From Glycomyces tritici (lineage in GTDB: Bacteria; Actinomycetota; Actinomycetes; Mycobacteriales; Micromonosporaceae), in the NCBI RefSeq assembly GCF_030403505.1, contig NZ_JAUEMJ010000004.1, forward strand, positions 124,001 to 188,000: a stretch of 64,000 nt of DNA, read 5' to 3'. Position numbers and translations under genes: made by a program. How positions within the stretch are numbered: position 1 is the first letter of the stretch; each line of letters begins with the position of its first letter. Shown here one piece after another: positions 1-64,000 of the stretch. The notes beneath the pieces were generated by a model. It worked only from the letters and a program-made list of their open reading frames with translations. It had not been told where the DNA came from and did not search any database.

Positions 1-133
1 CCGTCCCGAGAGGGAGTCGGGTCGGCCCCCGTTATCGTCTTTCCGACAATCGGGCGCCGGCGATTCAGGCCACCGGGATCGCCTGCCGCTGCGAGCATGG
101 GGCGGCATTGTCGTCCTACAACGAGGTGGTCAA

Positions 134-508
134 ATGCGACGAGTTCTGGCCAGTGCGGCCGCTGCTCTGGCGATCGGGGCGGTGTGGGCCGCTCCCGCCG
201 CGGCAGAGCCGGTCGGGTCCGAGGTTCCGGTGGCGGTCCAGGCGGCCGACGACACCGAGAGCGTGTACTGCAGCGCGGCGTTCAGCGTCGCGACCGTGGT
301 GCGCGAGTACCCGAGCGCGAGTGCGAAGCAGATCGGGCCGAAGATCCCGGCCGGGACCTGGGTCGACGGGTCCTGGTGCTCGCCGTTCACCGACGGCGGG
401 CAGCACAAGACCTGCGGGTCCTCGTCGAAGGTGTGGGTCGCCGTGGACTGGAACGACACATGGGGCTTCGCGCACGTGGGCTGCATGCAGGCGTACCACG
501 TCGACTGA
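134..508 (+). CDS. Small secreted SH3-like protein
   Basis: This 124-residue protein begins with a clear Sec signal peptide: MRR, then an alanine-rich hydrophobic stretch ending AAPAAA near residue 24. The mature part (about residues 45–124) has four cysteines, suited to disulfides outside the cell, and a pattern (VREYPSASAKQIG, VWVAVDWNDTWGFAHVGC) like bacterial SH3 domains that bind cell-wall material. An AGGTGG ribosome site lies just upstream of the ATG. No enzymatic residues are apparent, and the ligand is unknown. It stands alone, convergent with the next gene. The coding call is firm; the SH3 assignment is a fold-level guess. Confidence 0.75.
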   Translation: MRRVLASAAAALAIGAVWAAPAAAEPVGSEVPVAVQAADDTESVYCSAAFSVATVVREYPSASAKQIGPKIPAGTWVDGSWCSPFTDGGQHKTCGSSSKVWVAVDWNDTWGFAHVGCMQAYHVD

Positions 509-539
509 CCGAGTCGTTGCAGACCGGACCGCGGGTCTC

Positions 540-1058
540 TCAGCCGCGGCCCGGTTTCGCCTTCCCGGCGGCCTTGGCGGCGTAGTAGACGGCCTCGCAG
601 AGGTCGTCGACGTCGTCGTTGTCGCGCCAGTCGTCGAAGTCGGCGACGAACACCATCCTCGCCTCGAGCTGCCGGTCGCCCCTGAGGAGCTTGAGGACCT
701 GCTTCCAGTCCGCCAGGTTCGGGTGGTCGTAGTCCCGGCACGCCCCGGCCGGTTCGAGGAGGCGGATCGCCTGCTGCAGGGTGGCCGCGTCCACCTCGTA
801 CGACTCCGAGCCGCCCTCGTGGCCGAGGATCGTGGCCATGACCGCGGCCGGGAGCGGGTGGTCGCCGGTGTTCTTGTGGCCGAAGACCAGTTCGCCGGAG
901 ACGTCGTAGACCCCGAGTCCGTAGGCGGCCGGGACCTTCCAGCCGGGGAGGTCGGCGGTGAGGCGCTCCCGGGCGGCGGCGATCTTCTCGCGGGTCTCCC
1001 ACCGGTCGCCGAGTTCGGCGAGCAGGGCGGTCACGGTGGCTTTGGCTGATGCGGTCAT
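540..1058 (-). CDS. Hypothetical cytoplasmic protein, 172 aa
   Basis: A soluble protein with no signal peptide or membrane segment. It opens with a helical segment (ALLAELGDRWETREKIAAARERL), has a mixed middle part and ends with a lysine-rich tail. I do not recognise the family. Codon use is that of a real actinobacterial gene, with G/C at third positions, and the overlapping frames on either strand are arginine/alanine-rich shadows. It lies downstream of the oppF terminator and converges with the secreted SH3-like gene, so it is probably transcribed alone. Confidence 0.6.
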   Translation of the reverse strand: MTASAKATVTALLAELGDRWETREKIAAARERLTADLPGWKVPAAYGLGVYDVSGELVFGHKNTGDHPLPAAVMATILGHEGGSESYEVDAATLQQAIRLLEPAGACRDYDHPNLADWKQVLKLLRGDRQLEARMVFVADFDDWRDNDDVDDLCEAVYYAAKAAGKAKPGRG

Positions 1059-1113
1059 GGCGGAAGTCTCGCACTGGAGGGCGCGGGCGCGCGAACCGAT
1101 GAGGGAGAAAGAG

Positions 1114-1150
1114 ACGGGGCCGCCCCACCGGAAAGGTGGAACGGCCCCGT
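1114..1150 (-). terminator. Terminator of the opp operon
   Basis: Stem ACGGGGCCG/CGGCCCCGT encloses a second stem CCACC/GGTGG. It starts 11 bases past the oppF stop codon. There is no clear U-tract, as is common for actinobacterial terminators. Confidence 0.7.
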
Positions 1151-1160
1151 GCAGCGTTCG

Positions 1161-2204
1161 CTAGACGAGCTGCTTCGGCTCCGCGTAGTGGCAGGCCGCG
1201 CGGGTCAGGCCCGCGTGGTCGGACCGCAGGAGCGGCTCGACGTCGATGCACTTGGCCTGCTGCGATTCCCCGAGTTCCTGGAACAGCGGGCAGCGGGTGC
1301 GGAAGCGGCAGCCCGAAGGCGGGTTGGACGGGCTCGGCACGTCGCCTTGGAGGACGATGCGCTCGCGGGTCCGCTCCTTGCGCGGGTCCGGCAGCGGGAT
1401 CGCCGACATGAGGGCCTGCGTGTACGGGTGGGCCGGGCCGGCGAAGAGCTGGTCCGTGGTCCCTTCCTCGACGATCTTGCCGAGGTACATGACCGCGACC
1501 TTGTCGGCGATGTGCCGCACCACCGAGAGGTCGTGCGAGACGAACAGGTACGACAGCCCCAGTTCGTCCTGCAGGTCCTCCAGTAGGTTGATCACGCCGG
1601 CCTGGATCGACACGTCGAGGGCCGACACCGGCTCGTCGAGCATGAGCACCTTCGGCTGGAGCGCGAGCGCACGGGCGATGCCGATGCGCTGGCGCTGGCC
1701 GCCGGAGAACTCGTGCGGGTACCGGTTGCGGTGCTCCGGGTTCAGGCCGACGATCTCGATCAGGCTGTTGACCCGGTCGCGGCCGCCGTTCTTGAACAGG
1801 TTGTGCACGCGCAGCGGCTCGGCGATGATCTCGAAGACCGTCATGCGCGGGTCCAGCGAGGCCATCGGGTCCTGGAACACCAGCTGGAGGTCCCGGCGGA
1901 TCGGCCGCATCTGGTTGCGCGAGAGCTTCGTCAGGTCGCGGCCCTCGTAGAGGATCTCGCCCGACGTCGGCGGGATGAGGTTCATCATCAGCCGCGCGGT
2001 CGTGGACTTGCCGCAGCCGGACTCGCCGACGAGCGCGAGCGTCTCGGTCTGGCCGATCTCCAGGCTCACGCCCGAGACGGCGTGGACCGCCCCGACCTTG
2101 CGCCGGAGGATCCCCTTGGCGCGCACGGGGAACTCCTTGACCAGGTTCCTCCCGGCGATGACGGGGTTCGCCGCGGTCTGCGGAGTGTCGAGCATGGCGT
2201 TCAC
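1161..2204 (-). CDS. oppF: Oligopeptide/dipeptide ABC transporter ATPase (OppF/DppF type)
   Basis: This is the second ATPase of a peptide importer and powers uptake at the inner face of the membrane. Visible are Walker A (GESGCGKST), the signature FSGGQRQRIG, Walker B (VLMLDEP), the D-loop SALD, and the C-terminal oligopeptide/dipeptide extension with paired cysteines (GCRFRTRCPLF). I chose the GTG at 2204: it overlaps the oppD stop as GTGA and has AGGAGG seven bases upstream. An ATG three codons further in (2195) is the alternative. It is the last gene of the oppBCDF run and is followed at once by a terminator. Confidence 0.93.
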   Translation of the reverse strand: MNAMLDTPQTAANPVIAGRNLVKEFPVRAKGILRRKVGAVHAVSGVSLEIGQTETLALVGESGCGKSTTARLMMNLIPPTSGEILYEGRDLTKLSRNQMRPIRRDLQLVFQDPMASLDPRMTVFEIIAEPLRVHNLFKNGGRDRVNSLIEIVGLNPEHRNRYPHEFSGGQRQRIGIARALALQPKVLMLDEPVSALDVSIQAGVINLLEDLQDELGLSYLFVSHDLSVVRHIADKVAVMYLGKIVEEGTTDQLFAGPAHPYTQALMSAIPLPDPRKERTRERIVLQGDVPSPSNPPSGCRFRTRCPLFQELGESQQAKCIDVEPLLRSDHAGLTRAACHYAEPKQLV

Positions 2205-3346
2205 TTCTCCTCCTCCTGAGCGTGCAGGGCGGCGGCCTCGGCCTCGGCGGCTTCGACCTCCGCTTCGACCGACAGGTCGGTGGCCACGGCCGCGAACACG
2301 TCGTCGGGGGCCTTGCCCTCGAGCTGGTCCGAGAAGTGGCAGGCCGAGACGTGCCCGGTGGGGCCGATCGGCATGAGGGCCGGCTCGACCTCCGCGCAGA
2401 TGTCCTGGTGCATGGGGCACCGCGGGCGGAACGGGCAGCCCGGCGGCAGGTTGAGCATCGACGGCGGCGTGCCGTGGACGGGGGTGAGCCGCTGGCTGCG
2501 GTCCTCGTCCATGCGCGGCAGCGATCCGATCAGGCCCAGCGTGTAGGGCATGCGCGGCTCGTAGAAGATCTCGTCGACGGAGCCCTGCTCGACCGGTTTG
2601 CCCGCGTACATGACGAGGACGTCGTCGGTGTGCCCGGCGATGACCCCGAGGTCGTGCGTGATGAGGATCAGCGCGGCGTTGACCTCTTCGCGGGCCTTCT
2701 CCAGGGCCTCGAGGACCTGGGCTTGGACCGTGACGTCGAGGGCCGTGGTGGGTTCGTCGGCGATGATGACGTCCGGGTTGTTCGCCATGGCGATGGCGAT
2801 GACCACGCGCTGGCGCATGCCGCCGGAGAGCTCGTGCGGGTAGGCGTCGACACGCTGCTGCGGGTTCGGGATGCCGACCGAGTCGAGCAGGTCGATGCAG
2901 CGCTTGCGGGCCTCGGCCTTGTTGACGTCCGGGTAGTGGACGCGGATGGCCTCGGACAGCTGGAAGCCGACCGTGTAGACCGGGTTGAGGCTGGTCAGCG
3001 GGTCCTGGAAGATCATGGAGATCTTCTTGCCGCGGATGCGGGAGAGTTCGGCGTCGCCGAGGCCGAGGAGCTCGTCGCCCTCGAGCCGGGCGGAGCCGGT
3101 GATCTGGGCGGTCTTGGGCAGGAGGCCCATGATCGCCATGGAGGTCACCGACTTGCCGGAGCCGGACTCGCCGACGATGCCGAGGCTCTGGCCGCGGCGC
3201 AGCTCGTAGGTCACGCCGCGCACGGCGTGGACGAGGCCGTCGTCGGTCGGGAACGACACGTTGAGGTCGTTCACCTCCAGGACCATGTCGCCCTTGGTGC
3301 CGGTGGAGCGCTTGGCGCCGTTGGTGCTCACTGAGATGTTCGACAT
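2201..3346 (-). CDS. oppD: Oligopeptide/dipeptide ABC transporter ATPase (OppD/DppD type)
   Basis: First ATPase of the peptide importer, 381 residues. Walker A GESGSGKS, signature LSGGMRQRV, Walker B VIIADEP and the TTALDVTVQ D-loop are all intact. The C-terminal oligo_HPY-type region has the CPFRPRCPMHQDIC cysteine cluster usual for this subfamily. The N-terminus carries about 18 extra polar residues. The tail, rich in Glu and Ala (residues 355–381), is longer than usual and its coding sequence supplies the AGGAGG used by oppF. Two bases separate it from oppC. Confidence 0.93.
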   Translation of the reverse strand: MSNISVSTNGAKRSTGTKGDMVLEVNDLNVSFPTDDGLVHAVRGVTYELRRGQSLGIVGESGSGKSVTSMAIMGLLPKTAQITGSARLEGDELLGLGDAELSRIRGKKISMIFQDPLTSLNPVYTVGFQLSEAIRVHYPDVNKAEARKRCIDLLDSVGIPNPQQRVDAYPHELSGGMRQRVVIAIAMANNPDVIIADEPTTALDVTVQAQVLEALEKAREEVNAALILITHDLGVIAGHTDDVLVMYAGKPVEQGSVDEIFYEPRMPYTLGLIGSLPRMDEDRSQRLTPVHGTPPSMLNLPPGCPFRPRCPMHQDICAEVEPALMPIGPTGHVSACHFSDQLEGKAPDDVFAAVATDLSVEAEVEAAEAEAAALHAQEEEK

Positions 3347-3348
3347 CG

Positions 3349-4260
3349 CTATCGCCTCACCATCGTCTGCCGCGGGTCCATGGCGTCGCGCAGGCCGTCA
3401 CCGATGAAGTTGATGGTGAGCGCGATGAGAATGATCATGAGACCCGGGATGTAGAACAGGTACCAGTGCTCGTTGAACGCCGACGCGCCCGCCGCCTCGA
3501 TGAGGAGGCCCAGCGACGTGTCGGGGCTCTGGATGCCCAGACCGAGGAAGGACAGGGTCGTCTCCGACAGGATGGCGAAGGCGATCTGCAGCGTCACCGA
3601 GACGATGATGACGCTCATCGTGTTCGGGATCAGGTGCTTCACGATGATGTGCCAGTCCGAGCCCCCCGCCGAGCGGGCGGCTTCGATGAACTCCTTCTCC
3701 CTCAGGGATAGCACTTCGGCGCGCACGGCGCGGGCGATCGAGGTCCAGCCGAAGATCGCGAGGATGAACGCCATGTGGTACCAGCGGACGCTGGAGTCGA
3801 TGGCGCCCGCGATCGCACCGGTGATGACCAGGAAGGGGATCACGAACATGATGTCGAGGAAGCGCATCATGATCGAGTCGACCCAGCCGCGGTAGAAGCC
3901 GGCGACGGCGCCGTAGAGCGCGCCGAGGACGGTGGAGCCGATGGCCACGACGAGCGAGACGTTGAGCGACTGCTTCGTCGCCTGCATCATCGCGCCGAGC
4001 ATGTCGCGCCCGGCCTTGTCGGTGCCGAACGGGTGGTCCAGGCTCGGGGCGGCCCACGAGGGGATCTCCGAGTGGATCTTGTAGTCCCACTTCCACAGGA
4101 AGGGGCCCAGGTAGGCGAACAGCACGATCAGCAGGAAGATGACGAGGCTGACGACGGCGGCGCGGTGCCGGAAGAAGCGGCGGCCCACCATCTCCCACTG
4201 GCCGCGTTCCTTGCTGGTGAGGGCCTCCGCGTCAAGGCGGGGCGATGCGGTGTTACTCAT
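3349..4260 (-). CDS. oppC: Peptide ABC transporter permease (OppC type)
   Basis: Integral membrane half of the peptide channel, 303 residues. A cytoplasmic N-terminal arm and first membrane helix (about 33–55) are followed by the binding-protein-dependent permease domain with five further helices. The EAA loop that contacts the ATPase reads EFIEAARSAGGSD near residues 190–202. The start ATG overlaps the end of oppB by eight bases, so the two permeases are translationally coupled, as expected for a heterodimer. Confidence 0.93.
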   Translation of the reverse strand: MSNTASPRLDAEALTSKERGQWEMVGRRFFRHRAAVVSLVIFLLIVLFAYLGPFLWKWDYKIHSEIPSWAAPSLDHPFGTDKAGRDMLGAMMQATKQSLNVSLVVAIGSTVLGALYGAVAGFYRGWVDSIMMRFLDIMFVIPFLVITGAIAGAIDSSVRWYHMAFILAIFGWTSIARAVRAEVLSLREKEFIEAARSAGGSDWHIIVKHLIPNTMSVIIVSVTLQIAFAILSETTLSFLGLGIQSPDTSLGLLIEAAGASAFNEHWYLFYIPGLMIILIALTINFIGDGLRDAMDPRQTMVRR

Positions 4261-5278
4261 AGCGGATCCTCGGGTCGAGCACGCCGTACAGGATGTCGGA
4301 GATCAGGACGCCGATGAGGACGACCAGACCTGAGATGAGCACGTAGGCCATGACGACGAACGTGTCGCCGGCGCGGATGGCGTCCAGGGAGTAGACGCCC
4401 AGGCCGCGCCAGCCGAAGATGCTCTCGGTGACCATGGCGCCGCCCATCGCGCCGGAGAGGGCGAGGGGCGCGAAGGTCGCGACCGGGATGAGCGCGGTCC
4501 GCAGGGCGTGCCGGCGCATGACGGTGCGGTTGCGAACGCCTTTGGCGCGGGCGAGCCGCACGTAGTCGGAGTTCATGACCTCGAGCATGGAGGCGCGCTG
4601 GTACCGCGAGATCGCGGCGTAGCCGCCGAGCATGAGCACCAGGGTCGGCACGATGAGGTAGGGCAGGGAGTCGGCGAAGACCTCCCAGCCGTTGCCTCGG
4701 AAGCCGGTGGAGCCGGAGCCGTAGGTCTGGAAGACCGTGGAGCCGAGGATCTTGTTCAGCTGCACCGCGCCTTCCTTGAACAGCGAGCCGAGCCAGAACA
4801 CCGGCATGGCCAGGAACAGGAAGCCCAGGAAGGTCAGCGTGTAGTCAGTGCGAGAATACTGCTTGACCGCGCTGACGACACCGGAGAGAATGGCGAGGCC
4901 GATGGACGCGAGGGTCGCGAACAGGACCAGCCGGAGGGTGATCCAGAAGCGGGTGGAGATCTCGTAGCCGATGTCCATGGCGGAGCCCTCGATGGAGGGG
5001 CCCCATTCGCCCTTGAGGAGGCCGATGTCGCCGTTGGTGTCACCGATGCCGGTGAGCCAGATCCAGTAGCGCTCGGGGATGGACCGGTCGTAGTACAGCG
5101 ACTCCTCGAGGGCGTCGACGGTCGACTGGGGCACCGGTTCGCCGGTGGACTGCTGGATCTCGAAGACCATGTCCTGGACGGGGTCGTTCACCGCGTCGAC
5201 CAGGACAAAGCACAAGATAGTGGCTCCCAGCAGCACCGGGATCATCAGTAGGATGCGCCGGATTATGAATACAACCAT
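4253..5278 (-). CDS. oppB: Peptide ABC transporter permease (OppB type)
   Basis: Partner permease of 341 residues. A typical OppB first helix sits at the N-terminus (residues 5–28), then a large periplasmic-side loop carries an insertion around residues 50–90 (IGDTNGDIGLLKGEWGPS). The transmembrane domain contains the EAA motif RLARAKGVRNRT. It begins the permease/ATPase block. The 190-base gap to the preceding binding-protein gene holds two hairpins, which could lower transporter expression relative to the binding protein. Confidence 0.93.
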   Translation of the reverse strand: MVVFIIRRILLMIPVLLGATILCFVLVDAVNDPVQDMVFEIQQSTGEPVPQSTVDALEESLYYDRSIPERYWIWLTGIGDTNGDIGLLKGEWGPSIEGSAMDIGYEISTRFWITLRLVLFATLASIGLAILSGVVSAVKQYSRTDYTLTFLGFLFLAMPVFWLGSLFKEGAVQLNKILGSTVFQTYGSGSTGFRGNGWEVFADSLPYLIVPTLVLMLGGYAAISRYQRASMLEVMNSDYVRLARAKGVRNRTVMRRHALRTALIPVATFAPLALSGAMGGAMVTESIFGWRGLGVYSLDAIRAGDTFVVMAYVLISGLVVLIGVLISDILYGVLDPRIRYE

Positions 5279-5332
5279 AATGCCTCGTTAACGGTTTCTC
5301 TGGTGTGGACCGGTTCGCCTGCCGACCGGCCC

Positions 5333-5400
5333 GGCCGCGCAGCGACGCGGCCTCTCCTACGGCTCACTGACTCCCCATTCTGCGGCCGGGTCCGTGAGCC
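5333..5400 (-). promoter_or_regulatory. Hairpins between the binding-protein gene and oppB
   Basis: Two inverted repeats lie in the 190-base gap: GGCCGCG/CGCGGCC (5333–5352) and GGCTCAC/GTGAGCC (5361–5400). They would form in mRNA reading from the binding-protein gene into oppB. They may act as a partial terminator or a 3' stabiliser, giving more binding protein than permease. The role is inferred. Confidence 0.4.
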
Positions 5401-5468
5401 CCTGGCACTGTTCCAAACTTCTTCCGGTTCGCGGTGCGCCTGCGGCTCCGCTCGGGTTCTGCTCGAGG

Positions 5469-7202
5469 TCACTCAGCGGCCACGCCCCACTCTGCAATGT
5501 TGTACGCGGCTCGCTGCTGCGACGCCCAATTGTCGCGGACGTTGACCAACCTATCGGAGACCATGACCGCGACCGGTGTGTCCACGATAGGGAGCGAGTA
5601 GGCGTCCTGGACGACCTGCTGGACGGCGGCGTTGGCGCGCACGGCGGCCTCGTCGATGTCGAGGGTGCCGTTGATCTCGGCGATGAGCTCGTCGAGGTCG
5701 GGGTCGGAGAGCGCGCCGAAGTTGGATCCGGAGCCGGTCTCCCAGTACTGGGAGGCGGCGGCGACGAACACGGGCTCGGAGCTCCAGCCGAAGTCGATCA
5801 TGTCGAACTCGCCCTCGCCGAGGACGGTGCCGAGGTCGGCGTCGGGGATGGAGCGCAGCTCGACCTGGATGCCGAGGTCGGCGAGGTTCGCCTGGACGAG
5901 CTCGCCGGTGATGCGGCGGTTCTCCTTGGACTCGGAGTAGCGGAAGTCGAGCTCGACGGCCTTGCCGTCGGGGTCCTTCAGCACGCCGCCGTCGAGTTCG
6001 TAGCCGGCCTCTTCGAGGAGGTCGTAGGCGAGTTCGATGTCGCCGGTGCCCTGGCCGGTGGCCGAGAGGTAGTCCGTGTAGTAGTCCGAGCCGTTGCGGA
6101 AGAGGTGGTTGCCCTTGCGCTCGATGTCGGACTGCACGTACGCGTAGGTGCGCGAGATGATGTTCTCGATGTCTATGGCGGTGAAGATCGCCTGGCGCAG
6201 CACGGGGTCGGCGAGGAACTCGTTCTTCGTGTTCAGGTCGATGTGCTCGAAGGAGGGCCCGCCCGCGACCGCGTACTCGAGGCCGTCGGCGCCTTGGAGC
6301 TGGGTGATGGTCTCGGCGGTGACCGAGAACGGGGAGGCGCCGTCGATCTCGCCGTTGCGCAGGGCGGTGACGATGTTCTCGAGGCCGTCGATGACGCGGA
6401 AGGTGACCTTGTCGAGGGTCACCTCGGTCTCACCGGCCCAGTCGTCGTTGGGCACGTAGATGACGTGCTCGCCGACCTTGGCGTCGTCGATCGTGAAGGG
6501 GCCGGTGGTCCACGTGGGGATGGTCTCCGAGAAGTAGTCCTCGGCGGCCTTCATGTCCGCGGGGTCGTTCTGCCAGTCGAAGCCCTGCGCCTCGGCCACG
6601 TGGGCGGGCGAGGAGAGGATCTCCTCGTACTGCCACTCGGCTGAGTGGTAGGAGTCCTTGTAGGTCACGGTGACGTGGGCGCCGTCGCCGGTGATGGACT
6701 CGACCTGGGAGCCGCGGGTGGTGTTGGCGGGGTCGCAGCCGTCGCAGAGCGACTCGTCCCCGGAGGTGGCGTACCAGTGGTAGATGAAGTCGTCGACGGT
6801 GATGTCGGTGCCGTCGCCCCAGTTCGCGCCGTCCTTGAGGGTGTACTCGACGGTGACCGGGTCCTCTTTGACGAGTTCGGGGGCGGAGCCGAGGATGCCT
6901 TCGTTGAAGACGTACTCGCCGCTGGGGTCGAACTGGCCGGTGTAGGGCCACATGCCGACGAGCGCGGCGCTGACGTACGCGTTGTTGCCTTCGGAGGTGT
7001 TCTGGTTCCAGGTGCCCCACGAGCCGTCGAGGGCCCAGGTGATCTCGCCGCCGTCGGCCCGCTCGCCGGAGTTGCAGCCGGCGGGGTCGGTGAGGCAGGC
7101 ATCGAGGCTGGAGGTGGCGGACTCGCCGTCCTGTCCGCAACCCGTCAGCACCAGGGCGGTGCAGGCGAGGGCGGCGACGGCCGCCGTGTGGTGTCGCTTC
7201 AT
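5469..7202 (-). CDS. Peptide-binding lipoprotein, SBP family 5 (first of four)
   Basis: Extracytoplasmic solute receptor of 577 residues. It has a Sec-type lipoprotein signal: MKRHHT, a hydrophobic core, and lipobox LTGC with the lipidated cysteine at residue 22. The family-5 fold features are present: TWALDGSWGTWNQNT near the mature start, a WGDGTDITVDDFIYHW segment, and the C-terminal lobe. It directly precedes oppBCDF and is the most likely dedicated receptor of that importer. It is the most divergent of the four tandem paralogues. It has extra cysteines (CLTDPAGC, CDGC) that could form disulfides. Confidence 0.9.
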   Translation of the reverse strand: MKRHHTAAVAALACTALVLTGCGQDGESATSSLDACLTDPAGCNSGERADGGEITWALDGSWGTWNQNTSEGNNAYVSAALVGMWPYTGQFDPSGEYVFNEGILGSAPELVKEDPVTVEYTLKDGANWGDGTDITVDDFIYHWYATSGDESLCDGCDPANTTRGSQVESITGDGAHVTVTYKDSYHSAEWQYEEILSSPAHVAEAQGFDWQNDPADMKAAEDYFSETIPTWTTGPFTIDDAKVGEHVIYVPNDDWAGETEVTLDKVTFRVIDGLENIVTALRNGEIDGASPFSVTAETITQLQGADGLEYAVAGGPSFEHIDLNTKNEFLADPVLRQAIFTAIDIENIISRTYAYVQSDIERKGNHLFRNGSDYYTDYLSATGQGTGDIELAYDLLEEAGYELDGGVLKDPDGKAVELDFRYSESKENRRITGELVQANLADLGIQVELRSIPDADLGTVLGEGEFDMIDFGWSSEPVFVAAASQYWETGSGSNFGALSDPDLDELIAEINGTLDIDEAAVRANAAVQQVVQDAYSLPIVDTPVAVMVSDRLVNVRDNWASQQRAAYNIAEWGVAAE

Positions 7203-7637
7203 GGTTCCTCTCGAAGGTTTGCGCCACCGACCGGCGGGAGCACCGAGGTGGGTTCGGGGCTCCGGGCCGTGCCGCCGGGCTCCTGTTCGGATCGGCGGCG
7301 GTCAGTGACGCGAGGTACAGCCTTCCACGGGAATCCCGGGTTTCGGACAACCGAACACGAGATGAGCTTCGTTCGTTATGTTCCCGTGACGTTCATTCCC
7401 TGAATGGCGGCGATAAGTGAAAATTCACCGTCTGCCAGCGAGAACTCTCGTCTGGCGGTCACCGCCGCAGGGCGTCCGCGCGCGCCGGTCCGGTCGCGGA
7501 GACGAGGGCCGCGGTCGGTCCGGGTCGGCCGCGACGGTGCGGCCGAGGCGAAGAGAGGTAGGGCGAGGGATGGCGGAGGAGTGGCGAACGTTCACCTCGC
7601 GGCGACGCCGCCGAAACCTCGGCTCTCGAAACGTTGA

Positions 7638-7667
7638 AGCGGCGGGGCCCAGGGAGGCCCCGCCGCT
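7638..7667 (-). terminator. Terminator after second binding-protein gene
   Basis: A perfect 12-base stem AGCGGCGGGGCC/GGCCCCGCCGCT with a six-base loop lies 15 bases beyond the stop codon of the binding-protein gene to its right. No U-run is seen. The remaining sequence between 7203 and 7637 holds the upstream region of the first binding-protein gene; I see no gene in it. Confidence 0.7.
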
Positions 7668-7682
7668 CAGCTCACTGAGCTC

Positions 7683-9383
7683 TTAGACGGTCTTCCACTC
7701 GGCGCAGTTGAAGATCGGGCCGCCCTGGCTGTTGCCGTTGCCCTTGACGCCCTCGATGAGGTTCTTGTTCCACAGGATGCCCTGCGGCTCGTCGAACAGC
7801 GGGAGGGTCAGGGCGAGCGGCACGGCGATCGCCTCGACCTCGTTGGCGAGGGCCGCGGCCTCGGCCTGGTCCGACGTGGTCTTGAGCGCGTCGATCGCCG
7901 TGTCGAGCTCGGGGAAGGAGTAGTTCCCGTAGTTGACGCCGGTCTTGAAGTACTGGTTGGGGGCCGCCACGAACGTGGGGCTGCCCGACCAGCCGAAGAT
8001 GACCAGGTCGAAGTCGCTCTCGGTGAGCACGGTGCCGAGCTCGCCGTCGGGGATCGCCTTGAGGTCGACGGTGAGGCCAATGAGCGCCAGCTGGGACTGG
8101 GCCAGTTCGGCGATCGTGGTGCGGGTGGCGTCGCCCTCGCCGAAGCGGAAGACGAGGTTGGGGACCGCGGTGCCGTCCTTGGTCAGCTTCTCGCCCTCGG
8201 CCGCGCCGGTGTAGCCGGCCTCGGTGAGGATCTGGGCGGCCTTGACGGGGTCGCCCGAGCCCTGGCCGGTCGGGGTGATGAGGTCCTGGAAGAACTCGCT
8301 CTTCTGCCCGAAGAAGTGGTTGAGGCGCTGAGAGACCTTGGTCGACGGGTAAACGCGGCCGATGGCGTCGGCGACGTTGATGGCGGTGAAGATCGCCTGG
8401 CGCAGGGCCACGTCCTTGAGCGGTTCGGAGTTCAGGTTGGTGTCGATGTGGAGCCAGACGCCGCCCTCGTAGATCTCCTGGCCGAGGGCCTCGTCCTCGG
8501 CGGCCTTGTCGAACTCCTCCTGGGAGAACTCGCTGGGCCACGCGCCGGCGATGGTGCTCTGGCGCAGCTCGGTGACGACCGCCTCGGTGCCCTCGACGAC
8601 CTTCATGGTGAGCTTCTTGACGGTGGGCTTGACCGAGCCGTTCCACTTGTCGTTGAGCTCGTATGTGATGTACTCGCCCATCTTGAAGTCGACGGGCTTG
8701 TAGGGGCCGGTCACGACGTCGGAAAGGTTCTGCTCGAACCAGGCGATGGCGTCGCCCATGACGGCCGGGTCGGTCTGCCAGTCGGCGAAGCCCTCGGCCT
8801 CGGCGACGTGCGAGGGCAGGTAGACGGTGGGGCTGAACTGCCACTCGGGGTCGAGGTAGCCGTCGATGAAGGTCACCACGATCTTGCCCTCTTCAGGGGA
8901 CTCGATGGAGGCGATGTTGGGGCCGTAGCTGGTCGAGGCCGGGAGCGCCTTGGTCTGGTCGGCGTGCTCCTCGAGACCGGAGATGCTGTACCACTGGAAG
9001 ATGAAGTCCTCGACGCGGACGGGCTTGCCGTCCGACCACTGGGCGTTCTCCTGCAGCGTGTACTGGACCTGGAGCGGGGCCTCGGAGATGATCTCCGAGG
9101 AGGCGAAGACGGCGTCGTTGAGGTGGAACTCGCCGTTCTCGTCCCAGTCGCCGGTGGTGTTGCCGTCGAGTCCGTAGCGCATGGGGTACATGGCCTGGTG
9201 GCCGTACGAGTTGTTGCCGGACTGAGTGTTCTCGTTCCAGGACTCCCACGCCGAGGGGATCGCCCAGGTGAGCTCGGTGGCACCGGAGCCGCCGTTGCCT
9301 TCGTTGCCGCCGCAGGCGGCCAGGGTGAAGGCGGCCGTACCGCCGATGGTCAGGCCGCCGAGAGCTCTACGGGTCAGAGCCAT
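7683..9383 (-). CDS. Peptide-binding lipoprotein, SBP family 5 (second of four, Tat-like signal)
   Basis: Solute-binding lipoprotein of 566 residues. The start chosen is the ATG at 9383, which gives the signal MALTRRALGGLTIGG, a twin-arginine pair followed by lipobox LAAC with cysteine 24. This suggests folding before export through Tat, unlike the first and fourth paralogues, which have ordinary Sec signals. Family-5 segments are clear (WAIPSAWESWNENT, AQWSDGKPVRVEDFIFQW, ELRQSTIAGAWPSEFS). The mature protein has no further cysteine until the C-terminal region (FNCAEWK). A GGAGGA ribosome site precedes the ATG. It has its own terminator, so it can be expressed separately. Confidence 0.9.
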   Translation of the reverse strand: MALTRRALGGLTIGGTAAFTLAACGGNEGNGGSGATELTWAIPSAWESWNENTQSGNNSYGHQAMYPMRYGLDGNTTGDWDENGEFHLNDAVFASSEIISEAPLQVQYTLQENAQWSDGKPVRVEDFIFQWYSISGLEEHADQTKALPASTSYGPNIASIESPEEGKIVVTFIDGYLDPEWQFSPTVYLPSHVAEAEGFADWQTDPAVMGDAIAWFEQNLSDVVTGPYKPVDFKMGEYITYELNDKWNGSVKPTVKKLTMKVVEGTEAVVTELRQSTIAGAWPSEFSQEEFDKAAEDEALGQEIYEGGVWLHIDTNLNSEPLKDVALRQAIFTAINVADAIGRVYPSTKVSQRLNHFFGQKSEFFQDLITPTGQGSGDPVKAAQILTEAGYTGAAEGEKLTKDGTAVPNLVFRFGEGDATRTTIAELAQSQLALIGLTVDLKAIPDGELGTVLTESDFDLVIFGWSGSPTFVAAPNQYFKTGVNYGNYSFPELDTAIDALKTTSDQAEAAALANEVEAIAVPLALTLPLFDEPQGILWNKNLIEGVKGNGNSQGGPIFNCAEWKTV

Positions 9384-9618
9384 GAGTGTTCTCCTCCAGG
9401 TATCGATGCCGAGGGGCCTTCGCGAAGGCGCCGATGCCTCGCGTCCGGATACCCGAGCCCCGAGGGATCGGGTTGGGGAAGGCGTCAGTGGCGCCCTCGG
9501 CGGTGTTGTGACAAACACTTGCACAGACGTGAGGGGATTGACATGGTCGCGGCCTCAACTGGAGTTTATTCGTGATGTATTCGTGACTTTGCGCCGCGAA
9601 GCCGGTGCCACACATGGA

Positions 9619-9649
9619 CCGTGGGGCCGATGTGGCATCGGCCCCACGG
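9619..9649 (-). terminator. Terminator after third binding-protein gene
   Basis: A perfect 14-base stem CCGTGGGGCCGATG/CATCGGCCCCACGG with a three-base loop lies about 80 bases past the stop codon at 9729. The rest of the 345-base gap (9384–9728) is upstream sequence of the second binding-protein gene, without a gene. Confidence 0.75.
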
Positions 9650-9728
9650 GGGAATTCACTGAATTAACAGGACGGATGGTGGCGAATCCAATACGGCTTC
9701 GAGCGGCCGTCCATCCCGGAATGTGGTA

Positions 9729-11429
9729 CTAGGGACGCTTCCACTCCCGGACGTTCCACAGTGCCGAGGCCTGGCTGGCCGGGTTCACTTCAAGGCCACT
9801 GACCATCTCGGTGTTCCAGAAGACCGCCATGGGGCTGCTGTAGAGCGGCAGGGTGTATGCCTGCGCCACGGCTTGGGCGCTGATCTGGTTCGCGACCTCG
9901 GCCGCCGCGTCGAGCTCGAGCGTGGCGCGGACCTGCGGCAGCAGCTCGTTGATGACCGGGTCGTCGTAGTTGCCGTGGTTCGAGTCCGAATCCGGCGAGA
10001 AGAACTGGTCGGGCGAGGTGGTGAACGCCGGATTGCCGACCCAGGAGAAGACGACCAGGTCGAAGTCGCCCTCGGAGAGGGTCGTGGAGAGCTCGTCGTC
10101 GCCGAAGCCCTTGAGTTCCAGGTCGATGCCCAGCTCGACCAGCTGCGCCTGGATGATCTCGCCGGTGAGCTTGCGGATCTCGTTCGAGGAGGCGAAGCGG
10201 AAGTTGAACAGCACCTGCTCGCCGCCGGGAGCCAGGAGCTTCCCGTCGCCGTTGGTGGTGTAGCCGGCGCCGGTGAGAATCGTCTTGGCCGCCTCGATGT
10301 CGCCCTTGCCGTAGTTCGCCGGACCCGTGTAGTCCACGTAGTACGGGCTTTCCTCGGTGAAGAAGTGGTTGCCGAGCCACGGGGCCTCGGTCCCGGGGAA
10401 GGCCCGGGACTTGATCTCCTCGATGTCGATGGCGGTGAACACCGCCTGGCGCAGCGCCACGTCCTTGAGGAACGTGTTGTTGACGTTCATGTCGAAGTGC
10501 GACCAGGTCGCGCCCGCGTACGTCTCGTACGCCAGCTCCGGCTGGTCTTCGAGCGGCTGCATGATCTCGAGGCTGAAGTCATTGGGCCAGCAGCCGGCGA
10601 TGGTGCCCTGGCGGAGCTCGGTGACCTGGGCCTCGATGCCCTCGATGGCCTTCATGGTGAGTTTGTCGTACGAGGCCTTGTGCTCGCCCTGGTAGTTCTC
10701 GTTCGGCTCGTAGATGACGTACTCGCCGACCTTCCACTCGACCGGCTTGTACGGGCCGATCACGACGTCCCACAGGTCGTCGTTGAAGAAGTTGACCGCG
10801 TCGCCCATGACCTCAGGGTCGGTGGCCCATGCCTCGAAGCCGTTGGCCTCGGCCACGTGGCTGGGCAGGTACACGCCACCGTTGAAGATCCACTCGGGGT
10901 CGGTGGTGCCCTCCTTGAAGGTGAGGACGATCTTGCCCGGCTCGGGCTCTTCGATGCTCGCGATGTTCGCCATGGCGGTGCCGGCGGGCAGCGCCTTCTC
11001 CTGGTTGGCGTGCAGCGGGTCGCCGGAGGTCGAGTACCACTGGAAGATGAAGTCCTCCAGGCGGACCGGCTTGCCGTCCGACCACTGGGCCCCCTCTTTC
11101 AGGGTGAGCTGGACCTGCATCGGGGCCTCGTTGAGGAGTTCCGGCGCGCCTTCGAAGATCGCCTCGTCGTAGAAGACGTTGCCCTCGGGGTCGAAGTCGT
11201 ACCCGAGAGTGCCGACCGGGTTCATCGGGGTCGTGGCGATGTTGGTGGCAGAGGCGTTGCCGGTACCGGTGTTCCGGTTCCAGGCCGACCAGCCCGACGA
11301 GACCGCCCAGACGAGTTCGCCGCCCCCTTCGCTGCCGCCGTCACCGTCGTTGCCACCGCATGCGGCCAGCATGAGAGCGGAGGAACCGCCGATCGTGAGG
11401 CCGCCGAATGCTCTACGAGTCAGAGCCAT
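9729..11429 (-). CDS. Peptide-binding lipoprotein, SBP family 5 (third of four, Tat-like signal)
   Basis: A 566-residue paralogue of exactly the same length as the preceding gene product. The signals are nearly identical (MALTRRAFGGLTIGG, lipobox LAAC, cysteine 24), pointing to a recent duplication, while the ligand-binding body has diverged strongly. Conserved family segments include AQWSDGKPVRLEDFIFQW, VYLPSHVAEANGF and ELRQGTIAGCWPNDFS. Differences fall where the ligand pocket is expected, for example FDMNVNNTFLKD in place of IDTNLNSEPLKD. This suggests a different peptide preference. The start is the ATG at 11429, with a GGAGGA ribosome site. Confidence 0.9.
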   Translation of the reverse strand: MALTRRAFGGLTIGGSSALMLAACGGNDGDGGSEGGGELVWAVSSGWSAWNRNTGTGNASATNIATTPMNPVGTLGYDFDPEGNVFYDEAIFEGAPELLNEAPMQVQLTLKEGAQWSDGKPVRLEDFIFQWYSTSGDPLHANQEKALPAGTAMANIASIEEPEPGKIVLTFKEGTTDPEWIFNGGVYLPSHVAEANGFEAWATDPEVMGDAVNFFNDDLWDVVIGPYKPVEWKVGEYVIYEPNENYQGEHKASYDKLTMKAIEGIEAQVTELRQGTIAGCWPNDFSLEIMQPLEDQPELAYETYAGATWSHFDMNVNNTFLKDVALRQAVFTAIDIEEIKSRAFPGTEAPWLGNHFFTEESPYYVDYTGPANYGKGDIEAAKTILTGAGYTTNGDGKLLAPGGEQVLFNFRFASSNEIRKLTGEIIQAQLVELGIDLELKGFGDDELSTTLSEGDFDLVVFSWVGNPAFTTSPDQFFSPDSDSNHGNYDDPVINELLPQVRATLELDAAAEVANQISAQAVAQAYTLPLYSSPMAVFWNTEMVSGLEVNPASQASALWNVREWKRP

Positions 11430-11625
11430 GTGTGTTCTCCTCCATAGGGTGTCCGGCCGAGGGGGTTCGCCTGATGCGCCGTTGGGGGCTTCGTCGCCGT
11501 CACAGGGGTCGCGGAGGGGCCAGGCGGCCGCTCGGCAGTGCTGGGTGCCACAGTGCCATGTATCACGGGCGAAGGCCACGCATCGGTACGAAGTTGCCTG
11601 AGCATTGTTACCTGACCGATACGCA

Positions 11626-11655
11626 GCGGGGGCGGCCCGTTCAGGCCGCCCCCGC
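11626..11655 (-). terminator. Terminator after fourth binding-protein gene
   Basis: A perfect 12-base stem GCGGGGGCGGCC/GGCCGCCCCCGC with a six-base loop starts 15 bases past the stop codon at 11671. It separates this gene from the next paralogue. Confidence 0.75.
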
Positions 11656-11670
11656 ACTGGAATCCGAGCC

Positions 11671-13359
11671 CTACGCGGGCTTCCACTCCTGGATGTTCCA
11701 CATCGGGCCCGCCTGGCTGTTGCCGTTGGGGACGAGCCCGGCGAGGTTCCCGTTCAGGTACACGACCGACTGCGGCTCGTCGAAGATCGGCAGCGTGAAC
11801 GCCTGCGGCACGACCATCGCCTCCACGTCGTTCGCGAACTGCGCCGCCTCGGCGATGTCGGTCGTCGAGCGCACCTTCGCGATCGCCTCGTCGAGGCCGT
11901 CGAGCCGGAACTGGCCGAAGTTCGACGACGAGTCCGAGCCGAAGTACTGCTGCGGCGCGGTCGTGAACGCCGGCGTGCCCGACCAGCCGAAGATGACCAT
12001 GTCGAAGTCCCCTTCGGAGAGGACCGTGCCGAGCTGGCCGTCGGGGATCGCCTCGAGGGTCACGTCGATGCCGATCTCGCTCAGGTAGGACTGCACGAGT
12101 TCGCCGGCGAGCGTGCGGGTCGCGTCCCCTTCGCCGTAGCGGAAGTTCAGCGTGACCGCCTCGCCCTCCGGCGTCATCAGCGTCTCGCCGGTGGTGTAGC
12201 CCGCGGCCTCCAGCGCCGCGTTGGCCGCGGCCTCGTCGCCGGTGCCCTGCGGCGGGTCGGACGAGCCGATCTCGTCCACGAAGAACTCCGACTGCTGGTT
12301 GAAGAAGTGGTTCAGGCGCGCCGAGACCTCGGTGTCCGGGTAGGCCTTCTTGATGATGTCCCCGTTGTCGATCGCCGTGAACACCGCTTGGCGCAGCGCC
12401 TGGTCGGCCAGGAACGTGTTGTTCATGTTCGTGTCGATGTGGAGCCAGATCGAGCCCTCGTAGACCTCGGTGGTCACCGCCGAGTCGTCCTTGACCTTGT
12501 CGAGCTCCTCCTGGCTGAACTCCGAGGGCCAGGCTCCGTCGATGGAGCCCTGCCGCAGCTCGGTGATGATCGCCTCGGTGCCTTCGACGACCTTCATCGT
12601 CAGCTTGTCCAGGGCCGGCTTGGTCGAGCCCTGGTAGTTCTCGTTGGGCTCGAAGACGACGAACTCGCCCGGGGACGCGTCGGTCGGCTTGTACGGCCCG
12701 GTGGACCAGGTGGGCGCGTTCTGGGTGAACCAGGTGGCGCTGCCGCCCATCTGGGCCGGGTCGGTGGCCCAGTTCGGGAAGCCGTTGGCCTCGGCGATGT
12801 GGGCCGGGTACATCGGCGTCTGGAAGTACTGCCACTCGGGGTCCAGGTAGCCGTCCACATAGGTCATGGTGACGACGTCGCCCTCCTGCTCGATCGAGGC
12901 GACGTTCGCACCCCAGTCGGTGGAGGCGGGCAGGCACTGGGTCTGGTCGCAGTGCTCGGCCTTGCCTGACATCTGGTGCCAGATGTAGGTGAAGTCGTCC
13001 ACGTCGAACGGGTCGCCGTCGGACCACTGGGCGTTCTCGTTGAGCGTGTACGCCACGGTCATCGGCGACTCGCCGGTCAACTCCGGGGCCTTCGCGAGGA
13101 GCGCGTCGTTGAAGACCCACTCGGCGTCCTGGTCGAAGTCGCCGAGCGCGGTCGTCCCCGGAGACAGGGCCTGGTGCAGGTATGAGGTGTTGCCGTCGGC
13201 CGTGTTCTCGTTCCACGACTCCCAGCCCGAGCTGACCGCCCAGGTGACGTCGGTGTCGCCGCCGCCCGAATCGCTGCCGCCGCCGCAGGCGGCGAGCGCC
13301 GCGGCGGCGAGCACCGCCGTTCCGGCGAGGACGCTGGCCCTCGCTTGTGCTGGTCGCAT
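11671..13359 (-). CDS. Peptide-binding lipoprotein, SBP family 5 (fourth of four)
   Basis: A 562-residue solute-binding lipoprotein with a Sec-type signal (MRPAQARAS, then a long Ala/Val/Leu stretch) and lipobox LAAC, cysteine 25. The body is close to the second paralogue (WAVSSGWESWNENT, AQWSDGDPFDVDDFTYIW, YLDPEWQY, ELRQGSIDGAWPSEFS, IWLHIDTNMNN). A CDQTQC pair near residue 130 may form a disulfide. It is the first of the four genes in transcription order and lies behind its own promoter region. All four may deliver ligands to the single OppBCDF channel. Confidence 0.9.
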   Translation of the reverse strand: MRPAQARASVLAGTAVLAAAALAACGGGSDSGGGDTDVTWAVSSGWESWNENTADGNTSYLHQALSPGTTALGDFDQDAEWVFNDALLAKAPELTGESPMTVAYTLNENAQWSDGDPFDVDDFTYIWHQMSGKAEHCDQTQCLPASTDWGANVASIEQEGDVVTMTYVDGYLDPEWQYFQTPMYPAHIAEANGFPNWATDPAQMGGSATWFTQNAPTWSTGPYKPTDASPGEFVVFEPNENYQGSTKPALDKLTMKVVEGTEAIITELRQGSIDGAWPSEFSQEELDKVKDDSAVTTEVYEGSIWLHIDTNMNNTFLADQALRQAVFTAIDNGDIIKKAYPDTEVSARLNHFFNQQSEFFVDEIGSSDPPQGTGDEAAANAALEAAGYTTGETLMTPEGEAVTLNFRYGEGDATRTLAGELVQSYLSEIGIDVTLEAIPDGQLGTVLSEGDFDMVIFGWSGTPAFTTAPQQYFGSDSSSNFGQFRLDGLDEAIAKVRSTTDIAEAAQFANDVEAMVVPQAFTLPIFDEPQSVVYLNGNLAGLVPNGNSQAGPMWNIQEWKPA

Positions 13360-13479
13360 ATGACCACTCCCCCGTGTGTGGATCCACTGTGGGCCGCAAA
13401 GCCCGCAATTGGATCATCGTTACACCTGGAAGGGCCGGTTTCGGGAAGTTTCGGACAAACAACCGGTAGTGGCGGAGTC

Positions 13480-15534
13480 TCAGGCCTCCATCTCGGGCGG
13501 CAGCGCCCGCGAGTGGACGACGGTGAGCCGCGAGACCGCCCGCGTCAGGGCGACGTAGAGGTGGCGGAGGCCGATGCCCTCGACCGCGGCGCCCTCCGCT
13601 CCCGGCGACGCTTGCGGGCCGTGGTTCGGCACGGGCGGGGCGGCGACGATCTCGGCGGGCTCCACGACCACCACGTGGTCGTACTCGAGGCCCTTGGCGA
13701 GGCTCGCGGCCACGAGCTCCACCCGCTCGGTGCCCTCCAGCAGGGGCCGCAGCGCGGCGGCCCGGTCGTCGGCGGCGATGACGCCGACGAGGCCCTCCTC
13801 CGCGAGCGCCCGGTCGACCGCCTCGCGGACGCCCGCTTCGAGGTCGGCGGTCGCCACCGTGTCGAGGGAGCCGTCGGAGCGGATCGAGCGGGCGGGCGCG
13901 ACGTCGACCCCCAGGTGCGGCAGGACCCGGTTGGCGAGGGCGATGATGACCGCCGGGACGCGGAAGCCGGTGGTCAGCTCGGTGTGCTCGACCTGCTCCT
14001 TGCCGAGGTGGCGCATCTGGTCCTGCCAGGACGACGCGGCCCACGGGGTGGTGCCCTGGGCGAGGTCGCCGAGCACCGTGACCGAGCCCTTGCCGGAGCG
14101 GCGGGCGATCACCCGGCACTGCATCGGCGAGAGGTCCTGGGCCTCGTCGATCACGATGTGGCCGAAGGACTCCGAAGGCTCGCGGAGCTTCAGGTGCGAC
14201 TCGATCTCGTCGAAGATGAGCAGGTCCCCCGGGGTCGGCTTCGTCGGCTTCCCCGCCAGGTGGGCCGCCTCCTCCTCAGTGAGGATGCCGCGCGTGGCGT
14301 CGGCGCGGAAGGCCGCGTCGCCGTACAGCTGCTTCATCACCGTCTTGGTGTTGAGCTTCGGCCACACCGCCTCCATGAACGCCTTCACCGACTCGGTGCG
14401 CTTGAGCTTCGTGGCCCATTTGCCGTCCGGAGAGTGGCCCGAGCGGATCTCGGCCTGGCGGCGCGCGCCCTGCACGATCGCGTCCTCCACCGCCGCGCGC
14501 CCGGCGGTGTAGGTGCGGGTGTGCTTGCGGGCGTTGGCGATCGCCTCGTCGAGGTAGCGCTGGCCGAGGCGCCAGCGCCAGCCGCCGTCGGCGATGAGGA
14601 GGCCGTCGTCGGGGGTGACGCCGCCGTCTGCGGCGGTGCCGACGCGGCCCCAGACGGCGCGTTCGCAGACGAGGGCCATGCGGGCGTCGTGCTTGACGAG
14701 GGCGGCTTCGTGGGTGTCGGCGGCGAGGGCGGTGTGGGCGCCGGTGAGCTGCTGGACGGTGACCTGCCAGACGGAGGATTCGCCGAGGGTGGGGAGGACG
14801 CCGGAGATGTAGGAGAGGAAGCCTTCGTTGGGGCCGACGACGAGGACGCCGGCCTTGTCGAGCTTCTCGGTGTAGTTGTAGAGGAGCCAGGCGGCGCGGT
14901 GGAGGCCGACGGCGGTCTTGCCGGTGCCGGGGGCGCCTTGGACGCAGAGGTTGACGGCGGCTTCGCGGCGGATGAGCTCGTCCTGCTCGGGCTGGATGGT
15001 GGCGACGATGTCGCGCATCGGGCCGGTGCGGGGGCGTTCGATCTCCTCGGTGAGGATGTCGGAGGCGACTTCTTCGCCGAGGAGGAGGTTCTCGTCTTCG
15101 AAGCCGGTGATGCGGGCGCCTTGGAAGCCGAAGCGGCGGCGTTTGGCGACGTCTTGGCGGTTGTGGGCGGAGGCGCGGTAGTACTGCTCGGAGAGCGGGG
15201 CGCGCCAGTCGAGGACGACGGGGTCGCCGTGCTCGTCGCGGATGTGGCGGCGGCCGATGTGGAAGTCCTCGCCGTCGTCCATCCAGATGCGGCCGAAGAA
15301 GAGGGCGATGTCGCGGTCGGTGAGGTCGGCGAGGCGCGGGACGGTGTAGTTGGCCATGGCCCAGCCGAAGAGGTGGTCGGAGCGGACGTCGCCGAGGCCG
15401 AGGTTCTTGGTGGATTCGTTGAAGTCGCCGGAGTAGATGCGGTGGATGCCCTCGGTGAGGTCGCGCATGGCGCTCATCTGGGCGCGGGCGTATTCGTGGT
15501 GGTCGAGTTCGGCTTGGAGTTCGCTTGCAGACAC
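13480..15534 (-). CDS. helR: HelD/HelR-type RNA polymerase recycling ATPase
   Basis: A 684-residue superfamily-1 (UvrD-like) helicase-fold protein of the HelD group, which removes stalled RNA polymerase from DNA. In Streptomyces, HelR also protects the polymerase from rifamycins (known for the family, not shown here). It has an N-terminal segment with GDFNESTKNLGLGD and VVLDWRAPLSEQYYRAS, Walker A GAPGTGKTA, motif II IDEAQDLSPMQ, motif III GDLAQGTTPWA, motif IV–VI segments TGFRVPAVI, SLAKGLEYDHVVVVEP and LYVALTRAVSRL. The start is GTG. At 684 residues it is slightly shorter than many HelD proteins. I found no rifamycin-associated promoter element in the 91 bases upstream. The symbol rests on family resemblance. 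Confidence 0.85.
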   Translation of the reverse strand: MSASELQAELDHHEYARAQMSAMRDLTEGIHRIYSGDFNESTKNLGLGDVRSDHLFGWAMANYTVPRLADLTDRDIALFFGRIWMDDGEDFHIGRRHIRDEHGDPVVLDWRAPLSEQYYRASAHNRQDVAKRRRFGFQGARITGFEDENLLLGEEVASDILTEEIERPRTGPMRDIVATIQPEQDELIRREAAVNLCVQGAPGTGKTAVGLHRAAWLLYNYTEKLDKAGVLVVGPNEGFLSYISGVLPTLGESSVWQVTVQQLTGAHTALAADTHEAALVKHDARMALVCERAVWGRVGTAADGGVTPDDGLLIADGGWRWRLGQRYLDEAIANARKHTRTYTAGRAAVEDAIVQGARRQAEIRSGHSPDGKWATKLKRTESVKAFMEAVWPKLNTKTVMKQLYGDAAFRADATRGILTEEEAAHLAGKPTKPTPGDLLIFDEIESHLKLREPSESFGHIVIDEAQDLSPMQCRVIARRSGKGSVTVLGDLAQGTTPWAASSWQDQMRHLGKEQVEHTELTTGFRVPAVIIALANRVLPHLGVDVAPARSIRSDGSLDTVATADLEAGVREAVDRALAEEGLVGVIAADDRAAALRPLLEGTERVELVAASLAKGLEYDHVVVVEPAEIVAAPPVPNHGPQASPGAEGAAVEGIGLRHLYVALTRAVSRLTVVHSRALPPEMEA

Positions 15535-15625
15535 GCTTGTCTCCCGGTGGATTTGTACAGGATTGAAGCAGACGAACGGTCGAGCCTACTGTCTCCTGAC
15601 CTGCGGGAGCAATTGATTTACGGCG

Positions 15626-16132
15626 TTATCGGGCGGCGAGGGGTTTGACGTCGACGAGGCGGCCGTCGTCGCGGTGGAGGACCCATCCGGTGCCGGGCGG
15701 GGCGGTGTCGGGGCCGTCGAGCGGGAGGGTGAGGTCGTGGCCGGCGAGGTCGTGGCCGTCGCGGGCGGCGACGGCGACGAGGAGTGCGGCGAGGACGATG
15801 CCTTCGGCGCAGACGACGGTGGTGCGGCGGGGGTCGGGGAGGGTGCGGAGTGCTTTGGCGGCCAGCCAGACCGCGGTGTGGGGGGCGCCGGGGAGTGTGG
15901 GGGCGGCGGCGCTGAGGTCGTCGGTGGCGGTGACGCGGAGGTCGAGGCGGCTGGCGAGGGGCGCGAGGGTGTCGGCGCAGGCGCGGCCGGGGCCGCTGAG
16001 GAGTGCGGTGGGGTTGTAGAGCTGGAGGAAGTCGGCGAGGGCCCAGGCGCGGCGCGACTGCGCGTCGGTGAGGGGGGCGGGTTCGGCTGCGGGGAGGGCG
16101 ACGTGGCGCAGGAGGATGAGCGCGGACAGCAT
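15626..16132 (-). CDS. Degenerate histidine-phosphatase-like protein
   Basis: 168 residues from the ATG at 16132; an in-frame ATG at 16210 would add 26 residues but lacks a spaced ribosome site. The N-terminus LILLRHVALPAAEP resembles the RHG motif of the histidine phosphatase superfamily, with Gly replaced by Val. The region NPTALLSGPGRACADTLAPLA matches the following SxxxRxxxT helix pattern, and VVCAEGIVLAALL stands where the second catalytic His (usually SHG) would be, with Ala-Glu instead. The fold is likely, but catalysis by the usual mechanism is doubtful. It ends in a lysine/aspartate-containing tail and has no clear partner. Confidence 0.6.
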   Translation of the reverse strand: MLSALILLRHVALPAAEPAPLTDAQSRRAWALADFLQLYNPTALLSGPGRACADTLAPLASRLDLRVTATDDLSAAAPTLPGAPHTAVWLAAKALRTLPDPRRTTVVCAEGIVLAALLVAVAARDGHDLAGHDLTLPLDGPDTAPPGTGWVLHRDDGRLVDVKPLAAR

Positions 16133-16274
16133 CAGCGGCCCCCGTTCGCGCGGAGGCGGGACGAGGACCGGGGTTCGGCGACCGGGAGACGCATATTGAA
16201 GATGCTTCATCCCTAAGTGAACTGTGGATGAACCCGAAGTTGAAGCGGAGGTGAACAGTCCGCGGCAGAGGTGT

Positions 16275-16565
16275 CTAGGGCTGGTAGCGGAGGTCTTCGT
16301 ACTCGTCGTGGCGCTGGATCCAGCGGTCCACGAACGGGCAGGTCGGGTAGGCCTTGGTGCCTTTGGTCCGCAGGTCGTCGAGGGCGTGGCGCACGAGCCG
16401 GTCGCCCCAGCCCTGGCCGCGCAGGGAGCGGTCCACTTCGGTGTGGGGCAGCACGAAGAAGTCCTCGCGGGGGAGGTATTCGAGGTAGCCGAGCACGGCC
16501 CCTTCGTCGTCGCGCAGCTCGTACCGGTGCTCGTCGACATTCTCGACCACAGAAAGATCCGCCAT
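16275..16565 (-). CDS. Small GNAT-fold N-acetyltransferase-like protein (NATD1/YidJ type)
   Basis: A 96-residue protein of the short GNAT family (Acetyltransf_CG). Visible are the beta strands ELRDDEGAVLGYLEYLPREDFFVLPHTEV, the acetyl-CoA binding loop RGQGWGDRLVRHAL (R/QxxGxG/A pattern) and the C-terminal CPFVDRWIQRH typical of this group. The substrate is unknown for most members. It sits 11 bases from the MFS gene on the same strand and may be read with it. Confidence 0.8.
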   Translation of the reverse strand: MADLSVVENVDEHRYELRDDEGAVLGYLEYLPREDFFVLPHTEVDRSLRGQGWGDRLVRHALDDLRTKGTKAYPTCPFVDRWIQRHDEYEDLRYQP

Positions 16566-16575
16566 GTGGCCAACC

Positions 16576-18081
16576 CTATCCAGAGAAGGGCCCGGTCAGC
16601 GAGGAGTTGCGGTCTCGCACACGTCCGGGAATAGCCAGCGAGACGAGTGCGGCGGCGGCGCAGATGGCGGCGGCGGCGGTGAAGACCTCGGCGTACTGGG
16701 CGGCGAGGGCCGCGTTGAAGGCTTTGAGGTATTCCGCTTGGGCCGCAAGGTACTCGGCTTCGGGGACGCCGAAGGGCAGGGGCGTGTCGAGGTCGGCGGT
16801 GGCCTGCTGGAAGCGGTGGAGGCTCCAGGAGGTGAGGGCGGCGACGCCGATGAGCATGCCCATCATGCGGGCGACGACGACCGCGGCGGAGGCCGTGCCG
16901 TGGCTGTCCTCGGGGGTGGTGCGCAGGGCGGCGGAGGAGAGCGGGGCGATCGTGACGCCGAGGGCGGCCCCGGCGAGGGCGAGGCCCGGTTCGATGTCGG
17001 GGACGGCGGTGCCGATCCACCAGTAGGCGGCGGCCGCGGCGGCGAAGCCGGTCACCGTGGGGACGCGTTCGCCGAGGCGGGAGGCGAGGAATCCGCCGAG
17101 GAGGGCGCCGGCGGGGAGGCCGATGAGGAACCAGAGCAGGAGCAGCGCGCCGCCCGTGGCGTCGAGGCCGCGGAGGGTCTGGGCGAGGAGCTGCACGTCG
17201 ACGAGGGTGACCATGAGGACGGCCCCGGCGGCGAGGCTCGCGGCGAGTCCGGCGGCGAAGGGCCGCCAGGAGACCCCGGCCGGGTCGAGGAGGCGGGTGG
17301 AGGAGCGCCACTGCTGGAGCCCGAAGGCGATGAGGACGGCGACGCCCGCGAGCACGGTGGGCGGCCCCCAGGAGGGCAGGACGGCGTGCTCGGGGTCGGG
17401 GTTGTAGAGCCCGACCGTGAAGAGCCCCAAGGCGGTGGCGAGCAGGAGCCCGCCGAGGTAGTCGACGCGCCCGGCGCCGGGCCGCCGCTCGGTCTTCGGC
17501 AGGGCGTAGTGGATCGCCAGCGCGGCGAGCACGGCGAGGGGGACGTTGATCCAGAAGATGCCGCGCCATCCGACGAGGGCGGCGACGGCGGCGCCGAAGA
17601 GGGGGCCGAGGACGGCGCCGAGTTCCTGTGCGGCGCCGACCCAGCCGAGGACGGCGGGTCGCCGCCGGGCGGCGAAGAGGTCGGCGGCGAGGGCCATGGT
17701 GACCGGCAGGAGGGCGCCGCCGGCGAGTCCTTGGAGGGCGCGTCCGGCGACGAGGGGCCAGAGGTCGGTGGCGGTCGCGCTGATGACGGAGCCGATGGCG
17801 AACGCGGCGAGGCAGGCGTGGATGACGGGTGCGCGTCCGAGCCGGTCGGAGAGGCGGCCGAGGAGGGGCATGCCGGCGGTGTAGCCGAGGAGGTAGCCGG
17901 TCACGAGCGGGGTGGCGCGTTCGAGGTGGTTGACGGGGATGTCGAACTCGCCGATCATGTCGACCAGGACGGTGACCAGGACGTAGGCGTCGATCGAGCC
18001 GATGAGGACGGCGGCTCCGGCGGCGCTGATGGCGAGCCGGCGGCGGCCGGACTCGGTGCGCTTCACGTCAGGGCGCCGCAA
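16576..18081 (-). CDS. MFS exporter of the Rv1410c/P55 type
   Basis: A 501-residue major facilitator with about 14 membrane helices (DHA2-like). Motif A reads GRLSDRLGRAPVI between helices 2 and 3 and motif C-like glycines follow (GAAQELGAVLGPLFGA). Its start overlaps the LprG-type lipoprotein gene by 14 bases. In mycobacteria the pair Rv1411c (LprG) and Rv1410c (P55) moves triacylglycerides and lipoglycans to the cell surface and affects drug tolerance. The same order and overlap here support the same role, though specificity is inferred from family and context. Confidence 0.85.
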   Translation of the reverse strand: MRRPDVKRTESGRRRLAISAAGAAVLIGSIDAYVLVTVLVDMIGEFDIPVNHLERATPLVTGYLLGYTAGMPLLGRLSDRLGRAPVIHACLAAFAIGSVISATATDLWPLVAGRALQGLAGGALLPVTMALAADLFAARRRPAVLGWVGAAQELGAVLGPLFGAAVAALVGWRGIFWINVPLAVLAALAIHYALPKTERRPGAGRVDYLGGLLLATALGLFTVGLYNPDPEHAVLPSWGPPTVLAGVAVLIAFGLQQWRSSTRLLDPAGVSWRPFAAGLAASLAAGAVLMVTLVDVQLLAQTLRGLDATGGALLLLWFLIGLPAGALLGGFLASRLGERVPTVTGFAAAAAAYWWIGTAVPDIEPGLALAGAALGVTIAPLSSAALRTTPEDSHGTASAAVVVARMMGMLIGVAALTSWSLHRFQQATADLDTPLPFGVPEAEYLAAQAEYLKAFNAALAAQYAEVFTAAAAICAAAALVSLAIPGRVRDRNSSLTGPFSG

Positions 18082-18724
18082 TCGTCACCGGCTCGTCGTA
18101 GTCGGAGAGGAGCAGTGTCACCGTCGCGTCCCCTTGGGAGAACTCGGCTTTGACGATGCGGGAGGTCTCCTGGTCGAACCAGACGGTGGCGGTGTTCCAG
18201 TCCCCTTCGGCGGGGATGAGGGCGGCGAAGGCGGCGGGGTCGAACTCGACGGCGTACCGGTAGGTGTCGGTGCCGTCGATGTCCTCGGTGTCTTCGGGTT
18301 CGGCGGATTCGGCGGTCTCGAGGAGGGCGGCGACGCCGGAGTCGGGGTCGAGGAGGAGGGTGGGGTCGTAGGGGAGCATGTCGTCGCCGACGGGGATCTG
18401 CTGGAAGCCGCCGGTGGGGCCCTTGACCCAGGCGTCTTCGCCGATGATCACGTACTCGGCTTCGATGTCCATGCCGAAGGCGGTGAGGGTGCCGGTGCCC
18501 TGCGCGGAGCCGTCGGCGGTGATCTGGCCGTCGGCGGCTTTGATGTCGAGGCCGGGGACGTCGCCGTCCACGGTGAGGTCGAAGCGGACGGTCTCGACGC
18601 CGCGCATGGCGGTGGCGGCGTCGGGGAGCATCTCGTCGGCGGGCGGCAGGTCCCCGCCGCCCGAGCAGGCGGCGGCCGCGACGAGCGCGAGTCCGACGGT
18701 GACCACGAGGGGTATCGATCGCAT
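18068..18724 (-). CDS. LprG/LppX-type lipid-carrier lipoprotein
   Basis: 218 residues. The lipoprotein signal is MRSIPLVVTVGLALVAAAAC with lipidated cysteine 20, followed by the LppX_LprAFG domain: VRFDLTVDGDVPG, a GEDAWVKGPTGGFQQIP loop, YDPTLLLDPDSGVAALL, YRYAVEFDPAAFAALIP and VWFDQETSRIVKAEF. In mycobacterial LprG this fold has a hydrophobic cavity for acylated lipids. Here an acidic insertion (AEPEDTEDIDGTD, about residue 140) replaces part of a strand. It is translationally coupled to the MFS exporter downstream. Confidence 0.87.
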   Translation of the reverse strand: MRSIPLVVTVGLALVAAAACSGGGDLPPADEMLPDAATAMRGVETVRFDLTVDGDVPGLDIKAADGQITADGSAQGTGTLTAFGMDIEAEYVIIGEDAWVKGPTGGFQQIPVGDDMLPYDPTLLLDPDSGVAALLETAESAEPEDTEDIDGTDTYRYAVEFDPAAFAALIPAEGDWNTATVWFDQETSRIVKAEFSQGDATVTLLLSDYDEPVTIAAP

Positions 18725-18931
18725 GGGCCGATCCTATGCCGTGGCCGACACCGGCCGGAGGCCTCGAGCGCCGCGGTGCGCGCGGCGGCCGGGCGCTGCC
18801 CGCTCCCCCGGGCGTGACCTGCCGCAAGGGCGTTGAAGACCACAGGGGCCGTTGAGGATCCCGGTGTTAGTGTCGGCCGCAGGAAACCCCATGTGACACC
18901 CCGTGGAACGCCGTCGAAAGGACACCCTGCC

Positions 18932-19249
18932 GTGCTCGCGAACCCCGTCTTCCGCTACCGCATGCTGACGCTGGCAGAGGGGTGGTCGTTCGTGCTGCTC
19001 CTCGTGTTCGGCTCGCTCTTGAGCCGCATCTCGGAGATCGACCTGGTGATGCCGCTCGGGGCCCTGCACGGCGCCCTGTTCGTGCTCCTGGTCCTGGGGA
19101 CGCTCCTGATCCGCCGCCGCCTCGGCTGGGGCTTCGGCACCACCCTCATCGCCCTGGTCTGCTCGGTGGTGCCGCTGGCGCCGTTCGTCTTCCACCACTG
19201 GAAGAAGGACGAGTTCCTGGCGGCCGAGCGCACCGCCCAGCCGGCTTAG
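18932..19249 (+). CDS. DUF3817 integral membrane protein
   Basis: A 105-residue membrane protein from the GTG at 18932, which has GAAAGGA nine bases upstream. The DUF3817 signature is visible: FRYRMLTLAEGWSFVLLL at the start, then three or four hydrophobic helices (ALHGALFVLLVLGTLLI, TTLIALVCSVVPLAPFVF) and a cytoplasmic HHWKKDEFL end. The function of the family is unknown. The 200-base region shared with lprG is a divergent promoter region. Confidence 0.8.
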   Translation: MLANPVFRYRMLTLAEGWSFVLLLVFGSLLSRISEIDLVMPLGALHGALFVLLVLGTLLIRRRLGWGFGTTLIALVCSVVPLAPFVFHHWKKDEFLAAERTAQPA

Positions 19250-19257
19250 GTCCCTTC

Positions 19258-19536
19258 CCGAGCTCATGCGAAGCGGTCGTCCCGGCGGCGCTGGCCGTGC
19301 TCCAGGAGAGCGCGGCGCCGTCCGCTGACGAAGAGGGGCGGCGCACACCGGTCGCGGTGTGCCCTGGCGTGGACCTGCTCGCCGCTGGCGCTGTGGAAGC
19401 GGCCATCGCCCGCGGCCTGTCGGTGACGGGCGCCATCGCCCTCGCGGGCTTCGACGATGCCGCGATCGCCGTCGACGGCGCCGAGGCCACGACCGGCATG
19501 CTCCCCACCGGACGGGTCGTCCGCAAATCCGCCTGA
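19258..19536 (+). pseudogene. Remnant of a LacI-family regulator
   Basis: This frame encodes the end of a LacI-type effector domain without its DNA-binding half. VDLLAAGAVEAAIARGLSV aligns with the family's ND-hAxGhxxAhxxxGhxVP segment, and IALAGFDDAAIA with the IxVxGFDD core. A helix-turn-helix, a start codon and most of the ligand-binding domain are missing, and the frame runs open upstream only as a shadow of the DUF3817 gene. I read it as a decayed repressor gene. A LacI-type operator follows 57 bases downstream. Confidence 0.6.
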
Positions 19537-19559
19537 CCCCGACCCGAACACGACCACCC

Positions 19560-19588
19560 TTGACGTCATTGAAATGTATCGATATAAT
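19560..19588 (+). promoter_or_regulatory. Near-consensus sigma-70 promoter of the hydrolase gene
   Basis: TTGACG (19560–19565) and TATAAT (19583–19588) are separated by exactly 17 bases. Such a close match is rare in this GC-rich window. The predicted transcription start, about 19595, lies inside the adjacent operator. Confidence 0.75.
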
Positions 19589-19592
19589 CGAC

Positions 19593-19616
19593 GTTGCTGG
19601 AAACGTTTTTAGCAAC
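19593..19616 (+). promoter_or_regulatory. LacI-type operator
   Basis: A 24-base near-perfect palindrome has arms GTTGCT/AGCAAC around GGAAACGTTTTT, centred on AACGTT. This is the usual pattern for LacI-family operators in actinobacteria. Only the second dinucleotide pair breaks the symmetry. It covers the predicted start of transcription, so binding would block the promoter directly. Confidence 0.75.
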
Positions 19617-19710
19617 TCGATCGCAAGCCGTTCGAGAGCTGCGGTCGCACTCCCCGAACTCGGCCGGGCGGCACTTCGCCACCGCCCCCACCCTCCATGA
19701 AGGAATCCGC

Positions 19711-21030
19711 ATGTCAATGAATCGACGATCCCTGCTGAGCCTGGGCGCGGCCGGAGCGGTCGGTGTGGGCGCGTCCCTCCTCGGCGCCGGGTCCGCGCTC
19801 GCCGCCACCGCACCGTCGACGCCGTTCGCGGTAGGCGTGCGGCAGTACACCTGGTCGCGCGGTTCCCGCCAGATCTCGACCTATGTGTACTACCCCGCGA
19901 CCGGCAGCCCCGGCGGCAACCCGGTCACCAACGCGCCCGTCGCCAACGGGGTCTTCCCCATCTGCGAGTACACGCACGGCTCCGGCGCCAGCCCGCAGCG
20001 CGCCCTGAACCACATCCGCCCGCTGGCCGCGGCCGGCTTCATCGTCCCGGCGCCCGTCTTCACCAGCTCCAGCGTCGGCGACGCCTACAACGGCAACCTG
20101 TCGCGCGACGTCTCGGAAGTCCTCACCCGGACGCTGGCCCTGAACAGCGGCAGCGACCCGCTCGCGGGCCACATCGACACCGCGGCCGGCGTCGGCGTGT
20201 CCGGCTACTCCATGGGCGGCATGACCACCCACGGCCTGCTCACCGCCTGGCCCGACACCCGTATCAAGGCGGCGGTCCCGATCTCCTGCGTGGACGTGGG
20301 CAACCCGGGCGGCACGGTCAAGGCCAACGTCCTGTTCATCCACGGCGACCGTGACGAGGTCTGCGCGTACTCCTCCGCGCGGCAGGCCTACTCGGAACTG
20401 CCTTCGCCCAAGGGCTTCCTCACCTTCTTCGGCGCGGACCACAGCGGCACCAGCTGGAACACCGCCACCAGCGGCATCGCCCTGAGGACCTGGCACGACT
20501 GGATGCGCTGGAGCCTCTACGGCGACACCGCCGCCCGCGACCGCCTGCCCGCCGACGCCTCCGGCTCCGGCACCCGCTGGGAGGCCGCGCTCGGCGACAC
20601 CACACCCACCGAACCCGGCACCTACCGGCTCGTCGCGCAGCACAGCGGGAAATACGCCGACATCAACGGCGTCTCCACCAGTGCGGGAGCGCTGCTCCAC
20701 CAATGGTCGGGCACCGGCCGCACCAACCAGCAGTTCCAGTTCATCGACGTCGGCGAAGGCCACTACAAGATCAAGGCCGGCCACTCCGGCCTCGTCCTCC
20801 AGGTCGCGAGCAACTCGAACGGCGCCGACATCACCCAGCAAGCCGACACCGGCGCCGCAAGCCAGCAATGGCGCCTGACCGACCACGGCAACAACGTCGT
20901 CAGCATCATCAACCGCCAATCAGGCCTCGCCATGGACGTCTACGAACGCTCCACCGCCGACGGCGCCCGCATCTCCCAGTACACCCCCAACGGCGGCACC
21001 AACCAGCGCTTCACCCGCCAAGCGGTCTGA
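19711..21030 (+). CDS. Secreted alpha/beta hydrolase with C-terminal ricin-B lectin domain
   Basis: 439 residues from the ATG at 19711, with GAAGGA just upstream. A Tat signal (MNRRSLLSLGAAG, cleavage near SALAA) leads into an alpha/beta hydrolase of the chlorophyllase/polyester-hydrolase type. Visible are oxyanion region YTHGSGASP, nucleophile GYSMGG, acid HGDRDEV and histidine GADHSG. Residues about 305–439 form a ricin-B lectin domain with three QxW/QxF repeats (TNQQFQF, ASQQWRL, TNQRFTR). The lectin part probably anchors it on a polysaccharide. The substrate is unknown. It is driven by a strong promoter under a LacI-type operator, suggesting sugar-controlled expression. Confidence 0.88.
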   Translation: MSMNRRSLLSLGAAGAVGVGASLLGAGSALAATAPSTPFAVGVRQYTWSRGSRQISTYVYYPATGSPGGNPVTNAPVANGVFPICEYTHGSGASPQRALNHIRPLAAAGFIVPAPVFTSSSVGDAYNGNLSRDVSEVLTRTLALNSGSDPLAGHIDTAAGVGVSGYSMGGMTTHGLLTAWPDTRIKAAVPISCVDVGNPGGTVKANVLFIHGDRDEVCAYSSARQAYSELPSPKGFLTFFGADHSGTSWNTATSGIALRTWHDWMRWSLYGDTAARDRLPADASGSGTRWEAALGDTTPTEPGTYRLVAQHSGKYADINGVSTSAGALLHQWSGTGRTNQQFQFIDVGEGHYKIKAGHSGLVLQVASNSNGADITQQADTGAASQQWRLTDHGNNVVSIINRQSGLAMDVYERSTADGARISQYTPNGGTNQRFTRQAV

Positions 21031-21053
21031 ACCGCGACAAGGCAATTCGAGCA

Positions 21054-21075
21054 CCCGGCCGCGGAAGCGGCCGGG
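21054..21075 (+). terminator. Terminator of the hydrolase gene
   Basis: A nine-base stem CCCGGCCGC/GCGGCCGGG with a GGAA tetraloop lies 23 bases beyond the hydrolase stop codon. Confidence 0.65.
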
Positions 21076-21097
21076 CCTCACCCGGCGGGAAGCAAAA

Positions 21098-21134
21098 AAG
21101 AACTGCGTAACTCGACATGAGTTACGCAGTTCTT
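21098..21134 (-). terminator. Original terminator of the tRNA-Arg gene, displaced by the element
   Basis: A perfect 16-base stem AAGAACTGCGTAACTC/GAGTTACGCAGTTCTT with a five-base loop is followed, on the minus strand, by a run of U (A tract at 21094–21099). It abuts the 45-base tRNA 3' stub. Before insertion it ended the tRNA transcript; now it stands 14.9 kb from the tRNA promoter. Confidence 0.8.
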
Positions 21135-21136
21135 CG

Positions 21137-21181
21137 CTGTGCCCCCGGCAGGATTCGAACCTGCGACACCTGGTCCCGGAA
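21137..21181 (-). repeat. Left attachment site (tRNA-Arg 3' stub)
   Basis: These 45 bases are identical to 36022–36066, the 3' part of the intact tRNA-Arg(CCG). Identity ends sharply on both sides (G versus T before, C versus A after). It is one arm of the direct repeat made by site-specific integration. Confidence 0.92.
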
Positions 21182-21547
21182 CGCACTCCGGCGGATATTC
21201 CGACCCTGGTCGTCACGACGGCCACGCCCTTGACCTGCGACAGGCCAGGTCTGGGGCATCCGTGGTTGTCCGCCGCCGACCGAGTCGATAGGCCCCCCAT
21301 TTGGCCCCCTGGCGCCCTCAGCTCCATGGGCGGTACACCGGACCCGCTGCGGCGACCCACACCCTGATGAACACCCGGCCGTCTTCCCACGCCCCCGAGT
21401 GCGAGCTCAAGTCTCGAGGGCTCCAAAGTGCAGCCACAAGTCGTAGACCGATCAAGCCTACATTCGGCGGCATGCAAGTGATGGCGCGCGCATTGCCATC
21501 GTCCACCTTCCGGTTCCAGCGAACCGCTGAACTCCTACCCTGGGTTG
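21182..21547. other. Left-end region of the element without a supported gene
   Basis: These 366 bases inside the left attachment site contain short open frames on both strands, none with a convincing ribosome site or recognisable product. An inverted repeat GACCTG/CAGGTC lies near 21232–21253. The region may hold arm-type sites for the integrase; I cannot show this. Confidence 0.4.
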
Positions 21548-23086
21548 ATGCTCCCGCAGCCATCCCAGTTCGACACCTCCGCGCCGAAACGACGGATCAG
21601 CGGATGGGCCTTGACCGCCCTGATTGCTGGCCTCCTCATCGCCACCGCGATCGTCGGCTCCTACTTCTTCTTCACTGCCCCCATCCCCGATAACCCGCCC
21701 ACCGACTCAGGTCTCAGCACGGCTGAGGCCGCAAGCCAGAATGCATCCGCAGAACTGGAGCTTGCGCGCCTGCGCGCCGACGCCCGCCGCAACACCCTCG
21801 CCACCGGCGCAGGAGCCGCTGCGATCGCCGCCCTCATCCTTGCCTTGCGCCGCCAGCACCACCACGAGAAAACCACCGCCACAGCCGAAGCCGACGCCCG
21901 CCGCCGGCAAGAACATCTCGAGCTAGACGCCCTCCGTCGACAGGAGCATCTTGAGCAGAAAGCCGCCGACGAGAAAGAAGACGCTGAGCAACGCCGGATT
22001 ACCGACGCCCGCATCCGCGCGGTCGAACAGCTCGGCTCCACCAACCCCGCCGTGCGCATCGGCGGCCTCCACAACCTCGAACGCATCGGCCAGCTACATG
22101 GCGAACTCCGTCAGGTCGTCCTTGACGAGATCTGTTCCTATCTCCGTCTCCCCTACACGCCACCGGCATCCAGGAATAAGCGTCCGCTCCCGTCGCCACT
22201 GTTTGATCCCATAGGACCCGCACCCGCCGAGCCCGACAGCGATGAGACCGAGCGCGAAGTCCGTCTCATCGCCCAGGAAGTCCTACAACGCCATCTCAAA
22301 CCCGACAGTCAAGACCTTTACTGGGATCACTCCCGGCTGAACCTACGCAACGCCCACCTTGACGACTTGCACTTCGATGATTGCCAACTGACACGAGCCG
22401 ACTTCACCAATGCGACCTTTAACGGCGCCGCAAAGTTCGAAAAGGCGACCTTCACCGGCCCTGCGCAATTCACAAACGCGACCTTCACCGGCACTGCGGG
22501 ATTCTTGGACGCGACCTTCACCCGCAATGTGCGGTTCTCGAGCGTGACCTTCAACGGCACCGCTCAGTTCAAGGGCGCGACCTTCAACAGCCCCGCGTGG
22601 TTCGATAAGGCGACCTTCACCAGTATTGCGGTGCTTGCCAACGCAACGTTCACCCGCACTGTGCGGCTCACCAAGGCGACGTTCAACGGCACCGCGAATT
22701 TCGAAAAGGCGACCTTCACCGGCACCACGTGGTTTCAGGGCGTGACCTTCAACAGCGCTGCGCGATTCCAGGGCGCGACCTTCAAAAGCGCCGCGCGATT
22801 CCAGAGCGCGACCTTCAACGATCTCGCGCAGTTCAAGGGCACGACCTTCTCCAGCCTCGCGCGATTCACAAATGCGACCTTCATCGGCCCCGCCGCGTTC
22901 AGAGGAATGGAGATTCAGGGGATTCTCTACGCGCCCAATTTGAGAATGGTCGGTCTGCTTCAAGCGCAAGAGGTTCGCCTGCGTACTGAATTCAAGCACC
23001 AGCTGCCCGGGGGCTGGGGCTTGGAACCGACCCTGACCGCGCCGGAATGGGGGCATCTCATCCACCGGCGAACAGCTCCGGACTGA
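21548..23086 (+). CDS. Membrane protein with coiled coil and pentapeptide-repeat domain
   Basis: 512 residues from the ATG at 21548. Two membrane helices (about 19–43 and 86–101) flank a short external loop. A charged coiled coil (about 104–155, RRQEHLELDALRRQEHLEQ) and a segment IGGLHNLERIGQLHGELRQ common to this actinobacterial family follow. From about residue 275 to 460 come some 35 pentapeptide repeats of the A-T-F-x-x type (ATFNG, ATFTG, KFEKA), which form a four-sided beta helix. Other pentapeptide proteins mimic DNA or act as scaffolds; the role here is unknown. It is cargo at the left end of the element, and its third positions are less GC-rich than in core genes. Confidence 0.85.
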   Translation: MLPQPSQFDTSAPKRRISGWALTALIAGLLIATAIVGSYFFFTAPIPDNPPTDSGLSTAEAASQNASAELELARLRADARRNTLATGAGAAAIAALILALRRQHHHEKTTATAEADARRRQEHLELDALRRQEHLEQKAADEKEDAEQRRITDARIRAVEQLGSTNPAVRIGGLHNLERIGQLHGELRQVVLDEICSYLRLPYTPPASRNKRPLPSPLFDPIGPAPAEPDSDETEREVRLIAQEVLQRHLKPDSQDLYWDHSRLNLRNAHLDDLHFDDCQLTRADFTNATFNGAAKFEKATFTGPAQFTNATFTGTAGFLDATFTRNVRFSSVTFNGTAQFKGATFNSPAWFDKATFTSIAVLANATFTRTVRLTKATFNGTANFEKATFTGTTWFQGVTFNSAARFQGATFKSAARFQSATFNDLAQFKGTTFSSLARFTNATFIGPAAFRGMEIQGILYAPNLRMVGLLQAQEVRLRTEFKHQLPGGWGLEPTLTAPEWGHLIHRRTAPD

Positions 23087-23267
23087 GTCCGGCACATTTA
23101 AAGCAAAACAGCCCGCTACCTGCGGAAACGTGACCGGCTGAGAGCGTCCCTGCGGACCGTAAGAGACAGGTCCCTACCTCGGGTAAGACCGGTTTTGGCT
23201 CAGCGCCTCTCAGCGGGTCGATTTTCGAGCATTTCGGCTTCTGCTCGACACCTGACGTTCCAGGAAC

Positions 23268-24188
23268 TCACTTCTCTACGGGTTTGACGACACCCGAGGT
23301 GAACCACTGCACGAGTGTGGCTGCGAGGATCACTGCGGCCCGTGCCTCTTCAAGGCTTGCGTCTGCGTAGTCGGGTCGTCCGTGCCTGCTTTCGTGGCCT
23401 CTCCAGAGGGTCCGGAGCATGACCGCGAGGCTCTTAGCCCCAGGAGCCTTGGTGCTGTCCCTGAGGAGGAGCTTCCACTTGGGTGTCTCGGCCTCCAAGA
23501 TCGAGAACAGGTCGGCGAGGGTGGGCTCGGCCGCCTTTGGTTGGATCACCGACAGCGCAGCGGTTTCCACGGCCACGACTGCATGGCTGTAGGCCACTGA
23601 TGCGCGGGGATTGGTGCCGTACGCGTCGAGCCACGCCTCCTGGAGCTTCAGGGATGCCGCATCGGTGGCGTCGAGTGCTCCCTGCACCACATTGAGGACA
23701 CCATCCGGCACGCGCTTGGTGAGCCGCGCGCGGTTGTCGTTCCAGCGGATCACTGTCCAGGCTGAGCCGCCATCGTTGAGGATGCCTTCAAGAGGATGCG
23801 CTGAATACGTATTGAAGTGCGAGATGCTGGCAAGATAGCCGGTGAGGTTTGTGAATTCTGCGGTGCCGAGCTTGCGGAGGTGCGGCAGTACTGTGTTTCT
23901 CCAGCTGAGGTGAGTATCGGCAAGGAAGCCGATGTCGGTGCGTGCTGTGTTCTGGAAGTCCACAAACTTGTGGGAGTAGACGTAGCCGCTCTCCGCTCCG
24001 AGAACACTTTGGAACCACCGGAAGATTGCCTCCCGCAGGTAGCTGGGGAACTCTTCGGTGAGTGCCTCCTCGCGGCCAGTGGGCACTACGGGGGTCCACG
24101 CTTCGTTGCTCACGAAGGTCAGAGTAGTGGTGACTGTTGAGCGTCGCTCATCCTGAGGACCGAAATTACTCGGCCGTCTCTCCGTCAT
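23268..24188 (-). CDS. Abi-C-like protein, possible abortive-infection factor
   Basis: 306 residues from the ATG at 24188; an in-frame ATG at 24239 is possible. It has no signal or membrane helix. The last 60 residues (KSLAVMLRTLWRGHESRHG near 268–270, then EEARAAVILAATLVQWFTSG) resemble the C-terminal domain of phage abortive-infection proteins, in which an RHG-like motif precedes a helix of the same A-A-x-LV-x-W/F pattern. The N-terminal two thirds are not recognised. It overlaps the small GntR gene upstream by 23 bases and so is controlled with it. A defence function is inference from similarity and location. Confidence 0.65.
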   Translation of the reverse strand: MTERRPSNFGPQDERRSTVTTTLTFVSNEAWTPVVPTGREEALTEEFPSYLREAIFRWFQSVLGAESGYVYSHKFVDFQNTARTDIGFLADTHLSWRNTVLPHLRKLGTAEFTNLTGYLASISHFNTYSAHPLEGILNDGGSAWTVIRWNDNRARLTKRVPDGVLNVVQGALDATDAASLKLQEAWLDAYGTNPRASVAYSHAVVAVETAALSVIQPKAAEPTLADLFSILEAETPKWKLLLRDSTKAPGAKSLAVMLRTLWRGHESRHGRPDYADASLEEARAAVILAATLVQWFTSGVVKPVEK

Positions 24189-24426
24189 CCGTAACGAAGG
24201 TGCCACGTCCCGGCACTGTGAACAGAACACCCTCTTCAATCAGGACGCGGACGGCCTTCCGGGTGGTCTCGCGGGCGAGTCCGTAGGCCTGGACCAACTG
24301 TGCCTCGGACATTATGCGACGGCCCGGCTGCCAGTCGCCGCGCTCGATGCGGGCGCGCAGGATCGCGGCCAATTGCGCGTACACGGGCGTCGGCGCTTCA
24401 TGGTCGATCACTGCGTCTGCGTCCAT
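24166..24426 (-). CDS. Short GntR-family DNA-binding protein
   Basis: 86 residues consisting almost only of a GntR winged helix-turn-helix: PVYAQLAAILRARIERGDWQPGRRIMSEAQLVQAYGLARETTRKAVRVLIEEGVLFTVPGRGTFV in outline. No effector-binding domain follows. Such short GntR proteins are common in actinomycete plasmids and elements. It is the first gene of a two-gene unit with the Abi-C-like protein. Direct repeats in its upstream region (24469–24499) are candidate operators for autoregulation. Confidence 0.85.
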   Translation of the reverse strand: MDADAVIDHEAPTPVYAQLAAILRARIERGDWQPGRRIMSEAQLVQAYGLARETTRKAVRVLIEEGVLFTVPGRGTFVTDDGETAE

Positions 24427-24468
24427 ACGCTGACGCTAGACCGGAACGCAACCCCATCTACCAGGATC

Positions 24469-24499
24469 GACATCCCTAGACGTCTGTAGACATGCCTAG
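24469..24499. promoter_or_regulatory. Candidate operator between divergent genes
   Basis: Two direct copies of GACATSCCTAG (24469–24479 and 24489–24499) are spaced exactly 20 bases apart, two helical turns, with the palindrome AGACGTCT between them. They lie 43–73 bases upstream of the short GntR gene and before the divergent gene at 24589. Binding by that GntR protein is inferred. Confidence 0.45.
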
Positions 24500-24588
24500 T
24501 CAGGTGGCCTATCCTGGATAAAGGAAGACCCTGGCGGCCGCCTTGCACCGGCCCCAGGGTGTGGCCTCACCCGTCGAAGGGGAGAGAC

Positions 24589-24912
24589 ATGGACAGCCTA
24601 TCTACCAACCATGGCGCAACGGAAGACCTCGGTGCAGAGCCGCTACCGGCCATCGTGCCCGAGCGAATGAACTGGTTCCACACGTGGGACGACCGCACCG
24701 AGGTCGTGAGCCTTTACCTCGACCGTTCCCGCCGGGACGGGTGCCTGGTGCTGGCCGCCCGGCGCCCCCTTCCCGAGGAGAATGCCTGCACGCTCTACTG
24801 GAGCGGCGATCAGCTCAAGGGCATCGTCTGGCGCGGCACCGCCGCCGACCGCTCCCGCGCCTGGCGCGACCTACAGCGCGAACGGGTGCAACGCTTCCTC
24901 GCAGGCGACTGA
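24589..24912 (+). CDS. Hypothetical protein, 107 aa
   Basis: The ATG at 24589 has GGGGAGAG just upstream and gives a 107-residue soluble protein. The visible core is MNWFHTWDDRTEVVSLYLDRSRRDGCLVLAARRPLPEENACTLYW, suggesting a small antiparallel beta sheet, with a C-terminal helix DLQRERVQRFL. I do not recognise the family. It is transcribed away from the short GntR gene and runs into the palindromic region at 24933. Confidence 0.6.
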   Translation: MDSLSTNHGATEDLGAEPLPAIVPERMNWFHTWDDRTEVVSLYLDRSRRDGCLVLAARRPLPEENACTLYWSGDQLKGIVWRGTAADRSRAWRDLQRERVQRFLAGD

Positions 24913-24932
24913 ACCGCAGCCAGGCGCGCGGA

Positions 24933-25196
24933 CCCCTGGCCAAAATGGCCAATATGGCCAAAAGTCCCGGATAGGCACAGTGACCTGCGGAAACGCCCTG
25001 TGTCGTGACATGGCCAAAACTCGGCCAATACTCCTCCCGACATGGCCAAAAGTCCCGGCGCGGTCTCGCGCCGGGACTTTTGGCCATGTGCTCTTGAGTT
25101 TTGGCCGAGTTTTGGCCATGTCCAGGATTCAAATGAATTCCCTGGTCAGACGCGTGATTCCGGAGTTTTGGCCATATTGGCCATTTTGGCCAGGGG
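24933..25196. repeat. 264-bp concentric palindrome of TGGCCA boxes
   Basis: Three nested inverted repeats share one exact centre between 25064 and 25065. The outer arms are 31 bases (24933–24963 and 25166–25196), the middle arms 21 bases (25007–25027 and 25102–25122), and the inner hairpin has 23-base arms with a four-base loop (25040–25089). All arms are perfect. The spacers (43 and 12 bases) have equal lengths but unrelated sequence. Nine TGGCCA boxes occur, three in each outer arm at 9-base spacing, plus two TGGCCG/CGGCCA variants. The region lies between convergent genes, with its right end one base from the stop of the HAD gene. Confidence 0.9.
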
Positions 25197-25197
25197 G

Positions 25198-25854
25198 TCA
25201 GAATGACTCGACGACGAGCGAAGCGCCCGCATCCTGGAGGCGCTGCGCCTTCCCCTTCTTGTTTGCGTAGCCGACCGTCATGACGCCGGCGCTTTTCCCA
25301 GCCTCGACATCAGTCACGGAATCGCCGATGAAGCAGGCCTGCCGCGCGTCGGTGCCCGTCGCCTTCAGCGCTTCGCTCAGGAGGTGTGGGTCCGGCTTCA
25401 TCCGCTCGGGGAGCCCGAACGGTCTCCCGATGACGACCGTGATGACCTCATCGAGGCCGCGTTGCTCGAGGTATTTGGCGATTGCCTCCGCGCTGTTGTT
25501 GCTCACGATCGCGACCGCGAGGCCAGCCGTGACCGCCGTGGCGATCAGGTCAGTCATGCCCGGAGTCGGCTCCGCACTCTCGACGGCCGAGCGCTCCGCA
25601 AGGCTTAGTTGCTCGTCGATGCTGTCGACTTGAGCGCGAGGCAGTGCACCGGCGGCGCCGCGCAGTACCTCCATCGGGTCTTGCTCGTCCTTGAGTTCGT
25701 CGGCAAGCTGCGGGGCGAGCTCCCGAAGCGACTCTACGAGTTCAGCAGCGATCTGCGAGGCGGGATACCCGGCGAAGACGCTGCACACGGGCCCGTCGAA
25801 GTCGAGCAGTAGCAGCGACTTGCCCGCGAGGGCTTCTTGGAAGTCGAGCTTCAT
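25198..25854 (-). CDS. HAD-family hydrolase (phosphoglycolate-phosphatase-like)
   Basis: 218 residues from the ATG at 25854, which overlaps the stop of the GntR gene as ATGA. All HAD motifs are present: nucleophile LLLLDFDGPV (Asp 18, Asp 20), motif II VAIVSNNS, motif III lysine in FGLPERMKPDPHLLSEAL, and motif IV CFIGDSVTDVEAGKSAG. A helical cap lies between motifs I and II. The likely substrate is a small phosphorylated metabolite. It is co-transcribed with the large GntR regulator, a pairing seen in other actinomycete elements, but its role there is not established. Confidence 0.85.
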   Translation of the reverse strand: MKLDFQEALAGKSLLLLDFDGPVCSVFAGYPASQIAAELVESLRELAPQLADELKDEQDPMEVLRGAAGALPRAQVDSIDEQLSLAERSAVESAEPTPGMTDLIATAVTAGLAVAIVSNNSAEAIAKYLEQRGLDEVITVVIGRPFGLPERMKPDPHLLSEALKATGTDARQACFIGDSVTDVEAGKSAGVMTVGYANKKGKAQRLQDAGASLVVESF

Positions 25855-26732
25855 CCGATGTCCCGTGTAGTCGCGACGGTGTCCCACAGCGAATCGAACC
25901 AGGTCCGGGCGGCGCTCACGAACATCTCGCCCTGTTCAGCGTCCTCACCGGTGCTGGAGAAGTGGAACAGGCTGGCGTCCTTGCCCATCGGGTCGAAGAT
26001 CTCGACTCGATCGCCGTTGATAGGCACCGAGTGTTGGACGATCGGGTAGAAGCCGAAGAACACCTCGGCGTCGTTGAGGATGAAGAGCTTGAAGACCGGC
26101 GAGATGCCGTGCATCCGAACTTCGACCGATCCCGTCTTGATCAGGCCGAGTTCTTCCAGCTCGCGCACGTCGTTCACGATGGTTTCGAGCGCGCGGTCGG
26201 TGATACGAGCCATCCGCTCGGTGACGCTCTTTGCGTCCTGAGACGGGTCGACGGGAGTCGGGAGCGACATCGGCATTCGCATGTCGGACACCATGATCCG
26301 GAGCTTGATGTCCTGAGGCGTCAGCTCCCCCATCCGGATGCGGTCGAGCGGTTCGAGCACAACGCCCTTGAGCGTTTCACCGGAGAACCCCGCGAAGTCG
26401 ATCGCGACGTGATCGTCCTTGAAGAGCGATTCGACGTGAGGCCTGAGCTCGACGGTTCGGTGGGTCTTGACTCGCACCCTCGGCAACCTGCCCTGCTGGG
26501 TGACGACGAGCTTTTCCCGGTCGGTGAGGATCTTGAACGCGCTCTTGACGGTTTCGCGCGCGACCCCGAAGCGGTTCTGAAGCTTTTGGTTGGAGGGCAG
26601 TGTCTCGCCGGGGGCGAACTTGCCCGTGAGGATTGCGGCCTTGAGCCGATTTGCGATCTGAATTGACGAGCTGTCGGAGCTGTCTGGATCGAGTTTCCCC
26701 AGGAAGTCGTACTCGTCTGTGTAGTCATCCAT
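25851..26732 (-). CDS. GntR-family regulator, KorSA-like
   Basis: 293 residues. The N-terminal winged helix-turn-helix spans about residues 20–90 (IANRLKAAILTGKFAPGETLPSNQKLQNRFGVARETVKSAFKIL). The C-terminal region of about 200 residues is not a standard UTRA or FCD domain; it resembles regulators that sense phosphorylated nucleotides or metabolites only loosely. In pSAM2 the GntR protein KorSA represses the replication/transfer activator. Here three TGGCTAGCCA palindromes fill the divergent promoter region to its right, and the first lies 15 bases before this gene, consistent with autorepression and control of the transfer operon. Confidence 0.8.
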   Translation of the reverse strand: MDDYTDEYDFLGKLDPDSSDSSSIQIANRLKAAILTGKFAPGETLPSNQKLQNRFGVARETVKSAFKILTDREKLVVTQQGRLPRVRVKTHRTVELRPHVESLFKDDHVAIDFAGFSGETLKGVVLEPLDRIRMGELTPQDIKLRIMVSDMRMPMSLPTPVDPSQDAKSVTERMARITDRALETIVNDVRELEELGLIKTGSVEVRMHGISPVFKLFILNDAEVFFGFYPIVQHSVPINGDRVEIFDPMGKDASLFHFSSTGEDAEQGEMFVSAARTWFDSLWDTVATTRDIG

Positions 26733-26747
26733 GCCCCCAGGCTAACA

Positions 26748-26761
26748 CCTGGCTAGCCAGG
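26748..26761. promoter_or_regulatory. Operator O1, CCTGGCTAGCCAGG
   Basis: A perfect 14-base palindrome 16 bases before the start of the KorSA-like gene. It shares the core TGGCTAGCCA with two further sites to the right and is probably the autoregulatory site. Confidence 0.75.
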
Positions 26762-26784
26762 ATGGAAATTTCTGACCCAAGTGG

Positions 26785-26813
26785 TTGACATGGCTAGCCA
26801 AGCTCCGTATGGT
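26785..26813 (+). promoter_or_regulatory. Promoter of the transfer operon with operator O2 in its spacer
   Basis: TTGACA (26785–26790) and TATGGT (26808–26813) are separated by 17 bases. The spacer opens with the palindrome TGGCTAGCCA (26791–26800). A repressor bound there would exclude RNA polymerase. Confidence 0.75.
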
Positions 26814-26823
26814 GATGGATAAC

Positions 26824-26843
26824 CAACCTGGCTAGCCAGGTTG
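26824..26843. promoter_or_regulatory. Operator O3, 20-base perfect palindrome
   Basis: CAACCTGG-CTAG-CCAGGTTG is the longest of the three sites and lies just after the expected transcription start. Centres of O1, O2 and O3 are about 41 and 38 bases apart, near multiples of a helical turn, so bound repressors could lie on one face of the DNA. Confidence 0.75.
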
Positions 26844-26895
26844 TACAGGACATCTCCTGATGTCCTCCGTCCGCCAAGGCACCACTGGAGTTCTC

Positions 26896-27519
26896 ATGTT
26901 CAACGTCACCGTCCAAAATGGTCCCGACGCCACCGACCCGCGCTCGATCGACTGGCCCCTGCGCCAGTCCCGCGCCGTGGTCGGCTTCGACCTCGACGCC
27001 TCCGGCCTCCCCCTCAACCCCCTGGAGCCCTACCTCCCCGAGGGCCGGGGCGAGCTGTGGCACTGGGGCGAAGCAGTCGCGGCCGACGCGATCGTGTTCA
27101 ACACCGACGCCGCCGGATTCCGCGAACTCCTGATGATCGAACGCGACGACAACCACGGCTACGCCCTCCCCGGCGGATGCCTCGACGCCGACGAGACCCC
27201 GCTCGACGCCGTCTCCCGCGAGCTGACCGAGGAAACCGGCCTCGCGCTCTCCCCCTCGGCGTTCGCGATGCAGCACGCCCGGTACGTCACCGACCCCCGC
27301 GCGGGCCGCCACGCCTGGATGGTCACCATCCCCGGCATCGCCCACCTCCACATGGCCACCCCGCCCGCCGTCGTCGGCACCGACGACGCCCGCCGGGCCC
27401 TGTGGCTGCCCGCAGGCTCCTACGCCCAGCTGGAGGCCGCCGTGCGCTCCCGAGGCGGACGCGTCTTCGCCGCCCACGCCCAGATGCTCCACGACCTCCT
27501 GGAACTTGCCCACGCCTGA
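26896..27519 (+). CDS. Nudix hydrolase, Pif-like
   Basis: 207 residues from the ATG at 26896, which has CTGGAG five bases upstream and the CCGTCCGCCA leader motif 19 bases upstream; an in-frame ATG at 26860 is the alternative. The Nudix box is complete at about residues 94–116: GCLDADE, seven residues, then REL-x-EE-x-GL. In pSAM2 the Nudix protein Pif prevents redundant transfer into cells already holding the element. The gene position, first in the operon after the KorSA-type operators, supports a similar immunity role. The substrate is unknown. Confidence 0.87.
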   Translation: MFNVTVQNGPDATDPRSIDWPLRQSRAVVGFDLDASGLPLNPLEPYLPEGRGELWHWGEAVAADAIVFNTDAAGFRELLMIERDDNHGYALPGGCLDADETPLDAVSRELTEETGLALSPSAFAMQHARYVTDPRAGRHAWMVTIPGIAHLHMATPPAVVGTDDARRALWLPAGSYAQLEAAVRSRGGRVFAAHAQMLHDLLELAHA

Positions 27520-27531
27520 GTGGCGAAACGC

Positions 27532-27550
27532 GGCCCCGCGCAGCGGGGCC
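27532..27550 (+). terminator. Intergenic hairpin after the Nudix gene
   Basis: Stem GGCCCCGC/GCGGGGCC with loop GCA, 13 bases after the stop codon. There is no U-run, and genes continue closely downstream, so it may be a partial terminator or an mRNA-stability element. A related hairpin (27785–27802) follows the next gene. Confidence 0.4.
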
Positions 27551-27612
27551 CGCGTCCGGGCCCGGGTGGCTCCCGGCCCGCTGACGAGCCAGCCAGAGGA
27601 GAGGACACCGAC

Positions 27613-27771
27613 ATGGGTTTTTTCAAGGCCATCGAGCCGCCGCGCGACAACTCCGACCGGGAGTGGAAGCGGTACGCGAGCGACCGCAAGGAGGCCAACA
27701 AGGCCGCTACGCGCGAGATCGAGCGGCAACGGCTGGAGCGAGCGCGCAACTGCCAGTTCGGCGAGGACTGA
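27613..27771 (+). CDS. Small charged protein of the element, 52 aa
   Basis: The ATG at 27613 follows a GAGGAGAGGAC ribosome site and gives 52 residues: MGFFKAIEPPRDNSDREWK, then an Arg/Lys/Glu-rich helix (ASDRKEANKAATREIERQRLERAR). It looks like a single amphipathic or coiled-coil helix. Proteins starting in this way are common as the first small gene of Streptomyces transfer operons, but no function is known. A longer frame upstream is not supported by a ribosome site. Confidence 0.6.
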   Translation: MGFFKAIEPPRDNSDREWKRYASDRKEANKAATREIERQRLERARNCQFGED

Positions 27772-27784
27772 CCGGCGAAACGGC

Positions 27785-27802
27785 CGGGCCCTGCGGGGCC
27801 CG
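27785..27802 (+). terminator. Intergenic hairpin after the small charged gene
   Basis: Stem CGGGCCC/GGGCCCG with loop TGCG, 13 bases after the stop codon at 27771. It occupies the same position relative to its gene as the hairpin at 27532–27550. Confidence 0.4.
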
Positions 27803-27886
27803 TGCTGTCCGGGTGAGGGTGGCTCCCTCCCCGCTGAAGAGCCAAGCCAATCCCGTCCGCCAAGACACCGCCTGGGGAGGCACACC

Positions 27887-28105
27887 ATGACCACCGCAAT
27901 TGCCACACCGGACTGGTTCGACAAGGAGCCCACGTTCGCCGACCTCGACGCGATTGAGATCGAGTGGCCCCGGATCGAGCGCGACCTGGCCGAGCTGGAA
28001 CACGCGCTCACCGGTCCCTCGCCGGAGCGGTTCGTCGTCTTCGACGTTGACCGCGCCCTCGGCGACACCACCGCGCCCGGCTTCCCGACCTTCTCTCTCT
28101 CGTAA
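27887..28105 (+). CDS. Small acidic protein of the element, 72 aa
   Basis: The ATG at 27887 has GGGGAGG six bases upstream. The 72-residue product, with segments WFDKEPTFADLDAIEIEWPRIERDLAELEHAL and RFVVFDVDRALGD, is acidic, without membrane helices, and ends TAPGFPTFSLS. I do not recognise it. It lies 13 bases before the Spd-like gene and belongs to the transfer operon. Confidence 0.6.
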   Translation: MTTAIATPDWFDKEPTFADLDAIEIEWPRIERDLAELEHALTGPSPERFVVFDVDRALGDTTAPGFPTFSLS

Positions 28106-28118
28106 GGGGTGAGCACTG

Positions 28119-28955
28119 ATGACGATGACTACCACGCGCAGCGCCTACCCGGCCCCGGTCCAGGACTTGGTGCCGCAGGCCCGGGCCCTGGCTGACGAAC
28201 TGGGTTCGCTGCCCTCACGCAACCAGCTCAAGGCCCGCCTGCGCATCGGCGCACCCAAGGCGAACGCGGTCCTGGCCGAACTGGACGGCTACGTCCCGAA
28301 CCCGCCCGAGACCGACGAGACCACCGCACCGGTTCCGGTCGAACCCGCCGCCGTCGCGGTCCTCGCCGGACCCGCCGAGACCGAAGTACCCGAGGCCGCG
28401 CCCGTGGCCGACGCGGCCGAGGTCGTGGCGGACCCGCAGGACGCGACCCTCGCAGACCCGGTTGCGCCCGTCGCTGAGGCGGACGCCGACACGGTTACCG
28501 AGACCGGTTCTGTCCCGGAGGCGAAGCCGCGCAAGCGGTTGGCGACCTGGCCCGTTCTGCTGCTCATGCTCCCGGCCACGGTCGCTATCTGGTCGGGCTG
28601 GGTGGGCCTGGGTCAGCTCGCCGGGTTCGGACCCGTGCACCCGCTCCCGGGCATCGCGGACGGGTTCGTGATCGACACGTCGATCACGCTCCCGATCGGC
28701 ATGGAGACCTACTCCGCGTACGCCCTCTACGTCTGGCTGTCCGGCCGGGCCGGGGCCAAGGCCATCGCGTTCGCCCGCATCTCGGCACTCACGGCTCTGT
28801 CCATCGGCGCGGCCGGACAGATCGCCTACCACCTGATGTCGGCCGCGAACGTCCCTGCGGCGCACCCGATCATCACCGCCGCCGTCGCTTGCATCCCTGT
28901 CGCCGTCCTCGGCCTCGGCGCCGCCCTGGCGCACCTGGTCAAGGAAGACAACTAG
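28119..28955 (+). CDS. Spd-like membrane protein with N-terminal helix-turn-helix (DUF2637 type)
   Basis: 278 residues. Residues 1–60 form a helix-turn-helix-like segment (ALADELGSLPSRNQLKARLRIGAPKANAVLAEL). A long Ala/Val/Glu/Pro linker (about 65–135) follows, then four membrane helices: WPVLLLMLPATVAIWSGW, a loop with FGPVHPLPGI, METYSAYALYVWLSG, ISALTALSIGAAGQIAYHL and IITAAVACIPVAVLGLGAAL. This plan matches spread (Spd) proteins of AICEs, which help move transferred DNA between mycelial compartments. It directly precedes the TraB-like translocase gene. Confidence 0.78.
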   Translation: MTMTTTRSAYPAPVQDLVPQARALADELGSLPSRNQLKARLRIGAPKANAVLAELDGYVPNPPETDETTAPVPVEPAAVAVLAGPAETEVPEAAPVADAAEVVADPQDATLADPVAPVAEADADTVTETGSVPEAKPRKRLATWPVLLLMLPATVAIWSGWVGLGQLAGFGPVHPLPGIADGFVIDTSITLPIGMETYSAYALYVWLSGRAGAKAIAFARISALTALSIGAAGQIAYHLMSAANVPAAHPIITAAVACIPVAVLGLGAALAHLVKEDN

Positions 28956-29036
28956 CCAACTCCTCTGGTGGGGCCGGGTCAGCTGCTCGGCTCGGTCCCA
29001 CCGCTACCGCTCCGAACTGGAAGGGAGCCAACGACA

Positions 29037-31169
29037 ATGACTATTGAGAACTTCGACTGGCAGGCCCGCGAGGCCGAACTCAAGGCAAACAAGGCCGCAC
29101 TCGAGATCGAGACGATCGAGCCTGACGAGGGCGACCGCGCCGACGCCGGCACGGTCCTCGTGGACGACCCGACTTTGCACGCGGCCTGGGATGCCCCGAC
29201 CGATGACCGGCGCGCGCCGATCCTCCCGGCATGGGTCCTGTCGCGGTCCGGTCTGGCCGCCGAGCTGACCCGGTTGGCACGCCTGACGGCGTACCGGTGT
29301 GGCTACCACGGTGTGCGCGTACCGCTCTACGGCCTGCGCCTTGCGGGTTGGGCCCCGGTCGGTACGGCCCGTGCGATCGGTACGGTCTGGCGCTGGGCCT
29401 CCGACCAGGAAGGCCGACCGGCCAGGTCGGATGCGGTGGCCGGTCACGACTGGCAGGCCTACCAGTCGCTCGCCAAGCTCCGCGACCGCCGGGTGCGGTT
29501 CCGCGGCATGGTGACCGCAACCGCCGGGGCCGGTCTCGTCGGCGCGGGCCTGTACCTCGGCCTGGCCACGCCCGACCCGATCGCCTGGGGCGCGCTCGGT
29601 ACGACCGTGGCCGGGCTCGGCCTGGCCGGGAAACCCGCCGACAAGCCGCTCGTCACCCGCGCCGTGGTCAAGGCAAAGCTGCGCCCGCTGACCTCGCCCA
29701 TGGTCGAGAAAGCCTTGTCCCGCATCGGCATCGCTGCCCTGTCGGCCATGTTCAAGGGCGGGGAGAGCGTGCACTGGGTGGACCCGATCATCCGCGACGG
29801 GGCGGGTTGGCGGGCCGTCCTTGACCTGCCCGCCGGGACCACTGCCGTTGAGGTGATCGACCGGCGCGACAAGCTCGCCGCCGCCCTCGCCCGGCCCCTG
29901 GGCTGCGTGTGGCCCGAAGGCCAGTCCGACGCGCACCCGGGCCGCCTGGTCCTCTGGGTCGGGGACACCGACCTGGCCGATGCCAAGGCCGTCACCTGGC
30001 CGCTCGCGCGGTCGGGCACCGTCGACCTGTTCCAGCCGTTCCCGCTCGGCGTCGACCCGCGCGGCCAGGCGGTCACGGGTGAGCTGATGTTCACGAACTG
30101 GCTGGTCGGTTCGATCCCGGGCATGGGCAAGACGTTCCTGGTCAAGCTCCCGGTCCTGGCCGCTGGGCTCGACGCCCGCGCCGAGGTCCAGGTCTTCGAA
30201 CTCAAGGGCACCGGTGACCTCGCCTTCGCCGAGCAGTACGCCACCCGCTACGCGTCCGGCGCCGACGACGACGAGATCGAGGCCGCGCTGATTGCGTTGC
30301 GGGACTTGCGGAACGAGTGCAAGAAGCGGGCCCGGATCATCAAGGACCTGCCCCGCGACATCTGCCCGGAGAACAAGGTCACGCCCGAACTGGCGTCCCG
30401 CAAGGTCCTCGGCCTGCACCCCCTCGTGGTCGCGATCGATGAGTGCCAGGAGCTGTTCAGCCACGCCGAGTTCGGGAAGGAGGCCGCCGAGCTGGCCGAG
30501 AAGATCGTCAAGCTCGGCCGCGCCCTCGGCGTCATCCTCATCCTCGCTACCCAACGGCCCGACAAGGACTCCCTGCCGACCGGTGTCTCGGCGAACGTGG
30601 GGACGCGGGCGTGCCTGCGGGTCATGGGCCAGGTCGAGAACGACATGATCCTCGGCACCTCGGCCTACAAGAACGGCATCCGCGCCACCATGTTCACCAA
30701 GCGCGACCGGGGCGTGTTCTACCTGGTCGGCGCCGCCGACGAGCCACTGATCGTCAAGGGCGCGTTCGTCGACGGGCCCAAGAGTGACGCCATCGCCGCC
30801 AGGGCCCGCGCGCTCCGCATCGAACGTGGCACGCTCACCGGCCACGCCGCCGGACAGGCCACCACGGTCGCCGTGGAGCCCGCGCACAACGTCTTGGACG
30901 ACCTGCACGCCGTCTGGCCTGCAGGGGAGGCGAACGTCTGGAACTCGACCCTGGTCGGCCGCCTCGCCGAGCTGCGGCCCGATGTCTACGGGCTGTGGGC
31001 CGATCTGGAGGACACCGCCAAGACCGAGGCGCTGACCGCCGCCGTCAAGCCCTACGGCCTATCGACCAAGGGCGTGGGCCGCCGTGTCGGCGGCGAAGTC
31101 GTCAACCGGCGCGGCCTCGCCAAAACCGACCTCGACACGGCCCGCGAGGGCCGATCCGGGGGCCGATAA
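29037..31169 (+). CDS. FtsK/SpoIIIE-type DNA translocase (TraB/TraSA type)
   Basis: 710 residues from the ATG at 29037, preceded by AAGGGAG. The N-terminal third has one or two membrane helices (about 160–200, TATAGAGLVGAGLYLGLAT). The motor domain shows Walker A GSIPGMGKT at residue 358, Walker B LVVAIDECQEL near 463–473 and the sensor ATQRPDKDSLPTGVSANVGTR. The C-terminal 70 residues form a winged-helix-like gamma domain (KTEALTAAVKPYGLSTKGVGRR) that in TraB reads the transfer recognition sequences. This protein alone pumps double-stranded element DNA into the recipient. Repeats just after the gene are candidate target sites. Confidence 0.9.
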   Translation: MTIENFDWQAREAELKANKAALEIETIEPDEGDRADAGTVLVDDPTLHAAWDAPTDDRRAPILPAWVLSRSGLAAELTRLARLTAYRCGYHGVRVPLYGLRLAGWAPVGTARAIGTVWRWASDQEGRPARSDAVAGHDWQAYQSLAKLRDRRVRFRGMVTATAGAGLVGAGLYLGLATPDPIAWGALGTTVAGLGLAGKPADKPLVTRAVVKAKLRPLTSPMVEKALSRIGIAALSAMFKGGESVHWVDPIIRDGAGWRAVLDLPAGTTAVEVIDRRDKLAAALARPLGCVWPEGQSDAHPGRLVLWVGDTDLADAKAVTWPLARSGTVDLFQPFPLGVDPRGQAVTGELMFTNWLVGSIPGMGKTFLVKLPVLAAGLDARAEVQVFELKGTGDLAFAEQYATRYASGADDDEIEAALIALRDLRNECKKRARIIKDLPRDICPENKVTPELASRKVLGLHPLVVAIDECQELFSHAEFGKEAAELAEKIVKLGRALGVILILATQRPDKDSLPTGVSANVGTRACLRVMGQVENDMILGTSAYKNGIRATMFTKRDRGVFYLVGAADEPLIVKGAFVDGPKSDAIAARARALRIERGTLTGHAAGQATTVAVEPAHNVLDDLHAVWPAGEANVWNSTLVGRLAELRPDVYGLWADLEDTAKTEALTAAVKPYGLSTKGVGRRVGGEVVNRRGLAKTDLDTAREGRSGGR

Positions 31170-31173
31170 GGGC

Positions 31174-31259
31174 CGCTAACGCTAGCGGGCCCTGCGCTAA
31201 CGATAGCGGGCCCGCTAGCGGACAACACATCACCTGATCAGGGCGTTAGCCGCTAGCGC
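31174..31259. repeat. Repeats after the translocase gene, candidate clt/transfer locus
   Basis: Two 19-base direct repeats, CGCTAACGMTAGCGGGCCC (31174–31192 and 31195–31213), differ in one base and are 21 bases apart. The second runs into the palindrome TAGCGGGCCCGCTA (31204–31217). A further palindrome CCTGATCAGG (31233–31242) and TTAGCCGCTAGCG (31246–31258) follow. In related plasmids the clt locus bound by TraB lies at the end of the traB gene. A transcription terminator is the alternative reading. Confidence 0.6.
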
Positions 31260-31301
31260 CCCTCCCTGACCTCACCCAAAAACACGCTGAAAGGGGCTCC
31301 C

Positions 31302-31517
31302 GTGACCCTCCCGCTCGCCGCTATCGCCCTCGGCCTCGCCGCCGCCTACGCCTTCCGCCTATGGGCCTTCCCCTACGGCCGGTGCATCTGGTGCCGAGGC
31401 GACGGCATCCGAGGCGGCACCTACTGCCGCCGCTGCGACGGCTCCGGCCGCCGGGTGCGCCTCGGCCGCCGCATCCACGACCGCATCCGCCGCGAATACC
31501 GCAACGGCACCCGCTAA
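31302..31517 (+). CDS. Small membrane-anchored zinc-finger-like protein
   Basis: 71 residues from a GTG with AAAGGGG upstream. An N-terminal hydrophobic helix (about 3–18) is followed by CIWCRGDGIRGGTYCRRCDGSGRR, two CxxC-x-G-x-G units as in the zinc-binding cysteine-rich domain of DnaJ. The tail is strongly basic (RRVRLGRRIHDRIRREYR). It could bind nucleic acid or a protein at the membrane. Similar small proteins occur in AICE operons without known function. Confidence 0.7.
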   Translation: MTLPLAAIALGLAAAYAFRLWAFPYGRCIWCRGDGIRGGTYCRRCDGSGRRVRLGRRIHDRIRREYRNGTR

Positions 31518-31553
31518 CCCGTCCGCCACCGCAACCCGAAGGAGCACACCACC

Positions 31554-31994
31554 ATGAGCCTGACCGAACCCGCTGGCTACCTGCCGAACGCGCTCATCGC
31601 CGACATCGACGGGACCGTGGCCCTCATGGGCGACCGCGATCCCTACGACGAGACGCGCGTCCTGGACGACCAGCCGAACGTCGAAGTCGTCCGCCTGGTC
31701 ACCGTCCTGGCGATGAACGGCTACCGCATCGTGTTCGTCTCCGGTCGCACCGAGGCGTGCCGCGAGGACACCGAGACCTGGCTCCACCGCCAATTCCCGT
31801 TCTACTTCAGCGCCCTCCACATGCGCGCCATCGGCGACAAGCGCCGCGATGCCGAGGTCAAGACCGAGATCTACCGCGAGCGGATCGAACCGCACTTCAA
31901 CGTCCGTTGGGTCTTCGACGACCGCAACCAGACCGTGGCCGCTTGGCGCGCGCTCGGCCTCACCTGCCTCCAAGTCGCCCCCGGCGACTTCTAA
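31554..31994 (+). CDS. Polynucleotide 3'-phosphatase-like HAD protein
   Basis: 146 residues. It resembles the phosphatase half of phage T4 polynucleotide kinase: motif I ADIDGTVALMGDRDPYD (Asp 17, Asp 19), the DDQPNVEVVRLVTVLAMNGYRIVFVSGRTEACREDTETWL segment, and the acidic motif VFDDRNQTVAAWRALG. There is no kinase P-loop, so it is a stand-alone phosphatase. Such an enzyme clears 3'-phosphates from DNA or RNA ends. In the element it could process ends during replication or repair nicked tRNA; both ideas are inference. GAAGGAG precedes the ATG and the leader motif CCGTCCGCCA lies 25 bases upstream. Confidence 0.8.
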   Translation: MSLTEPAGYLPNALIADIDGTVALMGDRDPYDETRVLDDQPNVEVVRLVTVLAMNGYRIVFVSGRTEACREDTETWLHRQFPFYFSALHMRAIGDKRRDAEVKTEIYRERIEPHFNVRWVFDDRNQTVAAWRALGLTCLQVAPGDF

Positions 31995-32055
31995 GCACCG
32001 CACCACCGGGGCCGCCGCACGGCGGCCCCGGCCCCTAGGAAGGACACCGAATGTC

Positions 32056-33975
32056 ATGAAGCCCAAGAACCCGAACCACCAGGCAGAGCAAGCCGTTCTC
32101 GGCGCGGCCATGCTCGACGCCGCCACCGTGCCCGCCCTCGCCGCCCTGGTCGACGCCGGATCGTTCGACGAGCCCCGCCACGGCCTCATCTGGGACGCCA
32201 TCGCCGCCCAACACGTCACAGGCGAGCCCACCGCCGCCACGGCCGTCGCGCTCCGGCTCGACGCCGAAGGCGATCTCAAGAAGATCGGCGGCGGCCCCTA
32301 CCTGTACGACCTCGTGGCCGCCGCCCCGGCCGCCGCCTCCGGTGAGTACTACGCCGGCAAAGTCGCCGACGCCGCCAAGCGCCGCGCCATCAAGGTCGCC
32401 GCCGCGCAGATCAACCAGCTCGGCGACAAGACCGGCGAACCCGTCGCCGCCGTCCTCGCCCGCTCCCGCGCCTTCCTCGACAGCATCGAAGGAGCGGGCG
32501 AAGAATGGCCCGCCCCGGTGCCGCTGACCGAGGCCCGCGCGCTCCCGGTGTTCCCGGCCGCGTGCCTGCCCGACTGGCTGGGCGCGATGGTCGATGCCGT
32601 GGCCGAGGCCACCCAGACACCGACCGACCTCGCCGGTTCGATCGCCCTCGCCGCGCTGTCGACGGCCGCGCAGGGCCGGGTACACGTCCAAGCCGGGCCC
32701 GACTGGATCGAACCGTGCAACCTGTTCACCTGCTGCGCACTCCCCCCAGGCAACCGGAAATCGTCGGTGTTCGCGGCGATGGTCCGCCCGATCCTGGAAG
32801 CCGAGGCCGAACTAGCCGAGGCCGCCCGGCCCCGCATCATCGAAGCGATCACCGAAGCCGAGATCGCCAAGCGCGCCGCCGAGCAAGCCCTGGCCGTCGC
32901 GTCCAAGAACCCCGGTGACCCCGATGCGGCGAACGGGGCGAAGTCGGCCGCGATGGAAGCGGACGCCGTTCGTATCCCGTTGCAGCCGAAGCTGGTCGCC
33001 GACGACATCACGCCCGAGGCCGCCAAGTCCCTGCTCGCCGAGCAGGACGGGCGCCTGGCGATCCTGTCCGCTGAGGGCGGGATCTTCGCGACCATCGCGG
33101 GCCGCTACTCCGGCGTGCCGGACTTGGACGTGTTCCTCAAGGGCCACGCCGGGGACATGCTGCGCGTGATCCGCAAGTCGGCCCCGGCCGAGTACGTGGC
33201 CGCTCCCGCGCTGACGCTCGGCCTCGCCGTGCAGCCCGAGGTGTTGCGCGAGGCCGCGCGGATGCCCGGGTTCGAGGACCGGGGGCTGATGGCGCGGTTC
33301 CTGTTCACGCTCCCGACTTCCCGGGTGGGGTTCCGCAACCCGTCACCGGCCGCCGTCCCGGGCGCGGTGAAGGCCACCTACGGGCGCAAGGTCGCCGGGC
33401 TCGTCCACACCATGCACCACCGCTCTGAGGCAACGGTCCTGGAACTGACCGCCGAGGCGCGCGCGCGAGTGGTCGCCCTGGAGGCCGAACGGGAACCGCG
33501 CCTGGGCCCCGGTGGCGAGTGGGAGCCGATCCTGAACTGGGCCAACAAGTGGACCGGTGCCGTGGTCCGCATCGCGGGCCTGCTCCACATGGCCCGCTAC
33601 CCCACCAGCGGCCATGCCGCGCCCGTCGAAGCCGACACGATCGACGCCGCCACGATCCTGGGCTACTACTTCGCCGACCACGCACTCGGCGTCCGGTCCT
33701 ACATGGGCGTGGGCGCCGAAGTCGGCCCCGCGGCCGAACTGCTCGACTGGCTGACCCGCCACGGCAAGCCCGGCCTCAGCGTCCGAGACATGTACCGAGG
33801 CGTCCGAGGCCGCCGCTCCCTCGGCACGGCCGCCGCCGTCCGCGACGCCGCCTCCCGCCTGGTCGACCACGGATACCTCCGCGAGCGGCCCCGTGCCGCC
33901 CGCAAGGGCGGGCGTCCCGCCTCGCCCCGCTACGACCTCCACCCAGACATGGGAGTGGCCGGTGACCACGCCTAG
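32056..33975 (+). CDS. Replication protein: DnaB N-terminal domain fused to DUF3987
   Basis: 639 residues from the ATG at 32056. Residues about 1–110 match the N-terminal domain of DnaB-type helicases (NHQAEQAVLGAAMLDAATVPAL, FDEPRHGLIWDAI, GGGPYLYDLVAAAPAAASGEYYAGKVADAAKRR). Residues about 170–560 are DUF3987, with a P-loop-like ALPPGNRKSSVF near 231, an ILSAEGGIF acidic strand and LTLGLAVQPEVL. The C-terminus has a winged-helix-like segment. Other AICEs use RepSA or a primase-polymerase; no such gene is seen here, so this protein is the best replication-initiator/helicase candidate. It lies just upstream of xis and int. Confidence 0.8.
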   Translation: MKPKNPNHQAEQAVLGAAMLDAATVPALAALVDAGSFDEPRHGLIWDAIAAQHVTGEPTAATAVALRLDAEGDLKKIGGGPYLYDLVAAAPAAASGEYYAGKVADAAKRRAIKVAAAQINQLGDKTGEPVAAVLARSRAFLDSIEGAGEEWPAPVPLTEARALPVFPAACLPDWLGAMVDAVAEATQTPTDLAGSIALAALSTAAQGRVHVQAGPDWIEPCNLFTCCALPPGNRKSSVFAAMVRPILEAEAELAEAARPRIIEAITEAEIAKRAAEQALAVASKNPGDPDAANGAKSAAMEADAVRIPLQPKLVADDITPEAAKSLLAEQDGRLAILSAEGGIFATIAGRYSGVPDLDVFLKGHAGDMLRVIRKSAPAEYVAAPALTLGLAVQPEVLREAARMPGFEDRGLMARFLFTLPTSRVGFRNPSPAAVPGAVKATYGRKVAGLVHTMHHRSEATVLELTAEARARVVALEAEREPRLGPGGEWEPILNWANKWTGAVVRIAGLLHMARYPTSGHAAPVEADTIDAATILGYYFADHALGVRSYMGVGAEVGPAAELLDWLTRHGKPGLSVRDMYRGVRGRRSLGTAAAVRDAASRLVDHGYLRERPRAARKGGRPASPRYDLHPDMGVAGDHA

Positions 33976-34030
33976 CAGCAAGTCACCGGCCCAAGTCCTC
34001 CCGTCCGCCAAGAAGGAAGGAACCACCAGC

Positions 34031-34282
34031 ATGACACCCACAACCGCCGCCGTCAACGCACACACCGGGCGGGCCGACCTCGACGTGGAGCCGTTCTACA
34101 CCGTTAGGGAGAGCGGCGAGATCCTCAGGATCGGCCGCAGCAAGCTCTACGAGGAGATGGCCCAAGGCAGGCTCAAGGCCATCAAGGTCGGGCGCGCGAC
34201 CCGCATCCCGGCCGAGTGGCTGAAGGACTACCGCGACCTGCTCATCGCCGAAGGCCTGGAGGCAGCACCGTGCCCGAATTGA
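34031..34282 (+). CDS. xis: Excisionase-like DNA-binding protein
   Basis: 83 residues from the ATG at 34031, preceded by GAAGGAAC and, 20 bases upstream, the leader motif CCGTCCGCCA. The core FYTVRESGEILRIGRSKLYEEMAQGRLKAIKVGRATRIPAEWLKDY is a MerR/AlpA-like winged helix-turn-helix of the excisionase type. It overlaps the integrase gene by 13 bases. It is expected to bend DNA at the attachment site and favour excision. Confidence 0.88.
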   Translation: MTPTTAAVNAHTGRADLDVEPFYTVRESGEILRIGRSKLYEEMAQGRLKAIKVGRATRIPAEWLKDYRDLLIAEGLEAAPCPN

Positions 34283-35469
34283 ACGAAAACCAGGAAGGCC
34301 GCAAGCGGGCCGAGAAGGGCGAGGGCACCGTCTACTGGGACGCCGCCAAGAACACGTTCTGCGCCGAGCTGTCCGTTGGACGCACCCGGACCGGCCGCCG
34401 GAAGCGTCTCAAGGCATATGGCAAGACCGAGGCTAAGGCGAAGAAGGCCCTCAGGGACAAGCTGAAGGACTTCAACGCCGGACTCGACACCTCGACCACC
34501 TACACGGTCGCAGACGCCGTCAACGACTGGCACAAGCGCGGCCAGAAGGCCGGAGAGGAGACCCGGAAGCGCGACCGCTACGTCATCGATGGACAGATCA
34601 TCCCGGCAATCGGCGGCGTCAAGCTCAAAGAGCTGACCGCCGACGACGTTGACGACATGCTCATCCACTACTCAGCTACGCATGCGACCAGCACGCTCAA
34701 GAAGATCCACAGCGTCCTGAACCGAGCGATCAAGCACGCGCAGCGCCGCGACAAGGTCGGGCGCAACGTCGCCGCGCTCATCGAGGAGATCCCGGAGGGC
34801 AAGCCCGGCCGGCCGAGCAAGTCCATGAGCCCCGAGCAGGTCAAGGCAGTGTTCAAGGCCAGCAAGGGAACCTGGTTTCACGCCTACCTGGTGGTGTCGA
34901 ACATGACTGGCATCCGCACCGAAGAAGTCCGGCCGCTGGAGTGGAAGCGGACGCACCTCAACCCAGTCAAGGGCGAGCGGTGTACCTGCGATCAGGTGCA
35001 CACTGAGACGCTGCCACCACACGTCGAAGTGTGGCGCTCGGTCCGCGTGCATGGAGACACCAAGACCCAGAAGAGCAGGCGCACGATCGCCCTGCCGAAG
35101 ATGGTTGTAGCGGCGCTCTTTGAGCACCGCGAGAGCGACCTCGCCTGGCGAGCAGAGCACGGCTACAGCACCAAGCCGCGCTACGTGTTCGGCACCCGCA
35201 ACAACACGGTGAAGCTCGCCCGCAACGTCCGGCGGTTCTACCGGTCCGTTCTTACGAGCGCTGGGCTCAACCCGGACGAGTGGTGCCCGCGCGAGACGCG
35301 GCACACCTTCGTGTCGATCATGTCGGACCTCGGCGCGGACCTCGAAATGATCGCCGACCTGGTCGGGCACAAGGACACCCGTACCACGCGCCAGGTTTAC
35401 CGCCACCAGCTCCGGCCAGTCATCACAAAGGGAGCCGAGATGATCGAAGCGGCTTTCAGCGACGAGTAG
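34270..35469 (+). CDS. int: Tyrosine site-specific integrase
   Basis: 399 residues from the GTG at 34270, with GGAGG seven bases upstream inside xis. The order is an N-terminal AP2-like arm-binding domain (about 15–75), a SAM-like core-binding domain (about 78–165) and the catalytic domain (about 185–395). Catalytic residues are Arg 216 (TGIRTEEV), the second box PRETRHTF with Arg 344 and His 345 (Arg stands where many relatives have the first His, as is common in actinobacterial members), GHKD, and nucleophile Tyr 377. An insertion with CTCDQVH lies near 238–245. It recombines the element at tRNA-Arg. Confidence 0.93.
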   Translation: MPELNENQEGRKRAEKGEGTVYWDAAKNTFCAELSVGRTRTGRRKRLKAYGKTEAKAKKALRDKLKDFNAGLDTSTTYTVADAVNDWHKRGQKAGEETRKRDRYVIDGQIIPAIGGVKLKELTADDVDDMLIHYSATHATSTLKKIHSVLNRAIKHAQRRDKVGRNVAALIEEIPEGKPGRPSKSMSPEQVKAVFKASKGTWFHAYLVVSNMTGIRTEEVRPLEWKRTHLNPVKGERCTCDQVHTETLPPHVEVWRSVRVHGDTKTQKSRRTIALPKMVVAALFEHRESDLAWRAEHGYSTKPRYVFGTRNNTVKLARNVRRFYRSVLTSAGLNPDEWCPRETRHTFVSIMSDLGADLEMIADLVGHKDTRTTRQVYRHQLRPVITKGAEMIEAAFSDE

Positions 35470-35651
35470 GTCTGAACGGATTGGGTGGGGTCGTACAAAA
35501 GCCGAGCGGGCCCCATCCGCTCCGTTTTAGACACTGACCGTTCGACGACTTCCCCGCGACTCGCAACGAGAGTATTACTCTCAGTAATCGATTGTGTCGT
35601 GCCCTCCTGCGAGGATCACGCCAACAGTTCAGAGCGATTGGAAGTTCAACC

Positions 35652-35885
35652 ATGCCGAAGCCAAAGAGCGTCGAGACCTACCACGAAGGTGGGCAATGGA
35701 AGAACAAGGTCACCGGCAACACCAAGGCAAGCAACACGGCAGCGACGAAGAAAGACGCCGTATCCAAGGGCAAGGCGCAGGCGAAAGATCTCGGCGCGGA
35801 GCACGTGATCAAGAACAAGGACGGGAAGATCAGCCAGAAGAACTCCTACGGCAACGACCCGAACCCTCCTAAGGACAAGAAGTAG
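35652..35885 (+). CDS. DUF2188-like small protein
   Basis: 77 residues from the ATG at 35652. It has the DUF2188 outline: a strand-rich start (VETYHEGGQWKNKV), AATKKDAVSKGKAQAKDLGAEHVI, then KNKDGKISQKNSYG. It is lysine-rich with almost no hydrophobic core. DUF2188 proteins are widespread in mobile DNA without an assigned function. It lies between int and the right attachment site, a usual cargo position, and ends before a strong terminator. Its AT-richer codons differ from core genes. Confidence 0.75.
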   Translation: MPKPKSVETYHEGGQWKNKVTGNTKASNTAATKKDAVSKGKAQAKDLGAEHVIKNKDGKISQKNSYGNDPNPPKDKK

Positions 35886-35906
35886 GAGCCAGCCCACGGG
35901 AACGCC

Positions 35907-35944
35907 AAAGGGGGCCTACGCGAACTCGCGTAGGCCCCCTTTTT
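35907..35944. terminator. Strong terminator near the right end of the element
   Basis: Stem GGGGGCCTACGCG/CGCGTAGGCCCCC with loop AACT, followed by TTTTT on the plus strand and a shorter U-run on the minus strand. It can end the DUF2188 transcript and also the tRNA transcript coming from the right, replacing the terminator left at 21098. Confidence 0.85.
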
Positions 35945-36021
35945 GGCTCCATTGCCGCCTTGGCCAGCCATTCATCCCTCCCAGTTCGGAAGGAATTCGG
36001 GCTCTGACCTGGCTTGCAATT

Positions 36022-36066
36022 CTGTGCCCCCGGCAGGATTCGAACCTGCGACACCTGGTCCCGGAA
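36022..36066 (-). repeat. Right attachment site within tRNA-Arg
   Basis: 45 bases identical to 21137–21181. They include the 3' half of the tRNA from the anticodon loop to the end, so the element restores a full tRNA on insertion. Confidence 0.92.
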
Positions 36067-36097
36067 ACCAGTGCTCTATCCACTGAGCTACGGAGGC
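36025..36097 (-). tRNA. tRNA-Arg (anticodon CCG)
   Basis: A 73-base cloverleaf. The acceptor stem GCCTCCG pairs with CGGGGGC (one G-U), with discriminator A. The anticodon stem CTGGT/ACCAG encloses loop TTCCGGG with anticodon CCG for codon CGG. The T arm contains GGTTCGAATCC. CCA is not encoded. The 3' half is the insertion target of the element. Confidence 0.95.
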
Positions 36098-36463
36098 ATG
36101 GCCTGACTGAACAGGCCGCCACGATGCTACCAGTCGGCGGGGGCGGGGTCGCAGGCGGTTTGGCCGGTGAGGATCACACCCGGGTGAGTGCGGCCGTTTC
36201 GCGGGAGGAATGTCGGACGGCGGGTCTAGGCTGACCCCGCGGAAACCTCCGAGCCTAGCTGACACGCTGGGGGTTCGGTGTTCAAAACACTGGATGACCG
36301 CAACATCTTGGGTCGACCCCGAGCACCGACCACTACATGTATGATTCTGCTCTGTCAGGTCGGTGCTGTCATCTCCCGTTCCCACTGCGTGGGGAGGGCG
36401 GCGCCGCCGCGCCGCCAGAGCGATCCGCAGCAGATCGCACCAGGACTCCGAGGGGATGCAGAG

Positions 36464-38836
36464 ATGACCGGGCTCGCCACCACGCCATCCGCCACCACGA
36501 CCGCACCGCAGCAGCGGGAACCCGAGCAGGGTCCCGCCGCCCGCATCGCCGAGCGCCTCCGCGCGCACGCCGCGGGACTGCCCTATGTGGACGCCGAGAA
36601 GGTCATCGCCCAGATCGAGGCGGGCCTGTGGCCCGGCGCGACCGTGCCGGCCCTGCGCGAGCGCGCCATCGAGATCACCTCGGCCACCGTCGCCTCCGAG
36701 CCCACCTACTCCAAGCTCGCGGCGCGGCTCCTCGCCGAGCACATCGCGGACGAGACCGCGGGCGAGGGCGTCACCTCGTTCACGACCTCCATCGCGGCCT
36801 CCAACGCGAACGGCCTGCTCGCGGACGACCTGGTGGCGTTCGTGAACGCGAACGCCGCGGCCCTGGACGCCGTGATCGACGAAACCGCGGACGACCGGTT
36901 CGAGTACTTCGGCCTGCGCACGGTCTACGACCGCTACCTGCTGCGCCACCCCGAGCACCGCACCGTGCTCGAGCGCCCCCAGTACTTCATGCTCCGCGTC
37001 GCATGCGGACTGAGCCAGTCGGTCGAGGAGGCCGCCGAACTCTACCGCCTGCTGTCGACGCTCTCGTACCTGCCGTCGTCGCCGACCCTCTTCAACTCGG
37101 GCACGCGCCGCGCGCAGCTCTCCTCCTGCTTCCTGCTGGACTCCCCGAAGGACGAGCTGGACTCGATCTACGAGCGGTACAGCCAGGTCGCACGGCTCTC
37201 CAAGTACGCCGGCGGCATCGGAATCGCCTGGTCGCGCGTGCGCTCGCGCGGCTCGCTGATCCGGGGCACGAACGGCCACTCGAACGGCATCGTGCCGTGG
37301 CTGCGCACCCTCGACTCCTCGGTCGCCGCGGTGAACCAGGGCGGGCGCCGCAAGGGCGCCGCCTGCGTCTACCTCGCCTCCTGGCACGCCGACATCGAGG
37401 AGTTCCTGGAGCTTCGCGACAACACCGGCGACAACGAGCGCCGCACCCACAACCTGAACCTCGCCAACTGGATCCCCGACGAGTTCATGCGCCGGGTCGA
37501 GGACGACGGCCAGTGGTCCCTGTTCGACCCCAAGGAGACCCCTGAACTGGTCGACCTGTGGGGCGACGACTTCGACCAGGCCTACCGGGCCGCCGAGGCC
37601 GCGGGCAAGGCCAAGAAGGCCGTCTCGGCCCGCGAACTGTACGGGCGCATGATGCGCACGCTGGCGCAGACCGGCAACGGCTGGATGACCTTCTCCGACA
37701 CCGCGAACCGCACCTCGAACCAGACGGCGCGCAAAGAGAACGTCATCCACCTCTCGAACCTGTGCACCGAGATCCTCGAGGTCACCAACGACTCCGAGAC
37801 GGCCGTGTGCAACCTCGGATCGGTGAACCTCTCCGAGCACACCACCGCCGAGGGCTTCGACTTCGAGCGGCTCGAGGAGACCGTGCGCACCGCGGTCAAG
37901 TTCCTCGACCGCACCATCGACCTCGGCTTCTACCCGACCGCGGAGGCCGAGAAGGCCAACCGCAAGTGGCGCCCGATCGGCCTGGGCTGCATGGGCCTGG
38001 CCGACGTGTTCTTCAAGCTGAAGCTCGCGTTCGACTCCGAGGAGGCGCTGGCGCTCTCGACCGCGATCGCCGAGCGCATCGCCATCGTGGCGTACGAGAC
38101 CTCCGCGAAGCTCGCCGCCGAACTCGGCGCGCACCCGAACTTCGACGAGACCCGCGCCCACGACGGCGTGCTCCACATCGACCACTACGCGGACGCCCGG
38201 CTGACCCTGGGCGGGCGCTGGGACGCCGTGCGCGCCGAGATCGGCAAGCACGGCCTGCGCAACTCGCTGATGATCGCGATCGCGCCGACCGCGACGATCG
38301 CCTCGATCGCCGGCTGCGCCGAGTGCATCGAGCCCGTCGTCTCGAACGTCTTCAAGCGCGAGACCCTCTCGGGCGAGTTCCTGCAGGTCAACCGCCACCT
38401 GATCACCGAGCTCAAGGAGCGCGGGATCTGGAGCGAGAAGGTGCGCCAGGCGATCATCGTCGCCGAAGGCTCCGTGCAGGGCATCGCCGAGATCCCGGCG
38501 GACCTCCAGGAGCGGTACCGCACCGCCTGGGAGCTCCCGCAGCGCGCGCTCATCGACCTGGCCGCGGCCCGCACGCCGTTCATCGACCAGGCCCAGTCGC
38601 TCAACCTGTTCCAGGCCGCGCCGACCATCGGCAAGCTCTCCTCGATGTACCGGTACGCCTGGAAGTCGGGCCTGAAGACCACGTACTACCTGCGCAGCCG
38701 CCCGGCCACGCGCATCAACCAGACCACGGTCAGCGCGCCCGCCGCCGAGAGCGAGAAGCCGACCGAGCTCGAGGTCATCCCGGCCGACATCGCGTGCTCC
38801 CTGGAGAACCCGGAGAGCTGCGAGGCCTGCCAGTAA
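36464..38836 (+). CDS. nrdA: Ribonucleoside-diphosphate reductase, class I alpha subunit
   Basis: 790 residues from the ATG at 36464. It reduces ribonucleotides to deoxyribonucleotides. Key residues are in place: Cys 222 and Cys 449 (redox pair), Cys 434 (thiyl radical) within NLCTE with Asn 432 and Glu 436, Tyr 741 and Tyr 742 (radical path), and the C-terminal CEAC reductant pair (786, 789). The N-terminal 35 residues are Thr/Pro/Ala/Glu-rich and no complete ATP-cone precedes the alpha domain, so overall activity inhibition by dATP through a cone is unlikely. The 366-base region from the tRNA to the start contains the promoter. nrdB follows 106 bases later. Confidence 0.95.
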   Translation: MTGLATTPSATTTAPQQREPEQGPAARIAERLRAHAAGLPYVDAEKVIAQIEAGLWPGATVPALRERAIEITSATVASEPTYSKLAARLLAEHIADETAGEGVTSFTTSIAASNANGLLADDLVAFVNANAAALDAVIDETADDRFEYFGLRTVYDRYLLRHPEHRTVLERPQYFMLRVACGLSQSVEEAAELYRLLSTLSYLPSSPTLFNSGTRRAQLSSCFLLDSPKDELDSIYERYSQVARLSKYAGGIGIAWSRVRSRGSLIRGTNGHSNGIVPWLRTLDSSVAAVNQGGRRKGAACVYLASWHADIEEFLELRDNTGDNERRTHNLNLANWIPDEFMRRVEDDGQWSLFDPKETPELVDLWGDDFDQAYRAAEAAGKAKKAVSARELYGRMMRTLAQTGNGWMTFSDTANRTSNQTARKENVIHLSNLCTEILEVTNDSETAVCNLGSVNLSEHTTAEGFDFERLEETVRTAVKFLDRTIDLGFYPTAEAEKANRKWRPIGLGCMGLADVFFKLKLAFDSEEALALSTAIAERIAIVAYETSAKLAAELGAHPNFDETRAHDGVLHIDHYADARLTLGGRWDAVRAEIGKHGLRNSLMIAIAPTATIASIAGCAECIEPVVSNVFKRETLSGEFLQVNRHLITELKERGIWSEKVRQAIIVAEGSVQGIAEIPADLQERYRTAWELPQRALIDLAAARTPFIDQAQSLNLFQAAPTIGKLSSMYRYAWKSGLKTTYYLRSRPATRINQTTVSAPAAESEKPTELEVIPADIACSLENPESCEACQ

Positions 38837-38942
38837 AGGGCCGACCGGCTCGCACGACCAGTCCGGGCGGGGCCTTCGGGTCCCGCCCGCACCACCCCCG
38901 CGCCACCACCCCCGCCCACCGCAAACGAGAGAGGACCCGCCG

Positions 38943-39938
38943 ATGCTGCTCGACCCGGGCATGAACCTGACACTGCGACCGATGAAGTACCCGGACTTCT
39001 ACGAGCAGTACAAGGACGCCATCAAGAACACCTGGCACGTGGAGGAGGTCGACCTCGCGTCCGACCTCACCGACCTGAACGCGTTCACGCCCCAGGAGCA
39101 GCACCTCATCCACCGCCTCGTGGCGTTCTTCGCCACCGGCGACACGATCGTCGCGAACAACCTGGTGCTCAACCTCTACCAGCACATCAACTCCCCCGAG
39201 GGGCGCCTGTACCTGTCGCGCCAGCTCTTCGAGGAGGCCGTGCACGTCCAGTTCTACCTGACGCTGCTCGACACCTACCTGCCCGACCCGGAGGAGCGCA
39301 CGAAGGCGTTCGACGCGGTCAACAACATCCCCTCGATCAAGCGCAAGGCCGACTTCTGCTTCAAGTGGATCGACTCGGCCTTCGACATGCAGGAGCTCAA
39401 GACCGCCGAGGACCGCCGCACGTTCCTGCTCAACCTCATCTGCTTCGCCGCGTGCATCGAGGGCCTGTTCTTCTACGGCGCCTTCGCGTACGTGTACTGG
39501 CTGCGCAGCCGCGGCCTGCTCGACGGGCTCGCCACCGGCACGAACTGGGTCTTCCGCGACGAGTCCTGCCACATGAACTTCGCGTTCAGCGTGGTCGACC
39601 AGGTCCGCCAGGAGGAGCCCGAGCTGTTCGACGACCAGATGCACCGCGAGGTCGTCGCGATGATGGAGGAGGCCGTCGAGGCCGAGCTCCAGTTCGCCGA
39701 GGACCTCATCGGCGACGGCATGCCCGGCATGACCGTCAAGGACATGAAGTCGTACCTGGAGTACGCCGCCGACCAGCGCCTCGTGCGCCTCGGCATGCCG
39801 AAGCGGTGGGGTTCGGAGAACCCGTTCCCGTTCATGGCGCTCCAGGACGTGCAAGAGCTGACGAACTTCTTCGAACGCCGAGCGACCGCCTACCAAGTGG
39901 CCGTGGAAGGCAAGGTCGACCTCGACGAGGAGTTCTGA
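38943..39938 (+). CDS. nrdB: Ribonucleoside-diphosphate reductase, class I beta subunit
   Basis: 331 residues. It houses the metal site and radical that start catalysis in NrdA. Metal ligands by pattern are Asp 67 (ATGDTIVANN), Glu 98 and His 101 (FEEAVHVQFY), Glu 173 (CIEGLFF), and Glu 207 and His 210 (DESCH). Tyr 105, four residues after the first His, is where the stable tyrosyl radical sits in class Ia. So it is not the phenylalanine-type class Ic. The acidic/aromatic tail DLDEEF should dock on NrdA. It ends before a strong bidirectional terminator. Confidence 0.95.
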   Translation: MLLDPGMNLTLRPMKYPDFYEQYKDAIKNTWHVEEVDLASDLTDLNAFTPQEQHLIHRLVAFFATGDTIVANNLVLNLYQHINSPEGRLYLSRQLFEEAVHVQFYLTLLDTYLPDPEERTKAFDAVNNIPSIKRKADFCFKWIDSAFDMQELKTAEDRRTFLLNLICFAACIEGLFFYGAFAYVYWLRSRGLLDGLATGTNWVFRDESCHMNFAFSVVDQVRQEEPELFDDQMHREVVAMMEEAVEAELQFAEDLIGDGMPGMTVKDMKSYLEYAADQRLVRLGMPKRWGSENPFPFMALQDVQELTNFFERRATAYQVAVEGKVDLDEEF

Positions 39939-40001
39939 TCTGGAGCCGCGCACACGGCGAAGCTTGCGAGCCGTGAATGTGTCCAGTCCCCATGCGCGGC
40001 G

Positions 40002-40038
40002 AAGGGCCCGGTACCTCGCGGTACCGGGCCCTTTTTTT
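40002..40038. terminator. Bidirectional terminator between nrdB and the kinase gene
   Basis: A perfect 14-base stem AAGGGCCCGGTACC/GGTACCGGGCCCTT with a four-base loop is followed by TTTTTTT on the plus strand. It serves nrdB and probably the convergent kinase gene. Confidence 0.85.
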
Positions 40039-40049
40039 CGCGGCCGGTG

Positions 40050-41933
40050 CTAGCCGGCGTCGCGGACGAACGTGGTGCCCGTGGCCTCGGCGCCGTCCTT
40101 CAACTGGGCGACGCACTGGAACGTGCCGTCGCCGGAGACGTAGACGTCCGTGGTCCAGTCGAGGGAGTCGCCGCCGATGAGCTGCGAGAGCGGCCCGCCA
40201 TCGGCCTGCGCGTCGACGCAGGCGGCGGCCACGGTGGCGTCGGCGCGGGCCCCGTCGGCGTCGGTGACGCCCTCGGGGAGCTGCCCGGTCGCGTACGCCT
40301 CCCACCGGTGGGCGGCGTCGCAGTCGGTGGCGGCGAACGCCTCGTCGAAGCACGCGGCCTCCGAGACGCAGCCGACCCCTTCGGTCTCGAGCGTGCACGA
40401 GCTGACGTAGTCGCCCGCGTTGGACTGCGCCGCGAGGTCGGGGGTCTCCTCCCCGCCGAAGAGCTTGATGCCGCCGAAGATGAGGAGCGCGAGGATGACC
40501 AGGGCGCCCGCGCCCATGCCGACGATGCGGCCGACGCTGGAGTCGTTGTCGCCCTCCTTGAGGCGGCGCTCGCGGCGGGTGAGGCCGGTCTCGTTGCGCG
40601 GCACGGGAACCGGCAGGCGCGCGTCGTGGTCGTCGCGGCTTCCGCCGGAGGCGAAGGACTTCCACGCGGTGGTCTCGTTGCCGAAGTCGTCCTCCATGGG
40701 GCCCGCGGGAGGGTTGACCGGCGGGCTCGCGGGGCGCGTGTTCAGGTCCGGGACGACCGGGGACGTGAACGGCTCCTCGAGGACGGGCGCGGCCGCGCGC
40801 GCCGCCTGCGGTTCGGGGACCCGGCCGCGGCGCTTGCCCGGGGCGAGCCGCAGCGTCGTGGGCGCGTCCGGGAACGCGCTCGGGTCGAGCTGGGCGTAGC
40901 CGGGAGGCGAGGCCGAGCGGATCTCGTCCCTCGGCGGGGACGAGTACGCGCCGAAGACACCGACGCCCTGGGGCGCGGGGGAGCTCGGCGGCGGGTCGTC
41001 GGTGACGCGGGAGAACACCCCGGTGGAGGCCTCGGGGATGCTCGCGAGGAACTCGCGGAACTCGACCGCGGTCGGGCGCCCGCCGGGGTTGTTGATCAGG
41101 GCCGTGCGCAGCATCTCGAGCAGCAGCGGCGATATACCGGGGATCGCCGGGATCGGCTGATCGAACAGGGCCGCCACGTCGTTGATGTCGAGCACCCCGT
41201 CGGCGGGGAAGCGCGGCGGCATGCCGGAGAGCATCGTGTAGAGGGTCGCGGCGAGCGAGTAGACGTCGGCACTCGGGCCGACCTCGCGCATCTGGAAGAC
41301 CTCCAGGGGCGCGTACGCGGGCGTGGCCATGGTCGAGACGGGCTCGCCCGGGCGGGGCGCGGCGATGAGGCTCGAGAGGCCGAAGTCGCCGAGCACGGCG
41401 TGGCCGTGGTGGTCGACGAGGAGGTTCGCGGGCTTGACGTCGCGGTGGACGATGCCGGCCTCGTGGGCGGCGGCGAGGGCGTCCGCGATGCGGATGCCGA
41501 TCTCGATGGTCCGGTGCGGCGGGATCGTCGTGTGCCGGTCGAGGAGGTCGGCCACGGTGCCGCGGCACCGCTCCATGACGACGTACGGGTTCGCCTGGTG
41601 GGTGAGGCCGGCGGAGAGCATCTTGACCACGCACGGGTGGTCGGAGAGGCGCCCGGCGGTCTGGACCTCGCGGCGGAAGCGCTCGCGGGCGTCGTCGTCG
41701 GTGAGCGGCCGGGCCTCGACCTTGACGGCGACTTCGGAGCCGTCGTCGTACCGGGTGGCGCTGTAGACGATCGAGAAGGCGCCGCGGTCGATCTCGCGGA
41801 AGCCGGTGAGGCGCTCGATGCCTTGGAAGAGGGCTTCCGGGTCGGCTTCGGGGCGCTGACCTGGGGGTGAGACGGGGGTGGACGGGGCGAGGTGGGGATC
41901 GGTTGGAGCACCGTAGGACGAGATGGTGTCCAC
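40050..41933 (-). CDS. Membrane Ser/Thr protein kinase, Pkn type
   Basis: 627 residues from the GTG at 41933, which has CGGAGG ten bases upstream; an ATG at 41987 would add 18 residues. The kinase domain comes first: VAVKVEARP with the catalytic Lys, HRDVKPANLLVD, GDFGLSS and YAPLEVFQ. A long Pro/Ala-rich juxtamembrane segment leads to one membrane helix (GAGALVILALLIFGGIKLF). The external part of about 130 residues has six cysteines (SSCTLETEGVGC, EAACFDEAFAATDCDAAHRW) like the septum-formation-type extracellular domain. It probably senses an external or wall-linked signal. The substrate is unknown. Confidence 0.88.
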   Translation of the reverse strand: MDTISSYGAPTDPHLAPSTPVSPPGQRPEADPEALFQGIERLTGFREIDRGAFSIVYSATRYDDGSEVAVKVEARPLTDDDARERFRREVQTAGRLSDHPCVVKMLSAGLTHQANPYVVMERCRGTVADLLDRHTTIPPHRTIEIGIRIADALAAAHEAGIVHRDVKPANLLVDHHGHAVLGDFGLSSLIAAPRPGEPVSTMATPAYAPLEVFQMREVGPSADVYSLAATLYTMLSGMPPRFPADGVLDINDVAALFDQPIPAIPGISPLLLEMLRTALINNPGGRPTAVEFREFLASIPEASTGVFSRVTDDPPPSSPAPQGVGVFGAYSSPPRDEIRSASPPGYAQLDPSAFPDAPTTLRLAPGKRRGRVPEPQAARAAAPVLEEPFTSPVVPDLNTRPASPPVNPPAGPMEDDFGNETTAWKSFASGGSRDDHDARLPVPVPRNETGLTRRERRLKEGDNDSSVGRIVGMGAGALVILALLIFGGIKLFGGEETPDLAAQSNAGDYVSSCTLETEGVGCVSEAACFDEAFAATDCDAAHRWEAYATGQLPEGVTDADGARADATVAAACVDAQADGGPLSQLIGGDSLDWTTDVYVSGDGTFQCVAQLKDGAEATGTTFVRDAG

Positions 41934-41987
41934 TGTGATACAGCCTCCGTTCTCGGCGACGCACACGGGTGCGAACCGTGCTGGCAT

Positions 41988-42488
41988 CGTGCCTGGTGCA
42001 GGTCGGTGGGCCGATCAGATGATCGGCACATGGGGTTGTTCCGGACCTCAGGTCGCGGCACTCGGGCCTGGGGGAACCGAGTCATGGGACCTTTGACGCA
42101 TAACGTTACGGCAACGCGCCCACGATTCTGTATACCCCTGGACGAAGAGCCAGCGATAACTGGCCGAACGGTTGATATGTCGCTTCCACTGCGGAAGAGC
42201 CGTGTGACTCATAGTGAATGCATCCCCCGTGTAGCGCGCGGGAGGACGGGCGGTCCGACTGGAACGGGCCCCGTGCCGCAAGGCCTCGGCCCGCAAGGGC
42301 CGCCCGTCCACCCGCTGCGTCTCCCCCACTCCGCGTCAAGCATGGCAGCACCCACGTCGCCTCCGGCGTACAGGGTGTGCGTCCTTACAGGAGACGATGC
42401 CCTCAGGTGGCGGTGCCCTCGACGGGCGGCAAACGCGAGCCGGCGGCGCTCAGGCGACAGCGCCTGAGAGCCGTTGCGGCCCGTGCGT
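41988..42488. other. Gene-free region between kinase and cyclase genes
   Basis: About 500 bases without a supported gene. They contain the upstream region of the kinase gene and, to the right, a long inverted repeat GGACGGGCGG/CCGCCCGTCC (42244–42309). The cyclase-gene terminator follows at 42449. Confidence 0.5.
42449..42468 (-). terminator. Terminator of the cyclase gene
   Basis: Stem CTCAGGCG/CGCCTGAG with loop ACAG, 20 bases beyond the stop codon of the cyclase gene. Confidence 0.65.
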
Positions 42489-45400
42489 TCAGGAGACCTT
42501 CGCGGCCTCGAGGTACTGCTCGGCCCAGGCGGTCGACGCCGGGTCCTCGCCGAAGGACTTCAAGGTCGTCTGCGCCCACTCGCGGGCCGCCTCGACCTGG
42601 CCGTCCTCGTCGAGGAGGCGGGCGTAGCGGGCCACGATCGCCCGGCGCGCCCGGCCCAGTGCGGGCTCGTCGTGATGCGCCGCCAGGGGTTCGAGCATGG
42701 CGAGGGCCCCGGCGCGGTCGCCCTTGGCGGCGCGCACGTCGGCCAGGAGCGCGGTGTTGGCCGCGCGGCCGGGCTCGAGCACGTCGTCGGTGACGAGCGC
42801 CAGCGCCTCCTCGGCGGCGGCCTCGGCGGTCGCCGCGTCCCCGAGTTCGAGGGCGCACTGGCCTCTGAGGTTGTGCGCCAAGGAGATCAGGAGCGGGTGG
42901 CCGGTCTTCGCGCCGTACTCCTCCGCGCCCTGGGCGAGGTCGAGGGCGTGGTCGAGCGCGCCGATCGAGCGGGCCGCGAGGGCCCGCACGTACTTGGCGA
43001 AGCCGCGGCCCCAGTCGTCGTCGATGCGCTCGAAGTCGCGGAACGACTTGCGGGCGGCCGCATCGGCGCCTTCGGGGTGGCCGAGCGAGACCTGGGCGGC
43101 GGCGCCGATGGCGCGCAGGAGCCCGACGGCGAACACGTCGCCCGAGCGCTCGCCGATCGGCATGAACACATCGGACAGTCGCTTCGCCTCGGTGAAGCGC
43201 CCGGCCATGAGGAGCGCGAACGCGGACACGCCGCGCACCCACGCCCGGCCGACCAGGTCCATCTGGCGCGCAAAGGCTTTCGCCGCTTCGCGGAGCACGT
43301 CGTCGGCGCCGTCGAAGTCGCCGCGGGCCACGAGGACCCATGCGCGGTGCTGCAGGGCCCAGGCCAGGCGCTTGTCGTCGCCGACGCCGAACGCGGTGTC
43401 GTAGGCGTCGAGGAAGCGGGCCTCGGCTTCGTTCAGGTGTCCCGCGAGGAAGTCGAGGAGGCCGATGCGGCACTGCGCGTCGCAGCGCGGCCCGGCGAGC
43501 CCTTCGCGGCGTGAGAGTGCAAGGGCCGCGGTCCAAGCGGTGCGGGCGTCCTGGAGTTCGCCCTTGTACCGGTGCAGCCGGCCGCGGAGCAGCAGCAGCT
43601 GCGCCACGAGTTCGGCCTCGTCCTCGGCGAAGTCGTCGCCGAAGAGCCGCACGGACGGGTGCTCCTCGTGGTCGCCCTGCTCGTGCTCGTCGGCGGGGAC
43701 GATGAGTCCGATGTCGATGGCGAGGCCCTCGATCTCGGACTCGGCCTCTTCGCTGCGGCCCAGGCGGGTGAGGGCCCGGCCGCGCAGGAGGCGGTCGTCG
43801 AAGGACAGGGGCGCGAGGCGCTCCACGCCGTTGAGGAGCGCGACGGCGCGCTCGGGCTCGGAGGCGTCCATGGCGCGGGCCGCCTGCTTGCGGACGGCCT
43901 CGACGGCGAGCGGGAGGACGTTCCAGACCTCGTCGAGCGCTTCGATCTCGACCTCTTTGGCGAGGGTCACGGCCTGCTCGGCGTGGTAGACCACGAGGTC
44001 GTCGGCGCTCTGGCCCTCGAGTTCGGTGTCGGCGGCCCAGCGGGCGATCTCGGCGTGCGCGTGCGCGGCGTCGGCCTTGCCGATGGGCGCGTAGGCGGCC
44101 TGGCGCAGCAGCGGGGTGACGAAGCGGTAGCCGCCGTAGGAGCGGCGGCGCAGCATGCGGCGGTCGAGCAGCTCCTGGAGCGCGGCCTCGAACTCGCCGG
44201 GGACCTCCTTCTCCAGCAGCTGCGCGGCCTCGGGGGGCACGGCGTCGCCGAAGATCGAGGCGGCGCGCAGCAGCGCGCGGGCCGCAGGCGTCAGCGCGTC
44301 GATGCGGGCGCCGAGGACCTGCGCGAGGTCGCGGGAGAGCACGCGGCCGGTGAGCGACCCGGCGGCGAGGCGCCAGTGGTCGCCGTCGCCCGACAGCAGG
44401 CCCTGCTCGGTGAGGAGCGTGACCAGCTCGGCGAGGTAGTACGGGTTGCCTTGCGCGAAGCCCAGGAGGCGGTCCTCGTCGGGCTTGGGCATGCGCCCGC
44501 CGCCGAGGAACTCCCGGAGCAGGCGGGCCGCGTCGGCGCCGGCGAGCGGCGGCAGCGGGTGCACTTCGGCTTCGGAGATCCGGGTGAGGACACCTGAAGA
44601 CCGGGTCAGTTCCGGGCGCCCGTAGAGCAGCACGAGCACGGGCCCGTGGATCTTCGCGAGCGCGACGCCGAGGGCGTCGATACCGGCCGCCGAGGCGGTG
44701 TGCAGGTCGTCGATGTTGAGGACGAGCGGGCCCTGGGTGGCCATGTGCGTGATGAGCTCGGCGACGGCCTCGGGGATCGTGTACGCGTCGGACTGCTGCC
44801 CGGTGAACCCGCCGACGCGGTCGGCCGCGCCGGGGCGGCCGTGGCCGAGCAGGCCGAGCAGCAGCGTGATGTTGAGGCGGCACTCGCCGTGGTCGGCGTG
44901 CCCGTCCGCGATGCGCCGGAGCTTCGCCTCGGCGGTCGCGCGGTCGTCGTCGAACCGCATGCCGGCGGCCTTGCGGACCAGGTCGGCGAGGGGTCCGAAG
45001 CGGCGGCCCTCGCCGTACGGGGCGACCCGCACGGTCAGGACGCGGGCGCCGCGCTCGGTGGCGACCGTGCGCACTTCGCGGGCGAAGCGGGTCTTGCCCA
45101 TGCCGGCTTCGGCGGTGTGGATGAGCACCAGGGGCTCGCCGCGGTCGATGACCGCTTCGAGCCTGCCGTTGACGCGCCCGATCTCGGCGTCGCGGCCGAT
45201 GAACGGCGCGGTGTCGCCGAGGCTGGCGCGCGTCCCGGGCTCGTCTTCGAGGCCCAGGAGCTGGTAGACGTCCACCGGTTCGCGCTTGCCCTTGAGCCGC
45301 ACGGGGGTGAGGCGGCGCCAGGCGGCGGCGTGCTTGGTGGAGCGCATCGTCTCCTCGCCGGCCCAGATGGTGCCGACGGAGGCGATCGCGCAGATGCGGG

Positions 45401-45890
45401 AAGCGGTGTTCACCGTGTCGCCGATGACCGTGTACTCGAGGTTCGCCTGCATGCCGGCGACGACGAGACCGGAGCGCAGCCCAATGCGAAGTCCGATGGG
45501 AAGACCACCACCGGACTCGGCTTTGAGGAGACGACGCACCCGTTTCTGCATGGCCTGAGCGGCACGAACCGCACGCTCGGCATCGTCCTCGTGCGACAGC
45601 GGCGCGCCGAAGACGGCCATGAGGCCGTCGCCCATGAGCTTGTCCACATGCCCGCCGAACTCGTTGACGGCGGAGACGCACTCCGCGAGCAGCCGGTCGG
45701 TGACGGACGAGACCCGTTCGGGGTCGAGGCTCTCGGACCAGGTCGTGAAGTCGGAGAGGTCGGCGAACAGCACCGTGACGTACCGGCGCTCTGTCTGCGG
45801 AGCGGTCGCCTCAGGGGAGAGGGGCGCACCGCAGTTGTGGCAGTAGCGCGCGCCGGGCACGGTGGGCACGGAGCAGAATGGGCAGGTCAC
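42489..45890 (-). CDS. Zinc-ribbon/class III adenylate cyclase/AAA ATPase/TPR regulator
   Basis: 1133 residues in four parts. Residues 1–25 are a zinc ribbon (Cys 3, 6, 17, 20). Residues about 35–215 form a class III cyclase domain: metal Asp in FADLSDF, K-L-M-GDG, and YTVIGDTVNTASR with the Asp and Arg of adenylate cyclases. Residues about 225–560 hold an AAA/STAND ATPase (Walker A AEAGMGKT, Walker B LVLNIDDLH). The remaining 550 residues are alpha-helical TPR-like repeats. Such fusions are common in actinobacteria and probably couple protein partners to cAMP formation. All catalytic residues look intact. The gene stands alone. Confidence 0.88.
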   Translation of the reverse strand: MTCPFCSVPTVPGARYCHNCGAPLSPEATAPQTERRYVTVLFADLSDFTTWSESLDPERVSSVTDRLLAECVSAVNEFGGHVDKLMGDGLMAVFGAPLSHEDDAERAVRAAQAMQKRVRRLLKAESGGGLPIGLRIGLRSGLVVAGMQANLEYTVIGDTVNTASRICAIASVGTIWAGEETMRSTKHAAAWRRLTPVRLKGKREPVDVYQLLGLEDEPGTRASLGDTAPFIGRDAEIGRVNGRLEAVIDRGEPLVLIHTAEAGMGKTRFAREVRTVATERGARVLTVRVAPYGEGRRFGPLADLVRKAAGMRFDDDRATAEAKLRRIADGHADHGECRLNITLLLGLLGHGRPGAADRVGGFTGQQSDAYTIPEAVAELITHMATQGPLVLNIDDLHTASAAGIDALGVALAKIHGPVLVLLYGRPELTRSSGVLTRISEAEVHPLPPLAGADAARLLREFLGGGRMPKPDEDRLLGFAQGNPYYLAELVTLLTEQGLLSGDGDHWRLAAGSLTGRVLSRDLAQVLGARIDALTPAARALLRAASIFGDAVPPEAAQLLEKEVPGEFEAALQELLDRRMLRRRSYGGYRFVTPLLRQAAYAPIGKADAAHAHAEIARWAADTELEGQSADDLVVYHAEQAVTLAKEVEIEALDEVWNVLPLAVEAVRKQAARAMDASEPERAVALLNGVERLAPLSFDDRLLRGRALTRLGRSEEAESEIEGLAIDIGLIVPADEHEQGDHEEHPSVRLFGDDFAEDEAELVAQLLLLRGRLHRYKGELQDARTAWTAALALSRREGLAGPRCDAQCRIGLLDFLAGHLNEAEARFLDAYDTAFGVGDDKRLAWALQHRAWVLVARGDFDGADDVLREAAKAFARQMDLVGRAWVRGVSAFALLMAGRFTEAKRLSDVFMPIGERSGDVFAVGLLRAIGAAAQVSLGHPEGADAAARKSFRDFERIDDDWGRGFAKYVRALAARSIGALDHALDLAQGAEEYGAKTGHPLLISLAHNLRGQCALELGDAATAEAAAEEALALVTDDVLEPGRAANTALLADVRAAKGDRAGALAMLEPLAAHHDEPALGRARRAIVARYARLLDEDGQVEAAREWAQTTLKSFGEDPASTAWAEQYLEAAKVS

Positions 45891-46188
45891 AGCAGCACCA
45901 ACGCCGTGGGCAGGGTGTGTTGTTCCCCACTCCTTGTGGGAATGGGGTGGTTCTTGCGCTTCACGCTCGCAAGGATACGTGGCCTACCTGACAGATACCT
46001 GTGTGCAGGAGCACAAATGTCCGTGAAGCGGGCAGGCCGGTCAGCCAAAAGGCTGAACCCGTCGGGCCCGAACCGGACGCCCCAGCAGAACCCGCCGATC
46101 CCGCCCATTCCGATGAAACTCTCTGACACGAGCCGAACCCCTCAAGGCTCCAACCCCGAAAACCCGAAACGGTCCGCATTGAACGCGC

Positions 46189-46222
46189 CGAGGCCCGGTC
46201 CGCTTTCACGGACCGGGCCTCG
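46189..46222 (-). terminator. Terminator of guaB–guaB3
   Basis: A 14-base stem CGAGGCCCGGTCCG/CGGACCGGGCCTCG with a six-base loop, 16 bases past the stop codon of guaB3. Confidence 0.8.
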
Positions 46223-46237
46223 ATGGGCTTGGTGCTG

Positions 46238-47365
46238 CTACGCGGTGACCAGGCTGGCCTTCTGGAACTCCTTGACCGTGGTGTAACCGGTCTTGGCCAT
46301 GGCGCGGCGCAGGCCTCCGAAGAGGTTCTGGCTGCCGTCCGAGGAGTTCGAGGGCCCGTAGAGGATGGCCTCCAGGTCGGGGACCTCGACGTCGCCGGAG
46401 TCGCCCGGGCGGAAGCGGCCGCGCGGGAGCTTCGGGTGCGAGGCGGCGGAGTGCCACCAGGCGCCGGCGGCCGGGGACTCGGCCGCGTCCGCGAGGATCG
46501 AGCCGAGCATGACCGAGTCGGCACCGCACGCGATGGCCTTGGCGATGGCGCCCGAGTTGGTCATCTCGCCGTCCGCGATCAGGTGCACGTAGCGCCCGCC
46601 GGTCTCGTCGAGGTAGTCGCGGCGAGCCGCCGCGGCCTCCACGATCGCCGAGGCCATCGGGACGTCGATGCCCAGGACCGTGTCCGTGGTGGACCAGTCG
46701 TCCGAGCCGACGCCGACGATGACGCCGGCCGCGCCGGTGCGCATCAGGTGCATCGCCGTCTTGTAGTTGGTGGCCCCGCCCACGACGACCGGGACGTCCA
46801 GGTCCGCGATGAACTGCTTCAGGTTCAGGACGTCGCCGCCCGAGGAGACGTGCTCCGCGGAGACGATGGTGCCCTGGATGACCAGCAGGTCCACCCCGGC
46901 CTCGACCGCGAGCGGCGCGAGTTCGGCGGTGTGCTGCGGGCTGAAGCGGATGGCGGTGGTGATGCCGCCCGCGCGCAGTTCGCCGATGCGCTCGGCGATG
47001 AGCTCGGGCTTGACCGGCTCGGCGTAGATCTCCTGGAGCCGCTCGATGGCGTTCTCGGCCGGCGTGTCCGCCAGTTCCTTCAGCAGCGAGTTGGGGTCGA
47101 CGTAGCGGCACCACAGCCCTTCGCCGTTGAGCACGCCGAGGCCGCCGAGGCGGCCCATCTCGATCACGGACGTCGGGCTCATCGTCGCGTCGGACGGGTG
47201 CCCCACGGCCGGGATCTCGAACCGGTAGGCGTCGAGCTGCCATTCGGTGGAGACGTCGTCGATGTCCCGGGTACGCCGGGTCGGCACGAGCGCCACTTCG
47301 GACAGCCGCCAGCCCCGCGCCACGATCTTGCCGGGGCCGATCTCGACCAATTCCCGCACAGTCAC
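46238..47365 (-). CDS. guaB3: IMP dehydrogenase-related protein GuaB3
   Basis: 375 residues of the actinobacterial GuaB3 group: an IMPDH/GMP-reductase barrel without CBS domains. Visible are VALVPTRRTRDIDDVSTEW near the N-terminus, PVVVGGATNYKTAMHLMRTGAAGVIVGVGSD at the phosphate site, and HLIADGEMTNSGAIAKAIACGADSVMLGS. The usual catalytic Cys loop of IMPDH is replaced (GVGSDDWSTTDTVLG). Its reaction in most actinobacteria is not settled; some homologues act as GMP reductase-like enzymes. It follows guaB by 18 bases in the conserved actinobacterial order. Confidence 0.9.
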   Translation of the reverse strand: MTVRELVEIGPGKIVARGWRLSEVALVPTRRTRDIDDVSTEWQLDAYRFEIPAVGHPSDATMSPTSVIEMGRLGGLGVLNGEGLWCRYVDPNSLLKELADTPAENAIERLQEIYAEPVKPELIAERIGELRAGGITTAIRFSPQHTAELAPLAVEAGVDLLVIQGTIVSAEHVSSGGDVLNLKQFIADLDVPVVVGGATNYKTAMHLMRTGAAGVIVGVGSDDWSTTDTVLGIDVPMASAIVEAAAARRDYLDETGGRYVHLIADGEMTNSGAIAKAIACGADSVMLGSILADAAESPAAGAWWHSAASHPKLPRGRFRPGDSGDVEVPDLEAILYGPSNSSDGSQNLFGGLRRAMAKTGYTTVKEFQKASLVTA

Positions 47366-47383
47366 TCCTCCTACAGGGCCCGA

Positions 47384-48955
<1,572 letters not shown>

Positions 48956-49147
48956 TCAATCGTAGAGCCGTAACCTGCGTCGCTCCGAAGCGCACACGTC
49001 CCCTTGAGGTGTGATTCGCAGCGGAAACACCGCCGATTGAGGGGATGACCGGACGGGCCCGGGAAGAGCGGCGCATTTGTGAGCGGGACGAAGCCTCGCT
49101 CACCCGCCCCCTTGACCGGGCCCGTTTCGGCTTTAACCGGTTTTGTC

Positions 49148-49339
49148 CTAGAAGAGGTCGCTGACTTCCTCAGAGGCGGCTTCGAACGTGTCGGACTCCG
49201 ACACGGCCTCCCACGCGTCGCCCGCGCCGTCGCTGACGTCCTCCCAGACCTCCGTGGCGTCGATGTCGGTCACGGCGTCGGCGACGCCGTCCACCACGTC
49301 GTCGAAGATCTCTTCTACGTTCTCGCCGAAGCCGTCCAT
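49148..49339 (-). CDS. Small very acidic protein, 63 aa
   Basis: 63 residues, about one third Asp and Glu, with no basic residue at all: MDGFGENVEEIFDDVVDGV and similar heptad-like repeats. The spacing of Val, Ile, Phe and Trp suggests an amphipathic helix. No family is recognised. It has a GAGAC-type weak ribosome site and lies between guaB and the divergent DUF5319 gene. A real small gene is likely, but this rests on composition and codon use only. Confidence 0.5.
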   Translation of the reverse strand: MDGFGENVEEIFDDVVDGVADAVTDIDATEVWEDVSDGAGDAWEAVSESDTFEAASEEVSDLF

Positions 49340-49499
49340 GGCCGTCTCCTCAGTGTTAGCGGGTTGACTTGCGGCCCATGCTAACGAGCCCGGGGCCCGA
49401 TGTCAGCACACGGAGCCGAGGCTGGCACGCATCCGGGAGTCACACCATGCGCACCGCGGCCTCCTGGCAAGGTCGTTGCCAAGGGTTAGGCTGGTAGAC

Positions 49500-49871
49500 G
49501 TGTATGAGGAGCCACGCGACCCGTTCGCCGACGATCCCGACCACGCGGAGGCGCTCGCCCCGTTCGAACCCGAACTGGACGACGACGACCGCGCGGACCT
49601 CCTCGAAGACCTCCACGAACTGGAGTTGTTCGAGAAGGTCCTGCATCCGCAGGGCTACCGGGGGGTCGTGGTCGACTGCGCCGACTGCGACGAGCCGCAC
49701 TACTTCACCTGGGGCCTGCTCATGGCGAACCTGCGCGGCCTCCTGGAGGCCAACTGCGCGCAGGTCCACGAACCCGCCTTCGACCCCGATCCGGCGCATT
49801 ACGTGACCTGGGACTACGCCCGCGGGTTCTCGGACTGCTGGCTCATGACGCACGGCGAGGACGCCGCCTAG
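49500..49871 (+). CDS. DUF5319 family protein
   Basis: 123 residues from the GTG at 49500. The family pattern is strong: RDPFADDPDHAEAL, ADLLEDLHELELFEKVLHPQGYRGVVVDCADCDEPHYFTW and HEPAFDPDPAHYVTWDYARGFSDC. Three cysteines around CADCDEPH may bind a metal. In many actinobacteria this gene lies beside sigD and guaB, as here beside guaB. The function is unknown. Confidence 0.85.
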   Translation: MYEEPRDPFADDPDHAEALAPFEPELDDDDRADLLEDLHELELFEKVLHPQGYRGVVVDCADCDEPHYFTWGLLMANLRGLLEANCAQVHEPAFDPDPAHYVTWDYARGFSDCWLMTHGEDAA

Positions 49872-49914
49872 CGCCCCTACCGGGCCGATTCGGCAGCGTC
49901 TCCGAGCAGGCGGT

Positions 49915-52293
49915 CTAGGCGACCGCCTCCTGCAAGGGCTCGTCCGCGCGGGGCTCAGGGGCCTGCTTCCTCGCGGCCTCGGCCTTCGCCTTGCGGTTCG
50001 CCTCCAGCACGTCGAGCCGCTCGGCCGCGAGGATCGCCCGCGTCAGCCCGGCCCGCACGTACGGGGCGTCGGAGCCGGTGTTCTTGAACGTCCAGATGCC
50101 GATGTTGATCAGCGCGATCGCGATGGCGTACATCAGCTCGTCCTGCAGCCGGTCGAAGTAGAGGAAGGTCCCGATGATGACCACCGGCAGGGCGTAGAGC
50201 CACGCGGCGGGCGCCCAGGACTCCATGCGCTGCAGCGTCATGATCTCTCCCTTGGGGACGGTCGAGAGACCCTTGCCGCCGTTCCAGGCCCGGGCGCGGG
50301 CGTTCGCGTCGCGAGCGAACCACAGGCACGCCGTGATCATCGTCGCCACGGTGATGATCCCCAAGGGGGCGAACAGGAACCACCACCGCCGCTGCACCAG
50401 CGTCGGCAGCAGGATGTACACGGTCGGGTAGACCGCCGAGGCCCGCATCATGAACGAGGCCGCGGCCGTGCGCACGCCCCTCCAGCCGCGCCTGCGCCGC
50501 GCCGAGCGCGGCGTCATGTCGGCGAAGATGTTCATGTAGAGCCGCAGGCCGGGGATCGCGTAGGCGAGGGCCACGATCCGCACCGGCAGGTTGTCCCAAG
50601 CGGACGGGATCGGGTAGTCCGCCGCCCGGATGTCGTCGAGGACCGGGATGCCCTGGTCCCCGGAGCGGTTGAGCAACCAGTTGACGTACTCGAAGGGCTT
50701 CGCCTGCCACCACAGATCGAGATCCCGCGACCACCAGGTCACCACCAGCGCCAGCGTCGCCCACGACAGCAGCGCGCACGCGACGGCCCAGCGCTTGAGC
50801 CCCTTCGCCTGCCGCAGGTGGTGGGCCCGCATCGGATGCGTCGCCTTGTCCGTCGCCTTGGCCTGCTTGCGGCGGACCTTCCAGATCGCGCGCTGGCGCT
50901 TGACCGCGCCCGAGCCGGGCAGGAGGTTCTTCAGCCGCTCGTAACGGGTCTTGGGCTGCTCCTTCTCGGCCGCTTCGAGCACTTCGATCTCGCACACGAA
51001 GAGGTCGCGGATCTCGGCGAAGCGGCCGGGGCCGTCGTCGATGTCCGAGACGGCGAGGCGCTGTTCGGGATCGGCGTCGAGCAGGTCCTCCAAGAGGCGC
51101 GCGAGACCGACCGACGCGACGTAGAACTGGTCGGGGACGGTGCCCGGCGCGCTGTGGGGGATGCCGCCGATCGCGATGAGCACCATGCCGACCGAGTACA
51201 GGTCGGCGTGGTGGCCGCCCTTCCCCTTGGCCTTGACTTCGGGCGCGATGTACACCGATTCACGGGACTCGGCGCCGACGAGCGTCCGGGTGTGGAGGAA
51301 GTTCACGCCCAGGTCGATGAGTTTGATCTCGAAGGGAAGGTCGTTCTTGAACCGGACGATGATGTTCGACGGCGTGAGGTCGTTGTGGTGGCCCACTTTC
51401 TCGGCGAGCACTTCCATCGCGTCGAGCAGGAGCATGCCGAGGGCCCGCAGCTGCTCGATGTCGACCGGCCGCAGGATCTCGGACTTCGGCTGCCTGCGCT
51501 GCTCGGCGATCTCGCGGAGGTGGTCGGCGAGCGTCTTCCCCTCGACGAATCTCATGAGCACCCAGCTGTCGTAGCTGTCCCACACTGTGACCAGGGGTGA
51601 GTCCTTGGGACGCTTGCCGCCGAACTCACGCTTGTAGCCTCTGGTCGCCTCGACGATCGGCTGCATGCGCAGGTACGGGTAGATGAGGCACTTGAGGGCG
51701 TACTCCTCAGGGTCGCCGGCTTTGGGGGCGACCGAGTCCACCTTGACGATGATCGAGGTCGTGCCCTGGCGGTGGAAGGCCATGGTGGCGAAGTCGATCG
51801 TGTCCCATACCGCCGCCTCGTCGTCCTCTTCGGACGGCGCGTAGAGGTGCTCGATCGCATGCTGCACATACGGATGCGCGACGAGTTCGCCGCACAGCTC
51901 GTCCCCCGGGCGGCCGGCGATCTCGCTGCTCCCGTACGCCTCACCGTGGTAGCGCATCCGGTCGGAGCGGTGCATCGAGATGAGCGTGAGCAGGAAGAAC
52001 CCGAGGTAGCCGGTGGTCGCGTGCGTCACCCGCTCGTCGGCTACGGGGTCGGACCACCAGCCCCACAGCCTGTCGATCTCCTTGGCCCGCTCGATGCCGA
52101 ACCTGTCGGCGTAGGCCCGCTCGTCGAGCGGCACGTCGAGCAGGGCCGCCCGCCAGTCGGCAGCGTCCCAGGTGTCGAGTTCGATCGCGGCATCGCGGCT
52201 TTCGGCGCCGCGGTCGTCGGCCTCGGGGGCTTCAGGGCTGCGGGTGAGGTGCGCGCAGGCGGCGCTCAGCAGGTCAACTGATGCGCTTGCCAT
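49915..52293 (-). CDS. Membrane protein with kinase-like domain
   Basis: 792 residues. An N-terminal segment of about 170 residues is not recognised. Residues about 175–430 form a protein-kinase-like fold: Lys 201 in ALKCLIYP, the catalytic loop HHNDLTPSN (Asp 305, Asn 310), LIDLG in place of DFG (Asp 327), and YIAPEVKAKG. There is no glycine-rich loop of usual form. Residues about 510–770 contain six membrane helices (for example WAVACALLSWATLALVVTWW, APLGIITVATMITACLW). The start lies inside the end of the patatin gene (20-base overlap), so the two proteins are made together. Activity and substrate are unknown. Confidence 0.8.
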   Translation of the reverse strand: MASASVDLLSAACAHLTRSPEAPEADDRGAESRDAAIELDTWDAADWRAALLDVPLDERAYADRFGIERAKEIDRLWGWWSDPVADERVTHATTGYLGFFLLTLISMHRSDRMRYHGEAYGSSEIAGRPGDELCGELVAHPYVQHAIEHLYAPSEEDDEAAVWDTIDFATMAFHRQGTTSIIVKVDSVAPKAGDPEEYALKCLIYPYLRMQPIVEATRGYKREFGGKRPKDSPLVTVWDSYDSWVLMRFVEGKTLADHLREIAEQRRQPKSEILRPVDIEQLRALGMLLLDAMEVLAEKVGHHNDLTPSNIIVRFKNDLPFEIKLIDLGVNFLHTRTLVGAESRESVYIAPEVKAKGKGGHHADLYSVGMVLIAIGGIPHSAPGTVPDQFYVASVGLARLLEDLLDADPEQRLAVSDIDDGPGRFAEIRDLFVCEIEVLEAAEKEQPKTRYERLKNLLPGSGAVKRQRAIWKVRRKQAKATDKATHPMRAHHLRQAKGLKRWAVACALLSWATLALVVTWWSRDLDLWWQAKPFEYVNWLLNRSGDQGIPVLDDIRAADYPIPSAWDNLPVRIVALAYAIPGLRLYMNIFADMTPRSARRRRGWRGVRTAAASFMMRASAVYPTVYILLPTLVQRRWWFLFAPLGIITVATMITACLWFARDANARARAWNGGKGLSTVPKGEIMTLQRMESWAPAAWLYALPVVIIGTFLYFDRLQDELMYAIAIALINIGIWTFKNTGSDAPYVRAGLTRAILAAERLDVLEANRKAKAEAARKQAPEPRADEPLQEAVA

Positions 52294-53338
52294 CGGCGGT
52301 CCTCACGGTGACGATGCGGGGCACGGACCGGAACGACCCGTCGCGCAGCTCCGCGACGGGTATTCCCTGGATCGCGGCGGCCATGACGGCGTGCGCGTGG
52401 CGGGCGGCGGCGATGAGCGCGTCGCGGTCGCGGGTCTGGTTCCCGACCTCTTTCATCCACGGCAGCGGGGCGAGGTCGAGTACCTGCGGTCCGGGGCTCG
52501 GTTCGGTCATCCAGCGCTGCAACTGCTTTCGCTGCGATCGGTACTGGAACTGGGAGGCGGCGTAGGCCTTGCCGAGTCCCTTCCGGATGCGATCCAGGTA
52601 GGTGACGGACCAGCGGCGGCCGGGTGAGAGGCGGGTGGGCGGGGCCTTGAGCGGCTTGGTGCTGAGGGAGAGCACGTGGGTGCAACCGTCTTCCAGGGCT
52701 AGGAGGTGGGGGTGGGCGGTGAGCACGCCGCCGTCGAGGGCGCGTTCGCCCCGGAACATGCCGGTGCCGGGGACGGCGACGGGCATCCAGCAGCTCGCCT
52801 TGAGCGCCGACCTCAGGTCCTCTCTGGACTCGAACTCGTGCGGGCCGATCGCGGTCAGGCTGTCCACCAGGCTGATCGCCACGTGGAACTCGGTCGGGCT
52901 CTTGAGGATCTCCTCGAAGTCGAGCGGCTTGATCACCTCGAGGACCTCGTCGAAGGCGTAGTCGAGGTTGAGCATGGGACGGTTGCCGAACATGTTGCGC
53001 ATGTCGACGAACCGGCGCGTGCAGAGGTCGTCGAAGTAGATCGTCAGCGGGTACCAGCAGTCGCCGCCGGCCAGGAAGTAGGCGGCGTTGATCGAACCCG
53101 ACGAAGTGCTGTACACGGCGTCGAAGACCCCGCGCAGGCCCAGGTCGTCGAGGGCGACGAGCATCGCGGCGGAGGTGACCCCGCGCATCCCGCCGCCCTC
53201 GACGGCCAGGCCGAGCTTGAAGCCGTCGACGTGCGAACCGGGCGTGGTGCCGTCGTCTCGGCGCGCCCGGATCAGTTCGAGAACGGGGTGGTCGTCGTTC
53301 CAATACCGTGGGGCGTCGTGGGCGTATGCATCGAACAA
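52274..53338 (-). CDS. Patatin-like phospholipase
   Basis: 354 residues. The patatin elements are AVEGGGMRG (oxyanion hole, about 45–53), the nucleophile elbow STSSG with Ser 79 (Ser replaces the first Gly of GxSxG), and the catalytic Asp in ALDGGV near residue 213. The dyad is therefore complete. The C-terminal 100 residues are basic and aromatic (RKGLGKAYAASQFQYRSQRKQLQRW) and may contact membranes. Patatins release fatty acids from phospholipids. Tight coupling to a membrane kinase-like protein suggests regulated lipase activity, which is inference. Confidence 0.85.
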   Translation of the reverse strand: MFDAYAHDAPRYWNDDHPVLELIRARRDDGTTPGSHVDGFKLGLAVEGGGMRGVTSAAMLVALDDLGLRGVFDAVYSTSSGSINAAYFLAGGDCWYPLTIYFDDLCTRRFVDMRNMFGNRPMLNLDYAFDEVLEVIKPLDFEEILKSPTEFHVAISLVDSLTAIGPHEFESREDLRSALKASCWMPVAVPGTGMFRGERALDGGVLTAHPHLLALEDGCTHVLSLSTKPLKAPPTRLSPGRRWSVTYLDRIRKGLGKAYAASQFQYRSQRKQLQRWMTEPSPGPQVLDLAPLPWMKEVGNQTRDRDALIAAARHAHAVMAAAIQGIPVAELRDGSFRSVPRIVTVRTADGKRIS

Positions 53339-53472
53339 TTCGGCCTCGCTCGGGGTGCGGTGGAGCGGCGGAATCGGATTGTCCTCAGGATAGCCCGAAT
53401 GGCCACAATGCGCAGTCCCTCAACGGGCGGTCAGTTGAGGCGAACTTGCTCGCACGTTGTCGCGAGCCGTGG

Positions 53473-54606
53473 CTATTCGAGGAACGCCGCGAGCCAGTCG
53501 AGCACCATCGGCTCGGCGGCGGCCAGCACGCTGAAGTGGTCCTCTCCAGTGAGCGGCACGAACTCGACATCGGCGCCGCCCGCTGTGAGTTGGCCGGCGG
53601 TCAACTCGGTGAACTGCCAAGGCAATCCATCGGCGGTGCCGTGGACGATCCGGATCGGCTGGGCGTGTCCGGCGGTCGGTATTTCCTGCGCGGCGAGCAG
53701 CTCGCGCATCTCGGCCATGGCAGAGGGCGCGTCGGTGAAGACGTCGGCGTTGGTGAGTGCGGCTGTCCGAGCCGCCATCTGCTCGGTGCAGAGTTCGTCA
53801 GCGGCGGCGACGAGCGCGAGTCCGGCCGGAGTGAACCAGTCGGCCGGTTCGTACTGGTCCGGGTGCGTTGCGGCGAGGGCGGCGCCGAAATAGGGCATGA
53901 AGACGCTGACCGGGAACTGGGGGTCGTCGGCAGGCGGGGAGAGCAGTAGCTGGAGCTGAGTGACCGGCGCGATGGCGACCGTGCCGACGTGGTCGAGCTC
54001 GGGAGCGTAGTCGGCGGCGAGCGCGCTGGTGTGGAGCGCGCCGTGACCGCCTTGGGAGTAGCCGACGGCCGCCCAGGTGTCGGAGGCGATGCCGATGTGC
54101 TGGGCGACGCGGACGAGGTCGATGGCGCTGTGGGCCTCAGAGGGACCGTGGACGCCTGGATTGGGACCGGGAGTGCTGACGCCCTCGTAGTCGGTCTCGG
54201 CGACAGCCCAGCCGGCGGCGAGCAAGGACTCCAGCAGCGGCGTGGCGAAAGGCGGGTTGCCGACGATCGAGGGGGCGCACCGCTCGGCGGTCCCGCTCGC
54301 GCCGGGCAGGAGTGCCGCTATGGGCCATCCTCCGGCGGGAGGGCGCCCGGACGGGAAGGTGAGGGTCCCGCCGACGATGTTGCGGGTGCCGTCGAACGAG
54401 GTCGAGGTGTACTCGACTCGCCATGCCAGTCCGGCGCCGTCGAGGCGCAGGTGGTCGGGCAGCCAGGAGAACTCGGTGGGGGATCCCGGAGGCGGCCCCT
54501 GGTGCGCCGAGGCTGCGTGAGGGATCCCAAGCCCGATCGCTGCCAGACAAGCAGCGAGCGCCACCCCGAGGAACCGCGCAGGGCGCGAAAGACGAAGGCC
54601 GAACAT
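53473..54606 (-). CDS. Secreted lipase (secretory lipase family)
   Basis: 377 residues from the ATG at 54606, with GGGGAG four bases upstream. A signal peptide (MFGLRLSRPARF, then a hydrophobic core to about residue 35, ASAHQ) precedes an alpha/beta hydrolase of the LIP/secretory lipase type. The features are GGWPIAALLPGASG, AVAETDYEGVSTPG, nucleophile GYSQGGHGAL, acid HGTADGLPW and histidine GEDHFSVLA. Likely substrates are triacylglycerols or related esters outside the cell. It is transcribed alone. Confidence 0.87.
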   Translation of the reverse strand: MFGLRLSRPARFLGVALAACLAAIGLGIPHAASAHQGPPPGSPTEFSWLPDHLRLDGAGLAWRVEYTSTSFDGTRNIVGGTLTFPSGRPPAGGWPIAALLPGASGTAERCAPSIVGNPPFATPLLESLLAAGWAVAETDYEGVSTPGPNPGVHGPSEAHSAIDLVRVAQHIGIASDTWAAVGYSQGGHGALHTSALAADYAPELDHVGTVAIAPVTQLQLLLSPPADDPQFPVSVFMPYFGAALAATHPDQYEPADWFTPAGLALVAAADELCTEQMAARTAALTNADVFTDAPSAMAEMRELLAAQEIPTAGHAQPIRIVHGTADGLPWQFTELTAGQLTAGGADVEFVPLTGEDHFSVLAAAEPMVLDWLAAFLE

Positions 54607-55288
54607 CGATCTCCCCGATGGGCGAGGCGAGCCGAGCGAAGGCCCGCATAGGACGATGCTCCTCAATATATCGACAAAGGTCGATCCAGACCTATCCCCC
54701 GTTCAGCCGGTGATGGGCGATGCGCCTGCCGCGTCGCACCCTCTGCCCCAGCAGATCGCGCTCATGCGCGGTGCCGGCATCTTGCTCGAATCGGCTCACT
54801 CAAGCACGGGGATCTGGGGGCGAGTCGGGACGGGTCCCGGTGGATCGATGCGAGGATGCCGCTGACCGAGCGAGGGCTCTCGCTTGACCGAAGAGTGCGA
54901 TGCATGGTCGGCGGCCGGAGGGCAATCCGATGACGCCGCCGTCAGCGAGGCGTGCTCGACCGCGTGGTCGGAGTTCAACTCGGGATGGACGGCGCTCGAA
55001 ACCGCCGCCGGCTGAGCCGGCCCCTCGCACTCATCATCGCAGCGGCTGCGGGTGTCCAGGCCCTCCACCTGTCGGCCGCATATTGAAGACAGTGCGCCCC
55101 TAGCGAGAGATCCTTCCTGCCGATCTCGCCGCTGTACGACCACAGGACGCCCTGGATCCGGTACAGCTCCACGCGTTTGCTCCGAAGTGCAGAAGGCCAG
55201 CGTTGCAAGCGCCACGATCACGTAGCCGCGCGGGCTCCTTTGCGTTGCGACAGAGGTTCGGCCATAGTAATTCTCGTTAGGTCGACCG
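54607..55288. other. Gene-free region
   Basis: About 680 bases in which no frame has both a ribosome site and a recognisable or well-composed product. It contains the promoter regions of the divergent lipase and membrane-protein genes. Parts have lower GC at third positions in every frame than the flanking genes, so it may contain decayed coding sequence; I can assign none. Confidence 0.5.
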
Positions 55289-56014
55289 ATGCCCACAATC
55301 TCAAACCGGAACCCCATGCCCCACAGCTCTCACCCCGTCCGTCGCCCGAGTCGTTCACCCGGGCCTCCCCTCAACGCACGCCGTGAGATCGCGCTCGCGA
55401 TCGCGCTGCCGCTCACAGCGGTCGCGCTGACGGCGACCGTTCTGTGGCTGAACCTGTTCCTCTCCGATCCACTGCGGGGATGGGCCAAGGCCCTCGGCTT
55501 CGCTGCCATCGCCGCGCCTGTGGTTGCCGCGGCCGTCCTGAGCTTCCGCGGCCGGGCTCACCGGAACTGGAAGGCCACCTTGGCGTTCCCTCTGCTCATC
55601 GCGGCGGGATCCGGTGCGCTGGTTCCGGCCTTCAACCAGTTCGCGCTCGCACATCACGGCATCGATGTCGAGTGCGCGGTCTCGTACCGGAACGACTACA
55701 TCGCTCATCATGAGGACGGCGACGAACCCATGTCGGACCACGAGTTCAGGTGCGTCGGGTGGGATCCGCCCACGCTGAAGACCGACCGTGAGGAAGCGCT
55801 CGAGATCGGCGACCACCGGATCATCGTCTTCGACCCGCTCGGCCGGGTCAACCCGAGTTTCGGTGACCCGAGCCCGGCCGGAGGGTTGGTGTTCCTGCCG
55901 TTGACCCTGCTGTTCACCGCAGCCGCCACGGCGATCCGGCTTTATCTGATCGACGACGGCACCGTCAAAGCCGCCCTGACGGCCCGGCGCCGCCGACGGG
56001 CGAAGGCCACCTGA
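55289..56014 (+). CDS. Membrane protein of unknown function
   Basis: 241 residues from the ATG at 55289; an ATG at 55316 is a possible alternative. Four membrane helices are visible: IALAIALPLTAVALTATVLWL, ALGFAAIAAPVVAAAVL, LAFPLLIAAGSGALVPAF and, after an external domain of about 90 residues, GGLVFLPLTLLFTAAATAI. The external part has two cysteines (VECAVSY, EFRCVGW) that could pair and many acidic residues. The C-terminus is a basic cytoplasmic tail (LTARRRRRAK). No family recognised. Confidence 0.65.
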   Translation: MPTISNRNPMPHSSHPVRRPSRSPGPPLNARREIALAIALPLTAVALTATVLWLNLFLSDPLRGWAKALGFAAIAAPVVAAAVLSFRGRAHRNWKATLAFPLLIAAGSGALVPAFNQFALAHHGIDVECAVSYRNDYIAHHEDGDEPMSDHEFRCVGWDPPTLKTDREEALEIGDHRIIVFDPLGRVNPSFGDPSPAGGLVFLPLTLLFTAAATAIRLYLIDDGTVKAALTARRRRRAKAT

Positions 56015-56398
56015 CCCGCTGGCGGTGTCCGGCGCCGCGTCGGGCGCACAACGACTGCAGCGTCAGATCCCTGGGCCGGCGGACGCCCCCGCCGTCCTCG
56101 AGTTAGATGCTCTCGCACAGGGTCCAGGTCGGCGGACGTCCTTCGCAACAGTTTCAGTGCGGCAGCCGGGGGTTTCCATCGTGGCGCCATCCGAACGGAC
56201 CATGCCGAGCAGGACGCATCTTTCGCACTAGGTCACTTTCCGTTGCAGCTTATACATTTCAGTTGAACTCGTTCAAAACTCGAGTCAACTGCGGTTAGGG
56301 TGACACGGCGCACGTCATTCATCCTCGTCGTGCCGATGAATCCGGGCGGCGTGCGCCGTCATATAGGCATCACCGCAGCCACCAGGGAAGGCAAGCAC
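56015..56398. other. Intergenic region with an operator-like palindrome
   Basis: 384 bases without a gene. Near 56261–56290 the sequence shows TTGAA-CTCG-TTCAA inside wider arms AGTTGA/TCAACT, with AACTCG repeated directly. It is a plausible repressor site for the reductase gene downstream; no regulator can be named. Confidence 0.4.
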
Positions 56399-57043
56399 AT
56401 GAGTCAGCTGCTCAGAGTCCAGAACTTCACCGTCTCGCTGGACGGGTTCGGCGCCGGCGAGGGCCAGAGTCTCGAACGGCCGTTCGGCCACGCCGACCCT
56501 GCGGAACTCGTGTCCTGGGCCTTCCCCACGGCGAGCTGGCCGAACCGCACCGACGGCGGCGGGACCCGGGGCCTGGACGACTACTTCACGCGCGACTTTC
56601 ACAACAACATCGGCGCGGAGATCATGGGCGCGCACAAGTTCAGCCCCCACCGCGGCCCTTGGAAGGACCTGGACTGGCAGGGCTGGTGGGGCGAGGAGCC
56701 GCCGTTCCACACGCCGGTGTTCGTCATGACCCACCACCTGCGGCCTTCGTTCACCCTGTCGGACACCACGTTCCACTTCACCGACGCTGACCCCGCCTCG
56801 GTCCTCGAAGCGGCGAAGCAGGCGGCGCAGGGCAAGGACGTGCGCCTCGGCGGCGGGGCCACCGTCATCCGCGAGTTCCTCGAGGCCGACCTGGTCGACA
56901 CCCTGCACGTCGCCGTCGCCCCGGTCGAACTCGGCTCCGGAGCGCGGCTCTGGAAGTCGCCGGAAGAGCTGACCGACCGCTTCAACCTCGAGGTCGTCCC
57001 GAGCCCGAGCGGCGTGACGCACCACCTGTTCTGGAAGAAGTAG
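56399..57043 (+). CDS. Dihydrofolate-reductase-like (RibD C-terminal domain) reductase
   Basis: 214 residues from the ATG at 56399, with AGGGAAG upstream. It shows the fold outline of the DHFR/RibD family: QNFTVSLDGFGAGEGQ at the start, IGAEIMGAHKF, PVFVMTHHLRPSF, KDVRLGGGATVIREFLEADLVDTLHVAVAPVELGSGARLW. GGGATV is the NADPH phosphate-binding loop. Such stand-alone proteins reduce unknown substrates and are seldom true folate enzymes. It ends before a shared terminator and is probably read alone. Confidence 0.85.
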   Translation: MSQLLRVQNFTVSLDGFGAGEGQSLERPFGHADPAELVSWAFPTASWPNRTDGGGTRGLDDYFTRDFHNNIGAEIMGAHKFSPHRGPWKDLDWQGWWGEEPPFHTPVFVMTHHLRPSFTLSDTTFHFTDADPASVLEAAKQAAQGKDVRLGGGATVIREFLEADLVDTLHVAVAPVELGSGARLWKSPEELTDRFNLEVVPSPSGVTHHLFWKK

Positions 57044-57049
57044 CCGACG

Positions 57050-57085
57050 CGAAGCGGCCCTCCCCCGATGGGAAGGGCCGCTTCG
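57050..57085. terminator. Bidirectional terminator
   Basis: A 12-base stem CGAAGCGGCCCT/AGGGCCGCTTCG, extended inside by further pairs, lies between the convergent reductase and methyltransferase genes. Confidence 0.75.
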
Positions 57086-57097
57086 GCGTTCACGCGA

Positions 57098-57694
57098 CTA
57101 CGGGCGGCGCGTGCCAACGATCGTCGACAGGTCAGGGGCCAACCGCACCTCGGCGGCCATGAGCGCCGGATGCTCGAGCCAGCTCAACCGGGCGACATCC
57201 GGCTCCCCCTCGTGCATGGGCGGCCACTCGGTCAGCGGCGTGAAGTCGTCGATGACCAGACTGCCACCGGGATGCAGCAGCCGCTCCGGGTCGGGGGCGG
57301 CGCCTCGCTTCCCGTTCCCGCCCCCGTCGACCACGAGCAGGTCGAACGGGCCGTGCTCATTGATGAGGGTCCAATCCCCTTGCAGCACTTCCACATCCGG
57401 CACGTCGGCGAACAACTCTGAAACCCGCGCCGCCCGCTCCGCATCCCGCTCGACACTCACGACCCGCACGCCAGGCCGCCGCCCGGCGCACAACCAGGCG
57501 AGCCCGACGCCGCAACCGGTCCCGGTCTCGCCGATGCTCCCGGCGGCACCGCCCGCCAGCGCGTGCAGCAGCCGGCCCTGCTCCAATCGGCACGAGGACG
57601 TGAACCCGAGCGCTTCGGCGAGTTCGACGGCAGCGGAGACGATCCCGGGCAGGCCCTGGGCTCCCGCGTAGCTCGCGGTTCCCTTGATCGACAC
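57098..57694 (-). CDS. SAM-dependent methyltransferase-like protein
   Basis: 198 residues with a Rossmann methyltransferase core: GSIGETGTGCGVGLAWL (motif I), VRVVSVERDAERAARV (acidic end of strand 2), VEVLQGDWTLI, FDLLVVDGGGNGKRG and LLHPGGSLVIDDFTPL. The pattern is that of O-methyltransferases of the class I group. The substrate is unknown. It lies 24 bases after the TetR gene and is probably co-transcribed with it. Confidence 0.75.
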   Translation of the reverse strand: MSIKGTASYAGAQGLPGIVSAAVELAEALGFTSSCRLEQGRLLHALAGGAAGSIGETGTGCGVGLAWLCAGRRPGVRVVSVERDAERAARVSELFADVPDVEVLQGDWTLINEHGPFDLLVVDGGGNGKRGAAPDPERLLHPGGSLVIDDFTPLTEWPPMHEGEPDVARLSWLEHPALMAAEVRLAPDLSTIVGTRRP

Positions 57695-57718
57695 GGCCGG
57701 CTCCCTGCGGTCGGTCCT

Positions 57719-58312
57719 TTATGGTTGCGGCCAGGCTTTCATGGCCAGGTCGGCGACGGCGAGGAGCTCTGCCGCGGTCGCGCCGTCCTGGGCGGAGCGG
57801 GACATGCCCCGGACGACGGCGGCGATGAACTCGGCGAGTGCGTCGGTGTCGGCGTCTTCGGGGAGTTCGCGGTCGGCGATGCCCTCGCGGAGTCGCTCGG
57901 CGACGGCCGCCCGCCCTTGGAGCCGGATCTCCCGCAGTTCCGCTTCGACCTCGGCGGCGTCGGGGCCGTGGTTGACCGCGCCGGAGATGACCAGGCATCC
58001 GGGCGGGTGGGCCGGATCGGTGTAGTTGGCGGCGATCTCGCGGAGCATCCGCTCGATCGCGCCGCGGGCAGTGGGCTCTTCGGCGAGTGCTGCGGCGGTG
58101 AACGCGCCGTAGGTGGCCTGGTAGCGGGCGACGGCTTCGCTGAAGAGGCGGCGCTTGTCGCCGAAGGCGGCGTAGAGGCTGGCCGGCCTGATGCCCATCG
58201 CTTCGGTGAGCACGTTGATGGACGCGGGCTCGTACCCGTACTGCCAGAACACCTGCAGGGCCTGTTCGAGCGCGGCGTCGCGGTCGAACGACCTGGGCCT
58301 TCCTCTAGTCAC
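57719..58312 (-). CDS. TetR-family repressor
   Basis: 197 residues. The N-terminal helix-turn-helix is plain: RGRPRSFDRDAALEQALQVFWQYGYEPASINVLTEAMGIRPASLYAAFGDKRRLF. The C-terminal ligand domain has a PPGCLVISG segment typical of the TetR_C group that controls oxidoreductase genes. It is divergent from the SDR gene at 58398, with two TTGA-N-x-GATCG sites between them, so it probably represses that gene and itself. Confidence 0.9.
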   Translation of the reverse strand: MTRGRPRSFDRDAALEQALQVFWQYGYEPASINVLTEAMGIRPASLYAAFGDKRRLFSEAVARYQATYGAFTAAALAEEPTARGAIERMLREIAANYTDPAHPPGCLVISGAVNHGPDAAEVEAELREIRLQGRAAVAERLREGIADRELPEDADTDALAEFIAAVVRGMSRSAQDGATAAELLAVADLAMKAWPQP

Positions 58313-58368
58313 CGGGCCATTGTATAGCGATCGTTCAAGAATCTGGTAGCGTCACGCCCGTCAGATTG

Positions 58369-58384
58369 TTGAGTGATCGATCAA
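58369..58384. promoter_or_regulatory. Candidate TetR operator
   Basis: TTGAGTGATCGATCAA, an imperfect palindrome centred on GATCG. A related inverted half (AGCGATCGTTCAA) lies at about 58325–58337. Both are in the 85-base gap between the divergent TetR and SDR genes. Confidence 0.55.
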
Positions 58385-58397
58385 TAAAGGAGTCGCC

Positions 58398-59153
58398 ATG
58401 TTCACGCTCTCGGGGAAGACCGCCCTCGTCACCGGCGCCAGCCGGGGCATCGGCCGCGCCATCGCCATCATGCTGGCCGAGGCCGGCGCCCGCGTGGCCG
58501 TCCACTACGGCGCGAACGCCCAGGCCGCCAAGGAGACCGTTGCGGCGATCGAAGCCGGAGGCGGCACCGCCTTCACCGTCCAGGCCGACCTCGCCGAACC
58601 CGACGCGGCGGGCGCCCTCGTCGACGCCCTCGCCGCCGAGCTGCGCGGAGCTCCGCTCGACATCCTCGTCAACAACGCCGGCATCGGGGCCTACGGCGGC
58701 ATCGGGACCGTCAGCGAGGACGACTACGACCGCGTCTTCGCCGTCAACACCAAGTCGCTGTTCTTCATCACCCGCAAGGCATTGGCGCTCATCCCCGACG
58801 GCGGGCGCATCATCAACATCGGATCGGGCGTCACGCGGATCGCCTTCCCCGAAGGCATCGCCTACGCGATGGCCAAGGGCGCGGTCGACACCTTCACGCT
58901 CGCGCTCGCCGCCGAGCTCGGACCCCGCGGCATCACCGTGAACACGGTCGCGCCGGGCATCGTCGACACCGACGTCAACGCCTCCTGGCTGCGAGGCAAC
59001 CCCGAGGCCTATGCCGCTTCAGCGGCCCGCGCCGCCCTCGGCCGCGTGGGCCAGCCCGAGGATGTGACCGGTCCGGTGCTGTTCCTCGCCTCAGCGGCGG
59101 GCCGGTGGACCACCGGCCAGATCGTCGACGCCACCGGCGGCTCCCACCTCTGA
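58398..59153 (+). CDS. Short-chain dehydrogenase/reductase
   Basis: 251 residues, a classical SDR. The cofactor site is TGASRGIGRA, then VHYGANAQ (favouring NADP), NNAGIG, catalytic Ser in NIGSGVTRI, Tyr-x-x-x-Lys YAMAKGA, and PGIVDTDVN after the active site. It is similar to glucose-1-dehydrogenase/3-oxoacyl-reductase-like members; the substrate is not known. It is controlled by the divergent TetR gene. Confidence 0.92.
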   Translation: MFTLSGKTALVTGASRGIGRAIAIMLAEAGARVAVHYGANAQAAKETVAAIEAGGGTAFTVQADLAEPDAAGALVDALAAELRGAPLDILVNNAGIGAYGGIGTVSEDDYDRVFAVNTKSLFFITRKALALIPDGGRIINIGSGVTRIAFPEGIAYAMAKGAVDTFTLALAAELGPRGITVNTVAPGIVDTDVNASWLRGNPEAYAASAARAALGRVGQPEDVTGPVLFLASAAGRWTTGQIVDATGGSHL

Positions 59154-59269
59154 TCCTCCCCCGGTTCGGGTGTCAGCGGGGGTGTCAGGTCGGTGTCAGC
59201 ACGGTGCAAGGCGGGCGGTCGATAGTTGCCTCATCAGCAAGCAAGACCGAGACGAAAACGGAGCACGAC

Positions 59270-59674
59270 ATGAACGTCACCCTCACCGCCCAGGACCACA
59301 CCACCATCCGCACCGCCGCTTTCGGCGCCGTCACGCTCATGTCGTTCGCCGGCATCGCCGGGTCGGCCCACAAGGTCGCGACCGACGGGACGCTGGCCTA
59401 CGCCGCCGCGACCGGCGCCGTCGGCCACGTGCTGGCGTCGAAGAAGAACGACTTCAAGCTGAGCGCGAAGTCCGCTGCGGCACTGGCCGACCAGGTCCTT
59501 CCCGCGCTCACCGCCTCCGTGCACCTGCTCCAGGAGCAGGACGCGGAGGAGGCGGCGAACTTCCGGACCACTGTGGTCACCGCCGTCGAAGCGGCCACGC
59601 GTGCGCACAAGGGCGAGCCGGGCCCGAGCATGGCCGCGATGGCCCGGAAGATCACCGAGGCGCTCGACGCCTGA
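59270..59674 (+). CDS. Hypothetical protein, 134 aa
   Basis: 134 residues from the ATG at 59270, with CGGAGCACGAC upstream. N-terminal residues 1–60 are mildly hydrophobic (TAAFGAVTLMSFAGIAGSAHK, LAYAAATGAVGHVLA), the rest helical and charged (AAALADQVLPALTASVHLLQEQDAEEAANFRTTVVTAVEAATRAH). It resembles small actinobacterial proteins of unknown function. No conserved motif is recognised. Confidence 0.65.
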   Translation: MNVTLTAQDHTTIRTAAFGAVTLMSFAGIAGSAHKVATDGTLAYAAATGAVGHVLASKKNDFKLSAKSAAALADQVLPALTASVHLLQEQDAEEAANFRTTVVTAVEAATRAHKGEPGPSMAAMARKITEALDA

Positions 59675-59763
59675 GCGAACCGCAAGCACGACCACGCCGC
59701 CGCGCACCGAGGCCCCGCCTCATCGCGCGGCGGCGAAACTCGTTCCAGGCCAAGATGATTCGG

Positions 59764-60339
59764 TCACTTCGCGGCGGCGAAGCCGTGGAGGAAGGTCTCG
59801 ACGAGGCGGGCGGCGACCGCGTCCGGGTCGGCGTTCGCGTCGTTCTCGTGGAGTGATTCGCCGACGAGGGCGTAGTAGACGCGGCGGGCCCACTCGAGGT
59901 CGGCGTCCGGGCTGAGGAGGCCGTCGTCCCGGGCGCGTTCGAGGACGGCCGTGCAACGGGCCTGGACCTCGGCGTGGAGGCGGGCCGCCTCGCTGCCGCG
60001 GGCAGGGGGGAGGCCGAGGGCGTAGGTCCAGGAGTGCTTGACCTGCAGCACGTTCGCGGTGATCCGGTGGAGCGCGACGAGCGGCGGCGCGGTGTCCGGG
60101 CGGCCGTCGTCGACGGCGTCGATGAGCTGGCGGGCGGCCGAGACCGCGAGGGCGTCGAGGACGGCCTGGCGGTTGGCGAAGCGGCGGTGGACCGTGGTGC
60201 GGGCGAGGCCGGCGGCGGTCGCGATCTGCTCCATCGACGCTCCGGGATCGGCGGCGAGCACCTGCTCGGCGGCTTCCAGGATCGAGCGCACGCTGCGCTC
60301 GGCGTCGGCCCGCAGCGGCCGCTTCGTCGTCGGTTCCAT
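59764..60339 (-). CDS. TetR-family repressor
   Basis: 191 residues. The helix-turn-helix reads RSILEAAEQVLAADPGASMEQIATAAGLARTTVHRRFANRQAVLDAL. The C-terminal domain is all-helical and of unknown ligand. It faces the second SDR gene (60475) across a 135-base promoter region and probably controls it together with the EamA gene downstream. Confidence 0.88.
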   Translation of the reverse strand: MEPTTKRPLRADAERSVRSILEAAEQVLAADPGASMEQIATAAGLARTTVHRRFANRQAVLDALAVSAARQLIDAVDDGRPDTAPPLVALHRITANVLQVKHSWTYALGLPPARGSEAARLHAEVQARCTAVLERARDDGLLSPDADLEWARRVYYALVGESLHENDANADPDAVAARLVETFLHGFAAAK

Positions 60340-60413
60340 GGTCGCTCCCGTCCCTCGTGCTGCGCAAACGATACACGGACGTCGGCGTAAACCTGATAAA
60401 TGAAACTCGGGTG

Positions 60414-60441
60414 TTGCAGTTATCTGATTTTCGTGTACAGT
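60414..60441 (+). promoter_or_regulatory. Candidate promoter of the SDR/EamA operon
   Basis: TTGCAG (60414–60419) and TACAGT (60436–60441) with a 16-base spacer, in an AT-rich patch between the divergent TetR and SDR genes. Confidence 0.5.
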
Positions 60442-60474
60442 TCTGTCTCATATACCGATGAACGGAGCACGACC

Positions 60475-61290
60475 ATGACCAGCACCGCCCTCATCACCGG
60501 CGCCTCCTCCGGGCTCGGCGCGGAGTTCGCGACACAGCTCGCCGCGCGCGGCCACGACGTGGTGCTGGTGGCCCGCAGCCGCGAGCGCCTCGAGACCGAG
60601 GCCCGCCGCATCCGGTCCGAGCACGGAGTGAACGCGGAGGTCATCGTGCAGGACCTCACCGAACCCGATGCAGCGCAACTCATCAAGTCCGAACTGGACG
60701 CCCGCGGGCGCCGCGTCGACCTGCTCGTCAACAACGCCGGGTTCGGCACCTGCGGCCGGTTCGAGGAGATCGCCGGGGCCCGCGACCACGACCAGCTGAT
60801 GGTCAACGTCGTCGCCCTCGTCGACCTCAGCCACGCACTGCTGCCCGGCATGCTCGCGAACGGCGGCGGCTCGGTCGTCAACATCGCCTCGACCGCCGGG
60901 TTCCAGCCCTCGCCGTACTTCGCGGTCTACAGCGCCGCCAAGACCTTCGTGCTCAACTTCAGCCTCGCGCTGCGCAACGAGTACCGGGGGCGCGGCGTGA
61001 AGGTCCTCGCCGTTTGCCCCGGGCCGGTGCCGACCGGGTTCGTCGAGGCGATCGGCAACGAGAAGGGCGCGTCGTTCGGCTCACTGCTGCCGGCGGACCG
61101 CGTGGTGCGCACCGCATTGCGCGCCCTCGACCGCAACCGCGCCTATGTGACCCCAGGATTCGGCAACGCCGTCAGCGCGCACCTCATGCCGCGCCGCCCC
61201 CGCGCGCTCGTCGCCGCCATCGGCGAACGGGTCACCCGGTCCGTACTCGGCGGCGCCCCGAAGGCCCGGGCCGCAGCGGCCGCGCGGTGA
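60475..61290 (+). CDS. Short-chain dehydrogenase/reductase (DltE/YqjQ-like)
   Basis: 271 residues from the ATG at 60475, with CGGAG seven bases upstream. The features are TGASSGLGAEFA, VARSRERL (NADP-type), NNAGFGTCGRFEEI, Ser in NIASTAGFQPSPYFAVYSAAKTFV with the YxxxK pair, and CPGPVPTGF. The C-terminal 60 residues are basic with a short hydrophobic helix. The group contains lipid and sterol-type reductases. Its stop overlaps the start of the EamA gene. Confidence 0.9.
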   Translation: MTSTALITGASSGLGAEFATQLAARGHDVVLVARSRERLETEARRIRSEHGVNAEVIVQDLTEPDAAQLIKSELDARGRRVDLLVNNAGFGTCGRFEEIAGARDHDQLMVNVVALVDLSHALLPGMLANGGGSVVNIASTAGFQPSPYFAVYSAAKTFVLNFSLALRNEYRGRGVKVLAVCPGPVPTGFVEAIGNEKGASFGSLLPADRVVRTALRALDRNRAYVTPGFGNAVSAHLMPRRPRALVAAIGERVTRSVLGGAPKARAAAAAR

Positions 61291-62240
61291 GCCGCGCGGT
61301 GAGCCGCGCGCTCGACGGCGCGAAGCGGTTCGCGGTCATCGGCGGTGGTGCCGCGATGCTGCTCGTCGGCACCTCCACCGCCGTGGCGGCGACCATCGCC
61401 GACTATCCAGTCCTCATCGGACAATCGGTCCGCTTCGCGCTCGCCGCCGTGATCCTCCTGGCCGCCGTACGGGCGCAGCGACTCCCCCGCGTCCGGCTCA
61501 CCCCGCGCGACCTCCTCCTGCTCCTCGCCCTGGCCGCGACCGGCCTCGCCGGCTTCAACCTCTTCCTCATCGAGGCGACCCGGCACGCCGGTCCCGCCAT
61601 GATCGGCTCCGTGGTCGGGGCCGTCCCGGTCGCACTGGCACTGCTCGGGCCGGTCCTGCAGCGGCGCAGTCCCTCACGCAGAACGGTCATCGCGGCGCTC
61701 GTGGTCGCGGGCGGCACGGCCGTCGCCGCCGGGCTCGGCACCGGCAGCGCCGCCGGCCTGCTCCTGGCGATCGGCGCACTCGGCTGCGAAGTGCTGTTCT
61801 CCCTGCTCGCGATCCCCTTGCTCCCGAAACTCGGGCCCACCCGCGTGTCCGCCTACGCCGCCACACTCGCCGTGCCGATGCTCCTCGCCGCCGGACTGCT
61901 CATCGAAGGCACGCACGCGCTGCGGATGCCGACGCTCACCGAAGGCGCGGCCTACGCCTACCTCGGCGTCCTGGTCACGGCCGTCGCGTTCCTCTTGTGG
62001 TACAACGCGCTCCGCCGCATCGGCGCCGACCGCAGCGGCCTGCTCGCCGGGCTCGTACCGGTCGGCGCGCTCCTCACCACCGCGGTGCTCGGCATCGCCC
62101 CGGTGACCGTCCCCGACATCGCGGGCGCCGCCATCGTCGGCGCGGGCATCGCCTTCGGCCTCCGCAACACCGGCGTGAACACGGATCAGCCCGTGGCCGC
62201 ATCGGACACCGGACCCGAGATGGCCCGCTCGGAGCCGTAG
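61287..62240 (+). CDS. EamA-family (DMT) transporter
   Basis: 317 residues from the GTG at 61287, which overlaps the SDR stop as GTGA. Ten membrane helices form two EamA repeats (first repeat about 15–140, second about 150–290), with VRFALAAVILLAAV, LGVLVTAVAFLLWYNALRRIGADRSGLLAGLVPV and IAGAAIVGAGIAF as typical segments. It probably exports a small metabolite. Translational coupling with the SDR suggests the two act on related compounds. Confidence 0.88.
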   Translation: MSRAVSRALDGAKRFAVIGGGAAMLLVGTSTAVAATIADYPVLIGQSVRFALAAVILLAAVRAQRLPRVRLTPRDLLLLLALAATGLAGFNLFLIEATRHAGPAMIGSVVGAVPVALALLGPVLQRRSPSRRTVIAALVVAGGTAVAAGLGTGSAAGLLLAIGALGCEVLFSLLAIPLLPKLGPTRVSAYAATLAVPMLLAAGLLIEGTHALRMPTLTEGAAYAYLGVLVTAVAFLLWYNALRRIGADRSGLLAGLVPVGALLTTAVLGIAPVTVPDIAGAAIVGAGIAFGLRNTGVNTDQPVAASDTGPEMARSEP

Positions 62241-62360
62241 CCGCCGCGCCGACACACCGCGGCCCTCGGCGGACCCTTCGCCGAGCCTGCGGAACACTGG
62301 AGCGCGACCGGGCCCGACCAGGACCCGGACGACGCCCCGCACCGCCGAAGGAGCCGGACC

Positions 62361-63488
62361 GTGACCGATCCGTTCATCAGGGCCATCGTGGACGCCGGAC
62401 GCGAAGGGCCGCTCGCGGGCCTGCGCCTGGCGGTCAAGGACCTGTTCGACCTCGCAGGCGTCCCGACCGGCGCGGGCAACCCGCGCTGGCTCGAGACCCA
62501 CGAAGTGCCGTGCGCGGACGCGAAGGCGGTCGCGCTGCTGCGCGAAGCGGGCGCGAGGATCGTCGGGAAGACGATCACCGACGAGCTGGCGTGGAGCCTC
62601 AACGGCACCAACGCGCACTACGGGACACCGGACAACCCGGCCGCGCCGGGCCGGGTGCCGGGCGGCTCGTCGTCGGGATCGGCCTCCGCGGTCGCCCTGG
62701 GGCGCGCGGACATCGGACTGGGGACGGACACCGGCGGGTCGATCCGCGTCCCGGCGTCCTACTGCGGCCTGTACGGACTGCGGCCCACGCACGGGCGGGT
62801 GAGCCTGGCAGGCGCGGTGCCGCTGGCGCCGTCGTTCGACACGGCCGGCGTGCTCACGCGGGACCCGGCGACGCTGCGGCTCGCGATGGACGTCCTGCTG
62901 GAAGGGACGGCGGAGGCCGGGCCGATCACGAGGCTGCTCGTGCCGCAGGACATCTGGGCGGAGATCCCCGAGGCGACGCGGGAAGCGGTGATGCCGAAGG
63001 TCGAGGAGCTCGGGCTCGCGCTCGACCACGCGCCGCTGTTCGCCGAGAGCGATGACGCGGCACCGCTGGAGACCGCACGCGCCGCGTACGCGACCTTGCA
63101 GGCATGGGAGGCGTGGCAGACGCACGGCGAGTGGATCGAGGCGAACGACCCGGTGTTCGGGCCGGGCGTGGCGATGCGGTTCGCGAACGCGGCGAAGCTG
63201 GACAGCGCGGACATCGCCGCGGCGCAACGCGTTCGCAGCGGGGTGACGGCGCTGGTCCGGGACCGGCTGCCGCAGGGCACCGCACTGGCGATCCCGGCCG
63301 CGCCGGGACCGGCGTTCGCCATCGGCGGCTCGCCGGACCGCGAGGCCATCGTGCGGTTGACCTGCATCGCAGGACTCTCGGGCGCACCGGGACTGGCCGT
63401 CCCGGCCGGAACCGTCGACGACCTGCCGGTCGGCCTCCAACTCGTGGCCGCCCCAGGCGGCGACGAACGGCTCCTGGAACTGGCCTGA
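62361..63488 (+). CDS. Amidase of the amidase-signature family
   Basis: 375 residues from a GTG with GAAGGAG upstream. The catalytic Lys–cisSer–Ser triad is present: AVKDLFD (Lys about 27), GRVPGGSSSGSASAV (Ser) and GTDTGGSIRVPASYCG (nucleophile Ser). YGLRPTHGRVSLAGAVPLAPSFDTAGVLTRD follows as usual. It is short for the family, lacking some N-terminal and central residues, but the ends look complete (PVGLQLVAAPGGDERLLEL). It cleaves an amide of unknown nature. Confidence 0.9.
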   Translation: MTDPFIRAIVDAGREGPLAGLRLAVKDLFDLAGVPTGAGNPRWLETHEVPCADAKAVALLREAGARIVGKTITDELAWSLNGTNAHYGTPDNPAAPGRVPGGSSSGSASAVALGRADIGLGTDTGGSIRVPASYCGLYGLRPTHGRVSLAGAVPLAPSFDTAGVLTRDPATLRLAMDVLLEGTAEAGPITRLLVPQDIWAEIPEATREAVMPKVEELGLALDHAPLFAESDDAAPLETARAAYATLQAWEAWQTHGEWIEANDPVFGPGVAMRFANAAKLDSADIAAAQRVRSGVTALVRDRLPQGTALAIPAAPGPAFAIGGSPDREAIVRLTCIAGLSGAPGLAVPAGTVDDLPVGLQLVAAPGGDERLLELA

Positions 63489-64000
63489 CCGCAAGCGGCC
63501 GGCCGGAAACGGACGGGCGCGTTCGCAGCCGAAGTGCCACCGGCCGGTGGTCGCCGCACGATCACCGGTCACCGGCGTTCGCGGCCGACCGCACTGTTGC
63601 GCACGCCGATCGCCGTCCCGCTCGGGACGGGCCGGTGGTCGTGCGCGCCAATGTTTTCGGGACTGCCACCGACTGCACTGAACGCGGCGCCAGCACCGGC
63701 TCGACCGTGACCGGCCGCGACGACCGCCGCGCGGCAGCTCCCCGACCTGTTCGAGAAGGGTCGGGACGCGTGCTCGCGCAAGGCGATCGTCAGCGCTTTC
63801 GTACCCGGGACGATGGGCATCCCGTTCCGCGAACGTCCGAAGACGATCCGGCCGACGGTAGTGGCGGCTCCCCTGTGGCGACGGCCTCCTGAGACCACTG
63901 GGTCGCGCGGACCGGTTGTCGGCTGATCGACCCGAGGGCCGTGCCGCGGGGCCCCCTCGCCCCGCGGATCCCTCGGTCCGTCTCGTCACCGTTTGCTTGT
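63489..64000. other. Gene-free right end of the window
   Basis: 512 bases with open frames on both strands but without ribosome sites or recognisable products. One short plus-strand stretch (63740–63900, DLFEKGRDACSRKAIVSAFVPGTMGIPFRERPK) has protein-like composition and may be a decayed fragment. Confidence 0.4.

What the first reader, a model, noticed from the sequence alone, without database searches (positions are those of the whole stretch)
24933..25196. Concentric 264-bp palindrome built from TGGCCA boxes
Three separate perfect inverted repeats (31, 21 and 23 bases per arm) share exactly the same centre. The spacers on the two sides have equal lengths but unrelated sequences, so box position appears conserved while the sequence between is free. 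Nine TGGCCA boxes occur, in triplets with 9-base spacing in the outer arms. It fills the gap between convergent genes in the element and could extrude as a large cruciform. Possibilities: replication origin, transfer or packaging site, nucleoprotein anchor, bidirectional terminator, or a small palindromic mobile repeat. The half-site TGGC/GCCA is also the half-site of the TGGCTAGCCA operators 1.6 kb away.
Basis: seen in the sequence. Interest (0 to 1): 0.75.

Follow-up and report, generated by a model that had tools for sequence, protein, structure and literature searches.

The report
Mirror-image replication origin of mobile element
The 264-base palindrome is most likely the start point of DNA replication of a chromosome-hopping bacterial element: two mirror copies of a fixed pattern of six short binding sites for the element's own replication protein.

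Summary
The palindrome is real (96 of 132 positions mirror-matched; best in 40 shuffles of the window 66) and lies in a 14.9-kb actinomycete integrative element (AICE) in tRNA-Arg of a Glycomyces-like host. It reads as two head-to-head copies of one module: six inward-pointing boxes (about GGmCArAAn) spaced 9-9-56-11-21, with a second motif (TGACCTGsGGAAACG) in the 56-bp gap. Nine related palindromes keep the spacing while box letters change; L258 has a single, unmirrored module. In 43 of 50 distinct loci with a full-length Rep (45-65% identity), a compact form (three boxes, short spacer, three inverted boxes) lies beside the rep stop. Box sequence follows Rep (partial Mantel 0.37, p 0.001), not TraB (-0.09, p 0.93). 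Of ten window-element proteins tested, only Rep is found in 12 of 12 module-bearing elements. Residue 605 in Rep's predicted recognition helix is Phe in 10 of 10 Reps with TGC boxes, 0 of 39 others. TraB has its own CTAG cluster behind traB. Best reading: an iteron-type replication origin bound by Rep's C-terminal winged helix. No binding or replication was shown. New variant of a known kind.

The parts
24933..25196 (.). whole mirror structure: two convergent six-box modules (proposed oriV)
24933..25062 (+). left module, boxes at spacing 9-9-56-11-21
25067..25196 (-). right module, same spacing, inverted
24937..24963 (+). outer triplet of 9-bp boxes TGGCCAAAA-TGGCCAATA-TGGCCAAAA
25166..25192 (-). 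outer triplet, mirror copy
24981..24995 (+). second conserved motif TGACCTGCGGAAACG in the 56-bp gap
25134..25148 (-). diverged counterpart of the second motif (TGACCAGGGAATTC)
25040..25089 (.). inner hairpin, 23-bp perfect stem with 4-nt loop, holding the innermost box of each module
32026..33975 (+). Rep: DnaB N-terminal-like domain, DUF3987, predicted C-terminal winged helix (ORF opens at 31849; similarity to relatives starts near 32026); proposed binder
33724..33939 (+). predicted winged helix of Rep (residues 567-638 of 649; predicted recognition helix 602-614)
28968..31169 (+). TraB/FtsK-type DNA translocase
31173..31260 (+). CTAG-rich repeat cluster behind traB, candidate clt (transfer site), distinct from the palindrome
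24559..24912 (+). 117-aa protein of unknown function, convergent neighbour
25198..25887 (-). HAD-type hydrolase, convergent neighbour
25851..26732 (-). GntR-family regulator
34031..34282 (+). excisionase (Xis)
34216..35469 (+). tyrosine integrase (ORF)
21137..21181 (.). 45-bp att repeat, far end of the element
36022..36066 (.). 45-bp att repeat in tRNA-Arg(ccg) (36024-36097, minus strand)

Best explanation
The palindrome is the element's replication origin (oriV). Rep, a protein with a DnaB-N-like domain, a DUF3987 domain and a C-terminal winged helix, binds the 9-bp boxes through that winged helix. Each module carries six boxes; the two modules face each other, so two Rep assemblies are loaded head to head and open the DNA between or beside them for theta replication of the excised circle, with host polymerase taking over. 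In most full-length-Rep relatives outside the Glycomyces-type group a compact 3+3-box origin sits directly behind rep; in the Glycomyces-type group the origin is larger, mirror-doubled and lies about 8-13 kb from the rep stop. Shown here: geometry, distribution, covariation with Rep rather than TraB, predicted fold. Inferred: binding by Rep, origin function, two-assembly loading.
For: Ten palindromes, 20 halves: best fits of 27-30 out of 30 core letters at spacing 9-9-(55 to 57)-11-(21, else 11 or 20), six boxes in 19 of 20 halves; the empty strand of L258, fitted the same way, gave 21 of 30 and three boxes. A lone six-box module in L258, so the module is the unit. Compact triplet pair within 200 bp of the rep stop in 43 of 50 distinct full-length-Rep loci of 45-65% identity, 42 of them starting at -7 to +31; none in 62 loci resampled with the same dinucleotide frequencies, by a slightly coarser scan. 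Box similarity: Rep rho 0.36, p 0.001; TraB rho 0.00, p 0.47; n 48. Box class changes 6 times on the Rep tree and 13 on the TraB tree, minimum 4. L100 and L101: TraB 97% identical, Rep 43%, different boxes. L207 and L231: Rep 91%, TraB 27%, alike boxes. Of ten window-element proteins only Rep is found in 12 of 12 elements, the window counted. Phe at residue 605 in 10 of 10 TGC-box Reps and 0 of 39 others, two origins on the tree. Winged helix in the models. AICEs are said to need a Rep and an origin (PMC3218068, passages); pRN1's origin is a movable stem-loop behind its rep gene (PMC4234260, abstract and part 1 of section 18).
Against: No binding, unwinding or replication data. In compact elements box and rep are adjacent, so linkage alone could make them covary; unlinked cases are few. 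Rep identity does not always predict the box: of nine pairs printed, five have box cosine 0.75 or more and four 0.35 or less, the latter with Reps 75-85% identical; L077 and L078 have Reps 90% identical but different boxes, though they differ most at Rep 626-675 apart from the ends. Box classes are also clustered on the TraB tree (13 changes, shuffled mean 23.9, as low in 0 of 200). Rep and TraB columns associate with box class about equally on average (0.43 and 0.42), and one TraB window also exceeds its null, so residue mapping is suggestive only. 7 of 50 full-length-Rep loci lack the pair near rep. No DnaA-box match within the palindrome at up to one mismatch and only modest AT enrichment (GC 0.48-0.64 in 50-bp steps from 24951 to 25200; element 0.67).
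Confidence: 0.8

Rival explanations
1. A Rep-binding site that is not the origin: copy-control, incompatibility or partition locus, with the true origin elsewhere (for example inside rep).
For: Everything that ties the boxes to Rep fits this too. In the Glycomyces-type group the site is far from rep. pIJ101 SpdA2 binds short palindromes that affect stability rather than transfer (PMC4170104, passages).
Against: No second cluster of these boxes was seen in the window element (TGGCCAAAA occurs only here). Otherwise I have no evidence that separates the two readings.
Confidence: 0.12
2. clt, the transfer site recognised by TraB (8-bp repeats).
For: Short direct repeats with inverted repeats resemble clt loci in other systems (PMC3583192, passages).
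Against: Boxes do not follow TraB (13 changes on the TraB tree against 6 on the Rep tree). The module is present in elements where tblastn found no TraB of this family in the stretches read (G130, G155, G020, G074). 57 of 68 distinct TraB loci have three or more CTAG (or CTATCGATAG) within 300 bp behind traB, mean 6.1 against 0.33 expected from CTAG density.
Confidence: 0.03
3. Bidirectional transcription terminator between convergent genes.
For: Very stable fold (-117.9 kcal/mol as DNA, z -18.9), between convergent genes; the GC-rich core of the inner hairpin is flanked by AAAA and TTTT.
Against: The scan makes no terminator call at the palindrome (its rule asks for five T in eight bases). 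Six-box spacing, 9-bp periodicity and a lone module are not needed for a terminator. The T tracts come from the box letters and are absent in L074 and L252. It could be a side effect.
Confidence: 0.03
4. Operator array for GntR or another neighbour-encoded regulator, or a neutral mobile palindromic repeat.
For: The GntR gene lies 0.7 kb away and TGGC/GCCA half-sites look alike.
Against: GntR and HAD were not found in the elements of G002 (C259), G003, G004 and G155, which carry the palindrome. DNA searches of 8 genomes gave no more full-length copies than Rep genes; further matches there were 25-41 bp.
Confidence: 0.02

Closest known systems
Iteron-type theta origins of plasmids
   Same: Short direct repeats recognised (here: predicted) by a winged-helix Rep; repeat sequence is lineage-specific
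   Different: Boxes have 9-bp spacing in triplets and are mirror-paired in sixes; no DnaA box found; Rep is a DnaB-N/DUF3987 protein
pRN1 origin (crenarchaeal plasmid; stem-loop behind the prim-pol/helicase gene, PMC4234260)
   Same: Inverted structure directly behind rep in compact relatives; initiator with C-terminal winged helix; site can lie elsewhere
   Different: pRN1's origin has no iterons by that paper; here the unit is a six-box module that can occur unmirrored; the window Rep has no prim-pol domain
pWTY27 iteron (Streptomyces theta plasmid with primase/polymerase RepB, PMC3583192)
   Same: Actinobacterial theta replicon; Rep binds a long inverted repeat overlapping short direct repeats
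   Different: RepA is the binder and RepB the primase/polymerase; repeats GTGGGAAC and TTCCCAC; no six-box spacing rule in the passages read
Phage P4 alpha and SaPI Rep origins (recalled; P4 also mentioned in PMC4234260)
   Same: Helicase-type initiator with a C-terminal DNA-binding domain on short repeats in two clusters
   Different: P4 alpha has a bacterial-type (Toprim) primase; box spacing here is different
SV40 large T antigen origin (recalled)
   Same: Short sites in inverted sets that seat head-to-head hexamers
   Different: Unrelated protein; only the proposed loading geometry is alike

Membership tests
AICE (actinomycete integrative and conjugative element) | tRNA-integrated element with Int, Xis, Rep and FtsK-type Tra | tested here: met
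   att repeats in tRNA-Arg, Int, Xis, Rep, TraB
Iteron-type origin | array of short direct repeats in cis to a cognate rep gene | tested here: met
Iteron-type origin | repeat sequence covaries with Rep | tested here: met
   linkage caveat in compact elements, and exceptions among close pairs
Iteron-type origin | Rep binds the repeats and the site drives replication | not testable with these tools
   needs EMSA and a replicon assay
Iteron-type origin | AT-rich unwinding region and DnaA box (recalled; not universal) | tested here: inconclusive
   GC 0.48-0.64 across the site against 0.67 for the element; no DnaA-box match within it at up to one mismatch
TraB clt | repeats that follow TraB and lie next to tra | tested here: not met
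   the palindrome is 3.8 kb from traB
sps of pIJ101-type plasmids | CGTCACGTGACG palindrome in or near spdA | tested here: not met
   motif; absent from the 264 bp as read
pRN1-type stem-loop origin | stem-loop behind rep, with an archaeo-eukaryotic primase domain in the Rep | tested here: not met
   inverted structure behind rep met in compact relatives; in the window Rep, Pfam shows DnaB-N and DUF3987 only, no prim-pol domain
Intrinsic terminator | GC-rich hairpin followed by a T run by the scan's rule | tested here: not met

The most novel reading that the evidence does not exclude
A bacterial double-assembly origin: each module seats one Rep hexamer, one subunit per box (six boxes), and the mirror pair loads two DnaB-like initiator-helicases head to head. 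A single recognition helix in Rep sets box specificity, so origins and Reps diverge in step and define compatibility groups among co-resident AICEs.
Probability: 0.25. Interest if true: 0.8.

Novelty: new variant of a known kind. Interest (0 to 1): 0.66.

Why it matters
In the passages read, the AICE survey discusses an origin only for the rolling-circle (RepSA) class and calls the prim-pol-associated genes likely unforeseen replication modules (PMC3218068). The listings of my searches (open-licence papers only) showed no paper that by title or abstract start describes an origin for DUF3987-type Reps of AICEs. A defined origin would allow minimal replicons and vectors for Glycomyces and Micromonospora, give a testable rule for element compatibility, and offer a simple model for how an initiator-helicase is loaded.

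Tried and rejected
BLAST of the 264 bp in plasmids and phages gave only short, weak matches. The pattern TGGCCA-N3-TGGCCA-N3-TGGCCA in viral contigs gave 66 stretches; the script scan of those loci printed 32 with clusters of TGGCCA or of TTTTGGCC/GGCCAAAA, and none of these had more than one TTTTGGCC/GGCCAAAA in 300 bp, so they look unrelated. Rfam gave only matches below the gathering score, four to miRNA hairpin models and one to an sRNA. A generic '8-mer within one mismatch' count was rejected as a test because 228 of 456 random stretches passed it; it did point to the CTAG cluster. Sliding-window Mantel tests put Rep windows 217-253 and 601-661 above the null, but also one TraB window, so they carry little weight alone. 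Foldseek of the whole Rep returned DnaB chains, with a close fit only to the N-terminal domain; for the isolated winged helix no match reached E 0.001. The symmetry scan also scored L099 (79) and L120 (81), whose sequences are unrelated to the module. TraB loci in which this Rep was not found (L111, L118, L120) also hold inverted triplets; not followed. In L261 the triplet is degenerate and the five-box fit failed (14-15 of 25); L072 fits only 19 of 25, with doublets in place of triplets; L254 minus fits 18 but 29 of 30; L260 has 44-12-19.

Rows dropped before counts: one search used 48 elements left of 55 after removing near-identical Reps; L113 and L242 were left out by hand; it needs a triplet pair of score 35 or more and a TraB, so it leaves out DUF3987-only elements and L072. 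Box classes (49 rows) were set by a simple rule, with the seven CCG elements set by hand (one search had used the rule alone, with 48); mixed TGA/TGC elements count as TGA. One search counts 76 distinct of 86 loci; besides the 50: Glycomyces-like Rep 0 of 8 near rep (5 far away; for the other three, another contig of the same genome or a further stretch held it), DUF3987-only 0 of 12 by this scan (GTTGACA or GGTGACA repeats lie behind rep in loci such as L140, L144, L174, L175), full-length Rep under 45% 2 of 6.

Full report
SETTING. The window holds a 14,930-bp element between 45-bp att repeats (21137-21181 and 36022-36066), the latter in tRNA-Arg(ccg). It encodes an integrase, an excisionase, a Rep with DnaB-N and DUF3987 domains, an FtsK/TraB-type translocase, a GntR regulator, a NUDIX and a HAD protein. 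This is the layout of an AICE. The closest TraB relatives over nearly full length are in Glycomyces (84% in G. albidus); no whole genome is held for the window itself.

OBSERVATION. The palindrome is as described, with small corrections: mirror runs 31, 22 and 23; ten exact TGGCCA and two CGGCCA. It is far beyond chance (96 of 132 mirrored positions; best of 40 window shuffles 66). It lies between ORFs that end at 24912 and 25198.

RELATIVES. A mirror-symmetry scan of the loci fetched for TraB found centres of the same kind in five Glycomyces loci (L074, L075, L077, L078, L132), in a Streptomyces plasmid (L072) and in two Micromonospora loci (L101, L102), although BLAST of the 264 bp had found nothing useful in plasmids or phages. 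L099 and L120 also scored, with unrelated sequence. Further stretches added three palindromes (L252 in G130, L254 in G155, L257 in G020), and a DNA search one more (L265 in G002). The G. tenuis palindrome (L132) and its Rep (L079) lie on different contigs of one genome (G003), and so do the second palindrome (C79) and second Rep (C314) of G002, so in these two cases that they belong to one element is assumed.

THE UNIT. In the window and nine related palindromes (L074, L075, L077, L078, L132, L252, L254, L257, L265), the best fit of each of the 20 halves has spacing 9-9-(55 to 57)-11-(21, otherwise 11 or 20) with 27-30 of 30 core letters, six boxes in 19 of 20 and five in one; the fit could choose among a few spacings, and the empty strand of L258 gave 21 of 30 and three boxes. 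In the six palindromes all boxes in the module point to the centre; one match outside the module in L077 points the other way. Whole-palindrome identity ranges from 47 to 83% over the 15 pairs compared. The 56-bp gap carries TGACCTGsGGAAACG or a diverged form. In L258 (Rep 53%) the module occurs once, unmirrored, with six perfect boxes; L261 (Rep 57%) holds part of a single module, without a clear triplet.

COMPACT FORM. Among 86 rep loci (76 distinct), the 50 full-length Reps of 45-65% identity have a triplet of 9-bp boxes, a short spacer (about 12-19 bp, by the register found) and an inverted triplet within 200 bp of the rep stop in 43 cases; 42 of these start at -7 to +31 and one at +161. 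Sequences resampled with the dinucleotide frequencies of 62 loci gave no triplet pair; that control used a slightly coarser version of the scan. Box letters vary: TGACAGAAC, TGCCAGAAC, TGGCAGAAA, TCCGCAGAA, TGGCCAGAA. DUF3987-only Reps have other boxes (GTTGACA, GGTGACA) behind rep in several loci; L072 and L101 again show the CCTGCGGAAAC motif.

WHICH PROTEIN. Across 48 elements, box similarity correlates with Rep identity (rho 0.36, p 0.001; partial 0.37) and not with TraB identity (rho 0.00, p 0.47; partial -0.09, p 0.93). L100 and L101 have TraBs 97% and Reps 43% identical, and their boxes differ (TGCCAGAAC against GTTGACA). L207 and L231 have Reps 91% and TraBs 27% identical, and alike boxes (cosine 0.75). 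The rule has exceptions: of nine pairs printed, five have cosine 0.75 or more and four 0.35 or less, among them L217 and L228 with Reps 84% identical. Box class needs 6 changes on a quick Rep tree and 13 on a quick TraB tree, with 4 the minimum and about 24 in shuffles of either. Of ten window-element proteins, Rep is the only one found by tblastn in 12 of 12 module-bearing elements, the window counted; in G155 and G074 it is the only one found. In the eight Glycomyces-type genomes searched, Rep genes of this kind and full-length palindromes agree in number: one each, two and two in G002. The first DNA search found no match in G004 and G130 and a partial one in G001; the second found G001 and G130 in full and G004 as a short match at the place of the L077 palindrome.

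HOW REP COULD READ THE BOXES. The AlphaFold2 model of Rep (mean pLDDT 87.6) ends in helix-helix-helix-strand-strand at residues 567-638. The isolated domain (mean pLDDT 71.9) matches winged-helix proteins such as SSV1 F-93, Fur and PerR at modest E-values, best 0.0067 and none under 0.001. The N-terminus matches the DnaB N-terminal domain of M. tuberculosis (TM about 0.9 by target length, 35-36% identity). Residue 605 (664 in ORF numbering), in the predicted recognition helix, is Phe in 10 of 10 TGC-box Reps and in 0 of 39 others, with two changes of each trait on the tree; two independent pairs cannot reach significance. Among 209 pairs of closely related Reps, the 115 with different boxes are less alike at 646-680 (0.64) than the 77 with the same box (0.90), while residues 101-600 are 0.85 and 0.90. 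In pairs matched on residues 251-600, the larger drops are at 169-211 and 619-708 (0.06 to 0.12, with 0.04 at 601-625 and 673-697; elsewhere 0.05 at most). Of the 14 columns listed as most associated with box class, 9 lie at 619-708, but TraB columns reach similar values, so this is a lead, not a proof. L077 and L078, whose boxes differ although Rep is 90% identical and its stop lies over 8 kb from the site, differ most at 626-675 apart from the ends.

NOT THE TRANSFER SITE. Behind traB, 57 of 68 distinct loci have three or more CTAG (or CTATCGATAG) within 300 bp, mean 6.1 against 0.33 expected from the CTAG density of the loci; in the window this is 31173-31260. Ten of the 11 exceptions carry TraBs of 37% identity or less to the window's; L228 is at 41%. 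That cluster is the better clt candidate.

MECHANISM. Best-supported: Rep winged helices bind the boxes of each module; two Rep assemblies face each other; the DUF3987 domain opens the DNA and the DnaB-N-like domain may recruit the host primase or helicase. Binding, opening and recruitment are inferred. Six boxes per module matches the subunit number of a DnaB-type ring (recalled), which motivates the double-assembly reading.

COMPARISON. It would work like an iteron origin. In compact relatives it resembles the origin of pRN1, a stem-loop behind rep that also works when moved (PMC4234260: abstract and part 1 of section 18 read). In pWTY27, Rep binds a long inverted repeat overlapping short direct repeats, and a separate clt lies next to tra (PMC3583192: passages read). 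The sps palindrome of pIJ101 is a different sequence (PMC4170104: passages read). The AICE survey (PMC3218068: passages read) names a dso for RepSA and, in those passages, no origin for the prim-pol-associated Reps. The PICMI paper (PMC10803314: two passages read) uses DUF3987 in its primase model; the word iteron does not occur in it. The Actinoplanes AICE paper (PMC3364876: passages read) has a RepSA element. Literature searches, seen as listings.

Noticed in passing
window 31173-31260: CTAG-rich repeat cluster directly behind traB, present (3 or more in 300 bp) in 57 of 68 distinct TraB loci; candidate clt. In relatives the repeat letters change too (CCTAGG in L100, CTATCGATAG in L072).
   Followed up: partly
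window 26750-26838: Three exact TGGCTAGCCA sites between the divergent GntR and NUDIX genes, likely GntR operators; a promoter-like match lies at 26785-26813.
   Followed up: no
window 24178-24408 (minus) and 24430-24500: Weak match to a second GntR-type HTH, with three CTAG sites next to it.
   Followed up: no
window 24981-24995 and 25134-25148: TGACCTGCGGAAACG motif in the 56-bp gap of the module; CCTGCGGAAAC also in L072 and in the GTTGACA-type site of L101; function unknown.
   Followed up: partly
window 25005-25032: One weak sigma-70-like promoter match (9 of 12) inside the left module.
   Followed up: no
G072:C1 7368184-7386298: Three rep copies about 8 kb apart in one genome, which looks like a tandem array of elements.
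   Followed up: no
L213, L222, L229 (behind rep): Doubled compact site: two triplet pairs in a row behind rep (L165 is the L213 site).
   Followed up: partly
L111, L118, L120: Inverted 9-bp triplets in TraB loci in which this Rep was not found; perhaps origins of other Rep classes.
   Followed up: no
window 32026-32460: Rep N-terminus resembles the DnaB N-terminal domain of M. tuberculosis (35-36% identity, TM about 0.9 over about 137 residues).
   Followed up: partly
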